This document shows, one piece after another, positions 1-64,000 of a stretch of DNA of 64,000 nucleotides (positions are counted from its first letter, which is position 1; each line of letters starts with the position of its first letter). The notes under the pieces were generated by a model that worked only from the letters and a program-made list of their open reading frames with translations, ran no database searches and had not been told where the DNA came from. The DNA lies in NCBI GenBank assembly GCA_963971405.1, contig OZ020491.1, positions 22,128,855-22,192,854 on the forward strand, in the 5' to 3' direction. The translations under genes were made by a program, and so were the position numbers. This DNA is from Psococerastis gibbosa (lineage: Eukaryota; Arthropoda; Insecta; Psocodea; Psocidae).

Positions 1-180
1 GGTTGTTGGTTCGAGTCCCACACTTGCTACATTTTCTGGCCATGCTTCGGAGGGCATGTAAAGCAGGGTCTGTCTTCCCAGTTGAGTGTAAGCCCTTTAT
101 AGCCCTAATTTCGCTAGGTTAGCTTAGTATTGGAACGAAAAGAGGCAATATTTATTTATTTATTTATTTATTTATTTCAC
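1..180 (+). mobile_element. SINE family 1 copy, cut by the window edge
   Basis: It starts inside the B-box (GGTTGTTGGTTCGAGTCC) and runs through the family body to a TTTA repeat. The head lies left of the window. Confidence 0.75.
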
Positions 181-509
181 GGATTTAGCCTCTAAACTCT
201 AACTTAATAATGTAATAATAATAAATGCTTTCTAAAATAACTTGAACAATTTGTTTAAAAGCTATCGAAAAAAAAAATTGTTGTAATCTCTGCGTTATTT
301 AATCTTATCGTGCTAAGCCTGCAGACAGGAAAAAACAGGATTGAAAACTCGGCACAGTTTAGCCTGTCTTACGAGTAAAAATTCAACGTAGTAAAGTAAG
401 TAACAACGTGCGTCATTGTGATTATTAATTACACAAGTGTTTTCACCAGCAATACAATTATTCATCCTGTACCTTATTCATAGAACTTGACTTGGTATCT
501 GTACTTGGT

Positions 510-735
510 TAAGTCATGCCTTCGCCTGTTTAATTGCGTTAATAGTGAGCTCGTCTCAGCTTGTCCATTATCGCTTGTAGCCGGTGTAGGTTGACATCGA
601 GAACGTATACCAGTTTGCAAATGGCCGAATACTCATATGGAAACAATATGAATAATGCCCGAAATCCATGGGGTCGTTGGCATTGGACAAGGGACCTATG
701 GGCCACTGTAAGAAAGCCTGGGTCCATAAAAGTCA
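510..735 (-). repeat. Interspersed repeat B
   Basis: In minus orientation it reads TTTATGGACCCAGG, GTCCCTTGTCCAATGCCAAC, CCCCATGGATTTCGGGCATT, then CAAACTGGTATACG and GATAATGGACAAGCTGAGAC. The same blocks recur in order at 2205-2530 (minus), 8275-8500, 10675-10725, 23735-23985, 34765-35175, 52893-53240, 56093-56335 and 58005-58215. No coding potential; class unknown. Confidence 0.75.
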
Positions 736-812
736 TTAAAAAAATATATATATATATTCATAGAGCTTCTCAAAGTGGAAAACATATAATCCGCTTAAAA
801 GAGCTACTGTAA

Positions 813-1033
813 GGCCCGGCACACACGGACGCCATTGTACCCATAGCAGGGTTAATAAAAGATTTCACGACGATTTCGCCAGCTGGCGTGAAGCCGGCCA
901 CACTAAAGTGCACGCTTTTCCCCTCGACACGTCAACTTATAATCTTCTAAAGTAGGCTGTGGTTTTACACTAACCTTTCACCAAGCCCATTTGCTCCAAT
1001 GTCGCCGACGTCGAATGTCCGTGTGAACCGGCC
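813..1033. mobile_element. Foldback MITE, family III
   Basis: Inverted ends GGCCCGGCACACACGGACG and its counterpart GTCCGTGTGAACCGGCC, flanked on both sides by TAA. TAA duplication fits the PIF/Harbinger type. Relatives are at 37845-38079 and 43563-43830. Confidence 0.65.
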
Positions 1034-1139
1034 TAAAGGTTATAATGTATCGTGCAATTATAGCTGTAGGGGTTACACTATCCCACAGAAAAGCATTTTT
1101 TGCTTTCCTGTTCATATTATGTATAATATATTTGTAATA

Positions 1140-1260
1140 TATTGGTATGCCTGTTCTAGACTATGCAATCGTCCCATCGATGAATTCAGTGCTTTCGGAT
1201 AGGGAAATTCGAGGCAACCGAAATTTAGCCCCAGGACAATGGTTTACCATATTTAATATT
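1140..1260 (+). repeat. Interspersed repeat C (5' companion of repeat B)
   Basis: Blocks TATTGGTATGCCTGTTCTAG, ACTATGCAATCGTCCCATCG and GATAGGGAAATTCGAGGCAA recur at 2216-2330 (minus), 32555-32620 and 34765-34880. In the second and last of these they adjoin repeat B, so B and C may be parts of one longer element. Confidence 0.6.
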
Positions 1261-1964
1261 TTAATAACCATTTATTATTAGGAAATCAGTTAGTTGACAC
1301 TGGGATCAGTCTATTATTACATCATTATCACATCTGTCCATTTTGTTAAGCCGGCAAGCTTCGCGTTCCGCACTATGGTTTACCATGGAACTCGCCTACT
1401 TATGTTATCTATCTCTGTACTTATAATAATTAATTAATGAATGCGAAAGCATGTACGGGTTCACTCGTACCCAGGGGCGTAAAGTTGGGGGGGGGGGCAC
1501 GGTCCAACTTGCCCCCCCAGCCTCGAGCAATGTATAAAACGTGGTTCATACTTCATGGTCCCCTTTGCAGCAATATGAATGTAAGAATTCATTTTTTAGC
1601 TTTGTAAAATCTTCAGCTATACTTTACAACTATTAAAATGCGTAAAACTCTACTATTTTGCTCTTATATTTTCAATTCCTCCTTATCCTGCCTGATGACG
1701 TCATAAGGTCTACTTAGTTTTGCCCCCGCCATCATTCTAAAACTTTACGCCTCTGCTCGTACCAATTCTTTTTAATAATGCTGAGTACCCATCTGATATT
1801 ATTAAATGTGCTCCCGATAGAAGTGTGCTAGACCACAGACGCAACTATCTATGACACATCCATTGCAGCATCTACAAATTAGGAAGCGCGTTCATTCTAT
1901 GTAAAATAACCGGTACAAGCCAACCCGTACACGATTTCCAATTTATCAATTAGTATAGTCAGGA

Positions 1965-2180
1965 CATGTAGAGTAGTGGTACGGACTCTGACTTTCACCC
2001 GAAAGGTTGTTGGTTCGAGTCCTACACTTCCTACATTTTCTGGCCATGCTTCGGAGGGCATGTAAAGCAGGCGGTCCCGGGCTTTCTTAGTTGAGTGTAA
2101 GAGAGGGCTTTATAGCCCTAACTCCACTAGGTTGGCTTAGTATTAGAACAAAAAAAGTCCTTATTTATTTATTTATTTAT
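1965..2180 (+). mobile_element. tRNA-derived SINE, family 1, near-complete copy
   Basis: The head AGTGGTACGGACTCTGAC with the B-box GGTTCGAGTCC is followed by a conserved body (ACATTTTCTGGCCATGCTTC, GTTGAGTGTAAGAGAGGGCT) and an (ATTT)n tail. It is the best copy for the consensus. Sister copies lie at 1-180, 5315-5460, 15465-15545, 38289-38745 (minus), 48565-48783 and 50905-51115 (minus). Confidence 0.8.
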
Positions 2181-2204
2181 AGTTACCGATATATGTAGAT
2201 AATA

Positions 2205-2530
2205 TACGTAGTTCCATGGGAATTAATTGTCTTAAGATAAAATTTCGGTTGCCTCGACTTTCCCTATCCCAAAGCCCTGAATTGATAGATGGGACGATTA
2301 CATGGTCTAGAATGGACATACCAATATATAGCAACACAGTAATAATAGCAGCTAACGGCTGTAACAATGGCATGTCACAGTTTTCAATTGTCGCTTGTAG
2401 TCCGTATGGGTTGACATCGGGGATGTGAAACAGTTTGCAAAGAATGCCAAAAGCCAAAAAAACATACGAAAACAATACCAATAATGTCCGAAAACTAATG
2501 TGGTCGTAGGCAGGGCATGTTTCAATCACT
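2205..2530 (-). repeat. Joined repeats C and B, minus strand
   Basis: The C part (TTGCCTCGACTTTCCCTATC, GATGGGACGATTACATGGTC) is followed by the B part (CAATTGTCGCTTGTAGTCCG, GTTGACATCGGGGATG). It ends about 170 bp before the Spinster acceptor. Confidence 0.65.
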
Positions 2531-2702
2531 TAAAAGTAGATATGCGTCCATTAATGGGTAATTTCAAAGAAGGAAATTGTCTTTATTTTCCATGTGGGCG
2601 AATTTTGGGGCTTTCAGCCCACTCTACAATTAACCCATAATTTCAGGCATAATATAAAAGAATGCGTTATATTAGTATTCTATTTTGCAATATTTTTTTC
2701 AG

Positions 2703-2906
2703 TGGCTTAGGCTATATAGTGGGAGCAAAGACTGCATACTTGACGGGAGAGTGGCAATGGGCACTACGGGTTACCCCTATCATGGGCATAATAGCCGTCG
2801 TGGCAATAATCTTCCTGGTTCAGGAGCCTGTGCGTGGAGAGGCTGAAGGACGGTCTCATCTGCAGGCTACGTCCTGGGGTGAGGATCTTCAGTACCTTGT
2901 GAAAAA
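2703..2906 (+). CDS. spin: Spinster exon: helix pair after the first half, SGLGYI...FLVQEPVRG
   Basis: The acceptor is a run of T ending in CAG (2700-2702) and the donor is AA|GTAAGT. Entry and exit are both phase 2. The exon encodes 67 codons including [21 protein letters not shown] and a hydrophobic helix ending in [10 protein letters not shown], then the cytosolic loop [14 protein letters not shown]. Vertebrate SPNS1 has the same order (GSGLGYIAG, WALRVTP, EPPRG, TSWWADL). This is the only copy in the local tandem array with a proper polypyrimidine tract and acceptor, so it is the one I regard as used. Confidence 0.92.
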
Positions 2907-5900
2907 GTAAGTACACTCTATCATGTGATGCGCCTGTGCGTGGTGAGGTGAATTGACGGCTTAGCCTATATAGGCAGTGGCAATGGGCATTACGGGCTAG
3001 TAATAGCCGTCGTGGCAATAATCTTCCTGGTTCAGGAGCCTGTGCGGGGAGAGTTTAATGGACGGTCCCATCTGCAGGCTACGCCCTGGAGTGAGGATCT
3101 TCAGTACCTTGTGAAAAAGTAAGTACCCTCTAACATGGGAGCGCCTGTGCGTGGTGAGGTGAATTGACGGCTTAGCCTACATAGGCAGTGGCAATGGGCA
3201 CTACGGGCTACCCCTATCATGGGCATAATAGCCGTCGTGGCAATAATCTTCCTGGTTCAGGAGCCTGTGCGTGGAGAGGCTGAAGGACGGTCTCATCTGC
3301 AGGCTACGTCCTCGGGTGAGGATCTTCAGTACCTTGTGAAAAAGTAAGTACACTCTAACATGGGATGCACCTGTGCGTAGTGAGGTGAATTGACGGCATA
3401 GCCTATATAGGCAGTGGCAATGGGCACTACGGGCTAGTAATAGCCGTCGTGGCAATAATCTTCCTGGTTCAGGAGCCTGTGCGGGGAGAGTTGAAAGGAC
3501 GGTCCGCAGGCTACGTCCTGGAGTGAGGATCTTCAGTTCCTTGTGAAGAAGTAAGTTCCCTCTAACATGGAAGCGTTTGTGCGTGGAGAGGTGAAATAAC
3601 GGCTTAGCCTATATAGTGAGAGCAAAGACTGCAATCTTAACGGGACAGTGGGAATGGGCACTAAGGGCTACCCCTATCATGGGCGTAATAGCCATCATGG
3701 CAATAATATTCCTGGTTCAGGAGCCTGTGCGGGGAGAGTTGAAAGGACGGTCCTATCTGCAGGCTACGTCCTGGAGTGAGGATCTTCAGTTCCTTGTGAA
3801 AAAGTAAGTACCCTCTATCATGGGATGTGCCAGTGCGCGAAGAGGTTAATTTACGGCCCGGCCCATTAGCAGGCTACATCATGGAGTGAGGATTGTGAAA
3901 AAGGAAGTACCCTCTATCATGGGATCAAAAGCCGACTGAGGCGCTGTTTCCACCGACCTCTAAGTGCAGAATACACATACGGTGACTTGGTAGCAGATAT
4001 CATTAATAAAGGCGGGGTTTCCACCGACCTCTCATTGCAGAATGAAAATGACATTGACGGAAATTTTTGTTTTACTCTATGCCATAGTTAAAATTGATCA
4101 ATGATCATAAAGTAAAATCACAAACAAACAAACTAAAATTAAAAAATGGCTTCATGGGATATGTTAAGTACTAACATATTAATAGACTTCTATAAAAAGA
4201 AAAATTCAAATTTCCGTCAATGTCATTTGCATTCTGCAATGAGAGGTCGTCGGAAACCCCGCCTAGTAGTAGTATGGTTTGACACAGTCCCAGGCCACGG
4301 TGTGGGCCCATAGGACTCCAGTGGACCTCCTGATTATAGTGGATTCCGAACCACTTGGGAAACACAGTGAAGTCACACGATTAGTTCGGAGGTGACCAGG
4401 ACAAGTCCTACCATGTTTCCCTACCGGCACTGTGCACACGACCAATTTATCTGCAGCTTTGAACCTGCTCTGGTCCGCTGGATTCAACTTGGTATGGCGG
4501 CCGGCCTAAGTCTTGAATGTCTGTTACCACGTCACCGTATGTGTATTCAGCACTTAGAGGTCGGTGGAAACCGCGCCTTAGCAATAACCTTCCTAGTGCT
4601 GGAAAAGAGTGGGCAGGCCGTTGCCATCTGTGAGCATGAATCTTCTGTACCTCGTCCTCTTGAGGTAGTAGCGTCTTATTGTGAGACGAATTTCATTAAT
4701 GATGAATGATAATCCATTATGGTAGTGATCTAAAGTATAAGCGATTTAATTGGCTGAGATCATTCATGAGCCAATGCACAGATATTATTAATAGTGTAGT
4801 GTATTCTAGAATTCTATAGGCGGGGTTTCCACCGACTTCTCATTGCAGAATGCAAATTACATTGACGGAAATTTGAATTTTTCTTTTTATAGAAATCTAT
4901 TAAAATGTTTGTACTTAACATATTCCATGACGCCATTTTTTAATTTTAGTTTGTTTGTGATTTTACTCTATGATCATTGATCAATTTCAACTATGGCATA
5001 GAGTAAAACAAAAATTTCCGTCAATGTCATTTGCATTCTGCAATGAGAGGTCGGTGGAATACCCGCTTAAGTCTTGAATGTCTGCTACCACGTTAATGTC
5101 TTTGCATTCTGCAATGAGAGGTCGGTAGAAACCCCGCCATAGGAGAGATGACAAATAGATTCGCGGGTGTTTTCATCGCGTAGTCTACAAAAAAGTTATT
5201 GGGAGGGAGCCATACAACTCTTGGACAACCTATGGAACTTGAAGAACAATATAATTCCCAACATGGCGAATATCTGCCAGCCTATTTCTTTGACCTTTTT
5301 GTAGTGTGCCTGCCTTCCTACATTTTCTGGTCATGCTTTGGAGGGCATGTAAAGCAGGCGGTTCCGGGCCTTCCTAGTTGAGTGTAAGAGAGGGCTTTAT
5401 AGCCCTAACTCCGCTAGGTTGGCTTAGTAGTAGAACAAAAGTCCGTATTTATTTATTTGTGTTTGTCACTTTGAATGGAGACTAACTTTTTTAATGTTTT
5501 CTTTTTAGTAAAAGCTTTATGCTGTCTACGGCGGGCTTCACTTGCGTGGCATTCGTAACAGGAGCTCTGGCGTGGTGGGGTCCCGATTACATTACCAAAG
5601 GCGTCCAACTTCAGCCTGAAAATGCTCATATTACGTCTGATGAGTAAGTAGGCCTAATCCACTGATATCACTGACTGAACAATATGTAAATAACCTCGTG
5701 CTTGGATCAGGTTATTGTGCTATATAAGTACAATTAGATGCACAAATAATAATATAGCTAAGGATGGTATAGTAGGTACCCCCACTACGCGCCTTTTGTA
5801 TAAAGTTGATTTTCACTGGAAACACGATCGTAAAGCCGTCAAAAATAGCCATTAAATTATCAGACATTCTCCTCTACATTTTGCTTTATGGCATGTGGCC

Positions 5901-8900
5901 TTTGCTAACACCAATTGGCCACAGTTCTTGAACTCCTTCCTCGGGACTACCACAACAATTTTTTTTTTTTTTTAAAGAAATAGTCAACAAAACAACATCC
6001 AACACACAAATGGAAACAACAAACTAGCTCATGAAATACATTAAGAGTGTGCAGCCCGTAGGAAAGTGGCACCCGAAATTTAATACTTTTTAATTTTTAT
6101 TTTATTAGCTAAGCATGTTATTAAAGATTTGGCTCATCAAAGTTGTAGAAGACTACTAAGTAGTCTTCATGCATCATATATTAAGGTATTTTTAGTTTTC
6201 GAAATTGTAGTTTTTTTTTTATAAAATCGATAATACGTGAAAAGTTATTGTTTATAAAATATTTGCATGTTTATGAAAAAACTACAATTTCAAAAATTAA
6301 AAATATTTTATAATATAATGCATGAAGTAGTCTTCTACAACTTTGATGAGCCAAATCTTCAATAACTTGCTTAGTTAATTAAATAAAAAATAAAAAGTAT
6401 TAAATTTCGGGCTGCTAATTACCTACGGGCTGTACACTCTTTAAGGCCATAGGCTACTTATCACTGACTGATTAATACTTTTTAGGCACTATTTTCCATA
6501 CTTTTTTATTGTGTGATATTTTTAGTGTTGCCTTCAAGTTCGGCATAGTGACGGTCATTTCTGGCGCATTGGGCGTTCCACTTGGACAGCACTCGGCGAT
6601 GCTCCTAAAAAAACACGTGCCCAGTGGAGACCCGCTGGTATGCGGCAGTGGCCTCATTCTCAGCATGCCGCTCGTCTTCGCGGCCATGCTGACCGCTCGC
6701 CATAGTCCCGCCGGCACGTTCGCCCTCGTGTTCTTCGGAACGCTTCTCGTTAACCTCTCGTGGTCCATCATCGCTGATATGCTGCTGGTATGTTTGTTAC
6801 AGCGTTGCCTTTAAGTTTGGATTGCTCACAATGGTCGCCGGGATCGTGGGTGTTCCGCTGGGGTCCCTCCTGAGCCAGACATTGCGACCAAGGTTCCCGC
6901 GTGCTGACGCCGTCATTTGCGGCGTGGGTCTGCTGATTTCAGCGCCGATTTTCGTCGCGGCCATGCTCTTCACTAATACAAACGCAACCGTTGCCTTTAC
7001 CCTCGTTTTCTTCGCCCAGCTGGCCTTGAATATGAACTGGTCCATAGTAGCTGATGTATTATTGGTAAGCTGGCTGGTGGGGGTGTTTTTGTGTACTTCT
7101 TTCTGGTCTTTGTCTGGCTCAGGTGTGATCCTGTGTAGTTACTAACTCTGTGCGTTGCTTGTCCCGGTGTTGGCCATCTTGTTTGTGGTTGCATTGGGGG
7201 GTTTCTTTGCTGCTTCTGCTACTGCTTGCATTCCTACATTAGTTTGTACTCAGTAGCTTTCTCTTGCTGCTGTAATGTGCATCCTTAGTGCTGTGATTAG
7301 TTTCGCTCTCAATTCATCGAGCTTGTAATATTGCTGCTGTCTCCAGTAGTTTTGTATTTCTAATCATGTATCGTTTACATTTCTCATCGTGTACCACTGA
7401 CGCAAGAGATGTTTGGGTTAGTTTTCGATAGCCCATGCTGCCAATACTAAAAATTAGAATGCGAGTGGCGCATACTAGGCTAGGCTCCCATTGACCGAAT
7501 TCCTATAATTATAAAAAATTTAAAAATGCTTCACGGGAATTCTAGCCTATCAAAAACTGGTTCTCTGAGTTGCGTTTCATGGATTTTTGTATCATAGACA
7601 TGTAAAGGCATCTATTTATCGGTTTTTGATTGTTGTTACGGTTTATGAACATTTGATTTAGGTGATTTTTCGAAAATATTCTACAATTTTGAAGTAATTA
7701 ATTTGTCTAGCTTCAGTCCCTCGCAAATAAATAAATGTCGCACCTAAATAATTGATGAATTATTTCGAACTCAACCAGGTTGCTAAAAGTAGTTTTGTGT
7801 CCCATTGTGTGCTATGTTCCCAAGGCAATCAAGTTTAATTTAATATTAGCTGTTTTGCTAGGACTGACTCCTACAGCTTGCTCTTGGTTTTGACTTTTAG
7901 CATGGAAGTAAGCTTGAATTTTTGCGTGATCTTAAGCCGGCATGAAATTTAAAAATTGTAACTACTCTTCGATTTCTTTGGCTTTCAAAATTTCTAATAA
8001 GCGAATTGCTGAGGGGCATTGTTTGGGTTCCTGCTGTTGCGCAAGAATGAAGAACGTGCTTGCTACATAATATTTGCTTGTAGTTTGCCTGGAAATTTTT
8101 ACCTAAGCTGAACACAGTGATCAGATAATTGGGCAAATAAGCAGATGACAGTCAGTTGGATTGTCTTGATTCAATACTGAATCTGATGTATCTATTTACA
8201 CTTCTCTGTTCTTATCTCAACAACACTTTGAAATCTGAAAAAAATAGTAGTCTTGAAATACTTGGGCCTATTATTAATATTGAAGGGCTTTCTATGGGTG
8301 TAGGCCTTGCACCTTACCCTGTCAACGACCCCATCGGTTTTCGGAAATTATTGCTGTTGTTTCCCAATGAATTTCTAGCCATTGGCAAACTGGTTCACTC
8401 CTCGATATCAACCTATACCGACAAGTGCCAATGAGCATGCTCAGACATGCTTACCATTGGCATTGTAACAGGTGTTAAGCTCGACTTGACAATAATTATG
8501 GGAACGAGTCTAATTGGGCTAAGGCGCCAATTACACCGGCGTCAATAGTGATGGTACTGGTGATATTGACGTAATTGACGTGGTAACAGACATTAAAGAC
8601 AGTCTAAAAATGTCTGCAATCACGTCAATATCACCAGTACCATCACTATTGACGGTTGGTGTAATGGCGCCTTAACTAATATTGATTTTTTTTTAGAAAT
8701 TTTTATTGTCCGTGGTGTTGTTTAGGTATTGTCTTGAGTGTTGCGTTGCTTCCTGTTGCATTTCTCTGTTATATGGTTATTTTATTAATTGTTTTTGTAT
8801 TATTGCAGTACGTTGTTATTCCAACGCGGCGATCTACAGCAGAAGCGTTCCAGATACTTATTTCGCATGCTTTAGGCGACGCCGGCAGCCCGTATCTTAT

Positions 8901-11272
8901 TGGCGTGGTGAGTACAGACTCCCTACTACTGTGATGTAACTTATTTTCTCTCTATACACTCAGCTTCCCTGAACAATTAAAGGAGAGTGATTATATAATT
9001 ATTAATATTTAGCCTGTCTGTTTCTCTCTATTCCATGTATTTAATATCTTTGGTTAAACAAAGGAAGATGACACTTTAATAATGCGATAGGCTTGCATTG
9101 TTGCTTGCTTGTTAGAATAATGAGGAATTTTCGTATAGAAATCCAACATGGCGAAATGCCCTCTTCTGATTGGCGCGGTGCATCCTCATACTGAACTTGT
9201 GGCCATTAGCGATGACGCCCCACTAATCAGAGCGTTGGCTTGCATCGATGAATCGATGCCCTCTCTCTATGAGATAGGCGTGGGGATGTGCCAATCACTG
9301 AGAGGAAGACCATGTTAGTTTATTCTATAGGAATATTGAAAGTGAAACAAAACCACCAGGGCAGCACAGAGCGTTAGCAAAAAGCCCTTAATGTGGGCCT
9401 ACACAACTTGTAAGCTAAATACGAAATTCCTCTGGGTGGAATGGGCCAGTCTCAGCTGCCTAAGTGAATATTTTTTAACAGATTCTGAGATCCGTGCGTC
9501 TATGCTGCTATGGAGTTCATTTTGATATTTTTTATGATTGCCCATTATTTGCTTAGCTTATGGGTTACGGGTCTCTTTAGGAAAGTAATGGGTCCGCGAA
9601 TTCTCCATTCCTTTGGAGGTTTCTACTTTTACTTTTTCCGCTCCTTATCCCCTACGGGGGGTCGGCGGTACGGCATTGACCCTTCCACACTATCTAGGTC
9701 GTCTTGGTGCGGGAGTGTGAGTTGGTCCTTATCTGTCTGAATCTTTCTCGGCAGCGTCATCTTTGGTCTTCCACTTCTCCTGTTTCCTGGGACCGCAATC
9801 TCCTCAACCGTTTTCAAGAGATGAGTCTCGCATCGCCTTTGGACAAGCCCATGCCATAAAAGGCGTTTATTCCTGAACTTGAGAGTGATTTCGGCAGGTT
9901 TCAACTGAGTTCTGATCTGGTCGCTTTTTCGCCAGTCTGCCGGGGTTACTCCAGCTGCCTAGGGTAACATCCATATCTCCTAGTTTTCTTTACCGCCCAG
10001 CACTCAGCGCCATATATCTCACCACTTGTTTATATATCCGGACTTTTTCGACATCTATCTGTCTACTAAAACTTCTACCATTTCTCTAATTATTACCTAA
10101 TTCGGGCTATTATAGCGCTTTCGCATCCGCCATCACACTCCCCAGGTATTTTAATTTGTCCATTTAGACAAGATTGTCCGCACCTATACACACCATTCCA
10201 TCCACCAGGGTTTCCCCTGTTGACTATAGGCCCCTGCCCTTCCAGCGCTGTTACCCAGAAGCTTTACTGAGCTATTGTATTGCTTACAGGTATTTTGGAC
10301 CTAACTATAGCTTTTTGTATTTCAGATGACTGATTATTTAAAAGATCACTATAAATCATACAAGCCGTGGAGTCCGCAGGAGGTGGACTTCTATTCGTTG
10401 CAGCACTCCCTCTTCTCTACTTGTTTCGTTGAGGTTATCGGCGGAGCCTTCTTTCTTATCACGGCTATCTACATTGTCAAGGATCGATTGCTGGCTGAAC
10501 GCTCTGTCAGAGGTTGGTACTACTGTTTTGTTTTTGAAGACTGGGCTGTGTCAATTCGGCTCGAAAATAACTACAATAATAGCATTCCCTTGGCAGCACC
10601 TTATTACCTAAGCCGGCCAAAACAAATCAATACATAGTATAGATATATTTAGTTAGTTGGGTATTATTTTTATTTTTTTATGGACCCAGACCTACTTAGG
10701 TCCCTTGTCCAATGCCAATGCAAAATCTTAAAAGTCAAAGTCACAGGAGTGGCTATGTGTGCTAAAATGTCGGGATGACTGAGTATCCGGTTTTCCTACT
10801 CCGCGTCTGTGTTCCGCTATTCTTTCTTTAAAACACCTTCCTGTTTGCCCAACATACCGACTCCCACAATTCTTACAATCTAGTTGCTAAACCCCTGATT
10901 TCCCCTGATGTGACTGTACCAAGAATTTAATTTTTACCATTAGTGACAGTAAGTTTTACACAGTTAGAGGAGACTATTATGCGTATTTTATAAATTAAGC
11001 CTTAACACCGTTGATTTCTCGTTCTAGGCCTTCGGCATATGAAGCCGGCCAATACTAACCCTGCCATTGCAATGTTTAAATCAAGTGACGCAATTGTCCC
11101 GGTCCAATTGAAGATTAGGAAACCTTATAGAGAAACAGCCCTTTACGATCACGTGCATGAATGTGTTGGGCCACAGGTTTTCATGTTCTTTGTTTGCTCA
11201 TTTGCTCAGTCTCATGGAGTTTTTTTTTATGGTAGTCAATCCATCGCTCATTCGACAGCTGCAAATATATAA
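2703..11272 (+). CDS. spin: Spinster/SPNS family lysosomal MFS transporter, C-terminal half (gene span)
   Basis: This is a multi-exon gene whose 5' exons lie left of the window. Spinster proteins are 12-helix major-facilitator transporters of late endosomes and lysosomes that export lysolipids or sphingolipids. Six exon slots join in frame by phase: 2703-2906 (2 to 2), 5509-5643 (2 to 2), 6526-6787 or 6803-7064 (2 to 0), 8809-8907 (0 to 0), 10326-10512 (0 to 1) and a last exon. Hallmarks seen are [17 protein letters not shown], the segment [36 protein letters not shown] and [10 protein letters not shown], which match animal SPNS proteins across their second half. Coding exons are GC-richer than the AT-rich introns. 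The last exon is uncertain: 11028-11272 and 16294-16361 both fit the phase. The neighbour on the right is a convergent MYT1-type gene, with no sign of shared function. Confidence 0.93.
2958..3925 (+). pseudogene. Tandem array of five decaying copies of the preceding Spinster exon
   Basis: Copies begin near 2958, 3169, 3395, 3601 and 3854, with spacing of about 205-255 bp counted from the functional exon. Each unit holds the exon from its GGCTTAG near-start plus about 50 bp of downstream intron. Copies two to five of the whole series keep the donor AAAAAGTAAGT (ends near 3118, 3343, 3550, 3803; the fourth reads GAAGAAGTAAGT). None has the acceptor AG at the homologous place, because the duplicated unit starts inside the exon. 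Copies starting at 2958 and 3395 share the same 14-bp deletion after CGGGCTA, which shifts the frame. Copies at 3169 and 3601 stay open. The last copy has lost its donor. The alternating pattern suggests duplication of a two-copy unit. These are probably pseudo-exons, although copy 3169 could be entered in frame from a weak TTAG. Confidence 0.8.
4011..4263. mobile_element. Inner foldback, subfamily with CATTGACGGAAATTT arms
   Basis: A 253-bp near-palindrome with ends GGCGGGGTTTCCACCGACCT and GGTCGTCGGAAACCCCGCC. It shares its centre (TTGATCAATGATCA, ATTAAAAAATGGC) with 4819-5066, 24347-24588 and part of 20855-21323. Confidence 0.7.
4264..4410 (-). mobile_element. SINE family 3 fragment
   Basis: The plus strand carries TAGTGGATTCCGAACCACTT and GGAGGTGACCAGGAC, the reverse complement of family 3. 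It is embedded inside the nested foldback elements of 3939-4577. Confidence 0.5.
4819..5143. mobile_element. Foldback copy plus adjoining truncated arm
   Basis: 4819-5066 is a near-complete inner-type foldback. It is followed directly by a lone right arm (AAGTCTTGAATGTCTGCTAC ... GGTCGGTAGAAACCCCGCC, ends 5143), so two copies are probably fused or nested here. Confidence 0.6.
5315..5460 (+). mobile_element. SINE family 1, 3' part only
   Basis: It begins at CTACATTTTCTGGTCATGCT and keeps the body and TTTA tail, ending about 50 bp before the Spinster acceptor at 5507. Confidence 0.75.
5509..5643 (+). CDS. spin: Spinster exon: transmembrane helix with [17 protein letters not shown]
   Basis: The acceptor is CTTTTTAG and the donor GA|GTAAGT. 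Phase is 2 in and 2 out, 135 bp. The exon begins by completing an Asn codon with the previous exon (AA+T), then reads [18 protein letters not shown] and [10 protein letters not shown]. This is the conserved helix and luminal loop found after the central cytosolic loop of SPNS proteins. The exit codon is completed as Asp by either of the two alternative downstream exons. Confidence 0.93.
6041..6444. mobile_element. Foldback element, family II, complete copy
   Basis: A 404-bp palindrome with ends AGAGTGTGCAGCCCGTAGG and CCTACGGGCTGTACACTCT, flanked by TTAA-like bases. Arms share TTGGCTCATCAAAGTTGTAG and its complement. Other copies are at 32764-34031 (with mariner inside) and 41575-41935. It ends 81 bp before Spinster exon A. 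Confidence 0.75.
6526..6787 (+). CDS. spin: Spinster mutually exclusive exon, version A
   Basis: 262 bp, phase 2 in and 0 out, acceptor ATTTTTAG, donor CTG|GTATGT. It encodes [20 protein letters not shown], a loop, [17 protein letters not shown], then [14 protein letters not shown], which is a run of membrane helices ending just before the [10 protein letters not shown] motif. It is about half identical to version B, which begins only 16 nt further on and has exactly the same length and phases. Because the interval between A's donor and B's acceptor is 15 nt (6788-6802), the two cannot both be spliced in. Conserved glycines and the WSI(I/V)AD motif are kept in both, so both look functional. 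Confidence 0.92.
6803..7064 (+). CDS. spin: Spinster mutually exclusive exon, version B
   Basis: 262 bp, phase 2 in and 0 out, acceptor GTTACAG, donor TTG|GTAAGC. It encodes [20 protein letters not shown], the loop [18 protein letters not shown], then [19 protein letters not shown]. The loop NPRADPLVC of vertebrate SPNS1 is closer to B (PRADAVIC) than to A (SGDPLVC), and NWSIVAD matches vertebrate NWAIVAD, so B looks like the ancestral form. The acceptor has a minimal upstream tract because only 15 nt separate it from exon A. Its branch point must therefore lie inside exon A or be unusually placed. Confidence 0.92.
8275..8500 (+). repeat. Interspersed repeat B, diverged copy
   Basis: Blocks CTTACCCTGTCAACGACCCC, CCATTGGCAAACTGGTTCAC and CTCGATATCAACCTATACCG are in family order. 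It lies just before a foldback element in a Spinster intron. Confidence 0.5.
8523..8671. mobile_element. Foldback MITE, family I
   Basis: 149-bp near-perfect hairpin, ends GGCGCCAATTACACCG and TGTAATGGCGCC, flanks TAA and TTA. Arms carry AGTGATGGTACTGGTGATAT and its complement. Confidence 0.8.
8809..8907 (+). CDS. spin: Spinster exon: [15 protein letters not shown]...[10 protein letters not shown]
   Basis: 99 bp, phase 0 to 0, acceptor TATTGCAG, donor GTG|GTGAGT. It encodes the most conserved stretch of the family, [18 protein letters not shown] then [14 protein letters not shown], almost residue for residue the same as vertebrate SPNS1. The TRRSTA segment is a conserved intracellular loop, and the GDAGSPY motif lies at the next helix. 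Confidence 0.95.
9120..9330. mobile_element. MITE, family IV
   Basis: The left end ATTTTCGTATAGAAATCCAA then CATGGC is mirrored by GACCATGTTAG then TCTATAGGAA at the right. The interior has paired ATGATGCCC-type blocks. Relatives lie at 12650-12840 and 20788-21480. Confidence 0.55.
9600..10260 (-). mobile_element. Decayed LINE fragment, C-terminal part
   Basis: The minus strand gives, in broken frames, [14 protein letters not shown] and [10 protein letters not shown] pieces (10200-9960), then [20 protein letters not shown] and [18 protein letters not shown] (9860-9740). These are typical of the tail of LINE polyproteins (LRWHGHV...GRP motif). It lies in the Spinster intron between 8907 and 10326. 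Confidence 0.75.
10326..10512 (+). CDS. spin: Spinster exon: penultimate segment with the last helix
   Basis: The acceptor is GTATTTCAG and the donor GAG|GTTGGT, which is weak. Phase is 0 in and 1 out, 187 bp. After MTDYLKDH and a polar stretch it reads [20 protein letters not shown] then [17 protein letters not shown]. This matches the family's final helix (LQFSLMLCAFVGALGGAAFL in vertebrate SPNS1) and the basic juxtamembrane segment after it. An alternative donor four bases downstream (TG|GTACTA) would give phase 2, so the junction to the last exon is not settled. Confidence 0.88.
11028..11272 (+). CDS. spin: Candidate last exon of Spinster (proximal)
   Basis: The acceptor is TTTCTCGTTCTAG. 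With phase 1 from the previous exon it reads [20 protein letters not shown] and stays open to a stop at 11270-11272. The tail shows no motif, and its later part looks like ordinary intronic sequence (T-run derived Phe). SPNS tails diverge, so sequence cannot decide. The competing exon at 16294 has a shorter, more hydrophilic tail. Confidence 0.4.
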
Positions 11273-11846
11273 AAAGTGCCGTCATGAAAAAATTATAAAA
11301 AGACATGCTTTCTCAGGAAATTATTATTATTTTTTAAATTATATAATTATCGTACATGAATGTGGAACGAGAAATTATTGGATTTAGTCAAAATGACTGG
11401 TCTACCGTTAGTTTACGGAAAAAATTACAGATTCTGCCAATACAAAAGAGCTTCACTCCGAATTAAACGGTGTGCCGAGTGGAATGTTCTGAGGAAACTT
11501 GGGTCGCGTGCTACCCCGCTTTATCGTAGACGTTGGTGTTGATGTCAGACATGCTTTATGCAGTCAGCTCTAATAATGGATTTTGTGGAATAATTTGTGA
11601 ATGTTCCCCATTCTGTGCGGAATGCACACAGATAATAATCGAAATTATAACGAAAATGGGAAAAGAATGGCTCAATTATTGAACTTTCACGATCATGGCG
11701 GGAGCGATTAAGAGACAAGACTGGTTACTGACTTCATGAAGTTTCTGATGACGTAAGCATCCATTCTTGCGTTTCATAATAATAATTATATAATTATAAA
11801 AATAACATATTAATTGAAGCACAAGTTAAACATGAAAGTTGAATAA

Positions 11847-11995
11847 GGCGCAGATTCCACCAACGTCAATAGTGATATTAAATGTTTTTTTACGTGGTAG
11901 CAGACATTTTTGGACAGTTTTAGCCATACTAAAACTGTCTGCTACCACGTCAAAAAACATTTAATATCACTATTGACGTTGGTGGAATCAGTGCC
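11847..11995. mobile_element. Foldback MITE, family I
   Basis: Ends GGCGCAGATTCCACCAACG and CGTTGGTGGAATCAGTGCC, flanked by TAA on both sides. Arms CAATAGTGATATTAAATG and complement. Confidence 0.8.
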
Positions 11996-12649
11996 TAAGA
12001 GTTAACATAGCCAGTTGTTCATCAATTTTTTGTACGGTTATAGCTTATCTCGCGGTTTTAACACAAATTCTGTCCTGTCCTAGGTAATAGCATGTAATTG
12101 AACAATGTGGCACACATCCTCTTTTTGCACTGCTAAACACTTATTTGTCCTAGTTTGCTTTGAGCTGGTTAATTAGTTTGGTTCTATTCTATTTATCGTG
12201 TACCATTTTGACTAGGGAATAGAGTGGATTGGAAGTAGAAACTGTAATATAGTACAGATTATACTCGTATTGTGCCTCGTGCGTGCAATCAGAAGTTCTT
12301 CTTAGTGTCTAATTGCCCACGGAGGTTAAGGATGATTATTTGGGGTGCCCTGACCATCTTTATAACAATTAATTTCCCATGCTGTTTGGTGGGCTGCAGG
12401 GTAAAATATGGCAACAGAAAATAGCCTTGTGGTCGGGATGACACCTAAATTTACACTCTGTTCCCTACCAGAAGGCCTGGCATGAGCAAAGAAGGGTACA
12501 TTATCCAGATGAATAATTTAATCTAGGAGTTAGAATTCTAATTGCTCTGCTCACTGCCTCACGGCGCGTAACTGGGTATACACCGTAAGTTGTAACACAC
12601 TGGAAAAACATGACAATTTTTCAATGCAGGGTCTCCAACTTGCAAAAAC

Positions 12650-12840
12650 AATGAGGAACGTTCGTATAGAAATCCAACATGGCAAAAGGCACCATCTCCC
12701 ACAGTGGACTTTGGGGCCATTAGGAATGATGCCGCACCAATCAGAACGGAAGTTATGCGATGCCTTCTCACCATAAGATGAACATGGGAATGAGCCCCGC
12801 CAATTAGGCCATGTTAGAGTGTCCTATATGAAAGTTCTCC
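12650..12840. mobile_element. MITE, family IV
   Basis: Begins AATGAGGAACGTTCGTATAG and AAATCCAACATGGC; ends GGCCATGTTAGAGTGTCCTA. Same order as 9120-9330. Confidence 0.55.
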
Positions 12841-13090
12841 ATTGAAACCTTTGTTATCCATCTTTGCTTGTGCTAGGATCACAGCTGTTAATTTCAAGCA
12901 TGCCCGCTAACGCTTCTGCATGGCTTCTTATTTCAGAGTGTATTATGAAGGAGATTCAGTTGACTGAGGGTCTTCTTACTTCTGACAAGATTACAGTGGA
13001 CAGACAGGTCTGTCTTAAGCTTATGAGGGGTTTCTATATGTGTGCATTTATCTGTGGCTAACTTGTTATGGTTATTATTATTTTTTAGAG

Positions 13091-13233
13091 ACGAAATTAG
13101 AGGATATGGAAAAAACTGGACTTGTCGGGGCTTGTGAGTTGTGGTCCAGCGGTTAAGACGACGCCCCGGTTAGGCGTAGATCGTGGATTCGAATCCCGCC
13201 AAGCCCACTTTTTTCCATATCCTCTAATTTCGT
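13091..13233 (+). repeat. tRNA-like SINE head enclosed by a perfect 25-bp inverted repeat
   Basis: The arms ACGAAATTAGAGGATATGGA... (13091-13115) and their exact complement (13209-13233) enclose a tRNA-like sequence: GGTCCAGCGGTTAAGAC, a 5-bp anticodon-type stem ACGCC/GGCGT with a 7-base loop, and GGATTCGAATCCC. The right arm is the normal family-2 SINE body after the head. The left arm is an inverted copy of it. The loop has C where tRNAs carry U33, so this is probably not a working tRNA gene. Confidence 0.65.
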
Positions 13234-13627
13234 TTATAACGAGGAGGTTACCTCTTCAACCAAAGTTAATTTGTTGTCAGTGTTATATATACCATATAAT
13301 ACTACAATGTATTTTTTAGAGGGCTAAAGCTAGGACCCTTTTAACAGCTTATTGGGATCACGGCAGTGTATCCTATTCATTCATGCTTGAACTTGTTAGC
13401 AAAGACAGTTATGTCCTTGAATGGCAAGTCATTCAGATCGACCTGGTCGATGTAAGCAGTCCCGAAATAGTCTAACCGCCCCCGCCACATTGGTGCTGGA
13501 CAGTGCCCAACCACTTTTTCCGCGGTTTCCTCAGACTCATTGAAGTGTTGGTAGTTAGTAGGACCTTCATGTCCTAGTTTGGCCGTATGAACTCTGAATA
13601 GACCATAACCGGTAACTGCCTAACTTT

Positions 13628-13790
13628 TTTTTTAAAGAGTAATTGCATGCGAAGAATCTCATGAATGTATTCGATTGACCTTTTCGGTTGCCTCTGTCGG
13701 TTAGTACCCATATTGAGTTTCGGTGTGTAGATATTGGCACAAGTACAAGCTTGCTACCATCTTGCCACCAAAGCGGATTAGTTAGCTAAA
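13628..13790 (-). mobile_element. SINE family 2 body fragment
   Basis: It starts with a T run (poly-A of the minus strand), then matches the family-2 body of 62890-63055 in reverse: AATGTATTCGATTGACC, then GGTGTGTAGATATTGGCACA, then CTTGCCACC. Confidence 0.6.
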
Positions 13791-14070
13791 TTTGCCGCAG
13801 ACGTATTAAGGGTGGCTTCCACGACCGTTTGTGAAGTTATGGAAAGTCGTTTCCAAAGGAAGTGCCCATGAGCAGGAATAGGAAAAGCATGGTGGCTGCT
13901 TTTGGATTCCACTCGCCGAAGCTTTGCCAGCGATCGTGGGATAGGAGCCACGCGTAGTTTTTTAGAGCTAATGAAAAACTTCCATAATGAATTTAGCTTT
14001 GCTTTCTACAAGTAGTAATTAACGCAATTTTCTGTAGTATTAGTTACTGCAGATCATACTATAATATTGT

Positions 14071-14563
14071 AGGGGTCTTCACAGTGTTGGTGTTATCGAG
14101 TTATACCTAGTTAAGTGTGTTATATCAAGCTAAGTTAACACACCGGTAACCCGATACCAGCGTGCTATCCTAAACCCACTTCCAAGTTGGTTAACGTGTT
14201 ATTTACCTTGCTATAGCTCAGGTTTGACCGCCGCCATATCTGTTTGTGTCGATTGATTTGAAACACGCGTTTAAAATCTTGTAGTATTTAGATGTATTTG
14301 TATAATCTATTATCACAAGCAATTACCGCAAATACTTAAAATTATAATAACCAAAATGAACAAAAAATATAAACAAATGTGGCACTAGAATAGAGTTCTG
14401 CCACTTTCTTTAAACCCGTGCCACGAACGTCTGACTACTACCACGTTGTTTACTCTGTCGATATAGCACTCACTCACTCACTCACTCCCGAGGTCCACTC
14501 ACGATTGTGTGTTAACTTGAATAGCACATCTAACTCGATAACACGAACACTGTGAAGACCCCT
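14071..14563. mobile_element. Foldback element, separate family
   Basis: The arms AGGGGTCTTCACAGTGTTGG then TTATCGAGTTATACC (14071-14115) are mirrored by ATCTAACTCGATAACACGAA then CACTGTGAAGACCCC (14530-14563). The interior has a secondary inverted region around GTTAACACACCGGTAACC. A (CACT)n run lies at 14468-14487. Confidence 0.6.
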
Positions 14564-14612
14564 TATATCATGGAATGAGACACCTATCTAAATTACTTAG
14601 TGTGTCTACTTA

Positions 14613-14774
14613 GGCGCCCATTCCACATACGTCAATCGTCAATGAAAAATTGAAAAATGACGTTTTAGCAGACATTAGAGACATACTAAAAATTCTGCTA
14701 CCACGTCAATTTACGTAATTTTGACGTCATTTTTCAATTTTTCATTGACGATTGACGTATGTGGAATAGGCGCC
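14613..14774. mobile_element. Foldback MITE, family I
   Basis: Ends GGCGCCCATTCCACATACG and CGTATGTGGAATAGGCGCC, TTA on both flanks. Arms include TGACGTTTTAGCAGACATTA and its partner CTGCTACCACGTCAATTTAC. Confidence 0.8.
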
Positions 14775-15464
14775 TTACCACTTTGTATTAACCACGATTA
14801 AGGTCCATCTTCTTTAAACCAATACAAACTACAACCCTGGGACATTTAAGTTTGACCACCTTGTATTTTAAGTGATGATTTTTTGTCAACTACATACCTG
14901 TATTATATGGATGGATCATCGTTCCTTATTAAGAATTTCAGAAATTAATACTAAACTACGTGCCAATATAATTTTTTACAGCTCTTTGCAAGCGGTCCAA
15001 CTTAATTGTCTTTGCGGTGTTATCATCAACCGCCATTTTTTAAATGATACTGCCCTGGCACTTAGTTATGTAATTATATCAGGAATTATATGAAGGAATG
15101 ATGCCTCTACCCACTCATGTAGTTAGTTTCTAATGAAGTCAGAATATTATGACAAGAAAATGTCAAAAAAAATTAGGATTTTAAAATGCAAGGTAGCCCA
15201 ACTTCAATGTCCCAGAGTTGTACTGTATTGGAAAAGAAAAATCTGCAAGCTTATTCCAAATGTGCCATTGTCTGTACAAACGAGAAAGCCGTATCGTGAT
15301 GAGCTGAAAATGTAATTTTCATTTGGAGCCATGCCGAGAATATTTTCGATTTATGGCCGACGGTCGTATGCTGCATTGTTTTTCTTGCTGATTTCTTTGT
15401 GTATCGCTTTAAATTGGGGTTCCCGTTTACTGACGACTATTGCTATTTTGTAAGAACATATTTT

Positions 15465-15545
15465 AGTAGTACGGACTCTGAAATTCACGCGAAAGGCGGT
15501 TGGTTCGAGTTCTACGCTTAATATATTTTCTCGCCATGCTTGGAG
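15465..15545 (+). mobile_element. SINE family 1, 5' fragment
   Basis: Head with TAGTACGGACTCTGAAATTC and the GGTTCGAGTTC box, ending after CGCCATGCTTGG. Body and tail are missing. Confidence 0.6.
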
Positions 15546-15712
15546 GAAGTGGAAGCGCTCCTGGAGTTCTATAAACAGAGACGGGACAAACCAAGGGATT
15601 TTTTTGAATTTTATGAGCCACCAATCAAATCTTCAGCCAATTGACTCTTCTTTGGACCAATCAGAGCTCGCCTTGCTGCCACGACAGGATGTATTGTTTT
15701 TTAGAAGCGTTA

Positions 15713-15918
15713 GGCGGCTATTGCACCGGAATTTGCTTCACTAATTTGCTTCACTAATTCACTTGTGTTTTGAGATTTTTTGTTTGTTTTGTTTTAAGGA
15801 GACTATTATGTAGATACTTAGCTTATCTATTATAAATGAAGTTATAATATGGTAGAGACTTATTAATGAAGTCTGCTACCACGATTAGTGAAGCAAATTA
15901 GTCGGTGGAATAGCCGCC
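15713..15918. mobile_element. Foldback MITE, family I, long arm subfamily
   Basis: Ends GGCGGCTATTGCACCGG and GTCGGTGGAATAGCCGCC, left flank TTA. Centre has TTAAGGAGACTATTATGTAG as in 22029-22234, 34511-34688, 36799-37073 and 63073-63253. Confidence 0.75.
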
Positions 15919-16086
15919 ATAAAGGAAAGCTCTGGTCAAAGCTTGGTTTGACCCTTGGTCCCATGGGCCATTTGGCCCATGAACTTCAAAAAAAATTCCT
16001 TGGCGTGAGCGAATGTCACTTCTCTCTTCCACAATAAAATTCCAGGTGGTCCCAGGCCATCCTAGTTCAATGTAACTAAGGCACCG

Positions 16087-16236
16087 TGCAAAAGACGATT
16101 TGAACGCTACAGTTCTGGGTTCAGAAAACCGTTCACCAGCGAGAACTCAGCGTTCTGAAGTAGACTTGCACCAACTCTTTTGCTCCAGTAACGGATTTCC
16201 CAGCGCGGCTGCCGCGTTCAAATCGTCTGCAGCCTT
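16087..16236. repeat. Imperfect foldback, family III-like
   Basis: GTGCAAAAGACGATTTGAAC at the left is mirrored by GTTCAAATCGTCTGCAGCC at the right, with GGTTTTC/GAAAACC-type inner pairing. It lies just before the candidate distal Spinster exon. Confidence 0.5.
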
Positions 16237-16293
16237 AACATTAGTCAATTGGTCCTCTAACAGATTTCATTATTTATTTATTATTGTTCACAG

Positions 16294-16361
16294 GTATCTC
16301 CAATGAAGAGCCAAGCAATTTGTACGCCGATGAAGCCGCGCGGGGGCGGAGACCCAGTTAG
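16294..16361 (+). CDS. spin: Candidate alternative last exon of Spinster (distal)
   Basis: The acceptor is a good one (ATTTATTATTGTTCACAG). Entered in phase 1 from 10512 it reads GISNEEPSNLYADEAARGRR then PS and TAG at 16359-16361. The block is GC-rich compared with its surroundings. The acidic-then-basic tail resembles the end of SPNS proteins in character (vertebrate SPNS1 also ends with an RGR segment). The link is inferred from phase and composition only. The LTR element begins 134 bp downstream, which would put it in the 3' UTR or just past it. Confidence 0.4.
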
Positions 16362-16494
16362 ACTGACCAAAGTAACCAAGATTCCGACGTAAATTGTTAC
16401 GTCCGCGGCAGAGTGAATTCTGCCGTGGATTAGCGGCATCTGTTGTCGCCGCTGCTGCTGCTCTGGTGGTCCACAAACAACTAAAGAAAATGGC

Positions 16495-16637
16495 TGTTAA
16501 AAACTATAAATAATTATTCAAGGTTCACAATTTTTCTTTATTAAAACAAAACGTTAGCGATAATTTCAAAACATTCAGGTTGACTTCAATTGTTTTCTTT
16601 TTTTCGAACGTATACAAAACCCAGTAGCGCCACGACA
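16495..16637 (-). repeat. 3' LTR of the compact retroelement
   Basis: Second copy of the 143-bp LTR. The internal reading frame runs into it, ending at 16586, as happens in many compact retroelements. Confidence 0.9.
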
Positions 16638-17614
16638 TCCTCCCACCAAAGAAGGTATCTTCTTTCCGCTTTAACGTAGTCGGCCACCAGGCAAAACACG
16701 CGTCCTCGGCTGGTCACTGGGGTACGGGGGTCAGGCATAACTTCTTCCTTCTGAATAGATTCATCCTCCGGTTGTGGTATGTTTTCCGTCTTCTTCTCAT
16801 CCTCCTCATCAAGGTCATCATCGTCGTCGTCATCAAAATCAATATCATCATCCTCATCAAGGTCATCATCGTTGTCATCAAGATCATTATCATCATCATC
16901 CTTATCAAGGTCATCATCGTCGTCATCAAGATCAATATCATCATCATCCTTATCAAGGTCATCATCATCGTCATCAAGGTCAATATCATCGTCATTGAGA
17001 TCAATATCATCGTCATCGAGATCATCATCATGATCAATATCATCATCATTATCCTCATCAAGATAAATACCATCATCATCTGTCTGCCGCCCTTGTCCAG
17101 AGCACATAATGGTGCCATGTCTTCCAGAACATCCCCTGCAAGACACTTGGGCCACACAATCGTTGGCTTTGTGATTAAGTTCTGTGCAAAATAAAGAGGC
17201 CCGCTTTTTCATCAAAGTCAATTTCTCATCGAATTTTATTAGTTCTATTTTGGGCAATTTTAGATTGTCGCTTAATTGCGCACTTAGATTAACCTTACAC
17301 AATCCAGTAAGGTTAACTTCCCCTGAGCAACAACTCATTATCTTCTCTTGGCAATCATTGGCACTTTCATTCTCGCTACATATATCGTCTTCCGTCACTA
17401 ACTCATCAGAAACAAGCAAATTCACAATATTCTCATCTAATTTAACTAGTTCTTTGCCTCACATCGCAATTGTGTAGGTTTTTATTCGAAACTCTTCCCA
17501 TTTCTCATCGTCATAGGCTAAATCTGCGTCCCGAATGGCTTTGGTTATCAGCATTCGTAAGGCCCCTCTTTTTTTTCTCAAACAATTAAGATTAAGACTT
17601 GCCGTTCCGTCCAT
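16586..17614 (-). pseudogene. Gag-like frame with Asp-rich repeat, one internal stop
   Basis: An ATG at 17614 opens MDGTASLNLNCLRKKRGALR, typical in style of BEL/Pao gag starts. An in-frame TGA follows near 17460. The frame then continues, or restarts at the ATG at 17425, for 279 codons to 16586. Features are LPKIELIKFDEKL, a knuckle-like stretch with NHKANDC and CRGCSGRHG, about 90 residues of almost pure Asp with Ile/Leu (DDDDIDLDDD-type units), an acidic Glu segment and a C-terminal tail reading into the LTR. The first Cys of the knuckle region is missing. The Asp-rich tract replaces the pol region, so this product could not replicate by itself. Whether it is made is unknown. Confidence 0.75.
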
Positions 17615-17624
17615 GGATGTCCTT

Positions 17625-17638
17625 TGTCACGGTCGCCA
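17625..17638 (-). other. Primer-binding site complementary to tRNA-Arg
   Basis: On the minus strand, two bases after the 5' LTR, the sequence is TGGCGACCGTGACA. It is complementary to an arginine tRNA 3' end (TGTCACGGTCG plus CCA). This fixes the element's orientation. Confidence 0.8.
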
Positions 17639-17640
17639 CT

Positions 17641-17783
17641 TGTTAAAAACTATAAATAATTATTCAAGGTTCACAATTTTTCTTTATTAAAACAAAACGT
17701 TAGCGATAATTTCAAAACATTCAGGTTGACTTCAATTGTTTTCTTTTTTTCGAACGTATACAAAACCCAGTAGCGCCACGACA
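17641..17783 (-). repeat. 5' LTR of the compact retroelement
   Basis: 143 bp, identical over its full length to 16495-16637 as read by eye. In element orientation it begins TGTCGTGGCGC and ends TTTTTAACA. Confidence 0.9.
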
Positions 17784-17788
17784 ATGGC

Positions 17789-18650
17789 CGTCCACATTAA
17801 CCATAGCTATATAGTACCTAGACTGCTGACTTGATTTGGTTGTGTACTCTGTCTTGAAGAAGAAATCCATGTTTTAGTGGATGGCTTCCAAGTGAGCGTT
17901 TCCCTAGTGACTTTGTAAAAGCCAAACATTATGAAATTTAATTAAAAGGTAACGGTCAATTAGATAAGCGTTGCCATGGCCACCCCTGGATCACCCCAAA
18001 ATAGTTTGGTTTATATTTTTTATTTAATACTTACGTTGCAAGGATTTGGTCTCAATTGGCAGAGGACTATTTCATGCATAGTACTACGAGGCTTTTTTAG
18101 CTCTGGTGCAGGGGTTTATCCGTGAAACTAATGTGTGACAGAAATTAACCGAATTTTGAAATTCATAGTAAAAGTATATCAACAAAATTTAAAACCCCTT
18201 ATAAAATGGATGTATGAAATAGTCCCTTAACATGTGACGTGACCATATCTTTGTAACTTGGGTATTAAATACAATTTAAAAAAAAAAAAAAAAAACATCC
18301 CATTTCGGGGTGATCTAAAAGGTGGCCCAAAGGGTGGCTCATGTCAACGCTCAGCTTCCTCTTACAAATAAAAAATTATTTAGTAAACAATACCAACTGT
18401 GTTTGTGGACGTTGGCCGGTGGTCGGGGTGATCTATTGATCTTACTGTATATCAGTGGTCTAGGTCTACTGTATGCTATTGTTATTAACTAGTACTATAA
18501 TTTTCTTATGTTCACGTTCCTGATGCTACTCTTGGCAAATTTTGGAACCAAAATTAGCAGGTAATTGTGCTGAATACAAAATGTTTGTTTTACGATGAGC
18601 TAATGGGTGTACATTTGCAGTTTTCAATTGAATTTGTATATATGCAGTTG
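17789..18650. other. Intergenic stretch, nothing identified
   Basis: AT-rich sequence with a poly(A) run near 18278. No coding frame, splice pattern or repeat end stands out. Confidence 0.5.
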
Positions 18651-19036
18651 CAGCCCGATCATGGCGATTTGGGATTATTATAATACCGGGGTTTATTCAA
18701 TTGTTTTAAACAAATGAGTGCAAAATGCGCGGGAAATTCAAATTAATAAATTAATCCTCGGCTATATTTTTGGTGAGTTCTCAATTTTTTTCTCCCATAG
18801 ATGTAGATGTATTAATTAAAATTCTTATTATATTTCAAAATTCTACCTGTACATTTTAATGTTTATTAGTATTGCCTTCAATAATTATTAAACAATGCAA
18901 CCATTCTCTTGTATTCTAATAATTTATTAATTTGAATTTCCCGCGCATATTTTAACACAACGTGACACCTTACTACTGCGGTATTAAAAAATAAACCCCG
19001 GTATTATAATAATCCCAAATCGCCATGATCGGGCTG
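18651..19036. mobile_element. Foldback element with 46-bp conserved ends
   Basis: CAGCCCGATCATGGCGATTT then GGGATTATTATAATACCGGG and GTTTATT at the left is repeated as its exact complement at the right (18990-19036). A second paired block is GCGGGAAATTCAAATTAATA. No sister copy is visible in the window. Confidence 0.8.
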
Positions 19037-19240
19037 CTGGTATCGTAGAACGACTCCCCCATGATGAGGTACCTGAGTTTATACTGGAGGTTGGCAGTAT
19101 GGCGGTGTTGCCATAGTTCCCACTGACAGTGGTACATGTCCTGCTGACCTACCCGAGCTATGCTGGCCCCAGAGCCATTCTGCCGCTTCTGTTCGCACTG
19201 CAACATTTGCTTGAAAATGACGAGAGGGTCATACCTCTCT
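19037..19240 (-). pseudogene. Unrecognised coding-like fragment
   Basis: The minus strand is open from about 19240 to the edge of the foldback. It reads RYDPLVIFKQMLQCEQKRQN, then GSGASIARVGQQDMYHCQWE and LWQHRHTANLQYKLRYLIMG. The composition (Gln, Cys, Trp, His) and GC content look coding, unlike the surroundings. It has no start context or clear splice sites, and the foldback cuts it on one side. I do not recognise the family; it may be a transposon ORF remnant. Confidence 0.35.
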
Positions 19241-20411
19241 TCATTGCGTACCTCAAGTCAACCCCCCTCTTCAGAAGTCTCTGAAGAGAGCCTGGGGTGG
19301 GCAACAACATGATGGCGAAGTACCAGAAGGCAGAAGGGCATAGCTCCTATTTAATAATAATAATAAAAAAAAAATCACTGTATCTTCTCTTTGCCAAATT
19401 TTACCACAGCAAAAATGTCAATAATCTTGCAAATAAACAAAATCGATTTAGTTACGATACAGTACTAATCTAACCAACGTTCTATATTTTATATTTCTGA
19501 ATCTAACTCTATTTGACAAATTGGCTCCATGATTTTATTGTGGCATATGGGAGGAATTTTGTTTCGGGCATAGACATTAATAAATAAATAAATATATATT
19601 TCTGTTAAATTAAACAATCAAGTACCTAATCAACAAGTAATCGACAAGAAAGTTTAATGTAAAATCGTAAAATCTCCCAATCTCCGTGGTTCCTATTTAT
19701 TATTTCACATTATCATTAGAGGGGTACCTTATTGAAAAAAGCTTTCCTTATACCAAAGCTACTTCGGAAGACAAAAGACAACGCAAAAAATTGTCGATTT
19801 CGACTTAATAACGCTTAAATATTTTTTTTGAAAAAAAATTGTATTTTGCTAGATAAACGTCGTTAATGTAGTGTATAGGCTACGTATATTTTCCGCGAGG
19901 GGGCAGTTGTATTTGGCGGAACTGTCAGTTAATTCATAAAAAAAAAACTTTAAGTTCAATTTCTGTAAATTGATAGATTTAGAGTTGTCCCTTTTCTTTC
20001 GAAGTAGCGATATTTGTTTAGAGTACTATGGAAACTATGTGGAAATTTTGCCCAACAATAATATTTTAGGTAGCAAAGTTAACACTTTGAATTGGATCAA
20101 TACTACAGGTACATCGTCCTTTTAAAGTACCTAGGCCTATATGACCATTACCCCAATTTTGGATCATGTGAAATTCAGCAGGCCTCGGAAATTATATCAA
20201 CAGGTGATTGCTGAAATTATGTGAATAATGTACAGTATATTCTGCTGACTGATCTTCCAATAAGAAATCACTAAAATGTACTTTGCGTATTCTTGGTAAT
20301 GGCCGGGGGTCTACTTAGATTGGGGCCGCTGCCTGCAGCTCTAAGCCAGGTGTGATACTATATAATGAAATAAAGGCCAATTTTGTTGGCTTCTCTGGTG
20401 CTATGAGCTTA
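19241..20411. other. Intergenic stretch, nothing identified
   Basis: AT-rich, with a short (ATA)n run near 19352 and T/A runs. No supported gene. Confidence 0.5.
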
Positions 20412-20553
20412 GGCGGGGATTCCACATACGTCAATGGTCAATGGTAAATATGGTTTTGACGTGGTAGCAGACATTTTTAGTATGTCTTTAATGTCTGCTA
20501 AAACGTCAATTTCATATTTCTCATTGACCATTGACGTATGTGGAAACCCCGCC
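20412..20553. mobile_element. Foldback MITE, family I
   Basis: Ends GGCGGGGATTCCACATACG and CGTATGTGGAAACCCCGCC, flanked by TTA on both sides. Arms GACGTGGTAGCAGACATTTT and complement. Confidence 0.85.
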
Positions 20554-20787
20554 TTAGCTGGTCTCCAATTGATCGAATAAGGAACAATACCCTATGGCAA
20601 AATTCACGATTTCCTGTTTAAAGAAGAGGTTGCTATCCTGCTGCAAGAGTGTTTTGCATGACATTATTACGTTAATGTTTTTAAAGGCTGTTATTGTATT
20701 GTTATCAAATCACTGAATATTTAGTAGCAGGTTCTTGAAATCCATGTGCGGGCTCCTATTAAATTTAGCGCTGTATGTAACTGGAAT

Positions 20788-21480
20788 GGGTAACTTTCAT
20801 ATAGAAATCTAACATTGGCGCTCCTCTAAGCAATGCAGCAAAATACCCTCCTATGGCAGGTATTCCACATACGTACATCGTCAATGAAAATTATGAAATT
20901 GAAGTACATTTCAATTTTACTCTATGCCATTGTTAAAATTGATCAATGATCAATTGATCATAGAGTAAAATCACAAACAAACTAAAATTAAAAAATGGCG
21001 TCATGGTGTCAAGTACAATTATTTTAATTGATTTTTTTAAAAAACAGTTTTCATCCATTAAACAGATCGGTGAAGGTCGATCTTACTTCGGATCTCCTAC
21101 TATTATTAGGTTTTATTAAAAATTATAAGTGTACGAAGAAAACAAATACAAACAAAATTTCAAAAAAACAAATGCAAACAAGTTTCAAAAATTTGGCGCA
21201 TACGTTTCAATAGAAAATTGTCAATTTTTGAAAAAACGTGGAATGGCCGCCATCAATGAAAAATTGAAATGTCCTTCAATTTCATAATTTTCATTGACGA
21301 TGTACGTATGTGGAATACCCGCCTACGATTAGCATACTTAATACCATACCAATCAGAGCGTTGGATCATATACGAAAGTAATAAGATGCCCCTCTCCATA
21401 AGATAAGTAGAAGGATGCCCTGCTAATCACAGCGAGGTGGTGGCTTGGCATTATGATTAGGACCTTTAGGAAATTTCTCC
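20788..21480. mobile_element. MITE family IV interrupted by a family-I foldback
   Basis: The left part (GGTAACTTTCATATAGAAAT, 20788-20854) and the right part (AATCAGAGCGTTGGATCATA to 21480) are the two halves of a family-IV element. Between them is the foldback 20855-21323, with ends GGCAGGTATTCCACATACG and CGTATGTGGAATACCCGCC, which itself contains an inner-type centre. Confidence 0.65.
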
Positions 21481-22028
21481 GTTGGCGTCATTAGAACCAA
21501 AAATCAAGAGGTGTAACATTTGTCTGCTATCATTATGTCATTCTTAAATAATCTTCTTGGGACTGGGGGAAATTCTATTGCGTATTAACGTCAGAACAGG
21601 TCAGCTTATATGGAATTTTTGGTGTATAGAACTAGTAGGTCAAATCTCGCGTTTATTGCTTTTGGATCGCCCGTCGATGAAACGTCGAATGCATTATGGA
21701 TTTCAAGTATTGTTTCCTTACACTCATCTGTTCCTATTCTTCAATGTATTGAAACTAAATAGAAAAAATCGCAGTTTTATGCGATAGCTAGATAATTGTT
21801 ATTTTCGATAGATAAATTATACAATGAAAAGTAATAATTCCTGGTATGGTGTATTTATAAATAAGGTAGTTTATATTCTATTTTAAAGATTGTGTTTCCT
21901 TAAATGCTCAACGACTCCATCCACAAACAGCCGTAAATGCCGCTAGAGGTTGATGCTTGAAATGTTTAAAATATACAAATTGTTTTGCTATTCGAAGGTT
22001 AAAATTTAGTATTTCCAGTGTTATGTTA

Positions 22029-22234
22029 GGCGGCTATTCCACCGACTAATTTGCTACAATAATCGTGGTGCCGACGTGGTAGCAGACATCATTAATAGGT
22101 CTACCATATTATAACTTAATTTATAATAGATAAGTTAAGTATCTACATAATAGTCTCCTTAAAATATGGCAGAGACTTATTAATGATGTCGGCACCACGA
22201 TTATTGAAGCAAATTAGTCGGTGGAATAGCCGCC
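22029..22234. mobile_element. Foldback MITE, family I, long arm subfamily
   Basis: 206 bp, ends GGCGGCTATTCCACCGAC and GTCGGTGGAATAGCCGCC, TTA on both flanks. Good type copy for the subfamily. Confidence 0.85.
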
Positions 22235-22512
22235 TTAGGTACAGAACAGCAGCATGGCTTCCTTTATATTCCGTGAATTTACTAATTTTTTGTTATTTTG
22301 TTGACGGGCAAATTTGAGCTTTTAAGTGATTCACATATAGCCTAAACTTTCGAGTCATTTTCAACATTTTATTGGTTGATTACGAATGCAATACAAAGTG
22401 AAACGTCTTAAGCGCTTACTTTTCAATTTGATATAACCTCGTAAATACTTCCCATTTAAATTATTTTCGGAGTGTAATATTTTATTTGATTGCTGCGGAC
22501 ATCATGGATAAG

Positions 22513-22682
22513 TGACGAAGCAGTAAAATCTGGGATGGTAGGCCTTGGTCGTTCTCAAAGCGTACTTCCAAACGGTTCGTCACCATCTGCAGTTCCACTG
22601 AAGATGTCGACCGCAAATGTTGACGAAACGTTTGTAAGCACGCTTTCAGAACAACCTTCCGGGATTCTACTGCTTCGTCACA
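22513..22682. repeat. Foldback with hammerhead-like core
   Basis: Arms GACGAAGCAGTAAAATCTGG and CCGGGATTCTACTGCTTCGT pair, as do CGTACTTCCAAACGG and TTTGTAAGCACGC. On the plus strand 22598-22629 holds CTGAAGA, a stem GTCGAC/GTTGAC and GAAAC. The same core sits in 31255-31530. Confidence 0.55.
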
Positions 22683-22743
22683 TACCTAACTCCGGCCTTG
22701 AAAGCCTTTGTAATTATGTCATGGATATGTTTATGAAAACTTA

Positions 22744-22792
22744 GGCGCATATTCCACTTTTAATGATAAGAAGTGACTTTGTCATAGCCGCC
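22744..22792. mobile_element. Very short family-I derivative
   Basis: 49 bp, begins GGCGCATATTCCAC and ends CATAGCCGCC, flanked by TTA on both sides. Probably an internally deleted copy retaining only the ends. Confidence 0.55.
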
Positions 22793-23734
22793 TTATCCGG
22801 CCGGGGGAGTAGGTGACGTAGGTACCAACATACGCCACCAGCGAAATAAATGTAGGTACCGACCTCACTGTACTTCTAATGATGCGGTATGCGTCTTATA
22901 TTGAGAAAATCGGAGAGAAGCTTACAGGTGTATAAATCAAATCGATAGTAGAACTATAGAAAATATTAAATCCACTACATTTTGATGTAGGTACTGAATG
23001 TGCCCGTCACTAGACTATGACCGATCGGGCACGTTATTGAATTTGACGTGCTTTTATAACTTCAGCGTTTTGAGTAGGGTAAGTTCTCCTATTCCATACC
23101 GTTGCAAACCGACATTATGAAGTTAATTAATAATTTTTTCTATTACTAAGAGCCTGCCAGTACGTTCTCAGAGCTTTTCAGCATTGCCGTGTGGTATGAT
23201 TATTGAATCATTAAAAATATGTCCTGTGTAGACCTCCTTATTGGGATGGACACACATTAATGTGTCCCTGCTAAAATTTGATGCTTTCAGTTGTACCGTT
23301 TTTTAAAAATGTTTTGTAAGCGCAAAAGACATTTCTTGTTATCAATAAATAACTTATTTGCATTTTATGCCTATTTATTTTATTTCCAGTGCCCTCAAAG
23401 CCCTATGCTTCTGCATGAGATGCAACGTGGCAGCACATTTAGCTGTAAGACAGCCTTTATTCTATTTAACTATTTATACCAAGCCATTGGCCTAGGTCTA
23501 GGTACTAGACATACAGCCCGACCAATCTGAGAACATTTTACACCCAATGTACACTGCTTTTTGATAGCCTCATTGACCGTGTACATGATTGAAATTGCCA
23601 GTAACCTTTCAGACTTGTGGCACTAGGCTGATGGGATTTGGTAATAGTGTGAGGCGGTTATTGAGTAGCTGGTGAAAGCCATACTGTAGTGGATTACGAT
23701 CTCAACTTTCGTAATTTTAGTATTTTTATTCTGA

Positions 23735-23985
23735 AGGACTTTTTATGGACCCTGGTCTACTTATAGTGGCCCATAGGTCCCTTGTCCAATGCCAACGACC
23801 CCGTGGATTTCGGACATTATTTGTATTGTTTCCGTATGAATTTTTGGCCGTTAGCAAACTGGTATACGTTATCGATGTCATCCTACACCGGCTACAAGCT
23901 ATAATGGACAAGCTGAGACAAGCTTACCATTGACGCAATGAAACAGGCGAAAGCATGACTTAACCAAGTACAGATACGAGTCGGA
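23735..23985 (+). repeat. Interspersed repeat B, full-length-looking copy
   Basis: From TTTTTATGGACCCTGGTC to AAGTACAGATACGAGTCGGA. The best copy in the window, with all blocks in order. Confidence 0.7.
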
Positions 23986-24034
23986 CTTTCGTAAAGGAAG
24001 TCCTCTGTCTAATTAGAAATAGTGATTCATGTGA

Positions 24035-24245
24035 GAGGCTGTAGCCAAGTGGTTCGGAATCCACAGTAATAAGGAGGTCCTCTCATTCAGATCATAGCAA
24101 GTTCAAACACGGAGGCTTGGCGCTGTGTAAGTTCCATAGTTGAGCCCATCCCATGCCCAAGCAATAATCGTGTGAACGACAGAGATTGAGTTATGTATGA
24201 ATTCACATCCCTTGACACCCTGAAGGGGCATATAAGATACTAACA
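24035..24245 (+). mobile_element. Putative SINE family 3
   Basis: It begins GTAGCCAAGTGGTTCGGAAT, an A-box-like tRNA start, followed by GAAGTCC/GGAGGTCC text shared in reverse orientation with 4264-4410 and 39785-39985. It ends with repeats of AGATAGATAAACAAC. Three related copies in the window support a repeat family. The tRNA origin is inferred from the A-box only. Confidence 0.5.
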
Positions 24246-24276
24246 AGATAGATAAACAACTATTTATAACACCTTA

Positions 24277-24658
24277 GGCGCCCATTCCATTGACCGGCTA
24301 GGGCTATTTCCAAAACGGTGACGTGGTAGCAGACACTCAAGACTTAGGTAGCGTCTCCACCCACCGACCTCGCATTGCAGATTGCAAGTGACATTGACGG
24401 AAATGTTTGTTTTTCTTTTTATAGAAATCTATTAAAATGTTCGTAATTAACATATCCCATGAAGCCATTTTTTAATTTTAGTTTGTTTGTGATTTTATTG
24501 TATGATCATTGATCAATTTTAACTATGGCATAGAGGAAAATAAACATTTCCGTCAATTCTGCAATACGAGGTCGGTGGAAACGCCACCTAAGTCTTGAGT
24601 GTCTGCTACCACGTCACCGTTTTGGAAATAGCCCTAGCCGGTCAATGGAATGGGCACC
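24277..24658. mobile_element. Foldback MITE, family I, with a second foldback in its centre
   Basis: Outer ends GGCGCCCATTCCATTGACCG and CGGTCAATGGAATGGGCACC, TTA on both flanks. The arms meet at ACTCAAGACTTA, where the inner element 24347-24588 begins. Confidence 0.8.
24347..24588. mobile_element. Inner nested foldback
   Basis: 242 bp, begins GGTAGCGTCTCCACCCACCG and ends GGTCGGTGGAAACGCCACC. Same subfamily as 4011-4263 and 4819-5066. It has split the outer hairpin exactly at its centre, CTTAAG. Confidence 0.75.
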
Positions 24659-24844
24659 TTACCAAATAGGTAAGGAATACTGGACGGAATAGACATACAT
24701 TGGAACATGGCAGTGCCGTCCAGAGTACCATACGAATACTTTCCCAACGATGATGGGACCGGGCCTAAATCTCATCTAGACTAATATTCTCACACATTGT
24801 CACTTTGGACCGGTTCCACCACGCAATGTAATATCTCGGTATAG

Positions 24845-25189
24845 AATAATAAATAATTAGATTACTCGTGACTTCGTGGTATTTCATTATAAAATAAACA
24901 AAAAATAACAAAAACTTAGAGTTTTAGAAAAACTTATTATAACAACCCGAATTAGTAAAACCCAAATAATCGTTAAGAAATTAACTTTGTCTAAGAAACC
25001 CACTTGTGTTAGTATAAAACCCTGAGCGCTTTCGGCAAGAACTGCCATCTACAGAGGGAAACCCACGAGCACAGTTACACCTTATCTGCGATTTGGGACT
25101 TGCTCAACTCGAGGAGAAGATGCAAATGTGACTAGGGAGAGGAAACCTTGGTTTATATAGGACTGGGAGGAGGGGGTGGGAGGGGGCGT
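24845..25189 (-). other. Probable terminal region of the Penelope-like element with hammerhead relic
   Basis: This non-coding stretch follows the GIY-YIG domain in element orientation. At 25024-25056 (minus) it reads CTGTAGATGGCAGTTCTTGC followed by CGAAAGC. GGCA/TGCC forms a short stem between a CUGNNGA-like box and GAAA, the layout of a hammerhead ribozyme core with one core base changed. Hammerheads are known in Penelope-like elements. Positions 24845-24910 resemble the reverse complement of 36340-36410. Confidence 0.4.
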
Positions 25190-27243
25190 GACTGGTTACC
25201 TATTCCTAACCTACTAGCTAGATCTATTAGAGGGGATGATTGTGTGAATGTTATGTCGTTTGTTAATTTTTCCTTATTGTGTAAAGCTCTTTTGATTTCA
25301 ACATTTTCAAAAAAATTTAAAGTGTAACTTTTCTTTATTTTGCGTAGGGCTGTCCAATTGTGAGGATTGAATGTGTGATTTTCCGCGAATGTGGTGTTGG
25401 TGTCTCCTATACCTGTTATATGTTTTTTGACCCTAGTTTTAAAGCTTCTGCCTGTTTGGCCTAAGTAAATTGCGTTACAATCGTTACAATTTAGACGATA
25501 AACTCCATTGCCTTTTTCCTTTTCTGCGGTTTGGTTTTGCAGTTCATGAGTTTATTGGCTAAATTGTTGCGGTTGTACGGGGCTGGTGTTTTGTCTGTTT
25601 TAGAAGAAATGAGGTTACTTATTTTTTCTGTGATTTTTTCTATATATTGTATCCTGAAGTATGATTTATTGGTTTTCGGGTTTAAGCCCTCTGGGGGGTA
25701 AATTAGTTTGAGATTGTGATGTCGTAGGATTCTGTCTATTAGATTGAGATTGAAATTGTTATTTTGGGCAATTTGTTTTATTGTATTTAATTCATTATTA
25801 TAGTTGGTTTCATTCATGGGGATGTTAAGGAGTCGAAAAATCATACTATGGAATGCTGCGTGTTTGTGCTGGAATGGGTGAGAAGAATCAACAGGGATTA
25901 TATTATCGCTATGGGTTTCTTTACAAAATATCTTGAAGTCTAGGGTACTATTATTTTTGGTGACGGTGAGGTCTAAGAAGTTCAGGGAGTTGTTTTCTTC
26001 TACTTCCATGGTAAATTGGATTTTTGGGGTGAATTGTGTTGGTAAAACTTAAGAAATTGTCTAGTTGTCTGTTACTTCCTGTCCAAATGCAGAAGATATC
26101 ATCCACATAGGCTACCTTGTCCAGAAAGATATACATTTAACTAGGGGATTTTTATTGCGCAGAAGTTTGTGTTCGAAGTTATCCATAAAAATTTCAGCAA
26201 GAAGGGGAGAAAGGGAAGAACCCATATAGGTAGGCCTATTTTTTGTTGGTAGTAGTCGGATTCGAATCGGAAATAGTTTTGATGAGTGCATGTGTCTAAC
26301 AGAAGGAGGGTCTCAGAAATAAGGCTGTTCGAGGTATTATAGTGATAGAGTGACTGGGCAACTAATTTACGTACTTCGGGTACGGGAATATTAGTAAACA
26401 GATTTTTGACATCGAAAGAGACGAGTTTGGCATTGTTGGATAAGGAAAGGTGCTTAAGGCGGGAAACCAACTCGAATGAGTTTTTGACGCTGTGGCGGGG
26501 TGTGAAGTTTGATAGCTCGCGAATGTGTTTGTTGAGAAAACTAGCTACTTTGCTGGCTGGGACACTGTTATACGAAACTACTGGGCGGATAGGTTGATTG
26601 GGTTTATGCAAGTTTAACCAGACCAAAAAATGAAGGAGCTACGGGGTTCATGTTGGTAAATTTATAGGCTATATCTTGAGGTATCGTATTAGAACTTTGT
26701 TTAATGGCTTTTTTGGTTGCTTTTTGGAATTTGTTTGTGGGGTCTACTTTAAGTTTTACGAACGTGGATTCATCAGAAATGAGGTCTAAGACTTTAGAAA
26801 CATAATCTTGGGTAGGTAAAATGACAATAGAATTTCCTTTATCCGCCTTGGTGAGTGTAAGGTTATCTTGGGCTAGTTTCTTTTTTTTTAAATTTAGTGT
26901 TATCGTTTTTGTGTGTAAGTTTGACGTTTTTCAGAATATCTGCTGCTATGTGTTTTTCATTATTGTGGTTTTTTAGGCTAAATTCAGTGTCTGACATTAA
27001 GTTGGTTAACGTGTTTTTGTTTAGACCTATATCGGGGCAATACTTGAGGCCCTTGTTGAGAAGTTCCATTTCTTTTGTGTTGAAAATCGTGTTAGATAAG
27101 TTGACGGTATGAGGATAGAATTTATGTGTTGTGATGGGTAGTGTAGTGAGTGTCTGCGCTGAAGGCGTGAGGCCTTGACCTACCCCAGTCTGCATCGATC
27201 GATGAAGGGGGTTAGACCGGGAACTGACGTTCGTCTCGCGCAT
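25190..27243 (-). mobile_element. Degenerate Penelope-like element (reverse transcriptase plus GIY-YIG)
   Basis: In minus orientation the parts are in Penelope order. The N-terminal segment has NLSNTIFNTKEMELLNKGLK (27243-26863). RT fragments follow with LVSFDVKNLFTNIPVPEVRK (26626-26141) and KVAYVDDIFCIWTGSN, the YVDD catalytic motif (near 26100). Then NFLDLTVTKNNSTLDFKI (26009-25491), and finally a GIY-YIG endonuclease in another frame: GVYRLNCNDCNAIYLGQTGR (about 25500-25200). Several frameshifts separate the parts, so the element is dead. A PLE scrap identical over about 75 bp recurs at 28860-28945. Confidence 0.88.
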
Positions 27244-27559
27244 CTATGATGTTTCGTGTCGCGATGTGATGTGTGATGTATTCCGTTGGATTTGTTATTT
27301 TGGTTTTGACTCAGTTCTTTTATTTTTTTATTTAGTGTTGTGCGTTTTTTGTAAGTGATGCCACTAATTTTAGTGTATATTTGGTCTTGGAAGGTGGTCC
27401 ATTCTAAAAAGTGAAGTTTGAAAGATAATTCTGAATGTAAAACTTTAAGGTAAAGTAAGCCTGCCAGATTTATTTTATACAGTATATTAGGCTATGTTGT
27501 TCTGTGGTATACACTATACCTATTTTTCTAATTTTTTTCGACATCTAGAGTGAAGTACA

Positions 27560-28860
27560 ATGGCTTCAAAAACATAGAGGGCCTCCACGGGGAAACCCGT
27601 TCTCATGGACGTACGCAGCTTTTAAACATTTCGATTTGACAGGCGACGAATACAATTGTACAAAAGGGGGCCCCGGAGGTCTCCCCCGCTAGAAAGTTTT
27701 TGAAAAATTGGCTTAAATTAATGAGGTTTTAGGCACTTCGATAGCAGTAAGATCCAGATTGTAATAGTGGGGTTTGACAGGCGAAAAATAGAATTGCTCA
27801 CAAGGGGGTCTCCCCCGGTAGAAAAATTTTGAAAAGTTGGCTTAAATTAATGTGGTTTTACGCATAAATCAAGGGCGGGCCCAGGACAGATTTTCGGAGG
27901 GGGCCATTCCGGGAAAAGTGGGTGTAGCCTACCAAGCCAAACTATGTTTTAGCGATTGTGCAATTGGTGTGTTTGTTAGCGAAACTAGGCACATTAATTT
28001 ACAGTGCATTACATGAAAAACCCATGCGCCTGATGCAGAGAGGCACCAATGGGGGGTTCGGGGGTCTCCCCCGGGGGAAGAATTTGAAAATATAACGGCA
28101 AAATAGTGAGGTTTTACGCATTGTAACAGCAGCAATAATTCTTATTCATATTGCTGGTTACAGGGGGGCCTGGGGGTCTCCCCCGGAGGAAAAAATTGAA
28201 AACATAGGGGCAAAATAGTGGGGTTTTACGCATTTTAACAGCAGCAATAACCCTTATTCATATTGTTGGTTACAGGAGGGCCCGGGGGCCTAAAACATAC
28301 CTGAAGGTAGAAATCATCGATTGAAATGTTCCGCAGAAAAATTATTTTTTAGTCATTTTTCATGAAAATTGACTTATTTCTATTTTTTTACCCTAGTAGA
28401 AAACTATCAAGGGGCATGCAACCCCCCGCATTTTGTTAACATTAATAACGACTGCAATATAATAGGCTATACTATGTGAATTTAAAAGAAATCGTTCCAG
28501 CCGTTTTTGAGAAATAGTTTCTTTTAGAAAAAATTGAGAACATAGGGGCAAAATAGTGGGGTTTTACGCATTTTAACAAAAGCAATAAATAATCCTAATT
28601 CATATTGCTGGTTACAGGGGGCGCGGGGGTCTCCCCCGGAGGAAAAAATTGAAATCATAGGGGCAAAATAGTGGGGTTTTACGCATTTTAACAGCAGTAA
28701 AGTATTGATTTTTTAAAGCTACAAAGGAATGCTGAAATGCTTATTCAAATTGTTGGAAATATAGGGGGGCCAGGGGGTCTCCCACAGAGGAAAAATTTGA
28801 AAATATAAGTTAAAAATAGTGGCGTTCTACGATTTTTACAGTAGAAAAGTTTATAATTCA
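27560..28860 (+). repeat. Degenerate tandem repeat with GGGGGTCTCCCCC motif
   Basis: About seven units of roughly 110-130 bp, some spaced further apart. Each contains a G-run/GTCTCCCCC palindrome, GAAAAAATTGAAAACATAGG, GGCAAAATAGTGGGGTTTTA and CGCATTTTAACAGCAGCAAT. Clear units begin near 27665, 27800, 28050, 28165, 28620 and 28765. No coding frame. Confidence 0.7.
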
Positions 28861-28983
28861 TAAGTTTATTGGCTAAATTGTTGCGGTTGTACGGGGCTGG
28901 TGTTTTGTCTGTTTTAGAAGAAATGAGGTTATACTTATTTTTTCTATGTAGGCTATTGTAGTGGTGGCCAGCAAGGCTCTTAA

Positions 28984-29516
28984 TGCGGCTATTCCCCTTG
29001 TCAATTTTCCCGTCAAATGTGATTAAAAAGAGTCTGCTACCATATTATAACTTCATTTATAATAGATTAAGTATTTACATAATAGTCTCCTTAAGGGCAA
29101 ACCGGAGTCGCCGATATTCCATTTTTGTGCAAACTTTAATTTCTCGTGAAACGCAGAACAATGAAAAAATGCTGATTGGAAAGAAGGATTTTTTCTCCTA
29201 ATTTTGATATATAGTATGTTGCAATCATCAATACCGATCGGCTATATTTAGTGAACTTGATACGCAAAAATAACGGTCACTCAGGAGTTCAAGCTGAAGG
29301 AGTTCATCAACTGTGGCGAATTGGGCCTAATCAAAATTAGAAGAAAAAATTCTTCTTGCCATTCAGCATTTTTTCATTGTTCTGCGTTCCATATTTCATG
29401 AGAATTTGAAGTTTGAACAGAAAATGGAATATCGGCGACTCCGGTTTGCCCTTAAATTAATTTATAATATGGTAGCAGACTCTTTTTAATCACATTTGAC
29501 AAGTGGAATGGCCGCC
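28984..29516. mobile_element. Foldback MITE, family I, carrying a TTAA insertion
   Basis: The outer arms ATGCGGCTATTCCCCTTGTC ... AATAGTCTCCTTAA and TTAATTTATAATATGGTAGC ... ACAAGTGGAATGGCCGCC match the uninterrupted element at 63073-63253. Right flank TAA. Confidence 0.8.
29095..29451. mobile_element. TTAA-specific foldback MITE (piggyBac type)
   Basis: 357 bp with inverted ends GGGCAAACCGGAGTCGCCGA and its complement, flanked by TTAA at 29091-29094 and 29452-29455. The unfilled site CTCCTTAAATTAA occurs in the sister MITE at 63174-63186, so the TTAA was duplicated on insertion. TTAA duplication is the mark of piggyBac-type transposition. Confidence 0.85.
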
Positions 29517-30009
29517 TAACCAATCACTTGATGACGATATTGCCTATACAATTTTGCTCGTGTAGGAAAATAAAAAAGACTTGCCTATACTAATTTCTGT
29601 ATATTTTGAAAACATTAAATTACCAATAATCCCAGTTTCTCATTATTTACACTAAACATAAACAACCATAAGCGGCAGAGATTGAATAACCAATGGTCGC
29701 ACCTCTCAAACCTCCCCATTTGAAATCTAAAGAGTCTATATAAACAAACTTAGCCAGCCATAGCAGAACATTCAATCATAATATGGCTAGGCCATATTCT
29801 AAAACAGTGGTACTCCCACATTTTTTATGTTACAACAATAACCATTTTAATTGCGATTATTTACAAAATCAAAATTCTATCCTTCTGCCGCTTAGGCAAA
29901 AATTGTATTGCTCGTAAGCATTCATCAGGTATAATTGAAGAGCGATCGTTGATGCTTTTAGGCCATAGTCACGTGATATTCTCAAAAATGTACAGGTAGA
30001 TAGGAGTAG

Positions 30010-30290
30010 GGCTCTATATTAGACAGGTATTGTCATCCGCCATGTTGTATCCGTTATACGTCTTGTGTATAAGTCAAGCATTGGGTGTTTACCTATTTAT
30101 TTTTTGAAATTAATCGTTGTTTATTTATTTTTATTTAAAAAACGCGCTACTAAGTAGGGAAATGTATAATAAAAAATTACTAAAACGTGTATTAGTTTTT
30201 TCAATTTTTTACTTTTCTTACAATACTTACCATATAGGAAATATTGGATACAACATGGCGGATGACAATACCCGGGTATATAGTGCCTTA
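30010..30290. repeat. Foldback element, single copy seen
   Basis: GACAGGTATTGTCATCCGCC then ATGTTGTATCC (30033-30064) is mirrored by GGATACAACATGGCGGATGA then CAATACC (30247-30273). Outer pairing extends with TCTATATT and GGTATATAG. Confidence 0.6.
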
Positions 30291-31254
30291 GATAGGAGCA
30301 ATCATACCTAAGTGTGCTACTAAAAGCTTGAAAACTAAAGGTTTAAAAATAAAAAAATCAGGCTGAGCTCGGAAGTAAGAATAAGAATTTAAATTTAATA
30401 TATATGACGTATATGTACCGGTATATAGGTCTATTTATATTTTGAGTTGTGATTTCACATTCATTTTACTCTATTCCAGGTAAGAAAAATTTACAGACAT
30501 TTTTTTTAAAATTCTTAGTTTTAAAGCTTTTAGTGCTCATTGTCATCTATAGGTGCCATAACCTAATTTTAATTCGTGCGGCGACCATATTTTTGATTTT
30601 TCCATAACTCGCATTTATTGCTAATTTTTATTTCTTATATCTCAGTCTATTCGGCTGCCTAGTCGAATTTTGAAAAGGTTCACTACAACTTTAGCAGTAG
30701 GCTATAGGTGTATCGAGCATGAGACATTTCCCTAAAGCGGTTATGATATTGTAAAATCGACATTCGTGCCTAAAAACATCAGTATCCACAGTCAAGAGAT
30801 AATTTTCCCATCTTACTAACTCTAACCAAAACACGCGTCATTCATAACATCTAGAAATGGAAATATTCTTAGCCCAATCGATTTGAATTACTTAATCAAC
30901 ATGTCAATTCTTGTATTGGGTTAAAAAAAAGTTGCCCATTGAAACCGCATCTGGGCCTAATTGCAAAAGGGTAGTGTACAAATTTTTTGTCTTCAAGAAA
31001 TTGCCAATGTTTTGGTCAAAATGCGGTTGATCACAAAAAACATCATATTCGTACGTCACCTTTATAAAACTTGGTAACAAACATAGGCATACTGTACGTA
31101 TTTTAACTTGTGGACTGTAGCCTACAAAAAGGGCCAACTCAGTAGCTGTTGCTATTGATATACACATAAGAAAGCGACATATTTAAAGCAGGAATTCACA
31201 GTAAAATAATATAACAATTATTATTGAATTGATACTTGACGATTTTACAGCAAA

Positions 31255-31530
31255 GGCTTTCACGGCCGGAGTCGAATGAAGAACCAGTAGAATCCGGGCT
31301 GATGGGCCGTGGTTGAAATGAACGTTTCGTCAACATCTGCGGTCGACATCTTCAGTGGAACTGCGTAGACTTCTAAGATGTATCTCGGAGGCTCAGCAGC
31401 GACTGTGAAGTCTTAGAATTCTACGCAGTTCCACTGAAGATGTCGACCGCAGATGTTGACGAAACGTTTGGAAGTTCGCTTTCGTTTCGACCACGGCCTG
31501 TCAGCCCGGATTCTACTGGTTCTTCATTCA
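31255..31530. repeat. Large foldback with hammerhead-like cores on both strands
   Basis: Arms GAAGAACCAGTAGAATCCGG and CCGGATTCTACTGGTTCTTC; inner arms repeat CTGAAGATGTCGACCGCAGA on opposite strands. Core-like sequences are at 31434-31466 (+) and 31323-31355 (-). Confidence 0.6.
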
Positions 31531-33026
31531 GATGCTTTACGATTTTACTGTAGTGAATACCAACCTTAATTATGGTATACAACAGTGAGCAATAGACAAT
31601 AACAACAAGGCGGTGCCAAAAGAGAAAGTGAACAACTTTAATAAACACACAAATTCTCGCTATATAGCGCATACTGGCTCCGGCAGAGCTAACACAGACA
31701 GAAAATTTAAAATTATCCCGACATATGAGTTAGTTGTGGGTAACAACAACTTATAAACATGGCTCAATTGTTTTGGAAGTTGAAGGCCCGATGGGACATT
31801 GAAGCTTCAATAACTTTTTCCCTGTTTAACATTGTAACATATTTTATATATATGTGCTGACAATGACTAATGTCTGGTAACTCAGTTTATTGTTATTGTT
31901 CTCCTATTTATACGTTAGTATGAGGAAATCTTTGTGATAGGTAGTTTAAATGTTCAATTTCGAGATTTCAGTAGATTTACACGTTTTGAGGTCCCAGAAA
32001 CAGTGGTTTCTACAAAATGTCAGTCTGCTTGTCTAGTATTTCTCGGCTATTCGATGGGTTTTGATTGAATTCAGCGAGTAGGTTCACAAAATTCTTATCA
32101 CAGGGCCATTTTTTTTTTCAGTCAACTCAATTTTGGGGGATTTAACCCCCCAAAAAAACAGCTTACAATATTATTTTTCAAAAATGATTTATTTTTTTAA
32201 TTAAAAAAATGTAGTTGCTGTAAATGGGAAAATCCCACCAGGTCGCTTCCCCCTTGATCGTTTTGTTTAAGGTACAAAAAAATTAAAAAGGTTCAATCCT
32301 CTTCAAAAATTACTAAAATTTTTTATTCTGAAGAACCTATCTGTCGAAGCTTTACAACATCAGGTGTGGTTTAGGTGCTAAATAGAGTAACGAAACCGAA
32401 CAGGTTGCTTTTCCAATCAAGGTTTTGTTTTTGAAGTAATTAAAGATACCTAATCCGTGCCCCAATGCATTGCACACAATGATATTGTATTGGCAATATT
32501 ATTGTATACAATATTAAATTCGCCTGTCTTTTATGTAGTATGGACTGTACAATCAATCAATCTAGTGCTTTAGGATAGGAACAATCGTGGCAACCGAAAT
32601 TTAACCCTTGGACCAATATTTACTATTTTTATTACTCATATTTAACTATCACGGTACCTATACTAATTTATAAATAGGGAAGCATTAATTAAGTAATGCA
32701 GGGTTTTTGGCACTAACCCCGGGGATAATCCAACCTTTTGTGTTTGGTAAAGTGATCGAGTTAGGAGTGAACAACCCGTAGGAAATTAGCAGCACGAAAT
32801 TGAGTACTTTCTATTTTTTATTTAATTAACAAAGCAAGTTATTACAGACTTGGCTCATTTATAGTAGACTACTTCATACAACATATAATAAGGTATTTTT
32901 AATTTTCGAAATTTTAGTTTTTTCATAAACATGATAAAATTTTATAAACGATAACTTTTCACGCATAATAGATTTTATAAAAAAACTAGAATTTCGAAAC
33001 TAAAAATACCTTACTAGACTTAGGTA

Positions 33027-33902
33027 CAGGGTTTGTCCGGAAAGTAGTGGGACTGAATTTTTCCTGCCCAAACGGAGCAAAGGAGTTGGTGGTTCTTGGG
33101 AAGTAGCACACCGGTCGCCAATGTCGTCCGAGCCTTTGCGGAGTCAGCATCAGGCTTCAAGCGAACCTGTGTTAATGTGTGTCGTCACGGTCGGAGATGA
33201 ATCGTTTACTCGAACAGCGTTACGCTGTCAAGTTACTTGGCAAAACCGCGACGGAAACAGTTGTTTTGATGAAAACAGCATGGGCAGAACAAGCGTGTTC
33301 GAATGGCACAAGTTGTTTCGCGAGGGCAGGGAGCAAGTGAGGACGATCAACGCGCAGGACGTCCTTCTTCAAGCATGATCCATGTTGATTGCCTTCTTTG
33401 ACAGCAAAGCGATGATTCACAAGGAATTTGTACCACCTGGTCAGACAGCGAATGCAGAATTTTACGTGAGTGCTTGACCGACTGAGAAAACGGATCGTCC
33501 GCGTCCGCCCAGCCTTCGCGAATGCGTGGAAGCTGCATCATGGCAATGCACCAAGTCACACGGCGCTCATTGTAACGGAGTATCACGGTATTTCAACCAT
33601 CCCCCAGCCACCCTACAGCCCTGATGTCGCTCCCCCAGACTTTTTTCTCTTCCCTCACCTCAAAAAAGTCACATGGGACACCACCACGGCTCGGTACAGG
33701 GAGTTCAAGACGCCGTGACGAGGAAAATAAAAGAGATTCCGGCTTTCGCGTTCCAGGGGGCTTTCGAGGATTAGAAAAAGCGCTGGCAGCGCTATGTGGC
33801 TGCAGAAGGTTCCTATTTTGAAAGTTTTTAAGTCAATGTACCGATATTGTAAATAAATTTTCTTTCCTGGATTCAGTCCCACTACTTTCCGGACAAACCC
33901 TG
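33027..33902 (+). mobile_element. Internally deleted mariner element with intact terminal repeats
   Basis: 876 bp with inverted ends CAGGGTTTGTCCGGAAAGTA and its complement at the right end, about 32 bp each. Both flanks are TA. It sits inside an older foldback element (32764-34031), which supplies a clean boundary. The internal sequence holds pieces of a mariner transposase. It cannot make a full enzyme, but its ends could still be mobilised by a related transposase. Confidence 0.92.
33121..33718 (+). pseudogene. Mariner transposase remnant
   Basis: An N-terminal piece reads SVFEWHKLFREGREQVRT, the end of the mariner DNA-binding domain. After a deletion and frameshift comes FANAWKLHHGNAPSHTALIV then QPPYSPDVAPPDFFLFPHLK (33530-33680), the family's C-terminal catalytic block. 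The middle catalytic region is missing, so it is inactive. Confidence 0.88.
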
Positions 33903-34071
33903 TATATCATGCATAAAGTAATCTTCTACAACTTAAATGAGCCAAATCTTTAATAACATGCTTAGTTAATTAAATATAAAATAAAAAGTATTCAATTTCC
34001 GGCTGCCAATTTCCTACGGGCTGCACATTCTTAATGCAGGAAGAATATCCCTCCACAATAGGTACCAATAA

Positions 34072-34211
34072 GGCGGGTATTCCACCAACGTCAATAGTGA
34101 TATTAAATGTAGTTTTGACGTGGTAGCAGACATTTTTAGTATGTCTTTAATGTCTGCTACCACGTCAAAACTACATTTACTATCACTATTGACGTTGGTG
34201 GAATCCCCGCC
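34072..34211. mobile_element. Foldback MITE, family I
   Basis: 140-bp nearly perfect hairpin: GGCGGGTATTCCACCAACGT and its partner GTTGGTGGAATCCCCGCC, TAA on both flanks. Loop TTTTTAGTATGTC. Confidence 0.88.
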
Positions 34212-34510
34212 TAATGGAGGATTGCAAAACATTCACCGTTCGGAAATCGTCTGGCACCGCCTGCACAATGATGTACATTAAAAAGTGAAATGTAAAACAG
34301 CGATCATTATTGTAAACAAAGTCAGTAACAGATAAAAAATTTTATACAAAACAAATGCTTCTTTATATGGTACCACTCTCTAGTCATCAAACATCCCCTC
34401 ATTAAATACATAGGCCTACTGTAACTTCAATTAGTTATAGTTTCGGCCAGAATTATTAGTCAGACCAAATCGAGGACCGGACCCAAAGTACATTGAAAAT
34501 ATTTTCCAAA

Positions 34511-34688
34511 GGCGGCTATTTCACTTGTCAATATTCCGTCATTTATGCATCAATAATAAGTCTCTACCATATTGTAACTTAATTTATAATTGATAAGTTA
34601 AGTAACATAATAGTCTCCTTAAAACAAAAATCTCATCAATAATTATTAATGCACAAATGACTGAATATTGACAAGTGGAATAGCCGCC
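34511..34688. mobile_element. Foldback MITE, family I, long arm subfamily
   Basis: Ends GGCGGCTATTTCACTTGTC and GACAAGTGGAATAGCCGCC. Flanks are AAA on both sides, unlike the usual TWA. Confidence 0.8.
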
Positions 34689-34764
34689 AAAGCGAAGTTT
34701 AGGTTTTGGAGAAATTATGGATAATCCATGTCCAATACATTGCATACCCTGCCATTACTACTGT

Positions 34765-35175
34765 GAGTATTATATTGGTCGGCCCATTCTAGACCATGCA
34801 ATCGTCCCACCGATCAATTCAGTGCTATGGGATAGGGAAAGTCGAGACAACTGAAATTTAACCCTAGAACAATTATTCACCATGAAACTATTACCGTACT
34901 TATTTACTAATAGTTTAATAGGATAGTATGTACGGGTTCACTCGAACCGGTTCTTTTCAATTTTACTTCTTTCTAATGTGTTTATTTGGCCCATCAAACC
35001 TGCAGAGACCCCATGGATTTTCGGCCTTTATTGGTATCGTTTCTACAAGAATTTTTGGCCGCGGGCTAACTGGTACACGTCAACCCACGCCGCTCACAAG
35101 CGATAATGGACAAGTTCAGACAAGCTCAACCATTGACACAATGTAACAGGAGTAAGCGTGACTAAACAAGTATGG
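34765..35175 (+). repeat. Joined repeats C and B, plus strand
   Basis: C blocks (GTCGGCCCATTCTAGACCAT, AATCGTCCCACCGATCAATT) run into B blocks (CCCCATGGATTTTCGGCC, AGCGATAATGGACAAGTTCA). This shows the full C-to-B order in one copy. Confidence 0.65.
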
Positions 35176-36469
35176 ACAAGTCAAAACATAGGCTACTAAC
35201 AAAAGCAAATAATTTCGAATTAATTTGCCCGGAAACAACGACTTTCCAGATAAAATTTAGTACTCAAGGGCACACGTGACCAGGCCCCCCCCTCCCCCAA
35301 ATCAGTTACATCCATTTTTACACAGGTAATCCGAACACCATTTTCTTTTCTGGGAATAAAAACCATCCACTAAATTTCTCTGATAAAAGCCTTTATTTGA
35401 TATGGACCATTAAAACTCAATATACTGCATGGTATGTCACGTATGTATGTTCGTAGACTACTACAATACAGGAACAAAAACTTAGTAAATTAAGAAATTT
35501 CCTATGATCAACTGCAACAAATGCAGTGGGAACTTTCGGGAAGTACAACAAACTTTCTCCGCGAGTAAATTGTGAATAATTACTGTTCTAATAGCTAATG
35601 ACGAAGAAAAACTTCGTATTAAACGTGTAGTTTCAAAGAAAATCATGAAAATTGGATAAAAATACAATATAAATAAAAGTTATGTAGTTCTACGATTTTA
35701 CAAACCTCTTCAAGTATAGCGTGGCTGGGATATTAATAACTTTCCGAAGAACCCAAACATTTTGGCCACAGGTTCGGCCCATTGGCCAAAGAAGCACACA
35801 CTGTTTAAGAAGCACACTGTCATTCATTTCAAATGGTTTTCTAAAAACACTCACACATAACAGAGCACCAGAGTCACTGTTTAAAAAATTGAGTCCTCCA
35901 TCGGAGATAGCTATGAGCGACCTAGAAAAAATAAATAAAGCAAATTTTATCCTCTACCAATGATAATGGAGACTGTCGAACCACATGATGTATTAAGTAT
36001 TTGAGTATTTATTTATTAATAAAAAACATAATACAATCACTAAATATCAAAGGGCCACACTAAGTGCACCCTGTGAAGGGGACTTGCGTCGTGGCCCTTA
36101 TAAATATTACAAAACAAAAAACATAACAAACAAAACAATAATTATAAATACAAATAAAGTATACTGTTGTCATTATCATCAATAATCAGTTCCGATTGCC
36201 AGGGTGTAATATGTGAGCTTTCTCCACCTCCTTCCTATCTCTCCACTTTTGATTATTCAACACTTCCTTTGGGGCTGAACCCACCCACAAAAAAAAAATC
36301 GGAAAATTAGTATTTCGTAGAGCAAAGAAATTAACGTCACAGTTGTTTTTTGTTATTTATTGTTTATTAATATGAAATACCACGAAGTCACGAGTAATCT
36401 AATTATTTATGTCACAGTTGCAATGTCTATCAGGATCACGGTCATTGAGAATATTTTTTATTTTTAAAA
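35176..36469. other. Intergenic stretch, repeat-like fragments only
   Basis: Around 35995-36140 is a repeat-like block (AAAGGGCCACACTAAGTGCA, GACTTGCGTCGTGGCCCTTA). 36340-36410 mirrors 24845-24910. No supported gene. Confidence 0.4.
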
Positions 36470-36625
36470 AAAGGCTAAATCGCCTACAATCAATTCAATG
36501 AATGTATTCGATTAACCTCTTCAATCGCCTCACTAAGTCACCTAATGGGTACTTGTGTCTAGTTACGACACGTCTCCGACCGCAAGGTGTATAGATACTC
36601 GCACAAATACAAGCACGCTACCACC
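36470..36625 (-). mobile_element. SINE family 2 body fragment
   Basis: Same order as 13628-13790: A/T run, ATGTATTCGATTAACCTC, ACACGTCTCCGACCGCAAGG, then CACCTTGCCACCGAAG. Confidence 0.6.
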
Positions 36626-36798
36626 TTGCCACCGAAGTTGGGTGCACAGTATTCAGATGGGTCGATCTGCAAGTTGCTGCAAGGTCAAGATTACCAATAT
36701 AAAAAGGAACTGTGTTTCCAAAAGCTATGCCGATGTCTGAACTATACTTTGGATGCAATACAATTTCTTGGGCCCCATACAAGGGAAGGTCAGACGAA

Positions 36799-37073
36799 GG
36801 CGGCAATTCCACCGGCGATTTTACTTCATTTGTGATTTGAGATTTTTTGTTTGTTTTGTTTTAAGGAGACTATTATGTAGATACTTAACTTATCTATTAT
36901 AAATTAAGTTATAATATGGTAGACTGGTAGAGACTTATTAATGATGTCTGCTATAATATTATAACTTAATTTATAATAGATAAGTTAAGTATCTACATAA
37001 TAGTCTCCTTAAAACAAAACAAACAAAAAATCTCAAATCACAAATGAAGTAAAATCGCCGGTGGAATAGCCGC
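36799..37073. mobile_element. Foldback MITE, family I, largest perfect palindrome
   Basis: 275 bp with arms near 135 bp: GGCGGCAATTCCACCGGCGA and TCGCCGGTGGAATAGCCGCC, with GGAGACTATTATGTAGATAC and its complement inside. It ends 83 bp from the MYT1 stop codon, probably in the 3' UTR or just beyond. Confidence 0.85.
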
Positions 37074-37155
37074 CCAACCGGACAATAAAATGATTACCTT
37101 GTGGTCAGTGATGAGCCCACGGGTGTGGAGGCCAGCCCGCGGCCTGGGGTTGGTC

Positions 37156-37243
37156 TCAAATAGGGGTCGGCAGCAGAGTGAAGTCTTGGAGCGCAGACTT
37201 TACAGTTTCGTATAGCGGCCGCTGAGACTCGTCAGCGCAATAC
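37156..37243 (-). CDS. MYT1: MYT1 last coding exon: conserved C-terminal tail
   Basis: 88 bp, acceptor GAATTTTAG, phase 2 in, stop TGA at 37156-37158. It reads [20 protein letters not shown] then FTLLPTPI. Vertebrate MYT1L ends [20 protein letters not shown], with the same short helix at the same distance from the coiled coil. Too short to be seen as a long open frame; found by following the phase-2 donor of the previous exon. The gene therefore ends here and converges on Spinster. Confidence 0.85.
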
Positions 37244-40200
37244 CTAAAATTCACAAACCGATACCATCATTCATACAAAATCGCCCAAGCCTGGCTAGAT
37301 AGTTTCATTAAATAACCGATCTTTCATGTGACGTGTCCACTGAAGTCTGCTTCTCTAGTACTCAGTTTCCTCAGTCGCCCTATGATAATTTTGTTTTATC
37401 CAACGCCGGCTCTTGGTATATCAGCCAGTCACTAGAGGGATCCCAGTGTTCTTTCAGGGTTGTTTTCCACTCTCTCAACGTCCGCTAGTGCCTAGCAGTA
37501 ATGGGGATGCTCTGCGTCCGTACGCCAGGGAGGTACAGAGCGGGCATTGGTCGGTTTCAGTTAGACTAATTCGGCTTAGGTAGACCTGGCGGTAGTCGTG
37601 CTTTATTCTGCATGTAACGTCGTTGCCGACGTACACTGCTCTGGCGATGTTGTTAATAATGCGAGACTTGGCTATCATACCAAACAGCTTTCTAGCAGAA
37701 GTTTAAACTGTGAAGCTGTGTTTTTAAGGGTCCAGAGGCAAATGCCAGTTTGGTCCAACCAGTTTCGAATGTTCTTCCTATCTGGAATAATAAGTCCTTT
37801 CTGCAGGAAAACCCTATCGTGATTTTAATATAATAACTTTACGATCACCGATACACAAAGAGGATCACTGAGAAATTTGTAATTGGAGCAAACGGGTTGA
37901 TGCAAAATTACAGAGTCTACTTCAGAAAATTTCTCTCGCTGATACACGATTTTCTGACAACCGTGCACTGGCGTCAGAAATCTTCTGAAGTAGACTGTGG
38001 TTTTTCACCAACCCATGTGCTCCAATTCAGATTTCTCGGCGTTTGTCGCCAGTACTGAATCATTCTTGTGTACCGGGCCTATGTTAATAACCTTACCCGT
38101 CGGCGTTACAGAGAGACTGCAATTTGGTTAGGTAGTTGTCAAGGTTCTCGTGGGTCGGCTTGTCGCCCACCCCCGGCATCCGCACGTGTTCAAGCAGACT
38201 CATCACATTGTTTCGCAAACTTTCGTAGTATTCGTTCAAGTTATTATTCCTCTGAGACAACCCCTGAGTGTCCTGAAAAGGAAGCAATACAATAAATAAA
38301 TAAATAAATAAAGCCCTTTTGTTCCATTATTAAGCCAACCAAGCGGAGTTAGGACTAAACAGACTATACAGCCCTCCATCTTCATCTGCTCAAATCAAGA
38401 ACCTTATCGAGAAGATGCAAGGAAATAATACATCGAACTCGACCAGTCGTAACCCATGGGTGTGAGACATGGGTTATGACTCTGAGGAGCGAGGAGCTGC
38501 TTGAAAAGTGGGAGCGCAAGATACTCCGAAAGGTGTATGGACCAGTGCAAAATGAGGGACAGAGAGTAGAAATGACAAACTCTACGCGATATACCGAGAA
38601 CCTCCGATAGTAGCCGAAATCAAGAGAGACCGCATCAGGGCCCTCTCTTACATTCAATTAAGAAGGCGCCTGCCCTACGAAGCATGGTTAGAAAATGAAG
38701 CAAGTGTGGAACCTCTCGGGTCAGAGTCCGTATCACTTCTGAACATGACCTGACTGAAATGTTGGCCAGAAATCTAAAATGCATGTCCGCTGCCCTTTGC
38801 AACTGGACAAATTTGGTATTCTTTCATTTTCGAGAGCTTTCTCATTTTATTGAATGGTACAATTTAAAATATCGCAAGCTCTAACAGTATTTGTAAGTCA
38901 CAATCAGTTTTATTAGATTGCACCAACCATGGCGTCAGGTTGGCAGAAACTAGGAGTCTCTACCTCGGACACGAAAAACTAAACTTAACTGTAGGTATTT
39001 CTACTATTAAATTTACGTAATAAGGCTGGGATTCCACCGACGTCAATAGTGATAGTAATGATGCTATTGAAGTGGTAGCAGACATTTTTAGACTGTCTTT
39101 AATGTCTGCTACCACGTCAATACCATCAACATTACTATCACTATTGACGTCGGTGGAATCCCCCCCTAACCAATTATAAATATGGGTGCTTCTACTATCC
39201 AATTGGTTTTATTAATATCTTCCTCATGGGCTAGCTGTAGTAGGCCACCCTTACCCAATCCCTAAGCGCTCATGGCTTATGCACGGTTGCAAAAAAATAA
39301 GATACGGCTTTTTTGCAGTCCACTAGCGTAACTGTACAGCAGCGTCTAAAATTTACTTTTCATCAATGTCCTTACCTTATCGCCCTGCCTTAAGTGAGCT
39401 TCCATAGCACTAATGTCTGTGTGAAGGCGAAGCATCTGAGACTCAACACGGGCATTCTCTCTCTGAAGTTCGGATATTTCTGCCTCGAGTGTCATCAGAT
39501 CTTCACCACCGGGTCCCGTGCCACTGCCTGGGTGTCCGGATTCCAGCCCTGCAAAAACAAGGAAATTAGTTGGTAAGTTGAATTATTCCTATGCTTTTTC
39601 AGTAACATTTACAGCAACTTTCTTTTTTTATGTTAGAACCCTGCATCCAGGAATCGTTTCCTATAACATTTCCCCCACCGCTATTGGCCATGTTTAGCTT
39701 ATAGTTGCGGCAAACTTGGTAGTGTGCACAGCGTTGGGAGGGGAACACGGTGGACATGATAACGTGCTGAGATTATACTAGCTAGTCTGAGTGCATGTCA
39801 AGTCCTGGTCACCTCCGAATTAATCGTGCGACTTTACTATGTTCTCGAAATGGTTCGGAATCCACTATAATCAGGAAGTCCACCCTGTCAGTCAACTCCC
39901 CTTCTTTCCGAGATGAAGGAGTCTGCCCTTAGGGTGCCTCAAGTTCATAAACAGACTCACTCCCCCCGCCAGGCTGACAGGGTTGCTTAAAGCAGAAATG
40001 CTGAAAGCAGGCGTTAGAAAACAAACAAAAGCTTTTAGTTAAGCTTCATCTGTTCTATTTTATTATATCGCTGACAATTGCTTACCACATTGCTTGCCGT
40101 ATATATCATCGGGGCGGAATTTGGTCTTGGTAGACTGTCCCGCGATGGGACACCCAGACAGAGAGCGGTGCGTTAAAAAAGTGCCATTGATGTGTCCCGT

Positions 40201-43200
40201 CCCGTCACAGCCCGGCGTGGGACAGTTTGTTCCCTCAAACTTGATGACCGGTTGCGCGAGACTCGATTTGTGCGGTTCAGAGCTCCCATTTTCGAGGACA
40301 CGCAGTTTATTGCGGTTTGCAATAGGGCAGCCAGATGCGCTGAAAATTAACAAAAAAATGTTTTTCAAGTGTACCAATAAAAGGCCATTGAGTAGTGTAT
40401 TCTATTTAATTTAATTTAATTTATTTAATACCTTCTTCTCATCACCTTGGTGAGAATACTATATTATTTGGGGTTACAGAACAGTGTAATCAATTTTCGC
40501 AACCGAACCAGTTCCAAGCCAAAGCATCTGAGTAGCTTGGGTAAACATTATACACATTGTAACCTAGTGCAACTAAAGCAATCTGTATACAGTAGTTCCT
40601 ACAGAGCCCTTTAATATTTTTTCACTCACAATAAAGAGTGTGTTAACTAACTGATAAAGAATAGTTTGAAGCATTTTTTTGTGTAACTTAACCAGCAGAT
40701 ATTGCAGTTAAAGAAAAATTTTCAAGTGTGTTAACTAACTGATAAAGAATAGTTTGAAGAATTTTTTGTGTAACTTAACCAGCAGATATTGCAGTTAAAG
40801 AAATTTTTTCAAAATAATGGTTTTGTGAAGTCCGATAGCCTAGGAGGCTGCCACGAATATTAAACATCCTAATTAACCCTATATAAGTAGGGATTTTCTT
40901 GTTGATATGCTAGATGAAAGAACGAGATTTTTATTGGTAGTAACCATTTATGAAAAGGCGCAGTTTTAAACTTAAGTGGCATCACATAAAAGAACGACAC
41001 TGGCAAGTAATAGCTCTATGGACAGATTACTCATTTTAAGTATATGGGAGCTTAATAGCAATAGAACCCAGCTCATAAAAACCCTTCACCGTTCATTCAG
41101 CTAACATAATAAGCCTAAAAAATTAAACCAAAAAATAAAATAAAATAAAAATACCTTCGATGAGTGAAAAATTTGCCAGACGAATGACCTGTGCCGTCGC
41201 ACCCAGGTACGGGACACCTATTACAATTAATTTAGAATTAGAACAATCATTATGTTTACCTTCTGTGTGAGAGAAATTTGCCAGTGGCGTGTCCAGACCC
41301 ATCACACCCGGGGATGGGACATCTGCACCGCACAACAGAAATAAACCAAAACATAAGAACGTTTGCAAGGTGGGCATCTTGTATGGCAACGGGCCACATT
41401 ATACAATAAAGCAATCCAAAAATTAGTTCCTTATAGCCTTATAGGACCAAATGGTAGGGAAATTCTATCGGAGTTAAGTAATGATGGATTGTTTGACAGT
41501 GTGATAAGCCCAATTTTTTTCGTTTTAATAATAAAAGGAGAAAGACTTAAAAATCTGAAGAGGATATGCTGTGTAGAAATTTGGCACCCCAACATTAAAT
41601 AGTTTTCATTTTTTATTTCATTAACTCAGAAAGTTATATTAAAAATTTGGCTCATTTAAGTTGTAGAAGACTACTTCGTGCATCATGTAATCGGGTATTT
41701 TTACTTTTCGGTTTGTAGTCTTCAAAAATTCTAGTTTACGAGAAATTTTAGTCCCCACTGGATTTTATGAAAGAATTACCAAAAATTTAATTTTTTTTTC
41801 CTATTATATGATGCATGAAGAAGTCTTCTACAACTTACATCAGCCAAATCTTTGATAACTTGCTTTGTTAAGTAAATAAAAAATTAAAAATCAATAAAAA
41901 CAACAAATATTGGGGTGCTAATTTTCAACGTAAAACCGCAGCGATTAGTCGTATGAAATCGACATAGTGCATAGGCATACAGTATATGAGTACATCTTTA
42001 ACTTGAGTCTCTTAGAGTGACTAGACTAAGACAAACTACTGGACAGTTAAATCCGACGAGTGCATTTTATTACATATTTATTATTTTATCAATTATTAAA
42101 ATTATTGTTACATTATATTCTTTACCATACAAAACACATCTAAATTGACGAAACTGTTATACGCATATGGCACCTGACTGATTTAATTTAGTTTAAGGCC
42201 TGGTTCATAAGAGGCCACAAATCATGAAAGCTCGCGATCTTGAGAAATTTTCATTAACAGTAGAAATACACTTAAAAGAACCTAGGACACTTCTCACGTG
42301 ATAAAAGCATACTTGAGCGGCACTGCTGCTATTTTTGAACCCATTATGTGAACATGAGTACAAAATCTTAAAATGGGTACTTGCCTTAAAGGTTCAGAAT
42401 CTTGGCCATCGCGAGGCTTGCTCTTGGGCTTATTTGCTCGGGGGCACCCTGACAGGCTGCGGTGAGACGAATAATTTCCAGTGACGTGCCCTGAGCCGTC
42501 ACACCCCGGGGTCGGACATTTGAGCTCCTGCGAATGGGCCTGGATTTGAGTGCGATCCGCGCGGGGGCACCCGGACAGGCTGAAAACAAAATGAAATTAA
42601 ATTATAAGAAGCCGACAATGTAAAATAGCCACAAAGCTACAATAAACCATTGCTAGTACTTACACCAATCTATGGGCCCCTGCACGAGAACGTAGAGCGG
42701 CATATCAGAAACAAAACATCAATAGAGAATACATTGTCCGTTTTATAAAAGAGCAGCGTCTGAGATGGCTGGGACACGTTGTAAGAATGTCAGAAGACTG
42801 TATGCCAATCAAAATGTGCAAAGCAAGCATGACGGGAAGACGACTGGCTGGACGTCCATGAAACCGCTAGAAGACTGAATTAGAAACTGACCTTCGCAAT
42901 TTAGGAGCTCGTAAATGGTGTCGTGCAAACCGAGATGACTAATAGAGGGATGAAGTACAAGTACGATGAACTTCGCGTAAGTACGTACTTAATACTCAGT
43001 ACTGGGGTTTAAAAAAAATTCAGCCAGTGGAGCCCTTGCACACAGAATACTAGCGGCAATAAGATGAGAAGTCATCTTGCATAGTACCTAGTCTAGGGGG
43101 AACAGTTAGCACAAAGATTAATAGAAGAAGCGTCCTGAAATTGAACATTTAAAATTTAAACTAAGCTTCTATAGGTAGACAAAGTATACACCAAGGAGAA

Positions 43201-46200
43201 CAACATCCAAGCTGAACAAGCTAAAGTTTATAGAACAAAAACATTGAGGGTACGGCAACCACGCTACACCGAAGGCAGACTAAAATGCGCAGTATGAGGG
43301 ACATTCAACATTTAAAAACCAATTCGGGCAAAAAGTATAAAAATTGGAAGAAGGCAGTGGGAAGATAGACCGATCAACACAATGATATTTTAATACTACG
43401 TGCATAATTCGTAATGAAGTGGCTTCATCGGTTTTTCATGGCCTGTTTGAATATTAAAGTTAAAGTTAAGTGGGCGCTTTGGTCGGGAGAGAGAAGTATA
43501 TTTGTAATAGAGCAAAGCTAGTGATAGCAAATGGCCCATACGACTTCTTATATGGTCAATTAGGCCCGGTACACACAGAAGATTTTCACAGTCACGATTT
43601 TCTGACGCCTTTTCCATTGTAGGGATAGGGCTTGGTGAATGATCGGTGCAAGCCCAGAGTCTACTGCAGAAGATTTCTATGAACTGGCGTGTCTAGGGGA
43701 AAACCGTGCCCTTTCGTGCGGTTGGCTTCACACCAGCTTCCGAAATCGTCAAGAAATCTTCTGCTAGCCCTATGGCTACAATGGAAAAAACGTCGGCAAA
43801 TCACGACTGGGAGAATCGTTCGTGTGTAGCTTCCTCCCTTTCTTAATAACTTTCTTTACGTTCTCCCCATAGTAATCAGGTGAGTCTTGGTTTCAAAAGT
43901 TTAAAGTACTTAAATTCCCCCCCAAAAAATTCCGTAATGAAAAATTGCAAATTTCCATTTTTAAAAGAAATTATTAAATATAAGACTTCATAGTCTTATT
44001 GTTCGCCAATTGTGTTGTTGCAATAAAGTCGTTATTCATTAATTCATAAATGTTTCGTAAGTAAATTGGTCAATTGAATGGCCAATGCAAACACAAGTTA
44101 GGCAAATCTCGGGTACATTTTAATATAAAACTGCATCATCCTCTGTTTTTTTTTCAGCCAATTCAATGCGAATACACAAATATCACAAATCGAGAGAACA
44201 TGCTTCAGTTAGAAGCTACAGTGAAACGGGTAAGGGGGCTCCTGTGCATAAAGACAGAAATACAGGCGGATCAGTAGAGCTACCCACGAAATTGAAATAA
44301 AATAAATAAATAAATTTAGTTTTTATCAGTGAATTCTTTCAGGGATAAGTAAATATACAATCTAGTCCCTATGTATAATCGTTAGATAAATATCACACTG
44401 GACTTTCCATCGGCTTCTAGCGCAAGTCACCGCATGTTTATTTTTTATATTGTTAATTGAATACAGTTGTGCACGAAGTTTTGGTCGAGGAATGTTAAGG
44501 TTATAGCGTGTAATTGGGATATAGTGTTTAATCTTTCTCGACCAAAAATGCGTTCACAACTGGTTTCAATTAACAATATGAAAAAGAAACATGCGGTGAC
44601 TTCCGGTAGAAGCCGATGCAAATTCCAGCGTGATATTTATCTAACGGTTAAATCAACCCTAATTACTCTACTGTCCATTTTATATTTTACTGGCTCTCTG
44701 TACAGGTGGCTTTAAAGTGAAGAGAAATAAAAAATATAACATCAACACGGCAATATTGGTAAGGGCACTTTATGTATGAGGACAGGCTTGCCTTCTATGG
44801 GTAGCGTAGTTGCCGGACATGTGTCCCATCCCGTCGCACCCTTCTGTAGGACATTGTATTAGCTCCTTGCCGTCCCGACCCCGAACTGGCGTTTTTCGCA
44901 ATAATTCACTATAAAATACACCATACGTTGTTCTTCCTATGTACCATTTTTATCATATTCCATCATCCCTTGTTCGTCTGGCCATTGTTGCAAGACTTAC
45001 CTTGTTTCCAATAAATTTAGGATAACCGTAACGCTGCAAATAGAGAAGAGCCTACTTGGTAAATAAAAAGGGAAGAGTTTATACTCTTAGTAGCATGAAA
45101 TTTTTTTCCAAAAGACCACATATTAACATTAAAATAAGTCAATAAAATATGACCTATGATTTTTTATTACTCTTAGGTCCATTTTATGTATACTATTGCG
45201 TGAGTGTGACTTTTGGGTGTCACACCTCGCATTTTGACAGTTATAATTTGGTTTATTGGTGAGGGCCTTCGGCCTTAGGGATTAATATAAGAATAAGGCT
45301 ATGATTCAAATAGTGAAGTCAGGTTGCAGCATCAATATGAACATTTTCGAAAAAAAAAAACAGGGAGAAGCTGAGAACAAGATTTAAATGCTATCATATA
45401 CTATACGTAGATTCTAAAATCGAAATTAGAGGAAGTGGATCGGGAGAAGTTAAAAGTTCAAAACTTTGTTACTGCTAAATACCGCCATTTTCTAATCATT
45501 TTTTAAACCAAATTTGGTTATGTTTTAGTAAACAAAAACTTTTAACTGATTTAAAACTAGTTTAACTACTATATTATTCCTTTAAATAGTCAAATGACCT
45601 TTTTTACTTTAAATAATTAGTTAAGTCACTGCACACATCTCCGTAAATGCAGTGCAAAATTACCGTTTAAAATTATAAACATGTGATTGAAGACAATATT
45701 AATAAAACACATGAATTAGATCAAAATTTGACAAGGACTGAGAAACTGTGTAAAATTGACTTATTAGAGCCTAATATGGGCCAGAAAATTATTATTTATT
45801 ATTATTTTCTATTACAAGGTAAAAATGATGTTATTAAAAAGTTGTAAAATTTTGCTGAAACTTACAGAATGTTTGGTTTTTTTAAAATTCTGGGGATCAT
45901 TAAAATAGGAGGCTCTTCCAAGTACTCTTCATCGGCAGATTCGTCTTCGAGGTGTTCTTCTTTGCCAGGTTCCAATGAATTTACAGAGAAGTTTTTGAGC
46001 AATTCTTGTAAACTATTGAGATCGACCAACTTTCCGTCAATGAAGACACTTGTTTCTTTCAGGAGATCCATTATAAATCACTTTTAAGAACTTTCTTTAT
46101 ATGAAAAATGCGCAAAAAAATGTAAGGATTCGAAAAATAAAAGAATTGAAAACTTTTAGATTCTTATAAATGAACAGTAATAGAAAATAAATAGGGGAAA

Positions 46201-49200
46201 AAGAACACACATCAAGTAAACATGGAATGGAATTTGAAAACTGAAGCCACCGCCCTGTCGAATTGTGTATTATCGATCGACCTCGAGTTGCGCACCAAAT
46301 CCAGAACTTTCAAACTTTGAAAAGTTTATTAAAACTCATTAAAATTTGAGTTTTCGAGTAATATTTACCTTTCAATTTAATCTTTAAAATCTTAACATAT
46401 TATTTAACTCTGTTTTACGTATAAATTGAAACATGTCCATTTTTAGGAAATGATAGTAGCACTAGTTGCCTATCAAAAAGGTTTTGGACAATATGAAATC
46501 CATTGCTGCGTTCCATGGCTTCAGTGTAAAAGTTACAAACCCTGATCTTAATCAATAATTGATTGTGAATGAGGCATGAGGGGCTTAGGCGGCTATTACA
46601 CTTGTCGATATTCCGTCATTTGTACATCAATAATTGATGAGATTCTGTTTTCAGGAGACTATTATGTACATAGATACTTAACTTATCTATTATAAATTAA
46701 GTTATAATATGGCAGAGACTTATGAAAGTTATTAGATGTTAAGTTATGATGTTAGATGTTAGATGTTAGTTATGAAGATTTATTAATATTTAGCTAGGAA
46801 TATGTTACTAAGAAAAATTGTGTCAAGCAGCAATTTAACAAAAGATGGTCAAACTATTTAGCCCAATCTTACCATGTTCGTCTATTTAATTGCATTGGGA
46901 CTAAATTTGAAGTGTTCATCTTCCTAAATGTAGGCTCCTACCTATACCAGGAGTAGATCCAGCCCATTGGGGGGGGGGGGGAGGTAATTAGGCTCAAAAT
47001 ATAATAAACATAATTATGTAGTATCCTTTACATTATAACGTAATAAGTTAGGCAACTTACAACAGGCTAGCTTATAAAATTTTGGGGGCAGCTCCCCCCT
47101 TCATCTGTCCTTGACTACACTTACAACTAGAATAAGCAGAATATAAAAAGAATAAGTAGGCCTAGTCACTCTGGCTAGACCCCATGGACGGATACAGGGA
47201 GGCAGGTTCCCCCCCCCCCTGGATCCACCCCTTGGACGGAGATAGGGGGGCGGATATCCCCCCCAAAAAAAAAGAAATTTCAGTAAATCTATTTTATAAG
47301 TTAATTTTTATAACGCTCTGATTTAATAGACACTACATAGGTTTTTCCTATTTTGACCCACAGCTACCCCCCCCCCCCATGAGCTGGATCCGTCCCTGAT
47401 CCACCCACAATACAATACAAAAATTAGAGTCCCTGACCAGCCAGAGCCGGATCGACCGTGTCACCTGCATCTGTCACCTGCATTCGAATTTTTAAATCTC
47501 ATGGCCTACTTATTATGCTTACACGATGTCAATATTCTGTGTGCTATCATCGATGAAAAAATATTGCAGTGTAGTAGGCCAATGCTGTTGATTTAGGGAT
47601 GTCAATATCAATAAGCCTAATAATTTCTAGACATTTTGCAGTACGTGTGATTTGCAAGAAAGCCACAAAATTCGCCCAAATGGGAAATAAAAACACTTTT
47701 TTCCTCTGTAAATTTTTTTATTTATATATATTATATTTATATATATTTATTTTTATTCACTATCAAAACGTATTTTCTGCAGGACTAGGCCTACTTAGGC
47801 TGCAGGAATTTTCAGCTTCCTAAAAGACCGCCCCCTCCGCCCCCAAGTATCCCCCCTTGGCTACGGCCTTGAGGATAATTGGAAGTGTGCAATTTGTTAA
47901 CATAATGATTAAGAAAACTTAAATAAACCCATAAATGTTGCCTCAACTAATGACCAAACCATGGGAACACTTACTAGTGAAAAGTAATATTTTCCCCCGT
48001 TTCTCGACATATTTTGAACCTATTAGTGCATTTAGAAGCAGAGCAAGATGTGACCATTATGTCAAACCAAAGAAAAACTCAATAAATGGGTAAATAGATT
48101 GAATAACAGGCAATGAAATACGTCTAAATCGCATTGAACGCAATGGAGTCAACCACTTCTTGCCATAATAACCCTTTTTGTCACGTGACCAAAAGTGAAG
48201 ACATTTGTTCAGCGTGGGCTAGGTGCCGTGGTAGTGATCCATGTATATCAATGATATCAATGCGCAGTGGCCATTGTTATTTGTTTCGTGCTTGTTTAGT
48301 TTACTTTTTTGGCATGAAATTTCGAGCGTCTGAGGTGTTTTTGTAATAATCTCCATCGATGACAGCAGTGTGGAAAGAACCGTAATCCCTTATGTATAAC
48401 AATACATGGGTAAAATAGCTAAAACTAATCTTTGCGGAAAGAAGGACATAGCCTACTGTATAGTTTTTATATGTCAGCTATCAGCGATGGGGTAAGTTGT
48501 TTTAAACGTATCATGAGAGTTACCGTTAAAGTTTAATAAGTCTAGCAAGTTTACACCAAGACATATACAGTAGTGGTGCGGACTACGGACTATGACTTTC
48601 ACCCGAAAGGTTGTTAGTTCGAGTTCCATATTGGCTACATTTTCGGGCCATGCTTCAGAGGACATGTAAAGTAGGTGGTCCCGGGCCGTCCTAGTTGAGT
48701 GTAAGAGAGGGCTTTATAGCCCTAACTCCACTGGGTTGGCTTCGTAACAGAACAAAGAAGTTTATATTTATTTATTTATATCTAACTTAGCAATCTAACC
48801 TATCACGTACCGATACCTACATAGGCCTATACAGTGTGTTCAAGCGACCAGTAATAACACCTAAAAATGCCGTGAAAATAAGTGTGTGTAAAAATCAAAC
48901 AAACATTAAATGTGCTGTAACTAAAAAACATATTACTCTTATTGTCTTCCGCGCCCGAATTCAAATTAATTCCTCGTCAAAAAGTAAGGTTGAACGCTCA
49001 TACCAAACACTATAGGAGAGTCTTTCTACAGGCCTACGTCTAGGTCTGCTCTCATTTTGCTGCTTTCTGTTCGCCAGGCTCCCCCCCCCCCCCCCCACTC
49101 TATTATTGTTTCTTCCCTTATTTCCCTGGGACGTCCTTCCATCTTTCTTATAGTTTTGCTTCTGACAGTGGCATTGTCACCCTATTTCCCCCATTCTTGT

Positions 49201-52200
49201 AAGGTGGCCATAGGCCACACCAGTCTTACTGATTATTTTTTTCCATTTGCATTTCTATCGGCCCTTGTCTCAGCCCTTCATAGGTACGATCGTTCCAGAC
49301 TCTATCCCACATTTCCCACCTCGTTTTTTCAGGTATGCACAGAAGGGATTTAATTTGGACGGCGTGCTGAGCTTGTTTATTTTAGTTGCTGTCCAGTTCT
49401 TGCATCTGTACTACCTACTTGAGTCAATTAATGTAAATAATTATCACCCACCATTCTCATGTCGCAGTAGATTATAAAAATCATAATTAAAATTTCGACT
49501 TACAACCATTATTATAGAAATAAACTCTCTGTCCCTGTCATGAATTTATTAATATGGTCTTCTTCTGAGGTCACAATCTCAACGATTGGTTGGCAATAAC
49601 TCCCTCCCCCAGCTCTTTCGGTCCTACGCCTTCCTCTTTAGCTCTTGGTACGTTCGAGCTCCTGCGTCCACCTTCAGTTGATCCATGAATTCTCTCTTCT
49701 ATAAGGGTTCCTTCCACTGTGTCCTCAATGACGTCGTGCCTTAATAAATGCCCTACCCATTTCGCTGTTCTATTTTTTATATGAGGTAGCAGCTGTCTCT
49801 GTTCTTCAATAGCCTCTAGCACTCTTTCATTCGTCACGTGGTGCCTCGGTATATGGTGCATATACAATATTCTAGCAGACAATGTATAGCTTAATAAGAG
49901 TGGCACAAAAAATTGGGAATACGGAAACCAATCCACAGAAAAGTAATTTAACATTTTAACACTTTTGCTGACGAACAAGGGATGATAATGTAAGCCAAAC
50001 GACATACCAATGATATATCATGTTAAGTTATGTCTACCTAGGCAGTAGTCTACTAAAGAACTAAAGTTCTAAACCCTAATGAGAAATGTAATTTTTTATA
50101 ATAGTTACGAAATTGCATAATTTGATAAATGTAGGTGTAGGCAATCTTTCGGCGTTTCAATAGGATAGCTTGGGCTAAGATTAATTGATTATTCGCCTAA
50201 CAACACAGTAGAGTAGCATACAGGTAGCATTGCGAATATGGAACAAAGTAGTAATTGCCATTAAATTATTTAGGGTTTATAAAAAAATCTACCTTCAAGA
50301 ATTGAGGCTGAGTTTCTCTTGTTTGCGAGTTGAGAGTCAAAAGCAATAATTTCTCGAATGGCTTCTAGGCCCTTCTTATACGAGTCCCCATTTTAGATAG
50401 GTAGGTTATCCAAAAATTACCCTATAAACAGTTGTCAACCTGTCTATACTATAAACTATACTATAAACAGTCTGTCATCGGATCCTTTGTATTTACAGCC
50501 CAGATATGGGTTAATTGTAAGGGTGGGTGGAAAGGCCCAAATTCGCCCATTGTGAAAATAAAGACAATTTTCTTTCTTTTTTCTTCTTTCGTACAGTTGG
50601 CTACAACCACAACACAACTCACCCATCATCCTTGTGTGACTTGTCCGAGTGGGGTGGGGGGTGCTGGGGCGGTGCCATCGTGTAGCAGGGGCTGTGCGCA
50701 TAGCCGCCGTGAGCCGAATAGGTCGCAGGCCCGGAGCCCGGGTACCCGTTGCAGGGGTACGACCCCGGGTACGGTGTATAACTGTTTCCGGCGTATTCGG
50801 CCGGCATGCCGTATCCTGGGTGAGGACTCATCGGTGTGTACCCTGTGAAGAAAACAGAAATATTAAGAGGAGGAGGAGGGGGGGGGGGGCGAAGTTAGTA
50901 CAACTAATAAATTAATAAATGATGACTTTTTTGTTCTATTACTAAGCCTACCTAGCGGAGTTAGGGCTGTAAAGCCCTCTCTTACACTCAACTAGGAAGG
51001 CCCGGGACCGCCTGCTTTACGTGCCCTCCGAAGCACAGCCAGAAAATGTAGCAAGTGTAGGACTCGAACCAACAACTTTTCGGGTGAAAGTCCGTACCAC
51101 TACTTCACATGTCTACATCCCTGACCCGTTAATAATCTTAGTGTTCACTGAGCCTGCCCATGTTCAAATCAGCCGTTGTAGACACCGTAAACAAAACGGA
51201 ACTGCTAGAGGTTTTTTTATTTTTTTTAAGGCGCTTATTCCACCTACGTCAATAGTCAATAGTAAATGTGGTTTTGACGTTGTAGCAGACATTAAAGGCA
51301 TACTAAAAATGTCTGCTTCCACGTCAAAACCACATTTACTATTGACTACTGCCGTAGGTGGAATATGCGCCTAAGGACTTTTTATCGATCCAAATCAAAT
51401 CAAAAAGCTGTATATTTTTACAAGTTTTTTTTTTTACAATTATAGAGGTGACTTACCGCAGGACTAGTCCGTGTGCGGTTTAGGCTTTTATACAAATAAC
51501 TCAATAACTACAAATAACTGTATGGAAACCAAAGTAGAATTATGCTTGTTTTGTTGTGTTGTTGTGTTAGTGTATTAGTATAATCACGTATAGGCTTCCA
51601 TGATCGGAGTCTGGTGAGGAGACAAAGGGATGCGAGCTAATAGGCCGTGGTCGATCCGCTCGTACTCCTCCGTCTCCTCATGTTAGTGTATTAGTAATTA
51701 GTAAATATGTTAGTATTGTGTGCGTAAAAGGTTGGAGATATTCTGTGTGTTATTCATTTTTTTGTCTATCTTATGCATCTATTTCTTGTTTTACCCATAT
51801 TTTTAATTGTTTTTTGAATACTGTCATGTTTTCGATTGCTTTTAAATTTATGTTTAATCTGTTGTAGTGTTTTATTCCTACGTATAGCGTTTGGTGTTGT
51901 ATTAGTGTGGTTCTTGCACGTTGCTGCTGCAGTGGGCGTGTGTGCTGCCTTCTTGTATCATAGGGGTATTCATATAGGGGTATTATATGTCTATTTTTTG
52001 TATTTCAATTATTGATTCTTTTATAAATAACTGTCTGATCGAAAGTATTTCAGCTGTTTGGAACAGTTCTTTTGTTGGGTGTCTGTTGTCTACTCTGTAG
52101 ATAATTTTTAGGATTTTTCTTTGTACTACATTCAGCTTCTCTATCACATTTTGATATGCTCCTCCCCATGCAGTTATTGCATAGCTCAAGTGCGATTGCA

Positions 52201-55200
52201 CTATTGCGTAGTAAATAATTTTGTTTAGTTTAATGCTCACTATGTTTCGCAATTGGACGAAGTTATGTAGTGTCTTCCTTAGTTTTTTTGTCGTGAGTAT
52301 TATTTGGTGGTCCCATTTTAATTTTTCATCTATGATTATTCCTAAATATTTTGTTGCCTCCACTTGTTTTATATTTGGTATTGAAAGTTGATGCTCTGGG
52401 TTTTTCTTATTGGCGAATGTGGTCTTGTTGAGATTTAGGGCTAAAAGGTTGCTATTCAGCCAATCGTGTATAGTTTTAAAATCTCTGTTCATTTTGTTTT
52501 GGAGCTCGGTAGTTGTATCAGACGTCCATGTAATTCTCGCATCGTCTGCAAAAGCAGCTATTGTTCCTGAAATGTTTACTGACATCAGATCATTTGCGTA
52601 CAGGATGAAAAATAGGCTTGACAGAGTAGATCCCTGTGGGAGACCAATTGATATAGCTTTCGGTATACTTAGTGTATCTTTTATTTTAGTTTTCTGTGAT
52701 CTGTTTGATAAGTAGCTCTTCAACAATTTCCCCGCGATTCCCCTGATACCAGTTAATACAAGTTTTTGCAGTAGTCTATCATGCGCGACTGTGTCGAACG
52801 CTTTTTTAAGATCCAGAAACATTGTTGCACAGTATTTATTTTTATCTCTGGCCTCGTATAGTTCTTGCATCAGTTTGTTTATGGCCAGGCCAGGTCTACA
52901 TATGGCACATAGGTCCCTTGTCCAATGTTAACGACCCCATGGATTTCGGACATTGTATTGTTTCCGTATGAATTTTGGGCCATTCGCAAACTGGTATAGG
53001 CCTGCTCATTGTTTTAGCCTCCAGAGGGTCCTGATTTTTGACTCGGCATTAAAAGATGTAGCCTACAGTAGTATATCCAGTGAGCTCTAATACTTGGGTA
53101 CCTGTTGCTTATAGCAGCATCTCGATGTCAACCTATACCGGTTACAAGCGATAATTAACAAGCTGAGACAAGCTTACCATTGACGCAATGAAACAGGCGA
53201 AATCATGACTTAACCAAGTACAGATACGAGTCGGACTCGGGGCACCAATGTAAGCAAGATTGAAGATGCGAAATCTACTTGGTAGGAAAGGAGCTAGGAC
53301 AAAGACGAATGGAGAAGAAAAATTTGCTGCAAACCAATCGTCAGATTGCGTTAAAAAAATACGAGGGCATTCACTTACCATTAGCTTCTCTGTATGTGTC
53401 CATATAATGCGAACCCCCACTGTCGGGCGTAGACTCTCTACTATAGCATGCCGTTGGGGGCGGTACGAATCCATGGGGTAGCGGCCTCGATCCACTGAAA
53501 ATAATATGATATATTTTACGTACATATACTACGCAGGGCCGGTTTTACCAGGCGCGGGGCCTGTGGTAGTTCCATTGCGCGGGGCCCCTACGTTAGGATA
53601 TATTTCCTCGGGCGAGGCGGGGGGGGGGGGGGGGGGAGAGGGGGGTGAACGGCCAACAATGTAGCTACATACTCATAGACGAATTTACGAATCCATGGGG
53701 TAGCGGCCTCGATCCATTGAAAATAATATGATATATAGGTCATTATTTTACGTACATATACTACGCAGGGCCGGTTTTACCAGGCGCGGGGCCTGTGGTA
53801 GTTCCATTGCGCGGGGCCCCTACGTTAGGATATATTTCCTCGGGCGAGGCGGGGGGGGGGGGGGGGTGAACTGCCAACAATGTAGCTACATACTCATAGA
53901 CGAATTTAGTCCTTATTTTGAGTAATTAAAAAAAAAAATAATAATAATAATTTGGGCGTCATATGTAGGCTGCATGCATGCACAAATTACCACTTAAATT
54001 TAAAACTTTATATTTTTTCATTTTTTTTTTTACAATTATTTAACTAAAAATTATGCCAAGCGCGGGGCCTTCTGAAAGCGCGGGGCCTGTGTTTTTTGTC
54101 ACACTCGCCATATGGTAAATCCGGCTATGCATACTAGTAGTACAATATAACATATCGGAAATATATAAATTAAAAACTTGGGCCCTTGCCAGTTTTTGGC
54201 GTGTGGCTGTTACAAATATTTACAATATGAAAATATGTTACTACTTTACGGGCCGTTACAAATATTTACAATATGAAAATGTTACTACTTTACGGGATGG
54301 GTACCTACACTTCGGTACATGTAGGCTACATAGTTACGTCATTTCAACTGATTATTATATTTCCGGCGTTAGGCCCGTAACTAACTCATATAGTCGTATC
54401 TAGAACCACGCAAATCCACCAGTGTTTTTTTAAAAATAAAAATATAAAATTCATCCGCGAATGGCTGATGAGACGGGAAGGGGTGGAATCCTTATTTGAG
54501 TAGTGGGTTTAAACTTAGTAAGTTTAAGTCTAAACTTAGACTGTTTGTTGGTGTGAGATAGGCCGATATGTTATTAAAATGTAAGTTTAGTGTAGTTATA
54601 CTACTTAGTAGTAGTTGTATGATATTTAATTTTTTATTTATTTTCTATTACATTTTAGGGCAGGGAAAAATTACAATTACAATTATTGTGTATTACTCAC
54701 TGTTTGAATTTAGGTCTACTTTATGTTCTCAAGGGAATGACGATGGTCTAGATAAACACATACTGTAGATAGAGATAGCATATATATATAAAGATATGGG
54801 AAAGGGGAGTCTTAGAAAGCTATTAAATCAGCATTTACCCCGTAGTAAAAGATTATTAACTCTCAAGAGTACTTTGTTCGTAGTAAACATTTCGTTTGAC
54901 CATGTAGGGGGGGGGGGAGCACGGTTACCAAACATTATGGATCCTCTCTCCCCTTTTCTTTGCGGACTCCACACTCCCCTAAGGGTCATTCTCTATCATT
55001 AGAAAGGGGCGAGGGCTTGCGAAATTTTCCTATCTAAGGTTAAGCTTAGTCTATATACGCTCCTTTTTCATCCCCTTTTCATCCCTTTCTCGGATGCAAT
55101 GGTCAATATCGCCTTCGGTGGCAAGGTTACCATGCTGCTACTTATGCAGCAGATCATGCGATCAGAGAAGTGTCGTAACTCAACTAGTACTAATGCATGA

Positions 55201-58200
55201 AATCGTCGTTGACTATACAAAACCGCGTATGTGACATCGAGGTTATGCATTGATTTAAAATTTTAAAGTCCACATCGTCTTATAATTAAACCATCACAAA
55301 AAAGTTTTTTTTTCATACAACAGACAACTAGAAACGTTACCGCATATCAAAAGGCGCATTTGAATGCGTAATAGGCTAGTTTGTCCTCTCTCCAGCAAAA
55401 GTAGAGCAGAGTCACTTACGCGGTTTTGCCCCGTCTGCGACGCAATAAGATTTTCAGACAGTGCCAAGAAGCCTATTGGTGGGAAATGAGAACCACCCAT
55501 CAGTTAGACTTAGAGGGATCCTCTAGCAGGCCTCCGGCCTTCGACGCTGTTAGGCCTATTCTATATATATATATCGGGAAATTGAGAATCAACTAAAAAG
55601 AGGACATTGCGGGACTCGAGCCCACGATCAATGCCTAAACGGTGTATCGTGTTTACAATTAATACGTATTGGTTGTGTACATGTTATAGAATTTAATCGA
55701 AGCAAAACACTTGCTGGGCTGATAGGATAATTGAATGAAAAGAAATAAGGAAAATTGTCTATTTTTTATATGGGCAAATTTTGAGCCTTTCGGCCCACTC
55801 TTACAATTTATCCATAATAATTTATACAATTTATAAATTCCATTAAATTAAAATTTCACTGACAAAAAGGTAAAATATTAAAAAATAAAAACTCACACTT
55901 ACACTTTACACATTATTTATACGCCGTACATACCCATAAAATATGTGTGATTGTGTGAAATTGGTTCAGCTACCTGAGCTGGGAAAAGTGTTTTCCCACA
56001 AGATCCCAGCCCTTGATTAAGAGAAAAGGTATTGAGAGACGAACTACAAGAATATTCAGCAGGGGCCCCACGTTTAGGGTTTTTTTTTAAAGGACTTTTT
56101 ATGGACCCAGGCCTACTTAAAGTGGCCCATTGGTCCCTTGTCTAATGCCAACGACCCCATGGATTTCGGACATTATTTGTATTGTTTCCGTATGAATTTT
56201 GGCCATTGGTAAACTGGTACCTGTGTTCTCGACGTCAACCTACACCGACTACATACGATAATGGACAAGCTGAGACAAGCTTACCATTCACGCAATGAAA
56301 CCGGCGAAAGCATGAGTACAGATTCAAGTCCCACGTTTAAGGGTGCACTCAAAAAACGTACCCCCAAAATAAGAAAAAAATATTACAATTTATCCATCAG
56401 TCGAACCACTCATTTTTTCAAATAAGCCACGGGGCACTACCTTAATTTAATCTAAACCTTCTGTGATCAAAACTCAATTAAATCCCAAAAGGGAACAAAT
56501 CTCTATAAAAAAAGAATTCTTCAAAAGAGAAAATTCTGAGAAGATTAAAAGCCAAACACTTGAATTCAATTAGCTTTATAAAAAAGGGGAAGGTAATGTC
56601 TCCGAAAGACACCGATGCAAAAAAAAAAAAAAAAAAAAAAATACAAGGTTAAAAAAAGGTCCGAGGAAGAAGAAAAACAAGAATAATCCAACAGAAAATC
56701 CGCAGAAAAGGTTTTTGAGCCTTCCAACCCTTTTGGAAAATTCTGAAGTAACCCCATTGGAAGTGACGTGTAAAAACTTGTCAGACTGGCGACCGCACGG
56801 TGTGCCCATCGGTCCGTTATGGGGCCACTCCTTTACTTAATGTGCCTCATAATGCTTACGGGTCCCTGGGTCAAAGAGAAAGAAAAAACATTGCAGAAAA
56901 GAATTTTTTAAAAGCTCAGTGAATTCAGATCTCTTTCGAACGTTTATTTCTGTCCTCTATTTTGTTTTGGGGGTATGAAGGAGGGGTTTGTTGAGTTATT
57001 TTTAGATGGAAGACATATTCATGCTTAATAAAATACAATACAAAATATATTAGTATAATAGGTTTATTAAATATTTCTTTTGTTTGAAGTTGGAGGAGAG
57101 GAGAAACAACTGTGTACTGTATTAGATTTTATTATGGAATATTTGGTTTTGTAACATAATATTACACACCAACAATGTTTTATTTGGCTCAGGCCCGTAA
57201 CCAGGTTTTTTTTTTGAGGGGGGCTTTGTTCCTATAGAATTAAGTAAATTACGTCTGAAAAATTCAATTCTATGGTATATCAGGTGGGTATATGCAGTGT
57301 AAAGTCAAGAATTTTCGGGGTTGGGGTTATAAAATTTATGCTTGATATATAGACGCATTGTTCCTCATTTAGAAACCTCAATTAATAAAATATAATAAAG
57401 AATTATTCCCTTTCAGTTAAATTCATCTTACTGAGTTTTTATTTCTACTTACTTGGATGGCCCGCGGGTAACACTGAGATCCAAAGTTTGGCCTTGAGGA
57501 CTATGAACTTCGGGACTTCCTCCCGCAGTCCTGTGGGGACTTCGCGGCACTGGACTACCAGGCCCCCTATGGCTGTAATACCCTGCTCCCTGTAAATAAA
57601 CATTAAAAAACTATATAATATTGAAGTCAGCCGTAATCTAGTTGGTCTTATGAAGAGATACGACATTTATTTTTGCCTAGACTGGGTCCACCCAACCCAT
57701 ATCGGTATCTCTTCTTCTTCTTCGGCCGGTACTCCCCTGCGCCGAAGGAATATATTTATAAATTAACAATTATACCCTTATAATACAAATAACCTGTGGG
57801 CCCCCAAGTTAATCAACTTGTCGGGGGCTCGCACAGTAAACGCTGTAGATGATGCAACATGTTTTCTATTTCACGTCTGTGTTAGCAAAAAAAAAACTTA
57901 GTTTTAATTTCAAATCAGTTTAATTCATACCATATATATATATACATATATATATATCTCAATAATAATAGTAATATTCTGAAGAAATTTTCATGAACCT
58001 ACATAACATAGTGGCCCTTTGGTCCCTTGTCTAATACCAACAACCCCATGGATTTCGGACCTTATTTTAATTGTTTCCGTATGAATTTTTGGCCATTGGC
58101 AAACTGGTATACGTCCTTGCTGTCAACCTTGACCGGCTACAAGCGATGATGGATAAGCTGTAAGCTGAGACAAGCTCACCGTTGGTGCAATGCGAAAGCA

Positions 58201-61200
58201 ACCCCAAGTTCAGATATGAGGCCTGGGTACCTTACCGTCACCAGGAGAGGGAAAATGAGGCTACCGGACATGTTCCTGACCATCATCCCAAATAATGGGC
58301 AGGCCCCTTCTATACCATCTCTCCGGACCGCGACTTTTCTTCAAAATTCTTGCAACTATTGATAATAATCAACTCGGGTTTTTGCCTATATGGCTACGCT
58401 TTAGCCCCGTAGTAGATCAAGACCCCACCCGTACGATATTGCTTCAAGCTGAGATACCTTCATTCAGGTAACAAAAATCACTAACTTTTATGCAGGATTA
58501 AAGCAAAATTTCCGCAGATATCGTATGTTATTAAGTTACCCTAAAAAAATGTCTTTTCAAATGACTTGGTTAATTTTTTATGTAATTAAATTCCAAATTT
58601 TCGGAAACGTGCCTGGCCCGTAGGCCCGTATATGTACAGTATGTTGCTCTATTCTAATGGAAGGTGCACATTTTATGTCTACAAAGAGCCCAAGGGGAAA
58701 GCTCATTAAAAATGTGCGGGCCGGGGAAGCGGGGATGTATTAGTTCGCCTTGAGTGCACAGAGCCCAGCGAGGATTCCGCTTTTGTCAGCTATATGGGAT
58801 TAAATCCGCTAATCACGTTACTCTTATCCATACAAGATAATGGCGTCTCATTCCCGCCATTTTATATTTTAATCTAATTTTCTTGCCCCTCAGAATTCCT
58901 TTCACAGTAAAATATCCCAAAATTCTACTTCCCTATATTGGTAAGCTATATTTTGTCAGTTATACTGAAGAAATCTTATCTGTTGGGGCCCTTTTGGAGC
59001 GGGCGGTTGCGGGAGTGGGTCTGGCATAAAACCGTGCATTGAAAGGTCACGAATATTGGCTCTTGTTGAATAATATAGTGTGACATTTGAGTAAAATGGA
59101 ACTAATTAAGTTCTTTGCCTACCTGAGGACTAGATGAGGTAACATTTGAGGTGGATAAATCCATAACGCTCCCACCAGGAGATGTCGGAGCACCATTCTT
59201 AATCTGAGCCTGAGCTGCAGCGTGCGCCGCTTTTACGGACAGGTTTATCGCTGCTGGAGAAAACCCTGGAGGTATCGTGCCTGACGAAGGATCGTATTGA
59301 TACATAGGTCGAGGATACACTGGTGCAGAAGGCTCGTTCTCCGTCTGCAATGAACGTCGATCCATCATAGAAGTGTTGTCAGTAGAAAGATGTAGTCTAT
59401 TTGGATTTGTCAGAGGCGTTCGACTATGTAGGATACATTATGATGTCTTCTTGGTATTTATTATGTAAGAAATAGAATAATGTTTTGTTTGCCTTCTAAA
59501 TAAGAGGCAGAAGACAAAAGTGGATGTAACTCCCTAAAGAGAAGTCAAGTATTTGAAAATGTGAATTAAGTTACCGTAAGGTGCTAACACGGTTCAATCC
59601 AGGAAGGTCGGATATATATCGTACCTTCATGATTCCCATTCCTGGCATTTGATGTTGCTCTTGGTAACCGGTTCGTCCATCTTCACAGTCATATCCAGCA
59701 TAGAGCCTCTGATTTTGGACATTGCACGCTCCATTCTCATACCGATCATAGGCAGTACCCGGATCGTACGGACGGTTTGTTTCATAACTTCCCGGGTAAG
59801 TGACCATGGGACGGGTGATGGGCGCGGAATGGTAGCTTGCGTCCGTCGTGGAGACCATGTCGTTTGACTCATAGGGAGATCGGTGTTGTTGGTGTGGAGG
59901 CTCCACCAGTGCCACCGTTGAGAATGGAGGAGGTGCGTGGTGAGGTACTGGATGATGAGGTGGAGGGTGAGCCAAGTGGTGACCTAGAAGTGTAAAAGAG
60001 ATAATTTATTGCATTTGAGATCGTGAAAGTCATTGTCATCAATATCTTAAATTCAATTAATGAGAGGATCTATAATACTGTGCCTATTTATGGTTTCATT
60101 GAGTAAAAGTGTTAGGTACCTCGCATTGTGTCCATGCTAGAAACTGAGGAAGAGTTCGAATCCTGATTGAGATAAGAATCATAAGTTCTATGAGGTGGTG
60201 GAGAAATATTTCCCGATTCAGTTTTAGGTATGCGACTAGGCGAAGACTTGATGACATCTTCTGCTTTGATAACTGACTTGTTGTGGTTGTAGAAAGGGCT
60301 GGCGACAAATGGGGAGCTTCCAGGGGAACGACGTCCTTCCGCTGTTGAGCCGACATTTTCAGATTTTGGCTGATGAGTTGAGTACGACATTGTTGTTGTT
60401 GGAGACATCATTGAAGTCTTTTGGCCGAAGAATTCAGATTGACATGCTGGCACTAAAATCAAAGCAGATCCTGACGAGCTGCCTATTGTTTATTATTGCT
60501 ATGCTTTCTAGCTAGTAATTTCCACTGATTCAAGGCGTCAGCGTCCGACAGGGTCGGGTACAGCAGCGCACACGGCACTAAGAGGGAGGAAGAAGGAGAA
60601 GAAGACTTCCACTGAATGTGTTATTTGTTGTACTGTTGTATGGATAATACCTAGGATGCAGAGATATTTGATGATAATGATGATGTCGTTTTTGATAGCT
60701 CTTGTGTTTGGCATAGTTTAAAAAGTAATGATTAAAGTACTCTTGGATTTTGTTTTAGTGATTAGTATGGCTGGATGGTTTGCTCGAATATGAACACAAT
60801 TTGAACAATTGAACAGTGTCGGATACAGCAATTATAGCAATTGCAAAGACTATACTGACTGTGCTGGCATTAACATTAAATACGGCATGATTTGAAAGAT
60901 GTGTTTATTGACGACTTATTGGAAACAGTTATGATGTACATAGTGTATAGTGTATATGATTCATGGGACAAATTATCAATTCGGTTTCATATCAATGATA
61001 ACATACATATTTATATCCAATGCCATTAGTAATAATGTGATTTGCGTGTTTGTGCGTATACATTACCTGGTATGATGGACGAATGTGCCAATTTGTGCCG
61101 TTGTTCTCTAGCAGCTTGTTTATTAGCAGCAGCGATCGGACAGCCTGACAAGCTTCGATGAGTACTTCGGTTCGTGCTCACATGGCCCCTGCCGTTGCAT

Positions 61201-62188
61201 CCGGGGGTTGGACATTTCAAAATCGTCTCATGTAGCGCCAAAACTGTCCATCATCAAAAACATCAAGCATTAGCAAACGGACAACCAAACCATTACCATG
61301 GCCGGTTAAAAGTCAGTACACCTTTGGCAACAAGACAAAACCAAAAATCACACGTACACGACTTCGCGGGTAGAGAGTTTAGATAGTTCAATTATGGATA
61401 TAAGAAGCAAAAACACACACAACTAAATTTTCGGAAAGTTTACCCCAATTTTTTTAAAGTTCTGGGCAAAGGTGTGACCGACTTCCGTTGCATGCTGGAC
61501 GTTTTTGACTTCTACTAAGTGCCATTAAAGAATGAAAAATGAAAAAAATTAAATAAATGGGGGAGCAACTAAAATATAAATAAAATTTGCTCTCTACCCC
61601 GCTTTTACTATCGTTACTAGGCTACATTCTAACTAACAAATAAGCAAAAATAGCAAGGCAATAAATGAGAAACATAGCTGGATGGAGTGTCTGAATAAAA
61701 GTGATACTAAACGCTCTTATAAATAGCGTATTGGCTACTCGTACATGTGAAATAGGATCGAATCAGTAAGATACAAAATTACCGTTTACCAGAGTAACAT
61801 GAATAAGTTACTGTATGTATTTCACACATACAGTACTGTAACTAAAATCATGAAAGCGGCATGCCCGTGTTTTGCGATTTGCTTTTTTTTTTTAAGTAAA
61901 AGAATTGATTCTGTCAAAATAACTAGAGATCACCAATATATCAGACAGTTGGCATGTGGAAATAAAAATACAAAAATAAATTTTGACTGAAAATATTTTA
62001 ATAAATAGGCAAGTATGTAAAATTATAAAAAAAACATTTAGGAGCGTCATTCCAATAACCTTGAGACTACTTACTCTCCGGAGAAACTTTATCTTTTTTT
62101 GGACACCCAGACAAGCTCCGGTGGTGGGTGTAGAGCCCGGTCACGTGACCAAGTCCACTACAGCCAGGAGTTGGACATTTGTTACCAT
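37156..62188 (-). CDS. MYT1: MYT1/MYT1L/ST18-type C2HC zinc-finger transcription factor (gene span, 5' end outside window)
   Basis: Fifteen exons on the minus strand join without a single phase conflict and give 913 residues plus a stop. In order they encode two central C2HC fingers ([15 protein letters not shown] and [14 protein letters not shown]), a Pro/Ser/His-rich linker with LSVK, LDLSVTR and MDLS motifs, four more fingers, a coiled coil and a conserved C-terminal tail. The same order is found in vertebrate MYT1L, where the factor acts in the nucleus to promote neuronal fate and repress other programmes; a role here is inferred from family. N-terminal exons (first finger, acidic domain) lie beyond position 64000. 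Regulation by splicing is suggested by two alternative half-finger exons, two GC donors and an internal candidate first exon. Confidence 0.95.
37845..38079. mobile_element. Foldback, family III relative
   Basis: CACTGAGAAATTTGTAATTG and GGAGCAAACGGGTTGATG pair with CCAACCCATGTGCTCCAATT and CAGATTTCTCGGCG; right end TACCGGGCC. It lies 17 bp from the donor of MYT1 exon 38097-38272. Confidence 0.6.
38097..38272 (-). CDS. MYT1: MYT1 exon: coiled coil, second part
   Basis: 176 bp, acceptor CTTCCTTTTCAG, donor GG|GTAAGG, phase 0 in and 2 out. It reads [20 protein letters not shown] then [18 protein letters not shown] and [16 protein letters not shown]. Reading through would stop at TAA just after Asp-Gly, but the donor is good and a matching last exon exists at 37156-37243. 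Confidence 0.92.
38289..38745 (-). mobile_element. SINE (family 1) split by a LINE tail fragment
   Basis: The family-1 3' end with its ATTTA tail is at 38289-38377 and the 5' part (GACTCTGACCCGAGAGG head) at 38638-38745, both in minus orientation. Between them (about 38378-38637, plus) is a LINE tail: [20 protein letters not shown] then [15 protein letters not shown]. The order implies that the LINE fragment entered an existing SINE. It lies in the intron between the two coiled-coil exons of MYT1. Confidence 0.65.
39024..39166. mobile_element. Foldback MITE, family I
   Basis: Ends GGCTGGGATTCCACCGACG and CGTCGGTGGAATCCCCCCC, flanked by TAA on both sides. Confidence 0.85.
39376..39548 (-). 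CDS. MYT1: MYT1 exon: coiled coil, first part
   Basis: 173 bp, acceptor TTGTTTTTGCAG, donor AAG|GTAAGG, phase 1 in and 0 out. A Gly-rich hinge ([12 protein letters not shown]) is followed by [20 protein letters not shown] and [20 protein letters not shown], a heptad pattern. It corresponds to the EIKELNESNSQMEADMIKL coiled coil after the last finger in vertebrate MYT1L, used in protein-protein contact. Confidence 0.93.
39785..39985 (+). mobile_element. SINE family 3 copy
   Basis: Contains GTCCTGGTCACCTCCGAATT and ATGGTTCGGAATCCACTATA, shared with 4264-4410 (reversed) and with the head of 24035-24245. It lies in the MYT1 intron between 40086 and 39548. Confidence 0.5.
40086..40339 (-). CDS. 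MYT1: MYT1 exon: end of finger 3 and complete finger 4
   Basis: 254 bp, acceptor TTAATTTTCAG, donor G|GTAAGC, phase 2 in and 1 out. It starts [12 protein letters not shown] (vertebrates: SASGCPLAAKRQ), then a linker, then [20 protein letters not shown] and [14 protein letters not shown]. All ligands are present. It ends before the coiled-coil exons. Confidence 0.96.
40636..40811 (+). repeat. Two-copy tandem duplication of about 90 bp
   Basis: GTGTGTTAACTAACTGATAA to TTGCAGTTAAAGAAA occurs twice in direct orientation with a few differences. In the MYT1 intron upstream of exon 40086-40339. Confidence 0.75.
41155..41217 (-). CDS. MYT1: MYT1 mutually exclusive exon, finger 3 core version B
   Basis: 63 bp, acceptor TAATTGTAATAG, donor AAG|GTATTT, phase 2 in and 2 out. 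It encodes [20 protein letters not shown]. Versions A and B differ at six of twenty residues (I/V, S/T, A/S, T/S, L/F, S/T), while all ligands and the PGCDG core are kept. Inclusion of both would make a finger lacking its last Cys followed by a complete one. The 42-nt interval, shorter than normal animal introns, should prevent that. Confidence 0.93.
41260..41322 (-). CDS. MYT1: MYT1 mutually exclusive exon, finger 3 core version A
   Basis: 63 bp, acceptor GTGCGGTGCAG, donor AAG|GTAAAC, phase 2 in and 2 out. It encodes [20 protein letters not shown], carrying the two Cys and two His of a C2HC finger. The final Cys comes from the shared exon at 40339. A second exon of the same length and phase lies 42 nt downstream in gene direction. 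Confidence 0.93.
41575..41935. mobile_element. Foldback element, family II, diverged copy
   Basis: TTTGGCTCATTTAAGTTGTA and TCTTCTACAACTTACATCAG pair, with ends TTGGCACCCC and TTGGGGTGCTAATTT. It lies between the alternative finger exons and exon 42385, close to the exon pair. Confidence 0.6.
42383..42384 (-). other. Second GC splice donor (GC-AG intron)
   Basis: The exon ends TTTAAG and the intron begins GCAAGTACC. Using it completes AG+A or AG+G as Arg before CP(I/V)PGCDG, which matches vertebrate [14 protein letters not shown] lies five bases on (GTACCC), but it breaks the frame and has poor consensus. This donor precedes the pair of mutually exclusive exons, where weaker donors are often found. 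Confidence 0.85.
42385..42579 (-). CDS. MYT1: MYT1 exon: end of C-terminal finger 1 and all of finger 2
   Basis: 195 bp, acceptor TTGTTTTCAG, phase 2 in and 2 out, second GC donor AAG|GCAAGT. It reads [20 protein letters not shown], then [20 protein letters not shown] and [14 protein letters not shown]. Finger 2 aligns with [20 protein letters not shown] of vertebrate MYT1L with all ligands conserved. The longer open frame on the same strand is out of phase. Confidence 0.95.
42690..42960 (+). mobile_element. Decayed LINE tail
   Basis: The plus strand reads [20 protein letters not shown], a stop-interrupted GRRLAGRP motif, then [20 protein letters not shown]. This is the conserved LINE C-terminus. 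It lies in the MYT1 intron upstream of the exon 42385-42579, with plus orientation. Confidence 0.75.
43563..43830. mobile_element. Foldback MITE, family III, left flank TTA
   Basis: Begins GGCCCGGTACACACAGAAG. Inner arms CAGAAGATTTCTATGAACTG / GTCAAGAAATCTTCTGC; right end diverged (GTTCGTGTGTAGC). Confidence 0.55.
44380..44650. mobile_element. Foldback element, separate family
   Basis: The arms TCGTTAGATAAATATCACAC ... TTGTTAATTGAATACAGTTG are mirrored by CAACTGGTTTCAATTAACAA ... TGATATTTATCTAACGG. Loop centre has paired TTTTGGTCGA. Confidence 0.7.
44790..44791 (-). other. GC splice donor (GC-AG intron)
   Basis: The exon ends in CATAGAAG and the intron begins GCAAGC. No GT donor in the vicinity restores the frame. 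With the GC donor the junction codon is AG+C (Ser) and the finger reads HRSLSGCP as in every family member. GC donors with otherwise perfect consensus are a known minor class. Confidence 0.85.
44792..44908 (-). CDS. MYT1: MYT1 exon: 5' part of C-terminal finger 1
   Basis: 117 bp, acceptor TATTTTATAG, phase 2 in and 2 out, non-canonical donor AG|GCAAGC. It reads [18 protein letters not shown] then [20 protein letters not shown]. The last Cys of this finger comes from the next exon (SLSGCP). In vertebrate MYT1L only a remnant of this finger survives (DLITLSGCPLADKS), so the animal here keeps the complete version. Confidence 0.93.
45866..46071 (-). CDS. Candidate internal first exon of a short MYT1 isoform
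   Basis: An ATG-initiated frame of 68 codons starts [20 protein letters not shown]. It becomes acidic ([16 protein letters not shown]) and then basic and hydrophobic ([12 protein letters not shown]). It ends at a consensus donor CT|GTAAGT at 45865. Phase 2 is exactly what the next MYT1 exon (44908) needs: CT plus T gives Leu and the reading frame continues into the C-terminal finger cluster. A protein starting here would carry four fingers, the coiled coil and the tail but not the central pair. TATAAAG occurs at 46095-46101, too close to the ATG to be a convincing TATA box. It could instead be an unrelated open frame in an intron. Confidence 0.5.
46588..46720. mobile_element. Half of a family-I foldback
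   Basis: Only the left arm remains, starting GGCGGCTATTACACTTGTCG after TTA and ending at GGCAGAGACTTAT. The right arm is replaced by short repeats of GTTAGATGTTA. Confidence 0.65.
46730..48560. other. MYT1 intron stretch, low-complexity
   Basis: Contains several G or C homopolymer runs (near 46970, 47205, 47365) with decayed CCCCCCTGGATCCACCCC-type repeats. No supported exon. Confidence 0.45.
48565..48783 (+). mobile_element. SINE family 1 copy
   Basis: Full head-to-tail copy with a short internal duplication in the head (GGACTACGGACTATG) and a TTTA tail. In a MYT1 intron, antisense to the gene. Confidence 0.75.
49590..49810 (-). mobile_element. Decayed LINE tail
   Basis: The minus strand encodes [20 protein letters not shown] then [20 protein letters not shown], the usual RxxxWVGHLLR and G-R-R features of LINE C-termini. 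It is too short to classify and lies in a MYT1 intron. Confidence 0.7.
50623..50842 (-). CDS. MYT1: MYT1 exon: Tyr/Gly/Pro-rich linker 6
   Basis: 220 bp, acceptor TTTCTTCACAG, donor GG|GTGAGT, phase 1 in and 2 out. It reads [20 protein letters not shown], further [16 protein letters not shown] repeats and a His/Pro run ([16 protein letters not shown]). Disordered. The following coding exon is almost 6 kb away; the large intron holds SINEs, MITEs and a candidate internal first exon. Confidence 0.9.
50905..51115 (-). mobile_element. SINE family 1 copy, minus strand
   Basis: Reverse complement of the consensus: TTTAT tail at the left, body, then GGACTCGAACCAACAAC and the head at the right. It is followed within about 110 bp by a foldback element. 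Confidence 0.75.
51230..51371. mobile_element. Foldback MITE, family I
   Basis: Ends GGCGCTTATTCCACCTACG and CGTAGGTGGAATATGCGCC, TAA on both flanks. Confidence 0.85.
51700..52870 (-). mobile_element. 5'-truncated non-LTR retrotransposon (LINE), RT domain
   Basis: The frame 52870-51983 encodes [20 protein letters not shown], the palm motif [29 protein letters not shown] (catalytic FADD box), [11 protein letters not shown] and [16 protein letters not shown]. This is a continuous non-LTR reverse transcriptase from motif 3 to the thumb. After a frameshift near 51985 the conserved end continues in another frame ([11 protein letters not shown] ... VKQEID) to about 51770. Endonuclease and 5' part are absent. 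It resembles the CR1/jockey side of LINEs; I cannot place it further. Confidence 0.88.
52893..53240 (+). repeat. Interspersed repeat B interrupted by about 120 bp
   Basis: B blocks run from GGTCTACATATGGCACATAG to GGTATAGGCC, then unrelated sequence (about 52998-53122), then B resumes at TCGATGTCAACCTATACCGG. The interruption is an insertion into the repeat. It lies next to the MYT1 exon 53379-53494. Confidence 0.55.
53379..53494 (-). CDS. MYT1: MYT1 exon: linker 5 with [16 protein letters not shown]
   Basis: 116 bp, acceptor TTATTTTCAG, donor G|GTAAGT, phase 2 in and 1 out. It reads [20 protein letters not shown] then [18 protein letters not shown]. No domain. Its 5' border with the acceptor is duplicated about 220 bp upstream in gene direction (see 53466-53880). 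Confidence 0.9.
53466..53880 (+). repeat. Direct duplication of about 180 bp including a MYT1 splice acceptor
   Basis: 53466-53640 and 53689-53875 share ACGAATCCATGGGGTAGCGG through CAGGCGCGGGGCCTGTGGTA to a long G run. The left copy holds the true exon 53379-53494 acceptor and its first 29 bases. The right copy holds the same acceptor with one change and the exon start without its donor. Confidence 0.85.
53881..55600. other. MYT1 intron stretch
   Basis: It has a short direct duplication at 54205-54290 (TGTTACAAATATTTACAATA) and a G run near 54908. No exon in phase between 53494 and 57453. Confidence 0.45.
55608..55660 (-). mobile_element. SINE family 2 head fragment
   Basis: Reverse complement contains GATCGTGGGCTCGAGTCCCG after a degraded A-box region. 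Only the B-box side is convincing. Confidence 0.45.
56093..56335 (+). repeat. Interspersed repeat B copy
   Basis: From ACTTTTTATGGACCCAGGCC to AAAGCATGAGTACAGATTC; in a MYT1 intron. Confidence 0.65.
57453..57589 (-). CDS. MYT1: MYT1 exon: linker 4 with [12 protein letters not shown]
   Basis: 137 bp, acceptor TTTATTTACAG, donor AA|GTAAGT, phase 0 in and 2 out. The correct frame reads [20 protein letters not shown], a short Gly/Ser segment, then [16 protein letters not shown]. The two trailing bases combine with the first base of the next exon to give Asn. The LDLSV motif is a repeated signature of MYT1 linkers (LDLSMNK in vertebrates). A longer open frame overlaps it on the same strand but does not fit the phases. 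Confidence 0.92.
58005..58215 (+). repeat. Interspersed repeat B copy
   Basis: From AGTGGCCCTTTGGTCCCTTG to GGTGCAATGCGAAAGC; in a MYT1 intron. Confidence 0.65.
59123..59344 (-). CDS. MYT1: MYT1 exon: linker 3 with INLSVK and MDLS motifs
   Basis: 222 bp, acceptor TTCATTGCAG, donor CAG|GTAGGC, phase 0 in and 0 out. It contains [18 protein letters not shown] and [11 protein letters not shown]. Vertebrate MYT1L has a matching alanine-rich segment (AAHMAATAILNLS) and short xDLS motifs at the same place, so this exon can be aligned as well as counted. Confidence 0.92.
59625..59983 (-). CDS. MYT1: MYT1 exon: His/Pro/Tyr-rich linker 2
   Basis: 359 bp, acceptor CACTTCTAG, donor AAG|GTACGA, phase 1 in and 0 out. 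It starts [20 protein letters not shown] and continues with Tyr-rich segments ([20 protein letters not shown]). It is low in complexity but fully open over 119 codons and framed by consensus splice sites. It has no recognised domain. Confidence 0.88.
60120..60452 (-). CDS. MYT1: MYT1 exon: Ser/Pro-rich linker 1
   Basis: 333 bp, acceptor TGATTTTAG, donor GAG|GTACCT (weak), phase 1 in and 1 out. It encodes a disordered region with many SP and TP pairs ([30 protein letters not shown]) and the sequence VIKAEDVIK, which fits a sumoylation-type consensus (V/I-K-x-E). No folded domain. Length and phase are consistent with the linker between the central and C-terminal finger clusters. Confidence 0.88.
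61067..61243 (-). CDS. MYT1: MYT1 exon: second finger of the central pair
   Basis: 177 bp, acceptor GATGGACAG, donor CAG|GTAATG, phase 1 in and 1 out. The junction codon gives [10 protein letters not shown], the same inter-finger linker as vertebrate ILAMHESVLK. Then come [20 protein letters not shown] and [15 protein letters not shown]. All four ligands are intact. The exon ends in a basic helix-like stretch ([10 protein letters not shown]). Confidence 0.95.
62075..62188 (-). CDS. MYT1: MYT1 exon: first finger of the central pair
   Basis: 114 bp, acceptor TGGTTGCAG, donor A|GTAAGT, phase 1 in and 1 out. It reads [20 protein letters not shown] then [17 protein letters not shown]. The zinc ligands C, C, H (of HHR) and C are all present. 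It corresponds to the finger [20 protein letters not shown] of vertebrate MYT1L, including the following basic linker (KDRVPPE there, KDKVSPE here). Confidence 0.95.
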
Positions 62189-62339
62189 CTGCAACCAAAC
62201 AATGGAAGAGTTGATGATAAAACCTTTGATGTACAATACCTGTATATTGCAGCATTATATGGCATATGATAGATTACAATAACCTGGGCTGAAGGTTTGA
62301 AGAGGCAACCTCCAACCGAAATTAGACGACTTAGAAAAT

Positions 62340-62420
62340 TCTAGACATGGAGTGATTCGAACCCACGATCTAAGCCAATGCGGGGCAATGTCTTAACCGC
62401 TGGATCACAAGCCACCTCAA
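62340..62420 (-). mobile_element. SINE family 2 head fragment
   Basis: The minus strand reads GGCTTGTGATCCAGCGGTTA then GATCGTGGGTTCGAATCAC, a tRNA-like A/B-box pair about 45 bp apart. It is not a functional tRNA because the acceptor stem does not close. Confidence 0.6.
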
Positions 62421-62724
62421 GTACAGAGTCTGCTAAATCCTCTACTTATATAAGTAAGTATTGGCAACTGTTCGGTTAGATAGTTGGGTAGCTGGTGCTA
62501 ACCTATTTAACAAATACGATTCTTGTCGAAAAGCGTATAAGTGAATGCATGAATGAATGAATGAATGAATATATTTTAATACAATACAATGCGACAATAT
62601 ACAATACAACAACAATTTATAAAAATCACGCCACTGGGCAAATGCCCGATTGTGGCCTACATCCGTTAACACAACGAAATACTATATATCAGTAAAAGTA
62701 AAAGATTTAGCAGACTCTGGGCTT

Positions 62725-63055
62725 GAGCGGGCTTGTGGCCCACCGGTTAAGACTATGCCTCGACTAGGCATAGATCGTGGGTTCCAATCCCACCAATTCC
62801 AGATTTTTCTAAGTCCTCTAAGCTCGGCTAAAACCTTTGCGTTGAGAAGCTTATTCTCTCTAATTAAAGCGACTTCGACTTCGATGGCCAGGTGGTAACG
62901 TGCTTGCACTTGTGCGAGTCTTTACACGCCATGCAATCGGAGACGTGTCGTACTCATCACAGGTATTAACCTACAGAGGCGACTGAAAAGGTCAATCGGA
63001 TACATTCATTAAATTGTTTGTATGCGATTAATCTTTAAAAAAAAAAAAAAAAAAA
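62725..63055 (+). mobile_element. tRNA-derived SINE, family 2, with poly(A)
   Basis: The head GGCTTGTGGCCCACCGGTTA has an anticodon-like hairpin (TATGCCTCGACTAGGCATA) and the box GGGTTCCAATCCC. A body with GACACGTCTCCGATTGC-type sequence (here on plus as GCAATCGGAGACGTGTCGTA) ends in a run of A at 63036-63055. Fragments of the same body lie at 13628-13790 and 36470-36625 (minus). Heads lie at 62340-62420 and 55608-55660 (minus). Confidence 0.7.
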
Positions 63056-63072
63056 ATCGAACACCGCCTTTA

Positions 63073-63253
63073 GGCGGATATTCCGCTGGTCAATTTTCCC
63101 GTCAAATGTGATTACGTGATACCATATTATAACTTAATTTATAATAGACAAGTTAAGTATCTACATAATAGTCTCCTTAAATTAAGTTATAATATGGTAG
63201 CAGACTCTTTTTAATCACATTTGACGGGAAAATTGACCAATGGAATACCGGCC
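63073..63253. mobile_element. Foldback MITE, family I, long arm subfamily, uninterrupted
   Basis: Ends GGCGGATATTCCGCTGGTC and GACCAATGGAATACCGGCC, TTA on both flanks. It carries the intact CTCCTTAAATTAA site that is split in 28984-29516. Confidence 0.85.
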
Positions 63254-64000
63254 TTATTGCCCGCATTTAGTTCAAAATCGAATTTCCCATGAAAGATCTA
63301 TCACTTAGCAATAAATGAAGTACCATAAAGTAGAATAAATGCTCCTCGCCGTTTTGACACATAGTTTGTAGCCCGCAATTATACAATTTGGCTCCGGTTT
63401 TGAAGGCGTGAAAGAATACATAGTTACGTTACTTCCCCACCTTCCGAATATTAGTAGCAGCCATATACAACATATGAAAATGTAGTGGAACATTTCTTCT
63501 ACTTTGTGACAACTCAGTTCTGGAATTTGGCTTTATCCTCAATATCTTACTCAATAATCGTTGGAAGCTTATACCGTTGGATCCCCCCCCCCCCCAAATA
63601 CAATAGGCTGGTTTATATTTTTTATTTAATATTTAGTTAATGCTTAAGTTATAGAGATTTGTTAGAGAACTGTTTGGGCGTTAATGAAGTAACAACTAAA
63701 AATGTAAAAAAATGAAGTTTTGGTGTACATATGAACTTATAACATACAGCTTATAATTATGTACAAAAGCCATATTTACTCCAACAGTTAACACTCACAA
63801 TTAATTAAATTTCCAATTAAGCATTGACTAATCACAAAAACCCTAAATCCCTATTCAATATGAATTCGGAAAACTCAATTTCAAATGCTTGTGTATAACA
63901 TTGAAAGAAAACTTCTTGTAAGCTTACAAAATGACAAGTTTCTTGTAATTGTTAGAAAATTGTAAAATGTAACGAGTTTGGTGAATAGAGACATTTTCTT
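63254..64000. other. MYT1 upstream intron, nothing identified
   Basis: AT-rich with a C run near 63583. The N-terminal MYT1 exons must lie beyond the right edge. Confidence 0.5.

Follow-up and report, generated by a model that had tools for sequence, protein, structure and literature searches.

The Myt1 gene of Psococerastis gibbosa

The window analysed here, a stretch of 64,000 nucleotides from contig OZ020491.1 of Psococerastis gibbosa, contains an insect-type Myt1/ST18 gene on its minus strand. Thirteen exons were placed from 62188 to 38097, which is the extent of the gene model; the 5' part of the gene and its last coding exon fall outside the placed set. It encodes a pair of CCHHC fingers at 62188-61067 and, at 44908-40086, a cluster of four more. 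The exon of the first N-proximal finger (62075-62188) is followed by the exon of the second (61067-61243) and by three middle exons, m1 (60120-60452), m2 (59625-59983) and m3 (59123-59344). Exon m4 (50623-50842) lies 5' of the C-terminal finger cluster. Since the phases of m3 and m4 do not match, at least one exon must have been missed between 59123 and 50842. By eye, a second possible exon start (TGCC...) was seen before exon m1, at about 60580-60486 of the minus strand; it has an equal phase, runs into a stop and is a possible alternative terminal exon. Elsewhere on the minus strand, open frames at 25153-27491 resemble, also by eye, a Penelope-type retroelement with a reverse transcriptase and a GIY-YIG-like end.

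When spliced, the C-terminal cluster gives four zf-C2HC (PF01530) stretches above the curated cut-off (209.8 bits). Genome-wide (409 Mb in 68 contigs) there are eight zf-C2HC places, seven of them in the Myt1 gene and one on another contig. The closest proteins among the matches listed are the Myt1/ST18 proteins of Tribolium, Diorhabda, Spodoptera and Zootermopsis, which have the same finger order, and the insect relatives among these matches carry PF01530 only, without the central MYT1 domain (PF08474). Beyond the last finger, a coiled-coil exon (39376-39548) resembles by eye the tails of the Zootermopsis and Tribolium proteins; its match to an approximate human MYT1L tail is weak (E 0.004). 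The next C-terminal exon (38097-38272) has the donor GG/GTAAGG, its end being set by eye. Judged by these comparisons, the gene is an insect-type rather than a vertebrate-type member of the family, whose fly gene we take to be CG43689.

Two exons of the C-terminal cluster end in GC donors. These are the F4 core exon (44792-44908, 117 nt; AG/GCAAGC at 44791) and the exon encoding the end of finger F4 and the whole of F5 (42385-42579; AG/GCAAGT at 42384). The intron upstream of the exon pair described below is thus a GC-AG intron. The F4 core exon is present in 5 of 22 insect proteins (cluster representatives) and absent from the other 17, which run into SLSGCP or a variant of it. Skipping this exon preserves the frame in the P. 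gibbosa gene too, and from the protein comparison it is apparently a cassette finger in insects. The termite (Zootermopsis) model reads ATHRRQA beyond the F4 finger, and the P. gibbosa gene would give the like on read-through of its GC donor, which suggests that the F4 GC donor may be shared.

Two exons for the core of one finger

Between the F5 exon and the exon of the last finger lie exon A (41260-41322) and exon B (41155-41217), separated by a spacer at 41218-41259 that contains the donor of A and the acceptor of B. On re-checking, the coordinates and lengths of the initial annotation (63, 63 and 42 nt for A, B and the spacer) proved correct, as did the equal phase and consensus borders that it gave for the two exons. 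AG precedes and GT follows both of them (tgcag/A ... AAG/gtaaac for A and aatag/G ... AAG/gtattt for B). Each exon encodes residues 1 to 20 of one CCHHC finger, and the two differ at six of these, in agreement with the earlier description. The alignment of the pair spans 68 nt at 72% identity, and 44 of the 63 exon bases are identical. The spacer resembles the DNA after B at 18 of 42 positions and the DNA before A at 12 of 42, with no clear remnant of the duplication, which thus looks old. Two other repeats lie in the neighbouring introns. The intron directly 5' of exon A holds a large imperfect inverted repeat (41573-41929; arms of 58, 35 and 24 nt) resembling a fold-back mobile element, and the intron 3' of exon B holds a tandem repeat (40637-40812) with two units of about 88 nt, which are 96-98% alike where matched.

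The zinc ligands need a small revision. They had been placed entirely within each exon; four of the five (C/C/H/H/C) are there, but the last Cys is encoded by the shared downstream exon (40086-40339), which opens at 40339 with SASGCP and also carries finger F7. Similarly, the label "finger 3" holds for the position within the C-terminal cluster, where this is the third of four, but not for the protein as a whole. The ASGCP ending and the position before the last finger identify it as the vertebrate F6. The solved finger pair of KIAA0535 (2cs8), a protein that is presumably ST18, has the same finger order. Completed in this way, both fingers exceed the Pfam zf-C2HC cut-off of 32.3, with 57.9 bits for A and 56.5 for B.

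The A-type finger was found in all 22 insect protein clusters fetched. In 21 it is identical to A, and the exception, from Phlebotomus, carries one change. On this comparison A is the canonical insect form. B motifs were present in none of 264 database proteins fetched, although the database clusters at 90% identity and may hide isoforms; these proteins come from lists of the best 120 of 2550, of 498 and of 1119 matches, and the count leaves out a 265th record, a 21-residue translation of the window. In the search aimed at the B finger, proteins are ranked by the summed score of all their fingers, and vertebrates crowd the list. Upon local rescoring, a B form would reach 246-251 bits in a six-finger insect protein, above the last listed match (227 bits), and 209-219 bits in a five-finger protein, below it. 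A search with model residues 607-739, beyond finger B, added the Myt1 proteins of Zootermopsis and Phymastichus, both A-type. Bacterial/archaeal and viral collections, which could contain stray animal DNA, gave no match to the finger pattern in either case.

These counts are what one would expect if only A were in use and B were a relic copy that is no longer spliced in. Two further features of B fit such a relic. Its Phe at position 17 occurs in none of 113 distinct Myt1 fingers, and could be a new property or a fault, and its acceptor is poor in pyrimidines (0.53, with 0.47-0.53 in three other acceptors of the gene). The coding differences speak against it. Among the 20 codons, 8 of the 14 that changed did so silently and 6 by replacement; dN (NG86) is 0.146, and dS could not be computed and is read as saturated. 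When B was left to decay freely from A with the same number of base differences, six or fewer amino-acid changes arose in 0.14% of 200,000 runs. Under a kinder two-lineage model, in which A accumulates silent changes while B evolves without constraint (3164 runs kept of 120,000), six or fewer replacements were seen in 1.6% of the runs kept, and 6 of the 3164 also held the four ligands without a stop. B has preserved its frame, its four ligands, both splice borders and its finger score, and five of the six residues that set it apart from A are also seen at the corresponding position somewhere among the 113 fingers. The argument for constraint on both copies, built from simulations and finger scores in one genome, makes a freely decaying B improbable and points to its maintenance by selection, and we regard the relic explanation as unlikely.

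Spacing as a probable basis for exclusion

Of the five arrangements tried, A, B, A plus B and neither all keep the reading frame, and a stop appears only when the spacer is retained. Exclusion of one exon by the other is thus not enforced by the reading frame. Apart from the AG of B's acceptor the spacer contains none, and further upstream the first AG met is the one that ends exon A; the branch point of B should therefore lie within the 42 nt. The proposal that the spacer has to accommodate both A's donor and B's branch point agrees with this prediction. The best branch-point match is CTAAT, with the A at spacer position 22, 20 nt before exon B. The distance from A's donor to this predicted branch point is ~21 nt (range about 20-27 nt). 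In published work (PMC7969005, PMC5740500), ~50 nt between donor and branch point is given as the limit for the use of both exons, and 57 human clusters are reported to lie below it (PMC5740500); with a predicted branch point, and with a whole spacer of only 42 nt, the P. gibbosa pair lies below it too. For OGDH exons 4a/4b, branch points at a distance of 25-41 nt from the donor are reported to impose the exclusion (PMC7969005).

Our preferred explanation, to which we assign a probability of about 0.72, is that A and B are mutually exclusive tandem exons for the F6 core, derived from an old duplication and spliced singly between the F5 and F7 exons, mainly by geometry. An ancestral exon for the first 20 residues of an F6-type CCHHC finger would have been duplicated in tandem, and A or B, one at a time, would be joined to the F5 exon on one side and the F7 exon on the other, both of them shared. 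Exclusion would be chiefly geometric. With B's branch point about 20-27 nt from A's donor, U1 and U2 presumably could not both engage. If B is used in RNA, the gene would make two proteins, distinguished by six residues within a single DNA-binding finger. Mutual exclusion through the short spacing is likely on these predictions.

The initial annotation described 42 nt as below usual animal intron size, which agrees with the introns sampled in this genome. Sixty introns estimated elsewhere in the genome, in two gene families, measure about 150 nt upward; these sizes were estimated from the coordinates of profile matches, and an intron short enough for a profile to run across it could escape. 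The smallest is estimated at about 200 nt in the chaperonin family (n=37) and about 150 nt in the myosin family (n=23). For the former, 46 of 49 rows were used, leaving out two from C12 and a single isolated one from C19, and at least one of the 37 gaps spans an unmatched stretch and may contain more than one intron. For the latter, 62 of 76 rows were used, leaving out the eight of the relay array described below, a further three from the same gene on C19, two from C20 and one from C3; the 23 introns are neighbouring pairs whose profile ends meet within 13 positions. In published work, however, Drosophila is described as splicing introns of 40-50 nt, at a slower pace (PMC5762160), and human cells as splicing one of 43 nt (PMC4463651).

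The claim that joining A to B would be sterically impossible is therefore too strong. Such joining is possible given these fly and human introns, and its product would be in frame and free of stops, so some transcripts might keep both exons and encode an extra half finger ahead of a full B finger. That half finger would lack its last Cys, and the spacer is under the quoted ~50-nt limit and far below the sampled introns of this genome, so that we consider transcripts with both exons quite improbable. A real exclusion that depends not on spacing but on competition between RNA pairings of the flanking introns is less probable still: the downstream intron contains, at 40618-40628, 11 nt exactly complementary to exon B and, at 40540-40551, an 11/12 complement to A's donor, but when that intron was shuffled 300 times an exact match of 11 was also reached in 10 cases, the upstream-intron match of 10 was reached in 77 of 300, and with many windows examined such complements are near chance. 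Of the earlier interpretation as a whole, a tandem exon pair that provides one MYT1 finger in two versions is well supported by the sequence, the selection signal and the gene context, and the steric impossibility is overstated.

Consequences and comparison with known systems

Myt1 proteins are described, in a report on the C. elegans member, as contributing to neuronal fate through the repression of alternative programmes (PMC6684318). Their fingers are very alike across the animals compared. If mutually exclusive use of A and B is true, a finger thought to be fixed would prove swappable through splicing, and a second version of it, maintained by selection, would offer a natural experiment on the sequences that F6 recognises. 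The six changes are mostly conservative, and the two forms would be putative DNA-binding versions of the finger, perhaps with a difference in binding or between cell types. On a broader and more tentative reading, which we consider possible but would not expect to hold in full, the C-terminal cluster could be a splice-set DNA reader. Inclusion or omission of F4 and the A/B swap in F6 would give as many as four combinations of fingers, differing in the targets chosen; the 42-nt spacer would fix the A/B switch, and weak GC donors would gate the exons of F4 and F5.

Within the Myt1/MYT1L/ST18 (NZF) family, insect and vertebrate members share the same set of CCHHC fingers, the finger order and the C-terminal coiled coil; the P. 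gibbosa gene differs from the members fetched in its second version of the F6 core, which none of the 264 (90% clusters) has. By title and abstract opening, no report of alternative finger exons in the Myt1 family was found among the open-licence papers listed. The main text of the C. elegans Myt1 paper has no occurrence of "isoform" and none of "mutually exclusive", or one of the latter by another count (PMC6684318), and a MYT1L review has none of "isoform", "splic" or "exon" (PMC9307810). Tandem exons with a short spacer are a known arrangement; the gene and the swapped domain appear to be new within the open-licence literature searched.

The insect Mhc relay exons are a textbook mutually exclusive array. 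In the P. gibbosa genome, a muscle-myosin-like gene (G000:C19:32574405-32578932) contains eight tandem matched stretches of the motor domain, spaced 183-520 nt apart; the last copy is longer and has four stops inside. We take this to be the insect Mhc relay-exon array, of which flies are not known to have as many copies. Its presence indicates that tandem exon arrays of this general kind occur in the genome. Like A and B, the relay array consists of tandem homologous stretches, but with gaps of 183-520 nt its spacing is probably not what excludes. Exons 18 and 18b of FOXP1 are a splice-switched DNA-binding domain. There, one gene gives two versions of a DNA-binding domain, as we propose for A and B, although FOXP1 has another fold and belongs to another lineage than the Myt1 finger, and the effect of A and B on binding is putative.

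Closer in mechanism are mutually exclusive exons kept apart by an intron that is too short, as in tropomyosin. Among published statements on this class, one names Dscam exon 17 as a further case. OGDH 4a/4b and the 57 human clusters (PMC7969005, PMC5740500) are reported as adjacent homologous exons with less than ~50 nt from donor to branch point, likewise the arrangement predicted for A and B. The P. gibbosa pair, known here from its sequence alone, differs from these clusters in a spacer that is just 42 nt in all and in the piece that would be swapped, a zinc finger.
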